Origin: Natrinema versiforme JCM 10478 | Lineage (GTDB): Archaea > Halobacteriota > Halobacteria > Halobacteriales > Natrialbaceae | NCBI RefSeq assembly: GCF_000337195.1 | Contig: NZ_AOID01000001.1 | Location: 10,540 to 42,624 of the forward strand | Direction: 5' to 3' | DNA: 32,085 nt | Part shown: piece by piece, positions 1 to 32,085 of the stretch | Numbering within the stretch: the stretch's first letter is position 1 | Layout: each line of letters starts with the position of its first letter | Made by a program: the position numbers and the translations under genes | Notes under the pieces: model-generated | Seen by the model: the letters and a program-made list of their open reading frames with translations, nothing else | Database searches by the model: none | Told to the model about the DNA's origin: nothing

Positions 1-1
1 G

Positions 2-514
2 GACACGGTCGTCGGCCCCATCATCGACGAGGGCCAGCGCGACGAGATGCTCGGCTACGTCGAGGAGACCGTCGACGCCGGCGCGACCCTCGAGACCGGC
101 GGTGAGACGGTCGATATCGAGGGCGTGGACGACTCGCTGGTCGTCGCGCCGACGGTGCTTTCCGACGTGACGAACGACATGTCCGCCGCGTGCAACGAGC
201 ACTTCGGCCCGATCGCGCCGGTCGTTCCGTTCTCGGACGTCGAGGAAGCGATCGAGCTTCACGACGATACCGAGTACGGCCTCTCCGGGTCGGTCCACGC
301 GGGCGATGTCGGAACCGGGATGCAGATCGCGGAACGGCTCGACACCGGCATGGTCCACGTCAACGACCAACCGATCAACGACGAGGCCCACGTCCCCTTC
401 AGCGGGACGAAGGCCTCGGGATCCGGCGGCTACAACTCCACCGAAATCCTCGACCGAGTCACCGAGAAGAAGTGGATCTCGGTCCAACACGATCGGCGGG
501 AGTACCCCTTCTGA
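2..514 (+). CDS. Aldehyde dehydrogenase, C-terminal part (truncated by window edge)
   Basis: The reading frame is open from the window edge to a TGA at 512-514, giving about 170 residues. The segment 'NEHFGPIAPVVPF' is the conserved ALDH region that precedes the C-terminal oligomerisation part, followed by 'GLSGSVHAGD' and 'GMVHVND', all typical of the NAD(P)-dependent aldehyde dehydrogenase superfamily (oxidation of aldehydes to carboxylates). The Rossmann fold and the catalytic cysteine lie upstream of the window, so the substrate cannot be judged. The end of the protein, 'KKWISVQHDRREYPF', resembles haloarchaeal ALDHs. No downstream operon partner is evident, because the next gene has its own TATA element 110 nt later. 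Confidence 0.9.
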   Translation, partial: DTVVGPIIDEGQRDEMLGYVEETVDAGATLETGGETVDIEGVDDSLVVAPTVLSDVTNDMSAACNEHFGPIAPVVPFSDVEEAIELHDDTEYGLSGSVHAGDVGTGMQIAERLDTGMVHVNDQPINDEAHVPFSGTKASGSGGYNSTEILDRVTEKKWISVQHDRREYPF

Positions 515-598
515 CGGCGTCGACCGTCGGCACCGATTCGATGACCTTCCTTTCGAAATCCCGCCGTCGTTCGCCCGATATCGATCCGCTTCCGACGG

Positions 599-629
599 AT
601 TTCACTTTCACTTTCGGGCTACCTTTTAA
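599..629 (+). promoter_or_regulatory. Promoter of the acidic DUF5790-type gene with upstream TTCACTTTCAC element
   Basis: TTTTAAC at 623-629 is a TATA-like element about 29 nt before the ATG at 655, which suits a leaderless transcript. Immediately upstream, at about 599-616, are three overlapping CACTTTC-like hexamers. The 11-mer TTCACTTTCAC at 601-611 recurs, in the same orientation relative to transcription, before the RPA operon TATA (minus strand, 12926-12916). Confidence 0.5.
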
Positions 630-654
630 CCTCGGTGCCCGCAAAGACGGTGAC

Positions 655-1143
655 ATGAGCCAAGCCACGCTCGGCGACGACGAGGAACTGTTCGGGGAAG
701 CGGCCAACGAGATGCGCGAGGACGTCGAATCCTCGCTCGCGGACGCGTGGGAAGCACTTCCCGCTGCCGACGACGTCTGGGAGACCGACGCCGACAACGT
801 GCTGGGCGTCCTCAACGGGCTCAACTCGGCGCTCGAGGCCGGCGACGCTGAAGACGACCTCCGCGATGCCAAGAAGTGGTTCACGATGGGCCAGCGCGCC
901 GACGCCTTCGACGACGCCGAGGACCTCGAGGAGGAAATCGCGGACCTCGAGGACGCTATCGAAGACATCGCCGAGGCGGGCGAACAGGTCGGCGAACTCA
1001 CGTCGACGATCCCGGCGCTCCGCGGCACGCTCCAGAACGCCGGTCCCGCGGACACTGCCGAAGACGAGGAGGAGGCCGACGATGCCGCGGACGAGGAAGC
1101 GGACGCCGATACCGATGCGGACGCAGCGGAAGACGAGGAGTAA
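655..1143 (+). CDS. Acidic coiled-coil protein, DUF5790-like
   Basis: This is a 162-residue, extremely acidic protein. The N-terminal segment 'LFGEAANEMREDVE' and a helical body (about 30-125) match what I recall of the haloarchaeal DUF5790 family; this was not searched. Residues about 80-105 (DDAEDLEEEIADLEDAIEDI) look like a coiled coil. The last 35 residues are almost only Asp, Glu and Ala and are probably disordered. There is no signal peptide or membrane segment, so it is cytoplasmic. The ATG at 655 is chosen because TTTTAAC lies about 29 nt upstream. The longer open frame upstream of this ATG is a shadow of the ALDH gene. Function is unknown. Confidence 0.8.
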   Translation: MSQATLGDDEELFGEAANEMREDVESSLADAWEALPAADDVWETDADNVLGVLNGLNSALEAGDAEDDLRDAKKWFTMGQRADAFDDAEDLEEEIADLEDAIEDIAEAGEQVGELTSTIPALRGTLQNAGPADTAEDEEEADDAADEEADADTDADAAEDEE

Positions 1144-1189
1144 TTCGCTTCGATCGACCACTGCGTTCAGCAGTCAAACCGGCCGCGAC

Positions 1190-1954
1190 CTATCGGTGCT
1201 CGGGCCGCGAAACGTCGCGCTCGGCGACAGCCTCGAGCAGCCGAGCCAGCGTCTCTGTCGCCAACTCGAGCAGTTCCTCGCCCCGTTCTTTGCTGCCCTC
1301 GCTCGGATCGCCGACGACGCCGTTTTCCGTAAACTCCGCCGCGTCGTAGGCCAGATTGACGTAGCTCGTCCAGTCGCCCCAGCCGTCGGCAGCGCCGGCT
1401 CGGGCCTCTTCGATCCGTTCCTCGGCGATTAGCTCCGGCTCGATGTGGCGCAGGAGCGCTGTCTCGAGCGGCCCCCCGTGACCCATGTCGGCCGTGTGTT
1501 CGCCGACCACCTCGAACCACGTGAAGGGGACGACGTAGGCCTCGCCCGCCCGCGTGAGTCGGCCGCCGACCTCCCGGAGGGCGTCGACGTTCCCGCCGTG
1601 GCCGTTGACGAGGACGATGCGGTCGAACCCGTGGTGGGCGAGGCTCGAGACGGCCTCGGCGACGTAGTCCCGGAAGGTGTCTTCGGAGACCCACATGGTT
1701 CCAGGGAACTGGCGGTGTTCCTCCGCGACGCCGACCGGAATCGCCGGCGCGCGAACGACCTCGCGGTCGACCCGCTCGACGCCGGCGTCGGCGACCGCCT
1801 CCGCGGTCAGCACGTCGGTTCCGAGCGGAGCGTGGGGGCCGTGCTGTTCCGTGCTCCCGACGGGGACGACCGCGAGGTCCGCCTCGAGGTCCCGCACGTC
1901 CGTCCACGTCGCCGTTGTGAGATCCATGGCGGAGTATGTCGTCCGTGCGGCCAT
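1190..1954 (-). CDS. Creatininase-family amidohydrolase (ArfB/MftE-like)
   Basis: A 254-residue protein of the creatininase family, a metal-dependent amidohydrolase fold. Visible metal/active-site motifs are 'GSTEQHGPHAPLGTD' (Glu36, His38, Asp47), 'VNGHGGN' and 'MGHGGPLET', in the usual order. In archaea this family includes ArfB, the formamide hydrolase of riboflavin/F420 biosynthesis, as well as proteins of unknown substrate, so the exact reaction is not settled by sequence. There are two possible starts, ATG at 1954 or ATG at 1927 (MDLTTATW). A weak AT-rich element at about 1971-1979 favours 1954, while family starts often resemble the shorter form. It converges with the preceding gene and diverges from the PAP2 gene. 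Confidence 0.88.
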   Translation of the reverse strand: MAARTTYSAMDLTTATWTDVRDLEADLAVVPVGSTEQHGPHAPLGTDVLTAEAVADAGVERVDREVVRAPAIPVGVAEEHRQFPGTMWVSEDTFRDYVAEAVSSLAHHGFDRIVLVNGHGGNVDALREVGGRLTRAGEAYVVPFTWFEVVGEHTADMGHGGPLETALLRHIEPELIAEERIEEARAGAADGWGDWTSYVNLAYDAAEFTENGVVGDPSEGSKERGEELLELATETLARLLEAVAERDVSRPEHR

Positions 1955-2054
1955 GAAACCCGCGGTGGCCGAAACTCGGGGCCTCGGGTACCGGCAGTGT
2001 ACCCTGCAGGTTCCTGCCCGTCCGTTATCTTCGGCGTCGTCGAAGTCGAATCGT

Positions 2055-3011
2055 ATGTACCGCGGTGCGACCGTTCTCGAGGCGATTCATGACCTCGTTC
2101 CGGCGTGGGCCGGAGCCATCGCTGCAGCGGTAACACAGCTCGGCGACGGCTGGTTTCTCCTCGCACTCGGGATCGGCGCATCGTGGGCGGTCGCGTGGCA
2201 GCGGGCGACGGGAGAAACGACGCCGCTCGAGTGCGACCGACCTGCGCGGCGACCGGACGGTCCGTGGGTCGTCGCCGTTATCGTCGGCGGGCTGGCGGTG
2301 ATGACCGCCCTGAAACACCTCTTTGCGCTCCCGCGGCCGGACCTCGCGACGCTCGACCCGGCCGCGCTTCCGTCGTCGACCCGGTCGCTCTACGCGTCGA
2401 TCGTGAACGCCGACGGCTACGGCTTTCCGAGCGGTCACGCGGTCGGCGCGACCGTCACCTACGGCCTGTTCGCGCTGGTGCTCGAGGCCGGGACGCGCCG
2501 ACTCCGACTCGCGGCCGCCGCGGTGATCGTCGCCGCGGTCTGTCTCACCCGACTGGTCCTCGGCGTCCACTACCCGCTCGACGTCGTCGCGGGAGTCGCC
2601 GTCGGCGGCTGCTATCTCGCCGCGGCGTGGCGGCTCCTCGAGCATTCGCCGTTCGATCGGACGCTCACCGCGTTCGCGCTCGCGCTGGGGCTGGCCGGCA
2701 CGGCGATGATCGCCAGCGGACGCGCGGACAGCGCGGTCGAGTACGTCGCGTTCGCGGCCGGGGGGCTCGCGGGCTGGCTCGCCGGCACGACGGGGACGGC
2801 GGTCGAGCCGATCCCACTCGAGCGATCTCCGACGGAGCCGTCGGCAGGTGTGCTGGCGACTGTCTTCATCCCGTTGGCTGCCCTCGTCGGCGTCGGTGCG
2901 CTCAGTGGCCGCCCGAAACTGGTCGCGTCGGCCGCGCTCCTCGGGCTCCTGTCGGTGCTGCCGGCGGTGGTATTCCCGCGAGCGACGACCGTCGAGGCGG
3001 CGACGCGCTGA
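2055..3011 (+). CDS. PAP2-family membrane phosphatase
   Basis: A 318-residue integral membrane protein with the complete phosphatidic acid phosphatase type 2 signature: KHLFALPRP (Lys87, Arg94), PSGH (125-128) and RLVLGVHYPLD (Arg166, His172). These residues form the acid-phosphatase active site that dephosphorylates lipid phosphates or polyprenyl diphosphates at the membrane face. About eight hydrophobic segments are visible. The part after residue 190 adds several membrane spans beyond the core domain. The ATG at 2055 is chosen because TTATCT at 2025-2030 sits about 27 nt upstream; the longer open frame upstream overlaps the creatininase gene. The natural substrate is unknown; C55/C60 polyprenyl diphosphate recycling is one possibility. 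Confidence 0.9.
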   Translation: MYRGATVLEAIHDLVPAWAGAIAAAVTQLGDGWFLLALGIGASWAVAWQRATGETTPLECDRPARRPDGPWVVAVIVGGLAVMTALKHLFALPRPDLATLDPAALPSSTRSLYASIVNADGYGFPSGHAVGATVTYGLFALVLEAGTRRLRLAAAAVIVAAVCLTRLVLGVHYPLDVVAGVAVGGCYLAAAWRLLEHSPFDRTLTAFALALGLAGTAMIASGRADSAVEYVAFAAGGLAGWLAGTTGTAVEPIPLERSPTEPSAGVLATVFIPLAALVGVGALSGRPKLVASAALLGLLSVLPAVVFPRATTVEAATR

Positions 3012-3072
3012 TGACCGCACCACGGCGAGCGCAGGCCCAATCCGTTTGCGACACTGCCGATTCCGTATACGT

Positions 3073-3417
3073 ATGGCAGAGGATAGTCGCGAACGCGGCG
3101 TCGAACTCGGCGACTTACAGGAGACGCTTGAGGCCGAGGAGTACCCGATCGGCCACGACGAACTCCTCGAGAAACACGGCGACGAAACGATCGAGATGAG
3201 CGGCAACACGACAACGCTCGAGGATCTCATCGACCCGCTCGGCGAAGACAAGTATCGGGACTACGAGGAGGTCGAGGGGGCGATCATGAACATGGTCGGC
3301 GACGAGGCGATCGGACGGAAGAACTACAGCGACCGCACGCCGCCCGCCACGGGTGAAGACCGACAGGACGAGGGCGCACCGGATCAGGGCGGGCAGGAAG
3401 AGCAGGAATCCTTCTAA
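3073..3417 (+). CDS. Small acidic protein, DUF5789-like
   Basis: A 114-residue soluble, acidic protein. The region 'GVELGDLQETLEAEEYPIGHDELLEKHGD' followed by 'TTLEDLIDPLG' matches my recollection of the haloarchaeal DUF5789 family (DUF2795-like small helical fold); this was not searched. The C-terminal 40 residues are Asp/Glu/Gln-rich and probably unstructured. It starts 62 nt after the PAP2 stop and no strong TATA is visible, so it could be co-transcribed with that gene. No catalytic motif is seen and the function is unknown. Confidence 0.8.
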   Translation: MAEDSRERGVELGDLQETLEAEEYPIGHDELLEKHGDETIEMSGNTTTLEDLIDPLGEDKYRDYEEVEGAIMNMVGDEAIGRKNYSDRTPPATGEDRQDEGAPDQGGQEEQESF

Positions 3418-3474
3418 GAAGCCGGCATCGATTGGGTCGAATTCGGTTCGTCGTCAACTGTCCGCTGTCAGCCG

Positions 3475-5421
3475 TCAGTCGTCGTCCCCGGCGTCGACTT
3501 CGGTTCGCGCCTGTCGGCGCTGTGCCCGCTCGATGAATTCCTCCGGCAACTCGTCGATCTCGCCGGCTTGGACCCCCCAGAGGTGGGAGTAGAGACCGCC
3601 GTTCGCGAGCAGTTCCTCGTGTGTTCCCCGTTCGACGATCTCGCCGCCCTCGAGGACGAGTACCTGATCGGCGTCCTTGATCGTCGAGAGCCGGTGGGCG
3701 ATGGCGAACGTGGTCCGGTCTTCCGCGAGGTCGTCGATCGAGCGCTGGATGAGCATCTCCGTCTCGGTGTCGACGTCGCTGGTCGCCTCGTCGAGGACGA
3801 GGATGTCGGGGTCCTTGAGGATCGCGCGGGCGATGGAGACCCGCTGGCGCTGGCCGCCCGAGAGTTTGACGCCGCGTTCGCCGACCTCGGTATCGTAGCC
3901 GTCGGGCAGGTTCTGGATGAATTCGTGGGCCTCGGCCATCTTCGCGGCCTCGATCACGTCCTCGCGGTCGGCGTCGAAGGTGCCGTATTTGATGTTCTCC
4001 TCGACGCTGCCGTAGAAGAGGAAGGTGTCCTGGCTCACGTAGCCGAGCGACTCGCGCAGACTCCGGAGCGTTACGTCTTGGACGCTCTGTCCGTCAACGC
4101 GGATCTCGCCCTCGTCGACGTCGTACATCCGCAAGAGGAGTTTCAGGACCGTCGACTTGCCGGCACCGGTCGGGCCGACCAGTGCGAGCGTCTCGCCGCC
4201 GTCGACGGTGAAATCGATGTCCTCGAGGATCCGCTCGTCGGCGTCGTAGCCGAAGGACACGTCGTCGTACTCGACGCGGCCTTCGGTCACCGCGAGGTCG
4301 GGAGCGTCGGGCTCCTCGCCGACCCGGTTGGGTTCGTCCATCAGGCCGAAGATGCGGGCGCTCGAGGCGCGAGCGCGCTGGTACATGTTGATGATCTGTC
4401 CGAACTGGGCCATCGGCCAGATGAAGCGCTGCGTGTAGAGGATGAAGACGACGAACATCCCGTTGCTCAGAGTGCCCGAGAACGGACCCGGCGGGCCCGA
4501 GATGACCCAGAGGCCGCCGACGAGGAAGGTGATGACGAAGCCGATCCCCGCGAGCACGCGCAGGCCGGGGAAGAACTTGATCCGGGTACGGATCGCGCCC
4601 CAGTTGGCGTCGAAGTACTGCTGTGAGACGTCCTCGACGCGGTCTGACTCGTAGGACTCGGTCGTACTGGACTTGATGACCTGAATTCCGCCGAGGTTGT
4701 TCTCGAGCCGGGAGTTGACTTTCCCGACGGTCGAGCGCACCTGCGCGTACTTGGGTTGGATGGTCTGGATGAAGAGATAGGTGAAGACGGCGATCAGCGG
4801 GACCGGCAGGAGCGCCACGAGCGCCAGTTGCCAGTTGATCGCGAGCAGCAGGCCGCCGATGCCGAGCACCATCACGAGCAGCCGAAAGAGGGAGTTCATC
4901 CCGTCGTTCAAGAACTTCTCGAGGCGGTTGACGTCGTTCGAGAGGATCGACATCATCTCGCCGGTCTGTTTGTCGGCGAAAAAGCCCATGTCCAGGCGCT
5001 GCATCTCGTCGTAGGTATCGGTCCGGATGTCGTGCTGGACGTTCTGTGCGAACGTGTTAAAGCCCCAGTTGCGGGTCCAGTGGAAGATCGCCGAGAGGAA
5101 AAACGCCCCCGCGATGATGCCGATCGTCAGCCAGAACTGGGCCAGTCGCCCCTCCGGGACGTAAGGGGCGACGAGTCCACCACCGACCGGGAACGCCTCC
5201 ACGTAGGGAATCTCCTGCCGGATCACGGCGTCGAGTGCGACCCCCAGCATGAGCGCCGGCAGCAGATCCAGCACCCGGGCGAAAATGCTCGCGATAACGC
5301 CGACGGCCGCGGCTCCCTTGTAGTTCGATCCGTACTCGAGGAACAGTCGCTTCATCGGGTTCTCGATCTCCTCTCGCTGCTCCTCGAACGGATCGTCCTC
5401 GTCCCAGTCGGCACCACTCAT
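3475..5421 (-). CDS. ABC transporter half-transporter (fused permease and ATPase), MsbA/MDR type
   Basis: A 648-residue ABC exporter subunit. The N-terminal half has six predicted membrane helices (about 35-345), with the intracellular-loop motif 'MGFFADKQTGEMMSILSNDVNRLE' typical of type-IV ABC exporters. The C-terminal ATPase has Walker A GPTGAGKST, Q-loop 'YVSQDTFLF', signature LSGGQRQR, Walker B ILVLDEAT, D-loop SDVD and H-loop AHRLST, so it should be ATP-competent and act as a homodimer or with a partner. The acidic N-terminus 'DEDDPFEEQREEIENPMKRLF' is common in haloarchaeal members. The ATG at 5421 is preferred over 5448 because CCTTATT lies about 29 nt upstream (5453-5447). The substrate (lipid or drug) is unknown. 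It is a single-gene unit. Confidence 0.93.
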   Translation of the reverse strand: MSGADWDEDDPFEEQREEIENPMKRLFLEYGSNYKGAAAVGVIASIFARVLDLLPALMLGVALDAVIRQEIPYVEAFPVGGGLVAPYVPEGRLAQFWLTIGIIAGAFFLSAIFHWTRNWGFNTFAQNVQHDIRTDTYDEMQRLDMGFFADKQTGEMMSILSNDVNRLEKFLNDGMNSLFRLLVMVLGIGGLLLAINWQLALVALLPVPLIAVFTYLFIQTIQPKYAQVRSTVGKVNSRLENNLGGIQVIKSSTTESYESDRVEDVSQQYFDANWGAIRTRIKFFPGLRVLAGIGFVITFLVGGLWVISGPPGPFSGTLSNGMFVVFILYTQRFIWPMAQFGQIINMYQRARASSARIFGLMDEPNRVGEEPDAPDLAVTEGRVEYDDVSFGYDADERILEDIDFTVDGGETLALVGPTGAGKSTVLKLLLRMYDVDEGEIRVDGQSVQDVTLRSLRESLGYVSQDTFLFYGSVEENIKYGTFDADREDVIEAAKMAEAHEFIQNLPDGYDTEVGERGVKLSGGQRQRVSIARAILKDPDILVLDEATSDVDTETEMLIQRSIDDLAEDRTTFAIAHRLSTIKDADQVLVLEGGEIVERGTHEELLANGGLYSHLWGVQAGEIDELPEEFIERAQRRQARTEVDAGDDD

Positions 5422-5458
5422 TGTCCGCGGTTCGGGGACCGCCAGCAATAAGGATTAC

Positions 5459-6124
5459 CTACGAACCGAAATACGTCGCCGCGGTGGCTGCCGTTGGCGC
5501 GGTCACCTCGCGATCAGCCGTCGCGGCAACCCGGTTGAGCGACCCGGATTCGCCATCGGTAATAATCGTCTGCTTCGACTCGAGGTCGATTTCGACCTCG
5601 TCGCCGACCTCGATCCCCGTCTCGTTCGCGTAGCCGCGTGGCACCTCGAGGACGAACTGACCACGGCCGGAGTACTCGAGATCGTTTCCGTCCTCGTTGG
5701 GCCCGGGAGAGCGGGCGTGGTGAATCGACGTGATCTCGCCATCCGCGTCGATGAAGATGATATCGATATCGAAGTCCATCTCGCGCATCACGTAGGTCAG
5801 GTCGGACTCGTCGCCGTGGATGAACAACATCCCGTTACCCGACTCGAGGGAGTCGTGATCGCTCAGCCCAGTGCGGCGTTCTGGACGGGAATCTGCGATT
5901 TCGACATCGACGACGGCCTTGGGTTCGCGGTCGCCGTCGGATTCGTTGGCAGTTTCGTTGTCCGCTTCCGCGGCCGATTCTCCGTCCTCGTCGTCGAAGA
6001 CGCGGACTTCCCCGCTGTCAGGCCCCCACGGAGCCGAGACCACACCTGCCTGAACGAGGACCACGCCGACGATGGAGAGGGCAGCGACCACGAGCAGCCC
6101 CTTCCATACGTACTCGAGTGCCAT
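5459..6124 (-). CDS. Membrane-anchored DUF192 (COG1430) protein
   Basis: A 221-residue protein. One hydrophobic segment (about 5-25, 'GLLVVAALSIVGVVLVQAGVV') is probably an uncleaved anchor. An acidic linker (about 30-75) follows, then a DUF192 domain with 'ADSRPERRTGLSDHDSLESGNGMLFI', 'MREMDFDIDIIFID' and 'YVLEVPRG'-like 'FVLEVPRGYANETGIEVGDEV'. DUF192 proteins are small beta-rich, usually exported, of unknown biochemical role. The ATG at 6124 is chosen because CCTTTACT at 6155-6148 is about 28 nt upstream; the ATG at 6139 would lie too close to that element. It ends 38 nt before the ABC transporter start, and its own promoter region is shared divergently with tRNA-Val. Confidence 0.88.
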   Translation of the reverse strand: MALEYVWKGLLVVAALSIVGVVLVQAGVVSAPWGPDSGEVRVFDDEDGESAAEADNETANESDGDREPKAVVDVEIADSRPERRTGLSDHDSLESGNGMLFIHGDESDLTYVMREMDFDIDIIFIDADGEITSIHHARSPGPNEDGNDLEYSGRGQFVLEVPRGYANETGIEVGDEVEIDLESKQTIITDGESGSLNRVAATADREVTAPTAATAATYFGS

Positions 6125-6186
6125 GAACGATACCTGCACCGCGAGAGAGTAAAGGTTATTCGGACGGATCCACTCGTTCCGGGTGC

Positions 6187-6260
6187 GGGCTCGTGGTCTA
6201 GCTGGTCATGACGCGGCCTTTACAAGGCCGAGGTCGGTGGTTCGAACCCGCCCGAGCCCA
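6187..6260 (+). tRNA. tRNA-Val (anticodon UAC)
   Basis: This 74-nt sequence folds into a full cloverleaf. The acceptor GGGCTCG/CGAGCCC is followed by discriminator A. The D arm is GTCT/TGAC. The anticodon stem is CGGCC/GGCCG around the loop TTTACAA (anticodon TAC). The variable loop has 5 nt, and the T arm GGTGG/CCGCC encloses TTCGAAC. There is no intron and CCA is not encoded. The 3' end is partly duplicated downstream (see the repeat entry). Confidence 0.97.
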
Positions 6261-6379
6261 CTATCGCTGTCGCGAACAATCCGTGAGCGACAGCGTCGTG
6301 ACGGGAGGGCGGTTCGAACCCTATCAGTCGCGCGCAGCGTAGCGAGCACGTCTGATTTCGGTTCGAACCCGCCCGAGCC
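6239..6379 (+). repeat. Partial direct repeats of the tRNA-Val 3' end (att-like)
   Basis: The 20-mer ggttcgaacccgcccgagcc occurs inside the tRNA at 6239-6258 and again at 6360-6379, 121 bp downstream. A shorter copy, ggttcgaaccc, lies between them at 6311-6321. Duplicated tRNA 3' ends are the usual trace of site-specific integration by tyrosine recombinases. No integrase gene is visible in the window, so these could be remnants, or conserved post-tRNA sequence. Confidence 0.6.
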
Positions 6380-6649
6380 GCCCTTTCTAGATAGCCACCG
6401 TAAGCACCGCCCATTCGCCTCGAGCCCGATCCGAACCAAAGACCGAGAGCGGGTCCACCGTGATCGCAGTTCGAGTCCTTTGAGTCCGAAATTACTCCCC
6501 GGCCACGACTTCATAACTCGTCTCGAGCGACCGTGTGCCGCGGGCCTCGAGTACGAATCATGCATGCGAAACAGCGACCGGCCGGAACAGCGCCCTCGAG
6601 TCGAACTCGCTACTCAATCAGTTACTAACGCAGCCACGTCCGTCGGGAG
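6261..6649. other. Gene-free stretch after tRNA-Val
   Basis: I see no convincing gene in these 389 bases. They hold the partial tRNA-Val repeats at 6311-6321 and 6360-6379. The short reading frames here (with translated ends like 'GGFEPPTSAL') are translations of tRNA-derived sequence and are not genes. The right half, about 6400-6640, shows no structure I recognise. Confidence 0.6.
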
Positions 6650-7096
6650 TCACTGTTTGAGCCGCGCGACGTTCTCCCGGATCTGTCCGAGGAGGCCGTC
6701 GCCCGACTCGGTCTGGAGGGCGGCGTGCAGCGTCGAATTCTCCGGTTCGTCCTCGACGACGATCCGGAGATAGGGCTCGAGTTGCGCGAAGTTGTCCGCG
6801 AGGACGACGGTGTGGTTGTCCTCATCGTGGTCGACGACGCCCGCGTCGTCCAGTTTCGGGACGTGGCACTGGACCGACGAGACGTAGACGCTCTTGTACT
6901 CGTTTTTCGCGACTTCGTCCGGCGGGACGTCGTGTTCCCACCCCGCGACCGTCTCGGCTAACGTCGAAAGCTCGATGGGGTCTTCCTGCCCGCGGAGCGC
7001 GTAGAGGAGGTATCGCCGGCGGCGGTTCGCCAGCAGCTCGAGGATCGTGTCAGCGGAGAGTTCTTTTTGCTCTTGGCTCGAGGTAAGGGCTTCCAT
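6650..7096 (-). CDS. Winged-helix-type regulator, DUF7344-like
   Basis: A 148-residue soluble protein. Residues 15-100 carry 'ELLANRRRRYLLYALRGQEDPIELSTLAETVAGWE', then 'VSSVQCHVPKLDDAGVVDHDEDNHTVVL'. This is the typical haloarchaeal winged-helix arrangement now called DUF7344 (name recalled, not searched): a helical bundle, a recognition helix around 'SSVQCHVPKLDDAGVV', and a wing around 'DHDEDNHTVVLA'. Such proteins are presumed DNA-binding regulators. The C-terminal 35 residues are acidic. CTTTTG at 7126-7121 is about 27 nt upstream of the ATG, suggesting a leaderless transcript. It lies alone between two tRNA genes, and its targets are unknown. Confidence 0.82.
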   Translation of the reverse strand: MEALTSSQEQKELSADTILELLANRRRRYLLYALRGQEDPIELSTLAETVAGWEHDVPPDEVAKNEYKSVYVSSVQCHVPKLDDAGVVDHDEDNHTVVLADNFAQLEPYLRIVVEDEPENSTLHAALQTESGDGLLGQIRENVARLKQ

Positions 7097-7290
7097 AACA
7101 TGATATTACCCCCCGAGGCGCAAAAGGGTGTCTTGAATATCCGAAATTCCAACAGACGCCAGGTAATCTCGCATAGAGGCTCCCGTATTGTCTCCGTTAC
7201 TCGGTTTTCGATGCCGTACTCGAATAGTGTGTCCCTCTCCCGGACATCTTGTAACCGGTATGAGACGACGATCTCGATTCGAAATCCTTT

Positions 7291-7296
7291 TTTATA
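7291..7296 (+). promoter_or_regulatory. TATA box of tRNA-Phe
   Basis: TTTATA at 7291-7296 lies 23-28 nt before the first base of tRNA-Phe at 7319, the standard archaeal distance. Confidence 0.75.
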
Positions 7297-7318
7297 CGAT
7301 GGACGGAGAACTGGGTAG

Positions 7319-7392
7319 GCCGCCTTAGCTCAGACTGGGAGAGCACTCGACTGAAGATCGAGCTGTCCCCGGTTCAAATCCGGGAGGCGGCA
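7319..7392 (+). tRNA. tRNA-Phe (anticodon GAA)
   Basis: A 74-nt cloverleaf. The acceptor GCCGCCT/AGGCGGC is followed by A. The D arm is GCTC/GAGC. The anticodon stem CTCGA/TCGAG closes loop CTGAAGA (anticodon GAA). The T arm CCCGG/CCGGG encloses TTCAAAT. There is no intron and CCA is not encoded. A 12-nt inverted match to the T arm (ccggttcaaatc) occurs at about 7467-7478 but is too short to call an attachment site. Confidence 0.97.
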
Positions 7393-7622
7393 TGTTTCTA
7401 CGATTCGTTGCGTATTGACCGTATAGCGTCGGATTTCGGCAGTGTTTCCTTTCTATTTCTGGAGAGATTTGAACCGGCTCACGAACGCACCCTTCGCCGT
7501 CCGGCGTTTCATTCCATTGTCCGTGCCGAGGCATCTTCCTTCACCTATAGCGGGATGAATTGCGCGAACGTGACCGCTGTACGTAGCGTTTTCAGGGAAA
7601 TAGCAGGAGAACAGTAGCTGTC

Positions 7623-7662
7623 GGTCAGGAAAATTTTAGCGAGCGGTGTACTACCGCTGACC
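7623..7662 (+). promoter_or_regulatory. Nested inverted repeats in front of the small winged-helix gene
   Basis: GGTCAG (7623-7628) pairs with CTGACC (7657-7662). Inside it AGCGGT (7642-7647) pairs with ACCGCT (7653-7658) around the 5-nt spacer gtact. The AT-rich core AAATTTTAG (about 7630-7638) is the probable TATA element. The palindromes lie between it and the ATG at 7667, where a bound repressor would block transcription. The operator role is inference. Confidence 0.4.
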
Positions 7663-7666
7663 AACG

Positions 7667-8065
7667 ATGAACTCCCATGCTCTCGAGCAAATTCTTCGAC
7701 GAAAGTCGATACCGCGCGGGCAACTCACCCTGCTAAAATATCTCTCTGATCGTGACGAGTGGGTGCCGAGTAGCGAACTCGTTGACCAGATTCGGTGGGG
7801 AAGCGACGACGAATTTAGAGGTGTCGTGGGTGCATTCGGGAAGCGAATCAATGCCACATCGGAAATTACGGGCGAACCGGGTTCGAGCGCGTTCGTCGAG
7901 CGGACACAGATTGACGGCGAAACGCAGTATCGACTGCGGTCAGAAGCACGCAAGGCGATTGGAGACGTAGACGTCCTTCTCGACACCTTCGATCAGCATT
8001 CTCTGGCGGAACTACTCGAGCCGGGAACGGAGATCGAGGCTGAACGGCTTGTGGGTGAGTCGTAA
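7667..8065 (+). CDS. Hypothetical protein, possible winged-helix DNA-binding
   Basis: A 132-residue protein I do not recognise by name. The first 65 residues ('QLTLLKYLSDRDEWVPSSELVDQIRWGSDDEFRGVVGAFGKRI') look like a helix-turn-helix: a helix, a 'WVPSSELVDQIR' turn, then a helix that could read DNA. The segment 'VERTQIDGETQYRLRSEARKAI' resembles a wing returning to a helix. The C-terminal 40 residues are acidic and probably helical. The surrounding sequence is visibly lower in GC than the rest of the window, and the gene sits between two tRNA genes and a hypothetical region, which suggests acquired DNA. Inverted repeats lie directly upstream. A mobile-element regulator or toxin-antitoxin-type regulator are alternatives I cannot separate. 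Confidence 0.72.
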   Translation: MNSHALEQILRRKSIPRGQLTLLKYLSDRDEWVPSSELVDQIRWGSDDEFRGVVGAFGKRINATSEITGEPGSSAFVERTQIDGETQYRLRSEARKAIGDVDVLLDTFDQHSLAELLEPGTEIEAERLVGES

Positions 8066-8100
8066 TCCCTCTCTTCCACTCGACGAAGAACCACTAATCG

Positions 8101-8313
8101 CTACTCGTCCGTGGTTGTATCGATACCGAGCGTTTTGTTCAGTCCACAGAAACACGTCGCCGCGTTGAATCCGAACCCGAGTGCCCCGACGAGAGCAAGC
8201 AGTCCGGTCTTGCGGTTCCCCTTTCGGAGTGTGGTTACTGCTACGAGAGTCAGCACGGCGGCGAGTAGTGTGCGGACGAGTCGGTCACGGCCGCCAACGT
8301 TCTGTTCAACCAT
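8101..8313 (-). CDS. YgaP-like small membrane protein (DUF2892)
   Basis: A 70-residue protein with the DUF2892/YgaP membrane-domain pattern. The N-terminal 'NVGGRDRLVRTLLAA' leads into two hydrophobic helices (about 13-30 and 37-53), and the end 'NAATCFCGLNKTLGIDT' corresponds to the usual 'C..Y...GinT' finish. The family is an inner-membrane hairpin, found alone or fused to rhodanese domains; here there is no rhodanese. The biochemical role is unknown. It converges with the winged-helix gene, 35 bases apart. Confidence 0.85.
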   Translation of the reverse strand: MVEQNVGGRDRLVRTLLAAVLTLVAVTTLRKGNRKTGLLALVGALGFGFNAATCFCGLNKTLGIDTTTDE

Positions 8314-8681
8314 ATCCGAACAGTGGGTCGCCTCGGGCTTGTCTCTTCCCGAGAATCAGAACCCGATCGAGACTTCGATATTGCACCCTTAGATACGGTC
8401 AGGTCTTTGCCGGTGTCTCTCAGTCGAACGCCCAGTCCGCTATTTTCGGTTCCGCAGTCCGTTTGGTACTTTGACTCCCGATCGGACGTCACCACCGCTT
8501 GGACCTATTTTGGCTGTCTCTGTGACTCGAGCGACGACTCTTCGAACACGATCGCCACGACACTGATCCACCGTCAACGGAGTTGCAGGCCCGATGGCTC
8601 CGCCAATAGATTTGCACCATCATTCCTGACAGTTCGGAGCCGGCACCGGGTATATGCGTACACCAGAATTACCCGAAATCG
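8314..8681. other. Lower-GC stretch without a recognisable gene
   Basis: These 368 bases hold no gene I can support. Open frames on both strands have irregular composition (Arg/Ser-rich translations) and no family resemblance. The only signal is GGTATATGCG at 8648-8657, the probable TATA element of the gene starting at 8682. The region may be decayed accessory DNA. Confidence 0.5.
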
Positions 8682-8894
8682 ATGTCCCAAACGCCTGTTG
8701 AGGCAATCGATACGATGTTGGCGAGCGTTCAGGAGGAGATCGACGACTCGGACCTTCGGTTCAAACTCCGAACGTCCCGTCAGTTGCTACGGGTACTCCA
8801 AGAGCGGAAGAAGCTCGAACAAGACGCGCTGGCAGTCGACGAACTCGACGAGTCGACCCGAGAAAACCTCGAGCGGTTGGGGTATCTCGAATAG
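8682..8894 (+). CDS. Small acidic helical protein, unknown function
   Basis: A 70-residue soluble protein made of two or three amphipathic helices ('EAIDTMLASVQEEIDDSDLRFKLRTSRQLLRVLQERKKLEQDAL'), with a 'STRENLERLGYLE' end. There is no catalytic or metal motif. The ATG at 8682 has GGTATATG about 29 nt upstream, so expression as a leaderless mRNA is plausible. The acidic, codon-biased sequence makes it a believable gene despite its size. I do not recognise the family. A small adaptor or antitoxin-like role would be speculation. Confidence 0.65.
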   Translation: MSQTPVEAIDTMLASVQEEIDDSDLRFKLRTSRQLLRVLQERKKLEQDALAVDELDESTRENLERLGYLE

Positions 8895-9022
8895 CGGCCA
8901 GGATGGCGGCTATCGGATCGGACGGACCAGCGCGGTAGTCACTCTCGTGAGGGCTCATCGATGGGCGGGTTCCACAGTGCGACAAGGGTCCGCAACCGCG
9001 GCGATGACCGGTTTGACGGTCG

Positions 9023-9427
9023 CTATCGCAGTTGATACGATTCCTCGTCGTCTAACTCGTCGAGCAGCAGTACCTCGTCTTCCTCGTCCTCGAGTCGGTC
9101 CTGCAGGTCGTTGACGTAGCCCTTGTACTCGTCGAGTTGCTCCCGGAGATGCTCGGCCTCGAGTTCGAGTCGCTCGTGCTCGCGGACGAACTGCTTCGGG
9201 ACTTCGACGGTCGGCGGGAACGAGACGTACTCGCCGTCGTCGCTGGTTCGGGCCTCGAGGTCGTCCTCAGGAACGACTTCGACCTGCCCGTCGTGTTCGA
9301 CGAGTTGGTCGACGTAGTCTCGGAAGACCGCCGACAGCGAGATGTCGCGCTCTTCGGCGATCGCCTGCAGCGCCTCGAACGCGTCCTCGTTGACCCGAAA
9401 CGAGATGGTCTTGTTTTTGTTCCCCAT
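9023..9427 (-). CDS. Ribbon-helix-helix protein with C-terminal coiled coil
   Basis: A 134-residue protein. Residues 4-40 ('KTISFRVNEDAFEALQAIAEERDISLSAVFRDYVDQLVE') are a CopG/Arc-type ribbon-helix-helix: a beta strand that enters the DNA major groove, then two helices forming the dimer. Residues about 80-115 ('REHERLELEAEHLREQLDEYKGYVNDLQDRLEDEED') form a strong coiled coil, and the end is acidic. The ATG at 9427 is preferred to the one at 9463 because GGTTAAGTG (about 9460-9452) is the likely TATA element for it and the RHH strand then begins at residue 4. It is probably a transcriptional regulator; the target is unknown. No toxin gene is adjacent. Confidence 0.85.
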   Translation of the reverse strand: MGNKNKTISFRVNEDAFEALQAIAEERDISLSAVFRDYVDQLVEHDGQVEVVPEDDLEARTSDDGEYVSFPPTVEVPKQFVREHERLELEAEHLREQLDEYKGYVNDLQDRLEDEEDEVLLLDELDDEESYQLR

Positions 9428-9565
9428 CGATACCCCTAGTCGTCGTTCACGACACTTAACCATTTGTCAGACGGCGGGGTCGTTCGGTGAGGCGTGGCCC
9501 GCGACCGAACCGACTCGGCACCCTGACCCGGCAGGCTATCCATCTCGAGGCCCAATCGACGGCTA

Positions 9566-10528
9566 ATGCTGTCCGACAGGCCGGGACTCCACCACGTGAC
9601 GGGGATCGTCGGGGACCCACAGGAGGCGATCGACTTCTACAGCGGCGTCCTCGGTCTGCGACTCGTCACGCAGACGGTCAATTTCGAGGACATCCTGCAA
9701 CATCACCTCTACTTCGGCGACGCAACCGGGACGCCGGGGACGGTCCTCACGCACTTCCCGGACCCGCACGGCGATCCCGGTCGGCCGGGTAAGCCCCAGA
9801 TCGAATCGGTTTCGTTCGTCGTCCCGACCGAGTCGCTCGCGTACTGGGACACCCGACTCGCGGATCACGACGTCGCAGTCGAGGGGCCGCTCGAGCGCTT
9901 CGACGAGCGAGTACTGCGATTCGAGGACCCCGCAGGCACGCGGATCGAACTCGTGGCTGGCCCGCCGGTACCGACCGATATCGAGCCGTGGACCGCCGGC
10001 CCCGTCCCGGCGGACCGCGCACTCTGTGGCCTCCATGGCGTTTCCACGTTGTCGGTCAACCCCTACGCGACCGCTGGGACGCTCGAGACGCTCGGATTCG
10101 ACCACGAGGGGGAGGACGGCGATCGAATCCGGTACCGCGCGTCCGGATCGCGAGCGACCGTCGTGGACGTGCTCGATCGCGACGCCGGATTCGGTCGCGA
10201 AGGGACGGGGACGCTCCACCACGTCGCGGTCCGCGTCGAGCACGAGGACGACCTCCACGAGTGGCGGGAGCTCTTCGACGACCGCGGCTACGACGTCTCC
10301 CGGGTCAAGGACCGGCATTTCTTCCACTCGCTGTACGTCCGCGAGCCGGGCGGGATCCTCTTCGAACTGGCGACCGAGACCGACGGCGTCGCGGCAAGCG
10401 ACGGGGAGAACGAACCCGGCGAGTCGCTCTATCTCCCCGACTGGTTCGAACGAGACCGCGACCTGATCGAAAGTCAGTTGCCGGCGCTGACGGTTCCGAC
10501 GGGCGGCGGTGACGACGACACGCCATGA
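9566..10528 (+). CDS. VOC-family ring-cleaving dioxygenase, MhqO-like
   Basis: A 320-residue protein with two tandem vicinal-oxygen-chelate modules. The first begins 'GLHHVTGIVGDPQEAIDFYSGVLGLRLV' (about 7-115) and the second 'LCGLHGVSTLSV' to 'GGILFELATET' (about 150-275). His residues at the module starts ('LHHV', 'LHGV', 'LHHVAVRV') and the Glu in 'ILFELAT' are the expected Fe(II) ligands of extradiol-type dioxygenases. The C-terminal 'YLPDWFERDRDLIESQLPAL' is typical of the LinE/MhqO branch, which opens hydroquinone-type rings. It overlaps the next gene by ATGA at 10525-10528, so translation is coupled. In Bacillus the MhqO-MhqD pair detoxifies quinones; the same role is inferred here. 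Confidence 0.88.
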   Translation: MLSDRPGLHHVTGIVGDPQEAIDFYSGVLGLRLVTQTVNFEDILQHHLYFGDATGTPGTVLTHFPDPHGDPGRPGKPQIESVSFVVPTESLAYWDTRLADHDVAVEGPLERFDERVLRFEDPAGTRIELVAGPPVPTDIEPWTAGPVPADRALCGLHGVSTLSVNPYATAGTLETLGFDHEGEDGDRIRYRASGSRATVVDVLDRDAGFGREGTGTLHHVAVRVEHEDDLHEWRELFDDRGYDVSRVKDRHFFHSLYVREPGGILFELATETDGVAASDGENEPGESLYLPDWFERDRDLIESQLPALTVPTGGGDDDTP

Positions 10529-11196
10529 CGGACTCGAACCACTCGATGGACGCCGTCTCGGGACCCCACGCCGGCCGCCCGCTGCGCACCGCCGGTGCGC
10601 CCGCCCTCGCCGCGGAGGCCGCGCTCGTCTGTTGTCACGGCCGCGGCGCGACCGCACAGGGGGTTATCAACCTCATGAAACCGGTCTCCCGGCACGGCGT
10701 CGCCGTCCTCGCGCCCCACGCCGAGCGAAGCCGCTGGTATCCGAAGCCGTCGACCGCGCCGCGAGCCGACAACGAACCGTGGCTTACCTCAAGCGTCGAC
10801 TGCGTCGCGGCCGCACTCGAGCAAGCGCGCGCCATCGACGTGCCGCCCGAACGGACCGTCATCACCGGCTTCTCGCAGGGTGCTTGCGTCGCCACGGAGT
10901 TCGTTCGACGCAGCCCGGCCCGCTACGGTGGAGTCGCTATCCTCTCGGGACTGCTCCCCGGCTCGACCGAGGAACTTCGTTCGACTACGATCGACGGCTC
11001 GCTCGAGCGGACGCCGGTCCTCGTCGGCTACGGTGCAGACGATCCCCACGTCGACCGCGAGCGGGTCGCCGAGACGGTCCGCGTCTTCGAGCGAGCGGAC
11101 GCCGCGGTCGACGAGCGGTGCTATCCCGACGTGGGCCACGAGGTCACCGACGACGAGTTCGACGCGATCGGTGCGATGCTCGAGGCCCTGCTCTAG
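10525..11196 (+). CDS. Alpha/beta-hydrolase carboxylesterase, MhqD-like
   Basis: A 223-residue serine hydrolase of the phospholipase/carboxylesterase family (PF02230-type). It has the oxyanion segment 'LVCCHGRGATAQ', nucleophile motif GFSQGA (Ser117), acid 'GADDPHV' (Asp171 or 172) and His204 in 'VGHEV', a complete triad. It is soluble with no signal peptide. The start codon overlaps the stop of the dioxygenase gene (ATGA), so both proteins are made from one message. Pairing of this hydrolase class with an MhqO-type dioxygenase is known from bacterial quinone-resistance operons (MhqNOP, MhqD). No MhqR-type repressor is seen next to it; the RHH gene upstream is divergent and unrelated to MarR. 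Confidence 0.87.
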   Translation: MTDSNHSMDAVSGPHAGRPLRTAGAPALAAEAALVCCHGRGATAQGVINLMKPVSRHGVAVLAPHAERSRWYPKPSTAPRADNEPWLTSSVDCVAAALEQARAIDVPPERTVITGFSQGACVATEFVRRSPARYGGVAILSGLLPGSTEELRSTTIDGSLERTPVLVGYGADDPHVDRERVAETVRVFERADAAVDERCYPDVGHEVTDDEFDAIGAMLEALL

Positions 11197-11256
11197 ATTC
11201 GATATCGCCGTCGCTTACGGTTCGAAAACAAAGAAAACGGCCGGTGGTTCGCGGCC

Positions 11257-11901
11257 TCAGACTGTCGCTTCTGGGTCGCCGCTCTCCTCGACGGTCTCGA
11301 GGCTCTCGAGCGCCTGAATCACGTCGTTGCGGTAGTTGACGACGGGCGAGTCGTAGCGCTCGCGGGCCATCTCGGCGTACTCGTTCGTCGGTGCGGTCGA
11401 GCCGCTCTCGGGCGCTTCCTGTTCGGCTTCCCACTCCTCGACGGCCTCGATGCGGTCGAGCGTTTGCTCGGCGGTCTCGACGACCCAGCGGTCGCGGGTG
11501 GCGTCGTCGACGACCGCGATGGACTCGGGTCGCAGGGAGACGTTGACGGTGCCGTCGTCGGTCTCGTAGGTGCGGGGTTTGCCGACGATGGAGACGTACG
11601 CCGGCGGTTCCGTGTCCCGCAGGACCGAGGCGGCCTCGGGCTGGTACTGGCCGGCGTAGACGAAGAACGTCCCGGTCGGGTCGACGACCCGGCCGCGCCA
11701 GTACTCGCTGTCGTCGCCGACGTCTTCGGTTTCGGTGAGGGTGCCGGCGACGAACACGCGATTCGCGCGGTCGCCGGTCGGGAGCAGCGCGTAGTTGGGC
11801 GCGCGCTCGTCGTCGCTCTCTTTGAAGGTGTACGTCGAATCGTTGAATTCCGATGCGAAGACGCGGCGGGCGACTTCGCGGGTGAGTTCTGACTGGCTCA
11901 T
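11257..11901 (-). CDS. rpap3: RPA-associated protein (COG3390)
   Basis: A 214-residue protein of the archaeal COG3390 family, which is encoded next to single-stranded-DNA-binding RPA genes in haloarchaea. Visible parts are 'TREVARRVFASEFNDSTYTFKESDDERAPNYALLPTGDRANRVFVAGTL', then an OB-like beta region 'YWRGRVVDPTGTFFVYAGQYQPEAASVL' and 'AYVSIVGKPRTY' (about 45-130), then a helical, acidic tail. Its ATG follows the RPA stop codon by a single base (11902), so the two are translated from one transcript. In Haloferax, RPA and this partner have been shown to associate; complex formation here is inferred. The gene symbol follows the Haloferax rpa3/rpap3 naming and is tentative because paralogous pairs exist. 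Confidence 0.85.
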   Translation of the reverse strand: MSQSELTREVARRVFASEFNDSTYTFKESDDERAPNYALLPTGDRANRVFVAGTLTETEDVGDDSEYWRGRVVDPTGTFFVYAGQYQPEAASVLRDTEPPAYVSIVGKPRTYETDDGTVNVSLRPESIAVVDDATRDRWVVETAEQTLDRIEAVEEWEAEQEAPESGSTAPTNEYAEMARERYDSPVVNYRNDVIQALESLETVEESGDPEATV

Positions 11902-11902
11902 T

Positions 11903-12835
11903 TCACATCGACCTCGCTTTGATCAGCAGTTCCTCCGGATCCGCCGGCCCGTCGAGTTCTTCGACGTCGTCTGCCAGCACGTAGCGGCCGAACGTCGGCC
12001 CCTCGATGCGGTAGTAGGTGCCGATGATGTCATCGGCGATTTCGTCGGCGACGACGGTCGTATCGAGCGCGTCCATCGCCATGTCCTTTGCCTCCTCGAG
12101 GCTCAGCCCCGTCAGATCCTCGGTGGCGTCCTTGTCGAAGATGACCTCGTGGGCGTCGATACCGTCGTCGACGACGGCCTTGATGCGGAGGTCGAATTCC
12201 CCGTCGCCCTCGCCGTGTTCGTTACAGCGGCCGTTCTGGAGAACGCGGGTACAGCCCTCTTCGGGACAGCGCTTGATCAGCCCGCTACCGCTTTGCATGT
12301 CGACCAGTGCGCCCTCGATCTCGCTGGTGTCGTTGCCGACTTCGAGGTCCTCGTCGAGTTCCTCGATCACCGTCGTCGAGTTGAGCTTGACCGAGTACCG
12401 GCCCTGATACTCGTCGGTGACGACGTTGCGAAGCTCGTAGACCCCGCCTTCCTCGAGTGCGGGGAGATCGGATTTGGCCCACTTGGTGAACTTGATCGTC
12501 CCGGTCGGGTCGCCCAGCAGGCCGACCTGCGCGACCGAGTCGCTGCGGGGATCCCAGAGTTCGATGACCTTGGCGGTGAGGTCGATCCACTCCTCGGGCT
12601 CGTCGACGTCCTCGACGTTTGCCGCCTCGCTGTCGCCGCTCGAGATGTCCTCGCGCTCTAAGCCGGCCTCCTCGAGGTAGTGGTTGGTGACGCTCCGGCG
12701 CGCCTCGTCCATGGGTACTTTGTATTCGTCGACGAGCGTGGTCAGGCGCTCCTCGACGTCCTCGACGCTCACGTCGTCGAGGTGGTCCGAAAACTGCTCG
12801 TGGATGTCGTCCGCGTGTTGTCGTACGTCGCTCAT
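11903..12835 (-). CDS. rpa3: Replication factor A (single-stranded DNA-binding protein) with zinc finger
   Basis: A 310-residue protein. An N-terminal helical region (1-65) precedes one clear OB fold (about 80-165, 'WIDLTAKVIELWDPRSDSVAQVGLLGDPTGTIKFTKWA'). A zinc finger C-x4-C-x8-C-x2-H follows (Cys190, Cys195, Cys204, His207), then a C-terminal domain ('FDLRIKAVVDDGIDAHEVIFDKDATEDLTGLSLEEAKDMA') that is shared by archaeal RPA41-like proteins. It binds single-stranded DNA in replication and repair. The ATG at 12835 is chosen because GGAGG (12849-12845) lies 9 nt before it and a strong TATA (about 12894-12904) lies further up, giving a 5' leader of roughly 35-40 nt. It is first gene of a two-gene operon. 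Confidence 0.9.
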   Translation of the reverse strand: MSDVRQHADDIHEQFSDHLDDVSVEDVEERLTTLVDEYKVPMDEARRSVTNHYLEEAGLEREDISSGDSEAANVEDVDEPEEWIDLTAKVIELWDPRSDSVAQVGLLGDPTGTIKFTKWAKSDLPALEEGGVYELRNVVTDEYQGRYSVKLNSTTVIEELDEDLEVGNDTSEIEGALVDMQSGSGLIKRCPEEGCTRVLQNGRCNEHGEGDGEFDLRIKAVVDDGIDAHEVIFDKDATEDLTGLSLEEAKDMAMDALDTTVVADEIADDIIGTYYRIEGPTFGRYVLADDVEELDGPADPEELLIKARSM

Positions 12836-12844
12836 TGTGTCTCG

Positions 12845-12926
12845 CCTCCTCTTTGGTTTCACTGGGAGGCATACGTCCGTTCGCGCCCGATAGTATTTAA
12901 ATTACGGGGACCGGAGTGAAAGTGAA
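12845..12926 (-). promoter_or_regulatory. Promoter and ribosome-binding site of the RPA operon
   Basis: On the minus strand the order is TTCACTTTCAC (12926-12916), the TATA element with ATTTAAATA (about 12904-12894), then GGAGG (12849-12845) 9 nt before the ATG. Unlike most genes in this window, the mRNA should have a leader with a Shine-Dalgarno sequence. Confidence 0.6.
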
Positions 12927-13008
12927 CGTCGGCGGAAGAAACCGACAGACGGCGTCGAGGGGCCGATTCAGGACGCTGATCTCGCGGTGCAGTCGTCGCG
13001 ATTTGTTC

Positions 13009-13899
13009 CTACTGCTCGCCGGCCGCGAGCGCCGCCTCGAGCGCGTCGCCGATCGTCTCGGTACCCGCGTCGTCGACGGCGACGAGCGGCGGCCGAACGT
13101 CGTCGCTGGGGATGACCCCGCGCTCGGCCAGTGCGGTCTTGGCCGCCGGGGCGAAGCCGTGGGTCGTACACGCCTCGAAGAGCCGCGAGATTGCATCGCG
13201 TTGTAGTTCCCGCCCGCGCTCGTCGCCGGCTCGCTCGAACGCCTCCCCCATGATCTCGGGAACGACGTTCGACAAGGCGTTGATCCCGCCATCGGCACCC
13301 ATCCGCAGCGCGGGCACCAGCAGGGCGTCGTACCCCTGCAGGCACAGGAATTCCTCGGGCGTCCCCTCGAGCACCGACAGGAAGTACGCGAGGTCGCCGC
13401 TCGAGTCCTTGATCCCGAGTGCCCGCTCGTGGTCCGCGACGGCAGCGACGGTCTCGGGCTCGATTCGCTGGCCCGTACACTGCGGGATGTTGTACAACAG
13501 GAGGGGCAGCGACGCGTCCTCGAGGACGGCCTCGAAGAACTGCTGGTTCCCCTCGGGCGCGTTCGCGGCGGTGAAGTATGGCGCGACGATCGCGGCGGCG
13601 TCGGCACCGGCTTCGGCGGCGCGGTCGATCGCCGCGACCGTGTCGGCGACGCTCGTCGCGGCGGCCCCAGCGACGACCGGCACCTCGGCGTGTTCGACGG
13701 TGGTCTCGAGAACGTGCTGTTGTTCGTCGGCCGTCAGCGACGGGAACTCGCCGGTCGTTCCGCAGGGGAAGACCGCGTCGATACCGCCCTCGTGGAGGTG
13801 CTCGAGCAGGTCGACCAGCGCGTCCTCGTCGATCTCTCCGTCGTCGAACGGTGTCACCAGCGGACAGGTGATCCCTCGAAGCGCATCGCGGATAGCCAT
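13009..13899 (-). CDS. DapA-family class I aldolase (dihydrodipicolinate synthase-like)
   Basis: A 296-residue TIM-barrel aldolase. Hallmarks are 'GITCPLVTPF', 'FPCGTTGEFPSLT' (Thr48-Thr49), Tyr136 in 'LLYNIPQCTG' and the Schiff-base Lys164 in 'GIKDSSGD'. In true dihydrodipicolinate synthases the motif after the Tyr contains an Arg (YN.P.RTG) that holds the pyruvyl/semialdehyde carboxylate. Here that place is Cys141, so DapA activity is doubtful; a keto-acid aldolase such as a 2-keto-3-deoxy sugar-acid aldolase is more likely. No lysine or sugar-acid genes are adjacent. The ATG at 13899 has TTTTGG at about 13928-13922 upstream; the much longer open frame upstream is a shadow of the neighbour. 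Confidence 0.88.
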   Translation of the reverse strand: MAIRDALRGITCPLVTPFDDGEIDEDALVDLLEHLHEGGIDAVFPCGTTGEFPSLTADEQQHVLETTVEHAEVPVVAGAAATSVADTVAAIDRAAEAGADAAAIVAPYFTAANAPEGNQQFFEAVLEDASLPLLLYNIPQCTGQRIEPETVAAVADHERALGIKDSSGDLAYFLSVLEGTPEEFLCLQGYDALLVPALRMGADGGINALSNVVPEIMGEAFERAGDERGRELQRDAISRLFEACTTHGFAPAAKTALAERGVIPSDDVRPPLVAVDDAGTETIGDALEAALAAGEQ

Positions 13900-14012
13900 A
13901 TCCGTGGATTCGGCTATCTGGCCAAAACCGTTGTCATCGTTGTCACCGATTCGGCGGCTCGCGATCGGTCCCGGCCAACAGTATATGTGTCCGGCGGGCG
14001 AACGATGGCGCA

Positions 14013-14324
14013 ATGGCGGATCGGCGTCAACTCGAGCGGTTCCTCCGTTCGACGCTGCAGGAGGCGGGCGAGCAGTTCGAAGCGCTCCGCAGATCGACCG
14101 ACGAGCAACTCGAGGAGGCCCGCGATTCCTACGAAGTCGCGAAGAACGCCCGCGGACTGCCCGCGGACGAGGCGGGTCGGGCGAAGATCGTCTGCCGGCG
14201 CTACGCCGAACAGCGCGCGGCGAAACTCGATGAGGAGTACCGGCCGGCCTGTTACGAGGCGGGCCATCCCGACTGCGAAGGCTGTGCGGAGGATGTCCGC
14301 GCCGGGCGCATCGAGACGTGGTAA
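14013..14324 (+). CDS. Small Cys-containing protein, DUF7091-like
   Basis: A 103-residue protein. A helical N-terminal half ('LERFLRSTLQEAGEQFEALRRSTDEQLEEARDSY') leads into a conserved-looking C-terminal part with 'IVCRRYAEQRA' and 'ACYEAGHPDCEGCAEDVRAGRIETW', which holds four Cys (C-x-n-C-x7-C-x2-C) that might bind a metal. I recall this as the haloarchaeal DUF7091 family; this was not searched. GTATATG at 13981-13987 is about 29 nt upstream. The stop codon is followed after one base by the start of the mannose-1-phosphate guanylyltransferase gene, so the pair is a tight operon. Function is unknown. Confidence 0.82.
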   Translation: MADRRQLERFLRSTLQEAGEQFEALRRSTDEQLEEARDSYEVAKNARGLPADEAGRAKIVCRRYAEQRAAKLDEEYRPACYEAGHPDCEGCAEDVRAGRIETW

Positions 14325-14325
14325 G

Positions 14326-15384
14326 ATGGATCGGCCGATCATCGCCTGCGTCCTCGCCGGTGGCATCGGCAGCCGACTCTATCCCGCGAGCCGGGCCACC
14401 CGACCGAAACAGTTTCTCGCGCTCGGTGGCGAGCGTTCGCTGCTCTCCCGGACGATGGATCGCACGGCCTTCGCCGACGAGCGCTACGTGCTCACTCGAG
14501 ACTCCTTCGCCGACGACATCCACGACCACGCGCCCGAAGCGGGCGTGCTGGTCGAACCCGACGGCAAGGACACCGGGCCGGCCCTGGTCTACGCTGCGTG
14601 GCGGCTCCGCGAGCGGTTCGAGACGGAGCCGGTGTTGGTCTGTCTCCCCAGCGACCACCACGTCGACGACGAGGCGGCGTTCGCGACGCGGCTCGAGCGG
14701 GCCGCCGAAATCGCGGTCGAAACGGACGGGCTGGTCACGCTCGGCGTCGAGCCGACGCGGCCGTCGACGGGCTACGGGTACGTCGTCCCCTCAGGGAGCA
14801 ACTTCGACGGCGACTCCGGCGCTGACTACGCCGCGGTCGAGCGCTTCACCGAGAAACCCGACCGCGAGGACGCGGCGCGACTCCTCGAGTCCGGCGCGTA
14901 CTGGAACGCCGGCGTCTTCGCGTGGACGCCCGGCGCGCTGTTGGAAGCGGCTCGGGACTCGCCGCTCGCCCCGCTGGTCGCGGCGCTCGAGGCCGGAGAC
15001 CCGGCCCGCGGCTTCGACGCGGTCGACCCCGTCAGCATGGATTACGCGATCATGGAGCACGCGACGGACGTCTTCGTCACCCCGCTATCGGTCGAATGGG
15101 ACGATCTCGGAACGTGGGACGCCGTCGGGCGAACCCTCGAGACCGACATCGATGCCGACGCCGACGACCCGGGAGCCGCGGCGAACGACGCTGTCGCTGG
15201 GGATATCCTCTCGATCGACGCCGCGAACAACGTCGTCGCGGCACCCGATTCCCACGTCTCGCTGCTCGAGGTGGAGGACCTGATCGTGGCCGCCTACGAC
15301 GACCGCATCCTCGTCGCGCCGCGGGACTCCTCACAGCGGGTCCGCGACGCGGTCGCTCGACTGCGTGAGCGCGATCTGTTCTGA
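14326..15384 (+). CDS. manC: Mannose-1-phosphate guanylyltransferase
   Basis: A 352-residue nucleotidyltransferase that makes GDP-mannose from mannose-1-phosphate and GTP, a donor for surface glycosylation. Motifs in order are the nucleotide-binding 'LAGGIGSRLYPASRATRPKQFL' (10-31), 'VEPDGKDTGPAL', 'LPSDHHV', 'STGYGYV', 'FTEKPDREDA', 'YWNAGVFAWTPGAL', and 'MDYAIMEHATDVFVTPLSVEWDDLGTWDAV'. The length fits the single-domain form without a fused isomerase. The ATG at 14326 lies one base after the preceding stop codon, so co-translation with the DUF7091-like gene is likely. The large open frame extending 900 bases upstream is an artefact of high GC. Confidence 0.92.
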   Translation: MDRPIIACVLAGGIGSRLYPASRATRPKQFLALGGERSLLSRTMDRTAFADERYVLTRDSFADDIHDHAPEAGVLVEPDGKDTGPALVYAAWRLRERFETEPVLVCLPSDHHVDDEAAFATRLERAAEIAVETDGLVTLGVEPTRPSTGYGYVVPSGSNFDGDSGADYAAVERFTEKPDREDAARLLESGAYWNAGVFAWTPGALLEAARDSPLAPLVAALEAGDPARGFDAVDPVSMDYAIMEHATDVFVTPLSVEWDDLGTWDAVGRTLETDIDADADDPGAAANDAVAGDILSIDAANNVVAAPDSHVSLLEVEDLIVAAYDDRILVAPRDSSQRVRDAVARLRERDLF

Positions 15385-15449
15385 TCCGAGCGCCCGATTC
15401 GGCTGCTGACGCCGACCCGGTCGATTCGGCCACGAGACGTCTGCATCGG

Positions 15450-15650
15450 TCACAGCTTCGAGTGCAGATACTCGAAGCCGCCTCTGTAACTGAGGAGATA
15501 CGAGAGACCGGGCGCGAGAACCAATAGTGGAACCGTGTACAGCAGTTGCGTAAACGGATCCGGCGGGGCAACGATCGCCGAGAGCACAACCGCGAGTATC
15601 CAGAGTACGACTGTTGTCCGCAAAAATCGGACGTGGCTTCCGTCGCTCAT
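15450..15650 (-). CDS. Small two-helix membrane protein, unknown
   Basis: A 66-residue protein with two hydrophobic segments (about 10-28, 'TTVVLWILAVVLSAIVAP', and 36-54, 'LLYTVPLLVLAPGLSYLLS'), joined by 'PPDPFTQ', and a basic/aromatic C-terminus. Short, conserved-looking haloarchaeal membrane proteins of this shape are common and uncharacterised. A very AT-rich stretch at 15671-15692 (atatatttgt...) gives a TATA element about 25 nt before the ATG, supporting expression as a leaderless mRNA. It is not related to the oxidase genes next door as far as I can see. Confidence 0.75.
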   Translation of the reverse strand: MSDGSHVRFLRTTVVLWILAVVLSAIVAPPDPFTQLLYTVPLLVLAPGLSYLLSYRGGFEYLHSKL

Positions 15651-15797
15651 ACTATGAGCACTCTCTCGCCATATATTTGTATTTTGTATAATGGTTCCGT
15701 CCCTATGACAAACCCCTCTTTCAGTGAGAATAGACGCAAGTTCCTGATTACGAACGATTCCGAGTGTCCCCAGACAAAACGCGAGTCGGTGGTTCCG

Positions 15798-16004
15798 CTA
15801 GTTCGAGTCAGCCGATCCCATCTCGCCACCGTTCTGGGGCCACATCGCCCAGACCAGCAGGCCGAGGACGAGCACACCGGCGAGCGCGACCGACTCGAGG
15901 ACGGATAGTTCGACCCCGAACCACGAGAGCGCCGTCCGGAACTCGACGACGAACGGGACGAGGACGGCGATGACGACTAGCAACGCGCCCGGTGAGATAC
16001 GCAT
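15798..16004 (-). CDS. cbaC: CbaC-like small subunit of ba3 oxidase
   Basis: A 68-residue protein with two membrane helices (about 5-22, 'GALLVVIAVLVPFVVE', and 36-54, 'SVALAGVLVLGLLVWAMW') and a short polar tail. Its ATG follows the TAG of the oxidase subunit I gene with no intervening base, so it is the last gene of the cbaD-cbaB-cbaA-cbaC operon. The N-terminus 'MRISPGALLVVIAVLVPF' matches what I recall of haloarchaeal CbaC proteins. It is probably an accessory or structural membrane subunit. Its exact role is not known. Confidence 0.82.
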   Translation of the reverse strand: MRISPGALLVVIAVLVPFVVEFRTALSWFGVELSVLESVALAGVLVLGLLVWAMWPQNGGEMGSADSN

Positions 16005-17738
16005 CTAGGGCATCACCTCTCGGACGGACTCGAGGACGATCGCGGGGTCGATTCCGATGGTCAGCTGGAAGCCCTCGATGCCGGGGCCGAACAGGCCGCC
16101 GGCGTCGATGATGCTGGCGAGCGGGAGCGTGTACGCGAAGACCACGAGGACGGTGGCGATCGCGGTCCAGAGCTTGAGGTTGTCGAGGACGACCGGCGCG
16201 TCCTCGGGACCCGACAGCGTCCCGGCGTAGGTGTTGTCCGGGATGGCGTCGCTTTCGCCGCCGATGGTGGTCATGACCATGTTCAGGAGGAACAGGGCCA
16301 GCGCGATGGTCAGCAGCGCCGCGCCCAGCGCGACCTGTGCGTTGATCTCGCCGACGGTCCCGGCGGCGGGCTCGAAGTTGAAGCCCTGATACTGCGGTTC
16401 GGCGGTCCGCCGAGGCATGCCGAACAGCCCGGAGCGGTGCATCGCGTTCGACATGAACGTCATACCGACGAACCAGAGCAGCACCTGTCCCAGCGCGAGC
16501 GAGCGGTTCCACAGCTGTTTGCCGGTCACCTGTGGGACGAACCAGTAGGCCGCGGCCATGAACGTCAACGCGACGGCGGTCCCGACGGTGAGGTGGAAGT
16601 GACCGACGATCCACCACGTGTTGTGGACGAGGTAGTTGATGTTCATCCCGGCGTTGATCATGCCGGAGAAGCCGGCCGCGGCGAACATCAGGCCCGCAAG
16701 CGCCATGCCGGTAAAGACCGGGTCGCGCCACGGCAGGGCCTTGAGCCAGCCCAGATAGCCCGTCCCGCCGCGCTGGCGTGCGCCGTGTTCCATGCTGGCG
16801 ACGACGGTAAAGGCCGTCAGCAGGCTGGGCAGCAGGAGGAACATCGTGTTCGTCATCGCGATGAACTTGTACCCTTCCGCGATGCCGGGGTCCAGGTACT
16901 GGTGGTGGATCCCGGTCGGCGTCGACAGCAGGAGGAAGAGCACGAAGACGACCCGCGCGAGCGGATCGCTGAACAGCTTTCCGCCGGAGAGCTTCGGTAA
17001 CATGATATACCACATCATGTACGCCGGCATCAGCCAGAAGTAGACGACGGCGTGGCCGAAGTACCAGAACAGCGTTCGGCTCAGCAGCGGGTTGACCGAG
17101 TCGACGATCCCCATCGACCACGGCAACAGGAGCACGAGAATCGACAGCGCGACGCCGAGCGTACACAGGTACCAGAACAGCGTCGTCGTCAGCGTCATGA
17201 ACGTCGGCAACGGGATCCGCTCGTCGGGGTTCTCCCCGCGCCACGCCCACCACGTCCGGAACCAGTCGGCCCCGGCGAGCCACGTCCCGACGACGAACAG
17301 CACCAGCCCCACGTAGAACGCCGGATGGGCCTGCAGCGGCGCGTAGAACGTAAAGAGCACGTCCGCCTGCATATCGATCGAATCCACGACGCCGCCGAGG
17401 ATTGAGACCCCGACCAGCACCGTTCCGACCACCATCATCGCGTACCACGCCCAGCTAAAGCGCAGGTCCTCGAGGCCGCGATCGAGGCTGGTCGTCACCG
17501 CCCACGTGAAGATGCCCACGAGGAAGAAGATCGTGAACGTGATCGCCAGCAACACGCCGTGGGCGGTGAGGACGGTGTAGTAGTCGACCGAGTCGATAAA
17601 GCGGAGGTAATCGGTTCGGTGGAGCGCCTGCACGAGGCCAAGCGAGCCGCCGATCGCGAGTGCGAGGAAGGAACTCCAGAACGCCGCCGAGATCAGTCGC
17701 GCTTCGGAGGGGAACTGGTCGACGTAGGCGTTACGCAT
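16005..17738 (-). CDS. cbaA: ba3-type cytochrome oxidase subunit I
   Basis: A 577-residue haem-copper oxygen reductase, B family. The catalytic ligands are visible: low-spin haem ligands His60 ('LTAHGVLLA') and His382 ('GHFHLTVG'), high-spin haem ligand His380, and CuB ligands His229, His278 and His279, with the cross-linking Tyr233 ('GHAVVYFW', spacing H-x3-Y). Thirteen or more hydrophobic helices are expected. It reduces oxygen to water in the cell membrane and pumps protons. The ATG at 17738 is preferred because GGAGG (17751-17747) lies 8 nt before it; 17744 is too close. It overlaps the end of the subunit II gene by 8 nt, showing coupling. Confidence 0.95.
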   Translation of the reverse strand: MRNAYVDQFPSEARLISAAFWSSFLALAIGGSLGLVQALHRTDYLRFIDSVDYYTVLTAHGVLLAITFTIFFLVGIFTWAVTTSLDRGLEDLRFSWAWYAMMVVGTVLVGVSILGGVVDSIDMQADVLFTFYAPLQAHPAFYVGLVLFVVGTWLAGADWFRTWWAWRGENPDERIPLPTFMTLTTTLFWYLCTLGVALSILVLLLPWSMGIVDSVNPLLSRTLFWYFGHAVVYFWLMPAYMMWYIMLPKLSGGKLFSDPLARVVFVLFLLLSTPTGIHHQYLDPGIAEGYKFIAMTNTMFLLLPSLLTAFTVVASMEHGARQRGGTGYLGWLKALPWRDPVFTGMALAGLMFAAAGFSGMINAGMNINYLVHNTWWIVGHFHLTVGTAVALTFMAAAYWFVPQVTGKQLWNRSLALGQVLLWFVGMTFMSNAMHRSGLFGMPRRTAEPQYQGFNFEPAAGTVGEINAQVALGAALLTIALALFLLNMVMTTIGGESDAIPDNTYAGTLSGPEDAPVVLDNLKLWTAIATVLVVFAYTLPLASIIDAGGLFGPGIEGFQLTIGIDPAIVLESVREVMP

Positions 17739-18537
17739 CGCCATCACCTCCGTCGGCCGACGCGTTCCCGTCGTCCGCCACGACCGAGAGCGTCCCGCTT
17801 TCCTCGTAGTCGTCGACGGTCACGGTCCAGTCGTGGTCGCCCTCGCCGAGGTCGGCGGTGTCGACGGTAAACTCGACTTGCTCGGTGCTGTCGCCGGCCA
17901 CCGTAACGTCTCGTTCGGACTGTTGTTCGCCGATTTCGAGCGTGGCCGTCGTCTCGAGGTCTTCCTGCATGCCGTTGCTCACGTTCGCGGTGATCGTCGT
18001 CTCGTTGCCCGCGTCGACCTCGTCGGGAGCCTCGACGGATAGCTCGGTCAGGTCGAATTCGTCCTCGGGGACGACGTTCAGTTTCCCTTCCATCGTGTGG
18101 TGATACTCACCGCAGTACTCGTTACAGAGGATACCGTACTCGCCCGGTTCGTCGAACTGGACGGTCATCTCCGAGACCTGCCCGGGGATGACCATCGTAT
18201 TGACGTTCGTTCCGACGACCGAGAAGCTGTGTGTCACGTCCCGACTCGTCACGTAGAAGGTTACTTCGCTGTTCGCCGGCACCTCGATTTCCGCCGGACT
18301 GTACGACCACGCCTGCGCGACGACGGTGACCTCGTACTCGTTGCCGCCGACGTGTTCGACGCCGGGCTCGGCGAAGCGTTCGTCGTCGTTGATCTCGGCG
18401 GGATCGATGCTGCCGGCCTCGTCGTCGATCATCGCGATGCCGGGGCCGACCGCACCGTAGGTAATCGTCGCGATGAAGCCGACGATCAACACCATCGCCG
18501 CGGCTAACCACACTTTTTCGTACGTGTGGATATTCAT
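17731..18537 (-). CDS. cbaB: ba3-type cytochrome oxidase subunit II with extra C-terminal Ig-like domain
   Basis: A 268-residue protein. One N-terminal membrane anchor (about 9-30) precedes the cupredoxin domain (about 62-158). The binuclear CuA site is complete: His103, Cys138, Glu140, Cys142, His146 and Met149 (C-x-E-x-C-x3-H-x2-M). It receives electrons, probably from a halocyanin, and passes them to subunit I. Residues about 162-254 are an added beta-rich domain ('LSVEAPDEVDAGNETTITANVSN ... GEGDHDWTVTVDDYEESGTLSV') that resembles CARDB/Ig-like adhesion domains, beyond the usual length of about 160 residues. The end is Asp/Gly-rich. The start ATG overlaps the stop of cbaD (ATGA). Confidence 0.93.
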   Translation of the reverse strand: MNIHTYEKVWLAAAMVLIVGFIATITYGAVGPGIAMIDDEAGSIDPAEINDDERFAEPGVEHVGGNEYEVTVVAQAWSYSPAEIEVPANSEVTFYVTSRDVTHSFSVVGTNVNTMVIPGQVSEMTVQFDEPGEYGILCNEYCGEYHHTMEGKLNVVPEDEFDLTELSVEAPDEVDAGNETTITANVSNGMQEDLETTATLEIGEQQSERDVTVAGDSTEQVEFTVDTADLGEGDHDWTVTVDDYEESGTLSVVADDGNASADGGDGDA

Positions 18538-18746
18538 GCCAGCCCCACCCCCAACAGAACGGGCTGGAGCGCCCCGACCACGGTCGGCCCGTTGCCGAGG
18601 AACTCCACGAAGTACATGAACAGCCACAGCAGTACCAGTATCAAGAAGTAGATCCCGATAAGGATCGCCGTCCCGACGGGATCATACTCGTCGTGACCGA
18701 TCTCCCGAACTCGATCGGTCTCCTGCTTTTCTGTTGCCGAAGCCAT
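18534..18746 (-). CDS. cbaD: CbaD-like single-helix subunit of ba3 oxidase
   Basis: A 70-residue protein. A polar, charged N-terminus ('ASATEKQETDRVREIGHDEYDPVGT') leads into one long membrane helix ('AILIGIYFLILVLLWLFMYFVEFL', about 27-50). This is the pattern of subunit IIa of ba3 oxidases, which substitutes for the second helix of subunit II. The last bases overlap the cbaB start as ATGA. The ATG at 18746 is chosen because GTAAGT (18776-18771) lies about 27 nt upstream and because upstream residues in the longer open frame fall inside the promoter region. It is the first gene of the minus-strand oxidase operon. Confidence 0.85.
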   Translation of the reverse strand: MASATEKQETDRVREIGHDEYDPVGTAILIGIYFLILVLLWLFMYFVEFLGNGPTVVGALQPVLLGVGLA

Positions 18747-18770
18747 ACGAGTGGGTACGGAAGGGTGTGG

Positions 18771-18824
18771 ACTTACGACCGGTCGTATTTCCCGCCGATT
18801 GGGAAATCCGTGGGGTATTAAGCT
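18771..18824. promoter_or_regulatory. Divergent cba promoter with perfect 14-bp palindrome and second inverted repeat
   Basis: TACGACCGGTCGTA at 18774-18787 is a perfect palindrome. Directly beside it, ATTTCCC (18787-18793) pairs with GGGAAAT (18801-18807) over a 7-nt spacer. The palindrome covers the likely TATA of the minus operon (about 18776-18771). The TATA of the plus operon, TATTAAG, is at about 18815-18821, 29 nt before the ATG at 18847. A dimeric regulator bound here could control both operons. The regulator is not identified. Confidence 0.55.
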
Positions 18825-18846
18825 GTCAGCACGCCCAGTGGAGCGT

Positions 18847-19059
18847 ATGACTCTCGAGTCTGTCACGCCGCGACACGCGGCTGCCATCGGACTGGTCGCC
18901 TTCGTTCCGGTACTGGTCTATGCAGTTACGAACTCGGTGCTCGCCGGCGTCGTCAGCGGGATCAACCTCCTGCTCATTTACGGATCGCTGTACGTCGCCA
19001 TGTCCCCGGTCGAGGGCGGGCACGGTCACGACCACGACGGGAGCGGCACGGCGAGTTGA
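18847..19059 (+). CDS. Small ba3-associated membrane protein with His-rich tail (CbaE-like)
   Basis: A 70-residue protein with two membrane helices (about 12-29, 'AIGLVAFVPVLVYAVTN', and 31-52, 'VLAGVVSGINLLLIYGSLYVAM'). A His/Gly/Asp tail with four His (GGHGHDHDG) follows, a possible metal-binding motif. Haloarchaeal genomes carry this protein beside ba3 oxidase genes, where it is annotated as an oxidase subunit (recalled, not searched). It is the first gene of the plus-strand operon, and TATTAAG is about 29 nt upstream. Copper binding by the tail is inference from its composition and from the downstream copper ATPase. Confidence 0.8.
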   Translation: MTLESVTPRHAAAIGLVAFVPVLVYAVTNSVLAGVVSGINLLLIYGSLYVAMSPVEGGHGHDHDGSGTAS

Positions 19060-19073
19060 CGGCCGCGCTCTCG

Positions 19074-19871
19074 ATGACAGCCGTTCCCCTCGCGCTCTCA
19101 TCCGCCGGCCTCGAGAACGCGGACCTGCTCGTCCTCGTCGTCGTCGGCCTGTTCGCGGGCGCACACTGTCTGGGCATGTGCGGCCCGCTGGTGACGACCT
19201 ATGCCGATCGGATCGGGGCCGCAAGCGAGAAGCGCCGCGAGGACGCCCTTTCGGCCTTCGAAGTCCGCCAGCACGCGCTGTTCAACCTCGGGCGAACGGC
19301 GAGTTACGCGGCTATCGGCGGCCTGTTCGGCCTGCTCGGCGCAGCGACCATCGCCTCGAGCGAGACCGTCGGCGCGGTCGGCAACGGCGTCAGGGGGGCG
19401 ATCGGCATTCTCGTCGGTTTCGCGATTATCGTGAGCGGGAGCTACTACCTGCGGGGGAAAACCTCCGTTCCCGGTCACGGCCTCCCCTTGGTCGGCTCGC
19501 TGTTTCGCCGCGTCTCCGGGGCGCTCTCGAGCCGAATCGATCGCCTCGCGACGTCGCCCGGGATCGTCGCGCTCGGCGCGGTTCACGGGTTCATGCCGTG
19601 TCCGATCATCTACCCGGCCTACCTCTACGCGTTCGCGCTCGGGTCGCCGACCCGCGGCGCGCTCTCGCTGGCCGCGCTCGGAGTCGGGACGGTACCGACG
19701 CTGTTCGCGTACGGCACGATCTTGACCGCGCTCGAGCCCGACACGCGCGTGCGACTTCATCGCGGGCTGGGCGCGGCGTTCATCGTCCTCGGCTACATTC
19801 CCCTCTCACACGGACTGATGCTGTACGGGGTTCACCTGCCCCATCCGCCGATCCCGTTCGCACAACTCTAA
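19074..19871 (+). CDS. SafE/COG2836 membrane protein, probable oxidase copper/thiol assembly factor
   Basis: A 265-residue polytopic membrane protein of the TauE/SafE-like, DsbD-related group (COG2836). It has the motif 'GAHCLGMCGPL' (about 29-39), with a His and two Cys in the membrane, and a second half with 'HGFMPCPIIYPAYLYAFALGS' (another His-x4-Cys-Pro). About six hydrophobic helices are expected. In bacteria COG2836 genes accompany CcoI/FixI-type copper ATPases in cbb3 oxidase assembly loci. The same pairing here suggests a role in delivering or reducing copper for CuA/CuB. The start is uncertain: ATG at 19074, or TTG at 19056 which would overlap the previous stop. I chose the ATG. Confidence 0.85.
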   Translation: MTAVPLALSSAGLENADLLVLVVVGLFAGAHCLGMCGPLVTTYADRIGAASEKRREDALSAFEVRQHALFNLGRTASYAAIGGLFGLLGAATIASSETVGAVGNGVRGAIGILVGFAIIVSGSYYLRGKTSVPGHGLPLVGSLFRRVSGALSSRIDRLATSPGIVALGAVHGFMPCPIIYPAYLYAFALGSPTRGALSLAALGVGTVPTLFAYGTILTALEPDTRVRLHRGLGAAFIVLGYIPLSHGLMLYGVHLPHPPIPFAQL

Positions 19872-19872
19872 C

Positions 19873-22383
19873 ATGAGCAGAGACCCGCAGCCGACCGCGA
19901 ACTCGTCTGCACCGACGCCGGAGCCCGCCGTCTCGGCGCGCCCGGCTCCCGAGACGGACCCGGGGGCGGCGACCGACGCCGATACCTGCGACCTCTGTGA
20001 CCTGCCGACCCCCGCCGATCCGGTCACCGACCCCGACGCCGACGGCTCGTTTTGCTGTCGGGGCTGTCTCGAGGTCGCTCGGACCCTCGAGACGGCCGAC
20101 AACGCGCCGGACGAATCCGCGTTACAATCTCGGATCGGCCAGCCGGACGGGGACAAGGATCGCAGCCCCGACCTCGCCGATCTCGACGGCGAGGATGCTT
20201 TCCTTTCGGTGGAGGGAATGCACTGCTCGACGTGTGAAGCCTTCCTCGAGGCGACCGCGGAGCGCGAGGCGGGAATCCTCGGCGCGACGGCCAGCTACGC
20301 GACGGACACGATTCGGATCGCCTACGACCCCGACCGGATTACGGCCGCAGACCTCCCCGACCTCGTCTCCGGCCACGGCTACACCGCGACCGACCGCTCT
20401 GCCGACGCCGACGCCGAGGGGACGGACGACAGCGTTGCCGCGCTCTTGCTCGGCGCGTTCTTCGGGATGATGGTGATGGTGTGGTACGTCCTCTTTCTCT
20501 ACCCGACCTACTTCGGCTACGATCCCGTCGCCGACTTCGGCGGCTACGACGGCGCGTTCCTCGCGGCGAACATCTGGTTGATGACGTCCGTTATCCTGTT
20601 CTATACCGGATTCCCCATCCTCCGCGGCGCATTCGTCAGCCTCCGTGCCGGCCGGCCGAACATGGACCTGCTCGTCGCGACGGCCGCGCTGGGATCGTAC
20701 AGCTACAGCGCGGTCGCGACGGTGCTCGGCCAGTCACACCTCTACTTCGACGTCACCGTCGCGATCGTCCTCGTCGTGACCGCCGGCGGCCACTACGAAC
20801 GGGCGGTCAAGCGCCGGGCGACCGGTCTCCTCTCCGAGCTGACCGAACGGCAGGTCGACGAGGCCCGACTCGAGGACGGCGAGACGGTGCCACTCGAGGC
20901 CGTCGAGCCCGGCGACCGGCTCCTCGTGCGACCGGGCGAGCGGGTGCCCCTCGACGGCGAGATCGCCGAGGGGACCGCCGCGATCGACGAGTCGCTCGTG
21001 ACCGGCGAGTCCCTCCCCGTCGAGAAGGCGTCCGGCGACTTCGTCCGCGGCGGGACCGTCGTCACCGACGCGCCGATCGTCGTCGAAGTCGGCGCGGAGG
21101 CCGAGAGCACGCTCGACCGACTCGTCTCCCTGCTCTGGTCGATCCAGAGCGCCCGGCCCGGCGTCCAGCGGCTCGCGGACAAGCTCGCGACGGTCTTCGT
21201 CCCGCTCGTCGTCGCCCTCGCCGTCGGGACCGCGACCGTCTTGCTCGCGACCGGCTCGAGCGCGTCGACGGCCCTGCTGGTCGGCCTGACAGTTATCATC
21301 GTCTCCTGTCCCTGCGCGCTCGGGCTGGCGACCCCGCTGGCGATCGCCGCGGGGATTCGGACCGCCGCGGAGCGCGGGATCGTCGTCGCCGCGGAGACGA
21401 TCTTCGAGGACGCACCGGATGTCGACACTGTCGTCCTCGACAAGACGGGAACGCTCACGACCGGTGCGATGGCCGTCGACGCCGTCCACCCCGTCGATGC
21501 GGACGAGACCGGTGCCGACGAACTGCTCTCCTGCGCCGGCGCGGTTGAGGCGCTCTCCGAGCACCCGATCGCGGAAGCCGTCGCCGACGCCGCCTCGGCG
21601 TCCGCGCGCGAAGACGCTGCGGCCGATGCCCCCGCAGCCGACAGCCCGACCGCGAGCGACGTCGAAAGCTTCGAGCGCGCTGACCGGGGCGTCAGCGGAC
21701 TCGTCGACGGCGAGCGTGTCGCCGTCGGCCACCCCGACTTCTGCCGCGAGCGCGGGCTGGCGGTTCCCGCCGCCCTCGAGTCCCGAGTCGACGACATTCG
21801 CGCCGCCGGCCGCGTTCCGGTCGCCGTCGGGTGGGACGGGCGGGTCCGCGGCGCGATCGCCGTCGGCGACTCGCGGCGCGAGGACCTCGAAGACGCGCTC
21901 GAGACACTGTCCGCGGGCCGCGAGATCGTCGTCCTCACCGGCGACGAGGGGCCGGCGGCCGAGCGGGTCCGCGACCTCGAGGGCGTCGACGAGGTCTTCG
22001 CCGGCGTTCCGCCGGAGGCGAAGGCGGAAACCGTCGACCGGCTTCGAGCGCGCGGAACGGTTGCGATGGTCGGCGACGGGAGCAACGACGCGCCCGCGCT
22101 GGCCGCCGCGGATGTCGGCATCGCGATGGGTGGCGGGACGAAACTGGCGACGGAGGCGGCCGACGCGGTGATCGTCGACGACGACCTCGCGGCCGTCGCC
22201 GAGACGCTCGCTATCGCGACGGGGACCCACCGCCGGATCCGACAGAACCTCGGCTGGGCGTTCGCCTACAACGCGGTCGCGATCCCGCTCGCGGTCGCCG
22301 GACTGTTGAACCCGCTCTTTGCCGCCATCGCGATGGCGGCGAGCAGTGCACTCGTCGTCTGTAACTCGGCGCGGTCGATCTGA
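19873..22383 (+). CDS. Copper-transporting P1B-type ATPase, CcoI/FixI-like
   Basis: An 836-residue heavy-metal P-type ATPase. The N-terminal Cys-rich domain C-x2-C ... CC-x2-C (Cys39, Cys42, Cys61, Cys62, Cys65) is the ATPase-cat_bd domain of CcoI/FixI proteins. A heavy-metal-associated domain with GMHCSTC (Cys118, Cys121) follows, then eight membrane helices. The metal-binding CPC is at 479-481, the phosphorylation motif DKTGT starts at Asp523, 'EALSEHPIAEA' is the HP motif, and GDGSND is at about 734-739. The C-terminal 'YNAVAIPLA' and 'MAASS' fit Cu(I) ATPases. CcoI-type pumps export copper slowly for oxidase assembly rather than for resistance. It starts 1 nt after the SafE stop. Confidence 0.92.
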   Translation: MSRDPQPTANSSAPTPEPAVSARPAPETDPGAATDADTCDLCDLPTPADPVTDPDADGSFCCRGCLEVARTLETADNAPDESALQSRIGQPDGDKDRSPDLADLDGEDAFLSVEGMHCSTCEAFLEATAEREAGILGATASYATDTIRIAYDPDRITAADLPDLVSGHGYTATDRSADADAEGTDDSVAALLLGAFFGMMVMVWYVLFLYPTYFGYDPVADFGGYDGAFLAANIWLMTSVILFYTGFPILRGAFVSLRAGRPNMDLLVATAALGSYSYSAVATVLGQSHLYFDVTVAIVLVVTAGGHYERAVKRRATGLLSELTERQVDEARLEDGETVPLEAVEPGDRLLVRPGERVPLDGEIAEGTAAIDESLVTGESLPVEKASGDFVRGGTVVTDAPIVVEVGAEAESTLDRLVSLLWSIQSARPGVQRLADKLATVFVPLVVALAVGTATVLLATGSSASTALLVGLTVIIVSCPCALGLATPLAIAAGIRTAAERGIVVAAETIFEDAPDVDTVVLDKTGTLTTGAMAVDAVHPVDADETGADELLSCAGAVEALSEHPIAEAVADAASASAREDAAADAPAADSPTASDVESFERADRGVSGLVDGERVAVGHPDFCRERGLAVPAALESRVDDIRAAGRVPVAVGWDGRVRGAIAVGDSRREDLEDALETLSAGREIVVLTGDEGPAAERVRDLEGVDEVFAGVPPEAKAETVDRLRARGTVAMVGDGSNDAPALAAADVGIAMGGGTKLATEAADAVIVDDDLAAVAETLAIATGTHRRIRQNLGWAFAYNAVAIPLAVAGLLNPLFAAIAMAASSALVVCNSARSI

Positions 22384-22442
22384 TCGGTCGACCGCCGACC
22401 GCGATTTCGTCGGCTGGTCGACGACCGCGGCTTCGGTTCGAT

Positions 22443-22715
22443 CTAGTCGTCCGCCGCGTCGGTCGCGTCCGTCGTATCCGCGCCATCGCCGTCGTCGCTC
22501 GTCACGACTCGCTCGACTTCCCGCCGCTCGCCGTTCTCGTAGACGTACGTCGTTCCCTCGTCCTCGTCGTGGGTCCGCCGGTGGCTCCCGTCACAGAACG
22601 GAAACGAGTCCGATAGCCCGCACCGACAGACCGCGATATCTCCCTTCTCGTCGTCGATATCCGACGGCTCGAGTTTGCGCGGTCCCGTCTCCTCGAGTTC
22701 GACCAGTCGTGTCAT
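22443..22715 (-). CDS. CDGSH iron-sulfur domain protein
   Basis: A 90-residue protein. The CDGSH cluster motif is complete: C-x-C-x2-(S)-x3-P-x-C-D-G-S-H with Cys30, Cys32, Cys41 and His45, which bind a [2Fe-2S] cluster through three Cys and one His. Redox or electron-transfer roles are typical. The C-terminal part is acidic and runs to 'TTDATDAADD', a low-complexity tail. The ATG at 22715 is chosen by homology; longer upstream frames lie in a non-coding region. It converges with the copper ATPase gene, 59 bases apart, and there is no sign that the two share a function. Confidence 0.9.
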   Translation of the reverse strand: MTRLVELEETGPRKLEPSDIDDEKGDIAVCRCGLSDSFPFCDGSHRRTHDEDEGTTYVYENGERREVERVVTSDDGDGADTTDATDAADD

Positions 22716-22868
22716 CGGGCGTCTCTCCGGTCGCCGACTGTAAAACCGTTCGCTCGCGGCCACGAACGGCCCGCACCGGCCTTTCGAGCGGATCGGTGAC
22801 ACGCACCACCCCTTTCGGGAACGGCAAGGTTCTTGGTTCGGGTCTCGGATATCGAAACGAGAACAGAG

Positions 22869-23162
22869 ATGTCGTTCCACGCCGCGGCAATGCCGACGGC
22901 GATCGCGCTCGCGGTCGTCAAGACGCTCGTGCTCATGGTCGGCGGCGTGATCACGTTCTTCGCGTACAAGGCCTACCAGCGCACGCGACAGCCGGCGCTT
23001 GGCTACCTCTCGCTCGGATTCGGTCTCGTCACGCTCGGACTGGTACTGGCCGGCATGCTGTACGAACTCCTCGACGTGCCGCTGATGACCGGCGTCTTGC
23101 TCGAGAGCCTGTTAGTGCTCGCCGGCTTCCTCGTGATCGCGCGCTCGCTGTATGTCACGTGA
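22869..23162 (+). CDS. Small membrane protein, DUF7521-like
   Basis: A 97-residue protein with three hydrophobic helices: about 10-28 ('AIALAVVKTLVLMVGGVIT'), 43-62 ('LGYLSLGFGLVTLGLVLAGML') and 70-93 ('PLMTGVLLESLLVLAGFLVIARSL'). The pattern 'KT..ml.GgvitffAYKAYqRT' matches the haloarchaeal DUF7521 family (name recalled, not searched). These proteins are often encoded beside HTH regulators, but none is adjacent here. The function is unknown. The start at 22869 (MSFHAAAMP) is preferred over the upstream TTG/GTG options. Confidence 0.82.
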   Translation: MSFHAAAMPTAIALAVVKTLVLMVGGVITFFAYKAYQRTRQPALGYLSLGFGLVTLGLVLAGMLYELLDVPLMTGVLLESLLVLAGFLVIARSLYVT

Positions 23163-23600
23163 GTCGCGCCGGCGACCTCGAGTGAGACCGGGACTGCGGT
23201 GCTCCTCGCTTCGATCGGGCCCGTCGGGACGCCTCGACGCGGGATCGCGGGTGACCCAAATCGTTTTGGGAACAGTCGTATGGGTCCGACCGTGATTTAT
23301 CGGACTACGGCAGGACAGACGGCACTGAACCATGGAGCTCGTCCCTGCCGTCGTACCCCCTTCCCCCTTCCTTCCGTCCTCCTGACGACTGCGCGGCCGA
23401 TGGCCAGTCATCGTCGTCCGACTCTCGAGTCGACCAGACTCGGCCCGAGCCGCGGCAGTACATTCCGCACCGTAACCACCCACAGGTAAGTAGGCCCCGG
23501 CTCGAGTTGGGACTATGCACGCCGATGCCGACGACGCGAGGACGCCCAGCGGTCGCGTTTTGAGTCGCTCCCACCGATCCGCTCCGGCGGGTGATCGGCC
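23163..23600. other. Gene-free stretch with a strong stem-loop, possible small RNA or leader
   Basis: These 438 bases have no credible gene. A TATA-like TTTATCGG lies at about 23297-23304. Just after it, ACGGCAGGAC (23307-23316) pairs with GTCCCTGCCGT (23341-23351) over one bulged base, giving a 10-bp stem with a 24-nt loop. The only reading frame following it is a 17-codon ORF at 23332. A small RNA or a structured 5' leader of the FAD oxidoreductase is possible. I do not recognise SRP or RNase P RNA signatures. Confidence 0.45.
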
Positions 23601-24785
23601 ATGAGCGGGTCCGACGAGCCCGAGATGGTCGTCGGCGCGGACGCCTTCACTGATCGGGGTGCGGGCCTCGAGGTGGCGGTCGTCGGCGCGGGGGCCGTCG
23701 GCGCGACCGCGGCCTACGACCTCGCACGCGAGGGCGCGGACGTGACCCTCTACGATCGCGACACCGTCGCGAGCGGCGCGTCCGGGCGGGCGGCGGGGAT
23801 CTGCTACGACGCCTTCGCGGACGGACTCGACGCCGAGATCGCCAGCGACGCGATCGAGCGGTTCCGCGCGTTCTCGGGCGACGACACGTTCCCGTTCGTC
23901 GAGTGTCCCTACGTCTGGCTCGCCCGCGAGGGCGATGCGGACCGGGCCGACGCCATCCGCGAACAGGTCCGTCGCATGCAGGACAACGAGATCGTCGCCC
24001 TCGAGATGGACGCCGACGCGCTCGCCGACCGCTTCCCCGCGTTGCGAACCGACGATGTCGCCGTGGCAGGTATCGCCGGCGCGGCGGGTTACACCGATCC
24101 CGCGAAATACACGGCCTGTCTCGCGGCTGCAGCGACCGGTGCCGGTGGGACCCTCGAGACCGAGACGCCGGTCGCGGTGCGGACCGATCCCGCGCGGGTC
24201 GTCCACCCCAACGGCGAGGTCCGCGAGGTCGACGCGGTGCTCGTGGCCGCCGGTGCGCGCACGAAGGCGCTGCTCGCGGACGCGGGCATCTCCCTCGCGA
24301 TGAAACCCTACCGCGTACAGGCGCTCGTCGCGGACGCCACCCTTGCAGAACCGATGTGTTACGACGCGAGCGGTGACTTCTACCTGCGACCCCACGCCGA
24401 CGGCGTCCTCGCCGGCGACGGCACCGAGGAACGCGAGGCCGATCCCGACGCGTACGATCGCGACGCGGACCCGACGTTCGCCGACGATCTCCTCGAGCGG
24501 GTCACACACCGGGTACCGAGGGTCGCGGACGGGGACCTCGAGCGGGCGTGGGCCGGCCTCTGTACGGCGACGCCGGATCGGGATCCGCTGGTCGGGCAGA
24601 TCGACGAGGGGCTGTACGTCGCGACCGGCTTCCAGGGCCACGGGTTCATGCGCTCGCCGGCGATCGGCGCGCGACTCGCGGAAGAAATACTCGGCGGGGC
24701 GGGGATCGACGCTTTCGATCCGACGCGGTTCGACGGCGACGAGTCGTTCGACGTCGTCGAGGGGATGGCCCTCGACCGGGACTGA
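23601..24785 (+). CDS. FAD-dependent oxidoreductase, DAO family
   Basis: A 394-residue flavoenzyme of the D-amino-acid oxidase family (glycine/sarcosine oxidase-like). An ADP-binding Rossmann motif G-x-G-x2-G lies at about 26-34 ('VVGAGAVGATAAYDLAREGADVTLYD'), followed by 'ASGASGRAAGICYDAF', the usual covalent-flavin-less 'SGAS' motif. The C-terminal FAD-binding segment is 'GLYVATGFQGHGFMRSPAIGARLAEEIL'. It probably oxidises a small amine or amino acid, with electron transfer to a quinone or oxygen; the substrate is unknown. It is preceded by a 16-residue polar leader. No partner gene (such as a soxA/B or NADH-dependent system) is adjacent, and no TATA was clearly seen. Confidence 0.9.
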   Translation: MSGSDEPEMVVGADAFTDRGAGLEVAVVGAGAVGATAAYDLAREGADVTLYDRDTVASGASGRAAGICYDAFADGLDAEIASDAIERFRAFSGDDTFPFVECPYVWLAREGDADRADAIREQVRRMQDNEIVALEMDADALADRFPALRTDDVAVAGIAGAAGYTDPAKYTACLAAAATGAGGTLETETPVAVRTDPARVVHPNGEVREVDAVLVAAGARTKALLADAGISLAMKPYRVQALVADATLAEPMCYDASGDFYLRPHADGVLAGDGTEEREADPDAYDRDADPTFADDLLERVTHRVPRVADGDLERAWAGLCTATPDRDPLVGQIDEGLYVATGFQGHGFMRSPAIGARLAEEILGGAGIDAFDPTRFDGDESFDVVEGMALDRD

Positions 24786-24795
24786 GCGGTTCGAG

Positions 24796-25326
24796 TCAGT
24801 CCTCGACGGTGACCGGTTCCGTGTCCGTCTCCGTTTCTTGCTCGATAGTTGCGTCGGTCCGACCTTTCGTCTTAGCCTCGGAGTCCGAGTCAGCGTCGCC
24901 GTCCGCCTCGAGTCCGTCCGGCGTTCCGGTTCGGCCGGCGTCGTCGACCGCCGAGTCTTTCGGGAGTTCAACGCTCAACGTCCCCGTTTCGCTGAGTCGA
25001 GCCGTTCCGGCGTCGGGGTCGACGACGGCGTCGGTCGGGAGTTCGGCTTCGCCGTTCAGTGACATGCCGCGGCCGGGGAACCGCATCTCGTAGCCCTCGC
25101 GGAACTGGCGGAACCGGTCGATGCGGATCTTGATGTTCCCCTCGAGATAGCGGACCTGCACGTCGTCCGGTTCGGCACCGGGCGCGTCGAAGACGACGCG
25201 ATACGAGGTGTCGGTCTCGAGGATATCGACGGGGAGCGATCGGTGGTTCTGGACGCGACCGTTCGCGCGGCCGATCTGACGGTAGAGTGTGCTGCCGACC
25301 GATTTTCCGATATCTTTGAGACTCAC
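24796..25326 (-). CDS. Hsp20/alpha-crystallin family small heat-shock protein
   Basis: A 176-residue protein. The alpha-crystallin domain (about 30-125) shows 'LPVDILETDTSYRVVFDAPGAEPDDVQVRYLEGNIKIRIDRFRQFREGYEMRFPGRGMSLNGEAELP' and the end motif 'GTLSVELPK', the equivalent of the I-x-I/G-x-L region. The 50-residue C-terminal tail is acidic and low complexity. Such proteins bind unfolded proteins as oligomers. The start codon is GTG at 25326 with a Shine-Dalgarno-like GAGGTG about 8 nt upstream (25340-25335), which supports this start. The stop of a small upstream ORF overlaps this GTG (see 25327). Confidence 0.88.
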   Translation of the reverse strand: MSLKDIGKSVGSTLYRQIGRANGRVQNHRSLPVDILETDTSYRVVFDAPGAEPDDVQVRYLEGNIKIRIDRFRQFREGYEMRFPGRGMSLNGEAELPTDAVVDPDAGTARLSETGTLSVELPKDSAVDDAGRTGTPDGLEADGDADSDSEAKTKGRTDATIEQETETDTEPVTVED

Positions 25327-25442
25327 GGGGTTTCACCTCGGGCGGCGTGTGCGACGCGGGCGGCGGTCGTGGGGACCGAGAGAAGGGCGTGACAGTACAT
25401 GGCAGAGATGGCCGTACAGACGGCTATGTCAGCCCTGTTCAT
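25325..25442 (-). CDS. Possible 39-residue upstream ORF coupled to hsp20
   Basis: An ATG at 25442 opens a 38-39 codon frame ('MNRADIAVCTAISAMYCHAL...AHAARGETP') whose stop TGA overlaps the GTG start of the Hsp20 gene (GTGA). TTTCTTTT at about 25468-25461 is 20-25 nt upstream of the ATG, as for a leaderless transcript. The peptide has no recognised family, and coding bias is weak. It could be a translated leader that couples Hsp20 synthesis to its own translation, or simply chance. Given in full for review. Confidence 0.35.
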
Positions 25443-25532
25443 ATCCCTTTCGCCGGGTTCAAAAGAAACGTCTGACGAAGTCGTCAGTTCCCAGTTGGGT
25501 CCCGACGGTGTGAGAACGGAGACGGGCACCGG

Positions 25533-25691
25533 TCAGAGTTCGACCCGCTCGAGACAGTCGGTCCCCCCACAGACCGGACACGACAGTTCCGAGACGCTGA
25601 AATCGTCGGGGACGTCGTACGTGTAGTGGTTCTCGAAGATGTCGAGAAAACAGTCCTCGTCGGTACAGACGATTTCTTCCGTCGGCGGCAT
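25533..25691 (-). CDS. Small zinc-ribbon protein, DUF7559-like
   Basis: A 52-residue protein ('MPPTEEIVCTDEDCFLDIFENHYTYDV' start). The Cys pattern C-x4-C (Cys9, Cys14) and C-P-V-C-G-G (Cys38, Cys41), with a further Cys46, indicates a zinc ribbon. I recall a conserved haloarchaeal family of this sequence (DUF7559); this was not searched. The translation is clean from ATG at 25691 to TGA at 25535-25533. Such tiny zinc fingers are common in haloarchaea and some are needed for growth or stress. Function is unknown. Confidence 0.85.
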   Translation of the reverse strand: MPPTEEIVCTDEDCFLDIFENHYTYDVPDDFSVSELSCPVCGGTDCLERVEL

Positions 25692-25839
25692 ATCGGCTCT
25701 TGGGGGGCCGAACTAATCAACATTGGCTTCACCCACGACGACTGCAGGGACCGACCGCGGTCCGGGTATCCGTCTGCCGACCGGTTGTTTGGACGCGTTT
25801 GTCCCTACCCATATGGCGCGCTCGGCTAACCTCTTCGAC

Positions 25840-26166
25840 ATGTCCGACTCAGTTAGCCCGCCACTCGAGCGAAACCCGGCCGACGGAACGTATCACGTTT
25901 CCCGGGAGTGGACGGCGTCGCAATCGACGACGGTCGCCATCGTCACCGTCATCGACGCCATCCCCGCTCTCGAGTTCGCCGAAACCGAGACCGTCCACGA
26001 TCGGGTCGACCCGGACGCGCTAGATGCGCTGTTCGAACCGACCGCTGCCGGCCCGCGCCCGGCCGGTAGTTGCATTCGGATCCCCTTCCGGAGCTTCACC
26101 GTCGTCGTCCACAGCGACGGCGAACTCGTCGTTCGGCCGGCATCGCTCGAGACGGCGGAGCAGTGA
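25840..26166 (+). CDS. HalOD1 output-domain protein
   Basis: A 108-residue protein consisting of one HalOD1 (Halobacterial output domain 1) unit. 'TYHVSREWTASQSTTVAIVTVIDAIPALEFAETETVHDRVDPDALDALFE' followed by 'IRIPFRSFTVVVHSDGELVVRP' matches the haloarchaeal pattern 'VDPDALDALF ... G.V.V'. HalOD1 occurs as a C-terminal output module in signalling proteins and alone; its biochemical activity is unknown. The start could also be the in-frame ATG at 25813. It converges with the next gene, 5 bases apart. Confidence 0.88.
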   Translation: MSDSVSPPLERNPADGTYHVSREWTASQSTTVAIVTVIDAIPALEFAETETVHDRVDPDALDALFEPTAAGPRPAGSCIRIPFRSFTVVVHSDGELVVRPASLETAEQ

Positions 26167-26171
26167 CACGC

Positions 26172-27656
26172 TCAGTCCGCGGACGCCGACTCTCGGCGCT
26201 CGAGACTGCGTTCGACGCCGGGGACGAGCCGGGTGATGACCGCCGACCCGTCGCGGTCCCTGACGACGAGTCCGTTGTCCGCGAGCGTCGAGAGGTGGTG
26301 GGTCACCGTACTCGGGTCCCGGTCGAGTTCGTCCGCCAGCGCCGTCGTCTGTGCCGGCCCGTGCTCGGCCAGCGTCTCGAGTATCCGACGGGTCGCCGGC
26401 TTCTCGAGCGCCGTCCGGAGTGCGATATCGATCTCGTCGGTCGTATCCGCGCGACGGTAACAGCGCTTCCCACGGACTTTCTCCGAGTCGATCAGACCCT
26501 CCTCCTCGAGAATCCGGAGGTGGTGTCGGACCGTCGACAGCGACGCGTCGGTCGCCGCCGCGACCGCGGAGAGGTTGATCCCCGGCTCGTCCGCGATCGT
26601 TCGATAGAGCTCCCGCCGGGAGTCGTGCTCAAGCGGATCGGAGTCGTCGAACCGGCTGTAGCGGAACAGCCCGCCGAGGTATCGCCACCCGCCGTCGGAG
26701 CCCGCCCGCTCGAGGGTGGTCGCCGCCATGCGAACCGTCCCCTGCAGCGACGATGACTGCCCGACGACGACCGTCGCGGTGCCGACCGACGACGCGTTGG
26801 CGGCCGCCGCAGTGAGCAGGGTCGCGAGCGCGATGCTGGCACCTTCACCCGGCCCTGACGACTCGTCGGGGTCGGATTCGGTCTCAGCGTCGGTCGCGTC
26901 CCCGCCGTCCGCGGTCACGGCAGTGCCGTTTCCACCCCCATCACCCGCCGTCGGCCCCCCGCGGCCGTTGTCGGGATCGGATTCGGTCCCGTCACTCGAG
27001 TTGGCCGAATCCGCGGGCTCGGTGGCGTTTGCCGAGTCATCGGCGCCGTCCGGCGTGTCCGAGTGATCGGAATCGTCAGGGTCGTCCGGATCATCCGGAT
27101 CGTCGGAATCATCAGCGTCGTTCGGATCGTCAGGGTCGTCAGGGTCATCCGGATCGTCGGGATCATCAGCGTCGTCAGGATCGTCCGTATCGGCTGGATC
27201 GTTCGAGTCACTGGTATCGCTCGTATCAGCCGGGTCGTCCGAGTCACTGGTATCGCTCGTATCCGCGGGGTCGGTAGAGTCGTCCGTGTCGTTCGGGTCG
27301 TCGGGATCATCCTGACTGCCGGAACTGGTCGTATTGTCCGTCTCGGTTGTCCCATCAGAACCGTCGGAACCGGTCGTCTCGTTCGTCTCGGTCGTCCCAT
27401 CCGTATCATCGAGATCATCCGGGTCGTCGGGGTCGTCGGGATCGTCAGGGTCGTCAGGGTCATCGGGATCGTCCGGGTCATCGGAGTCGTTCTGTACTGC
27501 GAGTACCGACTGGGTTGCACTCGAGTCGGCTGTCACTGTCTCATGTTCGGGACCGGTGGTGACCGTTGCCGCGGCTCCGGCGGTGAACGCCGTCGCGACG
27601 AGTGCGACGACGAGACTCGCACACAGCATCGTGCGCACGGTCGTCTTCCGGGTCAT
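26172..27656 (-). CDS. Membrane-tethered regulator: signal peptide, long Asp-rich repeat, two winged-helix domains
   Basis: A 494-residue protein of unusual architecture. Residues 1-32 are a signal peptide or anchor ('MLCASLVVALVATAFTAGAAATV'). Residues 57-230 are a long Asp-rich low-complexity region of 'DDP' and 'DPADTSDTSDS' repeats. A hydrophobic stretch at 272-300 ('ASIALATLLTAAAANASSVGTATVVVG') is probably a membrane helix. Residues 345-403 are one winged helix ('LSTVRHHLRILEEEGLIDSEKVRGKRCYRR') and 412-485 a second ('STVTHHLSTLADNGLVVRDRDGSAVITRL'). The likely topology is repeat outside and both DNA-binding domains in the cytoplasm, as in membrane-bound regulators. A TATA element about 27816-27823 lies 160 nt upstream of the ATG, so a long leader is possible. 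Its target is unknown. Confidence 0.85.
   Translation of the reverse strand: MTRKTTVRTMLCASLVVALVATAFTAGAAATVTTGPEHETVTADSSATQSVLAVQNDSDDPDDPDDPDDPDDPDDPDDPDDLDDTDGTTETNETTGSDGSDGTTETDNTTSSGSQDDPDDPNDTDDSTDPADTSDTSDSDDPADTSDTSDSNDPADTDDPDDADDPDDPDDPDDPDDPNDADDSDDPDDPDDPDDSDHSDTPDGADDSANATEPADSANSSDGTESDPDNGRGGPTAGDGGGNGTAVTADGGDATDAETESDPDESSGPGEGASIALATLLTAAAANASSVGTATVVVGQSSSLQGTVRMAATTLERAGSDGGWRYLGGLFRYSRFDDSDPLEHDSRRELYRTIADEPGINLSAVAAATDASLSTVRHHLRILEEEGLIDSEKVRGKRCYRRADTTDEIDIALRTALEKPATRRILETLAEHGPAQTTALADELDRDPSTVTHHLSTLADNGLVVRDRDGSAVITRLVPGVERSLERRESASAD
27057..27311 (-). repeat. Degenerate DDP / DTSDTSDS repeat array (second array)
   Basis: This is the coding sequence for residues 116-200 of the same protein. 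It mixes 9-nt DDP/DDA/NDA units with two copies of a 12-residue unit (DPADTSDTSDSD or ...SN). Length variation between strains would be expected. Confidence 0.8.
27405..27488 (-). repeat. Tandem 9-nt repeat encoding DDP units (first array)
   Basis: About nine copies of a 9-nt unit (GAY GAY CCN on the coding strand) encode residues 57-84 of the membrane-tethered regulator. Copies differ mainly in the third codon positions, which suggests replication slippage and repeat expansion with drift. A second, degenerate array lies at 27057-27311. Confidence 0.85.
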
Positions 27657-27815
27657 GAGCTCGAGGTATCGATCGTGACGGACTCGCGATCGTCAGTGCA
27701 GCAGGCCGGGTTGTCTGGGATCGACCGACCGAGCGCTGTGGCTCGGCGCGTACCAGTCGGAGGGCCGGATTGACGCGGTTTCTCGCAGCTATTCACGATA
27801 ATTGAAGGCTTCATC

Positions 27816-27824
27816 CATTAAATT
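27816..27824 (-). promoter_or_regulatory. Likely TATA element of the membrane-tethered regulator
   Basis: On the minus strand, ATTTAAT at 27823-27817 is the best TATA in the intergenic region. It is about 160 nt upstream of the start codon at 27656, implying a 5' leader of roughly 130-140 nt, which contains a small hairpin (CCGAGC 27729-27734 with GCTCGG 27741-27746). Confidence 0.4.
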
Positions 27825-27929
27825 ACTGCAGTCGCTCCCACGAGTCGGCGGGCCGGCAGCGTCGGACTCGCAGCGATCGATCGACGGCGTGTAGTCACCG
27901 TTTTATCGCTCGAGGCGCTACCGGGAGCC

Positions 27930-29657
27930 ATGACTGACCCCGAGACGCTGTCGGTGACGATCGTCGACGGCTACGTCGACGAGCCCGCTCACTTCGGGGT
28001 GCCGCCGTACATCTCGACGTATCCGCGGTACGCGGCGGGTGCGCTCGTCGACGCGGGCGTCCCGCGCGAACAGATCACGTATCACACGATCGATCGGCTC
28101 CGCGACGAGCCCGACTACTGGCGGGATGTCGACGAGGCCGACCTTATGATCTATCTCGGCGGCATGACCGTTCCCGGCAAGTACGTCGGCGGGACGCCCG
28201 CCGAACCCGACGAGGTCCGCAAACTCGCGTGGACCGCCAACGGCACGAGCCTGATGGGCGGCCCCGTCAAGTTCGGTGTCGGCGACGAAAACGCCGGCGC
28301 GACGGAGACCGAACGGCAGGATCTGGACTTCGATTTCGTCGCCAAAGGCGACGTCGAGGCCGCCGTCTACGATCTGGTCGAGAGCGGCCTCGAGGGCTTC
28401 AACAACCGGATGCGTGACCTCGACGAGGTGTCGCGGTGGGCCCGAGAAGGCGCGTTCATCGTCGAACAGCATCCCAACCACCCGGAGTATCTCATCTGCG
28501 AACTCGAGACCTCCCGCGGTTGCGCGTATCGCTGCTCGTTCTGTACGGAACCGCTCTACGGCAACCCAGAGTTCCGGCCGCCGCCGACGGTCGTCGGCGA
28601 GGTCGACGCCCTCTCGAACTACGGGGTGAAACACTTCCGAATCGGTCGGCAGGCCGACATCCTCGCTTACGGTGGCGATGGCGAGGCCCCCAATCCCGAC
28701 GCCCTGCGCCAGCTCTACAGCGGCATCCGCGAGGTCGCGCCCGATCTCGAGACGTTGCACCTGGACAATATGAACCCCATCACGATCGTGGAGTGGCCCG
28801 AGCAGAGCCGCGAGGGGATCCGGATCATCGCCGAGCACAACACGCCCGGCGACACGGCCGCCTTCGGCCTCGAGTCGGCAGACCCGGTCGTCCAGGAGGA
28901 GAACAACCTGAACGTCACCGCCGAGGAGTGTTTCGAGGCGGTTCGAATCGTCAACGAGGAAGCGGGGTGGCGACCTGACGGCGACAGGGACTCGGCACCG
29001 AACTTCGGCGACGATACATCGCGTCGCCTGCCGAAGCTCCTCCCCGGAATCAATCTCCTCCACGGGCTCAAAGGCGAGCGCGAGGAGACCTACGAACGCA
29101 ACCGCAAGTTCCTCCAGCGGGTCTACGACGAGGGCTACATGCTCCGCCGGATCAACATCCGGCAGGTGATGGCCTTCGACGGCACCGACATGTCCGACAC
29201 CGGGGCCGAGATCGCCAGAGACCACAAGAAGCTGTTCAAACAGTACAAACAGCAGGTCCGCGAGGAGATCGACAACCCGATGCTCGAGCGGGTCGCCCCG
29301 CCCGGGACCGTTCTCCGAAACGTCCACCTCGAGTACCATCAGGACGGTAAGACATTCGGCCGCCAGCTCGGCACCTACCCGCTGCTGGTCGGCATCCCGG
29401 GCGAGCGCGAACTCGGCCGGACGATCGATGTCGCCGTCGTCGACCACGGCTACCGCTCGGTGACCGGCGTCCCTTACCCGCTCGATCTCAACGCGGCTTC
29501 GATGGACGAACTCACAGCCATCCCCGGCATCGGCGACAGCACGGCCGGCGACATCGTCGTCAACCGGCCCTACGAGGCAATCGCCGATGCCGATCTCGGG
29601 ACCGAGTTCGATCTCTCCCAGTTCATGACGACGCGGCCGCTCGAGCCGGCAGACTAA
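27930..29657 (+). CDS. Radical SAM protein with C-terminal helix-hairpin-helix (COG1031)
   Basis: A 575-residue protein. An N-terminal domain (1-180) of the B12-binding-like COG1031 type precedes the radical SAM core with C-x3-C-x2-C at Cys198, Cys202 and Cys205 ('TSRGCAYRCSFC'), which holds the [4Fe-4S] cluster that cleaves S-adenosylmethionine. The C-terminal 'LNAASMDELTAIPGIGDSTAGDIVVNRPY' (about 520-550) is a helix-hairpin-helix, a nucleic-acid-binding motif. The substrate is unknown; the HhH suggests a nucleic-acid modification. The ATG at 27930 has TTTTAT at about 27900-27906, 26 nt upstream, and the mRNA is therefore leaderless. A TRAM protein follows about 150 nt downstream. Confidence 0.92.
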   Translation: MTDPETLSVTIVDGYVDEPAHFGVPPYISTYPRYAAGALVDAGVPREQITYHTIDRLRDEPDYWRDVDEADLMIYLGGMTVPGKYVGGTPAEPDEVRKLAWTANGTSLMGGPVKFGVGDENAGATETERQDLDFDFVAKGDVEAAVYDLVESGLEGFNNRMRDLDEVSRWAREGAFIVEQHPNHPEYLICELETSRGCAYRCSFCTEPLYGNPEFRPPPTVVGEVDALSNYGVKHFRIGRQADILAYGGDGEAPNPDALRQLYSGIREVAPDLETLHLDNMNPITIVEWPEQSREGIRIIAEHNTPGDTAAFGLESADPVVQEENNLNVTAEECFEAVRIVNEEAGWRPDGDRDSAPNFGDDTSRRLPKLLPGINLLHGLKGEREETYERNRKFLQRVYDEGYMLRRINIRQVMAFDGTDMSDTGAEIARDHKKLFKQYKQQVREEIDNPMLERVAPPGTVLRNVHLEYHQDGKTFGRQLGTYPLLVGIPGERELGRTIDVAVVDHGYRSVTGVPYPLDLNAASMDELTAIPGIGDSTAGDIVVNRPYEAIADADLGTEFDLSQFMTTRPLEPAD

Positions 29658-29805
29658 GCCCAACATCTAATCGGACGGCTACCCCGTAACCGACCGTGGC
29701 GGTGCCCGTTCGCGCGATCCCAAGAGGATTTCCCCGTCAATCGACGGCTCGGTGTCGGTAGTTCTATTATGGAGGGGAATCAGAGGTGAAATCGAGGGTC
29801 TGCCT

Positions 29806-30219
29806 GTGGAAATATCTGAAAAGCTGCTGTGTCTGTTCAGTACGGACGTTTCGGAAGAGGAGGATCGATACGTCATCGAGGTACCCCGCCAAGAGGTCGA
29901 GACCGGCGACATCGACCCGGGCGAGGTCTACCGCGTCGCGCTCATCTCGCGCGAGGATGAGGTCGCAAGCGACGACGACGCCTCGACGACGGCCACACCC
30001 CAGAGCGCGCCATCGGAGCCGCAGCCGCCGGTCGACGTCGGCGAAACGCGCTATGTCGAGATCGAAGATATCGGCAAACAGGGCGATGGCATCGCCCGCG
30101 TCGAACGCGGCTACGTCATCATCGTTCCCGGTGCCGATGTCGGCGAGCGTGTCAAGATCGAAGTCACCGAGGTCAAGTCGAACTTCGCCGTCGGCGAGAT
30201 CATCGAAGACACGTTCTAG
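29806..30219 (+). CDS. TRAM-domain protein
   Basis: A 137-residue haloarchaeal TRAM protein. Residues 1-45 ('EISEKLLCLFSTDVSEEEDRYVIEVPRQEVETGDIDPGEVYRVALISR') are the conserved N-terminal part. A disordered acidic linker follows, then the TRAM domain (about 75-137, 'VGETRYVEIEDIGKQGDGIARVERGYVIIVPGADVGERVKIEVTEVKSNFAVGEII'), an OB-like RNA-binding fold seen in tRNA-modifying enzymes and in standalone archaeal RNA chaperones. The start is a GTG at 29806, where the family-typical residue MEIS begins. The ATG-less upstream frame from 29752 would add 18 residues. It is downstream of the radical SAM gene; co-transcription is possible. Confidence 0.88.
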   Translation: MEISEKLLCLFSTDVSEEEDRYVIEVPRQEVETGDIDPGEVYRVALISREDEVASDDDASTTATPQSAPSEPQPPVDVGETRYVEIEDIGKQGDGIARVERGYVIIVPGADVGERVKIEVTEVKSNFAVGEIIEDTF

Positions 30220-30227
30220 AAACGACC

Positions 30228-30286
30228 TTTTTTGCCGGGGACATCGGCCGGCGTCGAAGACGCCGGCCTCAATCCCCAGCAAAAAA
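30228..30286. terminator. Bidirectional terminator: T6 tracts around a 10-bp hairpin
   Basis: TTTTTT (30228-30233) on the plus strand follows the TRAM stop by 9 nt. A perfect 10-bp stem GGCCGGCGTC/GACGCCGGCC (30246-30255 with 30259-30268) is enclosed by a longer imperfect stem (TTTTTTGCCGGGGA 30228-30241 with TCCCCAGCAAAAAA 30273-30286, 13 of 14 pairs). On the minus strand the A6 tracts become T6, ending the YkgJ gene. Two operons converge here. Confidence 0.65.
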
Positions 30287-30302
30287 TCTCGACCAAAAAA
30301 GG

Positions 30303-30353
30303 CCGAGCGCTCGCTCCGCTCGCGCTCGGTGAAACGGCGCGCTCCGCGCGCCG
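30303..30353. repeat. Two further strong hairpins between the convergent genes
   Basis: CCGAGCGC (30303-30310) pairs with GCGCTCGG (30322-30329), 8 bp over an 11-nt loop. CGGCGCGC (30335-30342) pairs perfectly with GCGCGCCG (30346-30353) over TCC. Such GC-rich palindromes recur between haloarchaeal convergent genes and may act as transcription barriers or mRNA 3'-end stabilisers. Confidence 0.6.
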
Positions 30354-30409
30354 TACAGGACCGCCACTAAGAGTTTTCATCGCTTGAACCACGGCGATTC
30401 CGCCCCGGT

Positions 30410-31084
30410 TCACTCCTCGAGCGGCGTCCCGTCGATCCGCTTTGGGCCTTCGGAGTCGTGGACGACGACCTCGCCGGGGGCCGGACTGGCGGGTTCGTAC
30501 TCGTCTCGAACGGCGATGGCCTCCTCGAGTTCTCGGACCGCCCGCTCTTTCAGCGCTCGAGCTAAGTCCTCGGCGTCGTCGCGCGAGATGTCGCGCCCGA
30601 GTCCCTCGCACTCGTGGGCGCGAACCACGCCCGCCTCGTCGACCGCTTCGCCCATCGGCTGGCTGGTGCCCGAAAGCGCCACGCTGAACGGATAGGTCTG
30701 ACAGATCAGCGGCCGGTCACCGTGTGCGGTACACGCACCCGTGCCCGAGTCGTCTTCCTCGTAGAAGGTACAGTCGCCGCAGTCGTCGGTCTGGAGGGCC
30801 CACTCGAAGGTCTCGCCCTCGAGGTCGCCGGCCTCGTTCTCCGAGAGTCCGTAGGGCATGGGCCGGGCGATGTCGCGCCAGTCGTAGTCGCCGTCGTACT
30901 CGTCGCTTTCCTCGAGGTCACGCACTTCGTCCGGGAACACCGTCGCGGTGTGGTCGTCCTCGGCCTCGCCCGTACAGCAGGCTCCACAGCGGGTACACTC
31001 GAAGCCGATCGACTCGATTGCGTCCGCGAGGTCGTCGATGGCGAGTCGGCGGGCGTCCTCGAGTTCGGCGTCGAGCGATTGCAC
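30410..31084 (-). CDS. YkgJ-family cysteine-cluster protein
   Basis: A 224-residue protein of the YkgJ (Fe-S/zinc cluster-forming, UPF0153) family. The N-terminal motif C-x2-C-x2-C-C is Cys30, Cys33, Cys36 and Cys37 ('CTRCGACC'). A later Cys-rich stretch 'DDCGDCTFYEEDDSGTGACTAHGDRPLICQTYPF' contributes further Cys of the family's C-x2-C-x13-C... pattern, and the 'RP..CQ.YPF' block is diagnostic. The cluster type and role are unsettled. The start codon is probably GTG at 31084, since no ATG is available nearby. It follows the MBL gene by 30 bases on the same strand, so the two are likely an operon. Confidence 0.86.
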   Translation of the reverse strand: MQSLDAELEDARRLAIDDLADAIESIGFECTRCGACCTGEAEDDHTATVFPDEVRDLEESDEYDGDYDWRDIARPMPYGLSENEAGDLEGETFEWALQTDDCGDCTFYEEDDSGTGACTAHGDRPLICQTYPFSVALSGTSQPMGEAVDEAGVVRAHECEGLGRDISRDDAEDLARALKERAVRELEEAIAVRDEYEPASPAPGEVVVHDSEGPKRIDGTPLEE

Positions 31085-31114
31085 ACCACAGTGGACGCGG
31101 TCGACGCGGAAAAG

Positions 31115-31969
31115 TCAGTCGTCCGCGCCCGCAGCCGCTTTCGCTGTCGCTCGCTCGCCGTCCCACTCGACCCGCCCCTCGACGGCGAGTTTCTCGAGGT
31201 GGGCGGCGACCGTCGCTTGCGCCAGGTCGCGCACCCCCGAGAGGTCCTTTTCGTAGGCCGCTTCGAGGATCTCCTCGAGGGTCTCGGATCCGTCGGTGAC
31301 GGCCTCGAGCACCCGCGCTTCGCGCTCGGCGCGATGAGAGAGCAGGCGCTCGAGGGTTGCACGGGGTGCGTCGATTTCGGGGCCGTGGCCGGGAGACAGT
31401 GTGGGCGGATTGATCGCCCACAGTCGTCGCAGGGTCGTCACGTACGCGCGCATATCACCCTCGGGCGCGCCGACGACGACGCTCCCCTCGCGGACGGCGC
31501 AGTCGCCACAGCAGATCGGGCCGCCGCGGCCGGCCTCGAGTGCGACGTGGTCCGGAGCGTGGCCCGGCGCGTCGAGGACGCGAACGCGCTCGTCGCCGAG
31601 CGGAATCGTCGTCCCCGGGGTGAACGTGCGGTCCGGCTCACAGCCCGTCGCGTCGCGAAACCGGTCGGTCCGACCGTAGCGGGCCCAGACCGTCGCGTCG
31701 GTTTCCGCGGCGTAGGCGGCGACGGCACCGACGTGGTCGGGATGGGTATGGGTGACGAGGATGTGTTCGACGGCGTGGTCGCGGACCAGCCGGTCGAGGC
31801 CGTCGGTGCGCGCCGCGGGATCGACGAGAACTGCCGGCTCGGGATCGGAGTCGGAGCGTTGGCGTCCTCCGTCGGGAGTCGTCGCCGTCGATGGTCGGAG
31901 CAGATAGGCGTTGGTTTCGCCGCCGGGGGCGCGCGTCGCGACTGGGAGCGACCGGGAAACGAGATCCAT
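31115..31969 (-). CDS. MBL-fold metallohydrolase with C-terminal winged helix
   Basis: A 284-residue metallo-beta-lactamase-fold hydrolase. The zinc motif H-x-H-x-D-H is HTHPDH at 74-79. Further metal ligands are in 'APGHAPDHVALE' (His about 136) and 'CCGDCAV' (Asp), and 'PGHGPEID' gives the last His. Residues about 215-270 ('HRAEREARVLEAVTDGSETLEEILEAAYEKDLSGVRDLAQATVAAHLEKLAVEGRVEW') are the LACTB2-type winged-helix, often found in RNase-type or thioesterase-like members. Substrate is unknown. TATTCACTTTTT at about 32003-31991 gives a TATA element about 26 nt before the ATG at 31969. Confidence 0.9.
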   Translation of the reverse strand: MDLVSRSLPVATRAPGGETNAYLLRPSTATTPDGGRQRSDSDPEPAVLVDPAARTDGLDRLVRDHAVEHILVTHTHPDHVGAVAAYAAETDATVWARYGRTDRFRDATGCEPDRTFTPGTTIPLGDERVRVLDAPGHAPDHVALEAGRGGPICCGDCAVREGSVVVGAPEGDMRAYVTTLRRLWAINPPTLSPGHGPEIDAPRATLERLLSHRAEREARVLEAVTDGSETLEEILEAAYEKDLSGVRDLAQATVAAHLEKLAVEGRVEWDGERATAKAAAGADD

Positions 31970-32022
31970 ACGTCGACATGCGACCGAGCGAAAAAGTGAA
32001 TATCGACGGCCCCGGTCCCCCC

Positions 32023-32085
32023 GTGACCGTGACGACTGCGTCGCACCCGCCGCGAGACGCGATCGATTCGTCGCTGAATCGGTTC
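32023..32085 (+). CDS. Possible 5' start of a gene running off the window
   Basis: A GTG at 32023 opens a frame of 21 codons that stays open to the edge ('TVTTASHPPRDAIDSSLNRF'); a second GTG at 32029 could serve. GTGAATATC at about 31996-32004 is a TATA candidate about 24 nt upstream, divergent from the MBL gene. The peptide is not long enough to assign a family, and chance openness of 63 nt in high-GC DNA is common. Confidence is low. Confidence 0.3.
   Translation, partial: MTVTTASHPPRDAIDSSLNRF

Follow-up and report, generated by a model that had tools for sequence, protein, structure and literature searches.

The window analyzed here is a stretch of 32,085 nucleotides from Natrinema versiforme JCM 10478 (contig NZ_AOID01000001.1, positions 10,540 to 42,624), and positions 26172-27656 are filled by one open reading frame on the minus strand. 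Its 494 codons run from an ATG at 27656 to a stop at 26172, and the encoded 494-residue protein comprises, from N- to C-terminus, a signal peptide, an Asp-rich low-complexity stalk, a weakly hydrophobic segment (residues 273-298) and two winged helices. A reading of the letters alone (the sequence-only reading) had already proposed this frame without naming its strand, together with the signal peptide and two helix-turn-helix (HTH) domains, and all three proposals hold.

The signal peptide (27567-27656, minus strand; residues 1-30, MTRKTTVRTMLCASLVVALVATAFTAGAAA) has a basic n-region, a hydrophobic core and an AxA-type end. Its best 19-residue Kyte-Doolittle average (KD19) is 2.07, and its estimated insertion dG is -1.3, where dG is throughout an estimate on the Hessa scale for the ER translocon, checked on controls. 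The search for homologues covered 29 genomes of the genus and 194 of the class, and 41 homologues were read. At least 40 homologues with the same domain plan occur across the Halobacteria, in several haloarchaeal families. Of the 41 that were read, 40 begin with a signal-peptide-like N-terminus, and the remaining one (L064) is cut short by its own locus. When the protein is compared with L006, its closest orthologue at 86% identity, all regions show dN lower than dS, including the signal peptide and the hydrophobic segment. Purifying selection thus acts on the 494-residue frame, from which we conclude that the gene is real and that its translation is correct. A downstream start that would omit the signal peptide is disfavored by the conservation of that peptide and by the purifying selection on it.

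Distribution of the gene and its neighbors

A maximum-likelihood tree built from the DNA-binding part separates two clades within the genus, rooted on cytosolic HVO_0163-like proteins as outgroup. Clade A (support 95/86) unites the 494-residue protein with seven orthologues, and clade B (98/92) consists of paralogues. In eight of the 29 congeneric genomes the clade-A gene is flanked by an HSP20 gene on one side and a radical SAM gene on the other, while nine genomes that returned no clade-A match have just a short HSP20-radical SAM gap at the site. One of these nine (G026) retains, beside its radical SAM gene, 28 codons from the 3' end of the gene as a remnant (L106, G026:C55, 3616-3699). Presence in eight of 29 genomes, the empty sites and this remnant together mark the gene as accessory and lost at least once. 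A scan of the genome contigs with patterns drawn from the single protein, half of them within the repeat, returned no match.

We considered whether the gene's neighbors point to its function. Genomes that lack the gene have the same HSP20/radical SAM block, so synteny provides no functional link. An orphan HalOD1 output-domain gene (25723-26163, plus strand) adjoins the 3' end of the frame, and a search of seven orthologous loci found no counterpart. A divergent mutS gene neighbors several genes of clade B as well as relatives from other genera. For the homologues L091-L096, which come from several genera, the divergent neighbor is mutS-like, and most of them also have a small Cys/His-rich gene of CHY zinc-finger-like type nearby (gene names as read from sequence).

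An Asp-rich stalk of variable chemistry

The stalk (27042-27491, minus strand; residues 56-205) carries 19 DDP triplets in three runs (residues 56-85, 116-127 and 158-196), broken up by Thr/Ser/Asn-rich pieces, and this stretch of about 150 residues is 46% Asp. An Asp-rich stretch had thus been recognized correctly beforehand, whereas the DDP-type repeat of some 170 residues then described resolves into these three runs. An acidic Ser/Asn/Gly spacer follows (26844-27041, minus strand; residues 206-271), with the N-x-S/T sequons NAT210, NSS219 and NGT243.

Between the 494-residue protein and L006, the repeat is 78% identical in amino acids, with an 18-residue length change, and the hydrophobic segment is 97% identical. 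The stalk (27042-27491) is the longer of the two by 18 codons, a difference that suggests replication slippage within the repeat. At the orthologous locus, clade-A members carry DDP repeats (L006, L007 and L009), SPDDSDPSDTSD (L008), a short SPD-rich stretch (L010) or KPGKPD (L011 and L012), and relatives at other loci carry TTDGLENATDT repeats or repeats of the TTD and NET types. Stalk net charge is -92 here, compared with -5 and +7 in the KPGKPD orthologues L011 and L012, and ranges from -122 to +7 across clade A; across the family, stalks are between 115 and 426 residues long. The replacement of DDP by near-neutral KPGKPD in L011 and L012 amounts to a rapid switch of repeat chemistry inside one genus. 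Because its chemistry varies so freely, the stalk has the look of a spacer and not of a metal or salt sensor; judged from these alignments, a ligand site built of Asp cannot be its conserved function, whereas a flexible spacer can.

Sequons are distributed unevenly along these proteins. Almost every family stalk is rich in N-x-S/T sequons; together the stalks contain 293 where shuffles of the same stalks predict 104.5, a 2.8-fold excess, while the C-terminal DNA-binding parts contain nine where 16.6 are expected. N-x-S/T also outnumbers its mirror pattern S/T-x-N, by 40 to 19 in clade A and by 253 to 81 in the other members. These counts are inflated by repeat duplication and so are not independent, though the bias is still seen in most members. 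Such a distribution would be expected if an extracytoplasmic oligosaccharyltransferase had access to the stalk but not to the winged helices. As such, the bias constitutes the best sequence evidence that the stalk would lie outside and the winged helices would not, and the stalk is probably N-glycosylated.

A marginally hydrophobic segment

A single candidate transmembrane (TM) helix follows the spacer (26754-26843, minus strand; residues 272-301, GASIALATLLTAAAANASSVGTATVVVGQS). It belongs to an uncharged run of 37 residues (272-308) that is most hydrophobic at residues 273-298, with a best KD19 of 1.45 and an estimated insertion dG of +1.86 kcal/mol. In homologues the same place is occupied by an uncharged run of 16-90 residues, with a dG of about +0.6 to +2.9 in nearly all of them and of -0.4 in L064. 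Control values were -3.5 for a TM of a P-type ATPase, -2.1 for a TM of a DUF7521 protein and +4 to +7 for winged-helix parts. Among 137 neighboring proteins stripped of their first 40 residues, a segment below 0 occurs in 13%, and 71% lack any segment below +3, and cytosolic proteins of the region reach values similar to that of the segment (1.8-2.6 in an FAD enzyme, about 1.8-2.3 in MutS). An AlphaFold model built on 41 sequences renders the segment as coil (pLDDT below 50), and the full-length model places a low-confidence helix at 270-288. A small DUF7521 membrane protein is also encoded in the window (22833-23159, plus strand), and the genome holds seven DUF7521 matches.

Across homologues, the flank before the uncharged run is acidic and the linker after it is mostly net positive. 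At the N-terminus, the positively charged n-region and the acidic region downstream favor an N-in/C-out signal sequence. A signal peptide combined with winged helices of cytosolic type requires a membrane crossing, and that crossing would have to fall at residues 272-301. We regard this segment as a probable, if weak, membrane segment. The later hydrophobic helix of the sequence-only reading survives as an uncharged run of marginal hydrophobicity, with no confident helix in the AlphaFold models; its assignment of residues 272-300 to the membrane falls in a gray zone by KD19 and dG, although charge asymmetry and sequon bias agree with a crossing there. Buried Asn residues can drive the pairing of membrane helices. 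Asn287 and Ser289 are invariant in the eight clade-A orthologues and form an NAS or NSS sequon inside the segment, one that would fit an outside position. The conserved weakness of the segment may be functional, serving dimerization or proteolytic release, or may be a sign that no TM helix exists.

Tandem winged helices and candidate operators

A juxtamembrane linker (26631-26753, minus strand; residues 302-342) connects the segment to the DNA-binding part. It carries a conserved LF(R/Q)YSR(F/Y)DDSDPL motif, which in the 494-residue protein reads LFRYSRFDDSDPLEHD, and is net basic upstream of it. Winged helix 1 (26433-26630, minus strand; residues 343-408, the fold spanning about 345-408) matches HTH_24 and HVO_0163_N and holds STVRHHL at residues 374-380. 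Winged helix 2 (26232-26432, minus strand; residues 409-475) is HTH_20/ArsR-like, lacks Cys and holds STVTHHL at 449-455. Pfam identifies the two domains at 1e-16 (HTH_24) and 1e-19 (HTH_20), and AlphaFold models both with a pLDDT mostly above 90. The HVO_0163 N-terminal HTH family (PF24266) is matched at 41.5-44.5 bits against a gathering cut-off of 31, and by all 41 homologues at 1e-5; the ArsR model NF033788 is matched at 80.5 bits against a cut-off of 55.

In a Foldseek comparison, part of the tandem comes close to CzrA and SmtB (TM-score 0.83 to CzrA by target length), and ArsR-family chains match winged helix 2 in a profile search. Metal sensing of the ArsR type is rejected, since the metal-site residues are missing from the sequence: winged helix 2 contains neither Cys nor an alpha3 Cys pair, and the alpha5 DxH...HxxE motif is absent. 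Both winged helices keep a low dN and intact recognition helices.

Upstream of the gene, the 273-bp divergent promoter region shared with the radical SAM gene (27657-27929) contains an A/T-rich near-palindrome, CATTAAATTACTG (27816-27828), whose equivalent in an orthologue alignment is the perfect palindrome CATTAATTTAATG in L011 and L012. We consider CATTAAATTACTG a candidate promoter or operator element. The promoters of clade-B and related genes (L013-L020, L022, L043, L044 and L047) carry a different palindrome, CGTGACnGTCACG, which 12 homologues share with zero to two mismatches. Its position relative to the start codon is -61 or -62, immediately upstream of a putative BRE/TATA. About 2% of mononucleotide shuffles match it this well anywhere in 300 bp, a figure to be read with the promoters being related and not independent. 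CGTGACnGTCACG is accordingly a candidate operator of the winged helices or a candidate promoter element. It is not clearly present at the promoter of the 494-residue gene, so that a shared operator is not established.

A predicted membrane-tethered regulator

We infer, with a probability of about 0.6, that the 494-residue protein is a type I membrane-tethered one-component transcription regulator with its stalk outside as a spacer and its winged helices in the cytoplasm. Sec would export the N-terminus and place the flexible low-complexity stalk, probably N-glycosylated, outside the cell, until the marginally hydrophobic segment stops transfer. The two HVO_0163/ArsR-MarR-type winged helices would then remain cytoplasmic and bind DNA beside the membrane, probably as dimers, at targets that possibly include the gene's own promoter. 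The stalk would act as a spacer or handle at the cell surface and not as an Asp-specific ligand site; input from the envelope might come from its mechanical or crowding state, from glycosylation or from a partner protein, or take the form of release by a membrane protease. The outside-to-DNA architecture put forward by the sequence-only reading is favored by the signal peptide, the sequons and the charge asymmetry, but the marginal segment leaves it unproven.

Residues that destabilize helices are typical of rhomboid substrates, and the segment is rich in Ala, Gly, Ser and Asn. A rhomboid or site-2 protease (S2P) might cleave it, so that an envelope signal frees the winged helices to act away from the membrane. 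The conservation of marginal hydrophobicity itself, hardly ever strong in the family, speaks for such regulated intramembrane proteolysis, as does the presence of two rhomboids and four S2P homologues in Haloferax (PMC9263693), but no protease gene was recognized among the conserved neighbors and the literature searched yielded no archaeal transcription factor controlled in this way; we consider this reading unlikely. A related and rather unlikely proposal makes the marginal segment a switch beneath a mucin-like glycosylated stalk whose chemistry evolves freely, with the state of the envelope deciding between tethering and release of the winged helices by an intramembrane protease. If true, it would amount to a surface-to-DNA pathway that employs neither a histidine kinase nor a globular sensor. 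It is quite unlikely, in turn, that the chain does not cross the membrane at all, the segment being a flexible Gly/Ala linker and the mature protein either secreted whole, winged helices included, or inefficiently exported and cytosolic, with the signal sequence as its sole anchor. Marginal hydrophobicity, low AlphaFold confidence and the invariant Asn287 sequon within the segment would fit that arrangement; the opposite sequon biases of stalk and C-terminal part, the N-in/C-out charges around the signal sequence and the winged helices, with their low dN and intact recognition helices, argue against it.

The sequence-only reading had suggested a sensor, with divalent cations, salinity or the state of the S-layer detected by the Asp repeat and relayed to DNA. 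The Asp content of this strain and a likely outside location are compatible with that idea, but KPGKPD, SPDDSDPSDTSD or a short SPD-type stretch stands in place of DDP in orthologues at this locus, relatives use TTD and NET types, and length and charge vary freely. The comparison of repeat lengths, which that reading had itself suggested, also weighs against Asp-repeat sensing. We therefore judge an Asp-based sensor highly improbable.

Comparison with known systems

ToxR and CadC of bacteria are single-pass one-component regulators with one part outside and a winged helix inside, as predicted for the 494-residue protein; they differ in having an N-terminal winged helix of another family and a globular periplasmic sensor at the C-terminus. 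ArnR and ArnR1 of Sulfolobus resemble it in working as one-component regulators with a DNA-binding domain tethered to an archaeal membrane, but have an N-terminal HTH, two C-terminal TMs, and HAMP-like and sensor domains, with no such stalk (PMC6396743). Cytosolic HVO_0163-type regulators (PF24266), for example L002 of the same genome, contain tandem winged helices homologous to residues 343-475, with about 41% identity over residues 338-474, whereas the paralogues of this type that were read have no signal peptide, stalk or hydrophobic segment. HVO_0163 itself, from Haloferax, is described as an ArsR-type protein that is up under hypochlorite (PMC10294847).

A literature search whose coverage lacked most subscription journals returned no paper on the family of the 494-residue protein and none on DUF7345 or DUF7343, and COG2512 and COG3398 yielded false matches only. 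The stalked HVO_0163-type family is thus apparently undescribed. It spans multiple genera, has no recognizable sensor domain and allows one to ask directly whether a low-complexity glycosylated stalk and a marginal membrane segment are enough for signaling.

The claim that no described system has this layout was nevertheless too strong, given the at least 40 homologues and four proteins of the same genome (L072, L073, L075 and L076) in which PF24036 and PF24034 searches identify a DUF7345-TM-DUF7343 arrangement. The signal peptide is clear in the first three and visible in L076. In line with the layout predicted for the 494-residue protein, these proteins have an N-terminal signal peptide, an extracytoplasmic part, a single TM and a cytoplasmic winged helix. 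They differ in a globular DUF7345 ectodomain, a strong TM (dG of -1.5 to -3.1, versus +1.86) and one DUF7343 winged helix, where the 494-residue protein has a disordered stalk, a marginal segment and two HVO_0163-like winged helices. The PF24036 ectodomain is not among the 25 families listed for the 494-residue protein, and a genome search with it matches the four others and not this protein; the PF24034 winged helix likewise misses this locus in a search of its own genome and matches four of the 41 homologues at 1e-5. Judged by these predicted domains, the plan of ectodomain, membrane helix and winged helix is already in use in the same genome.
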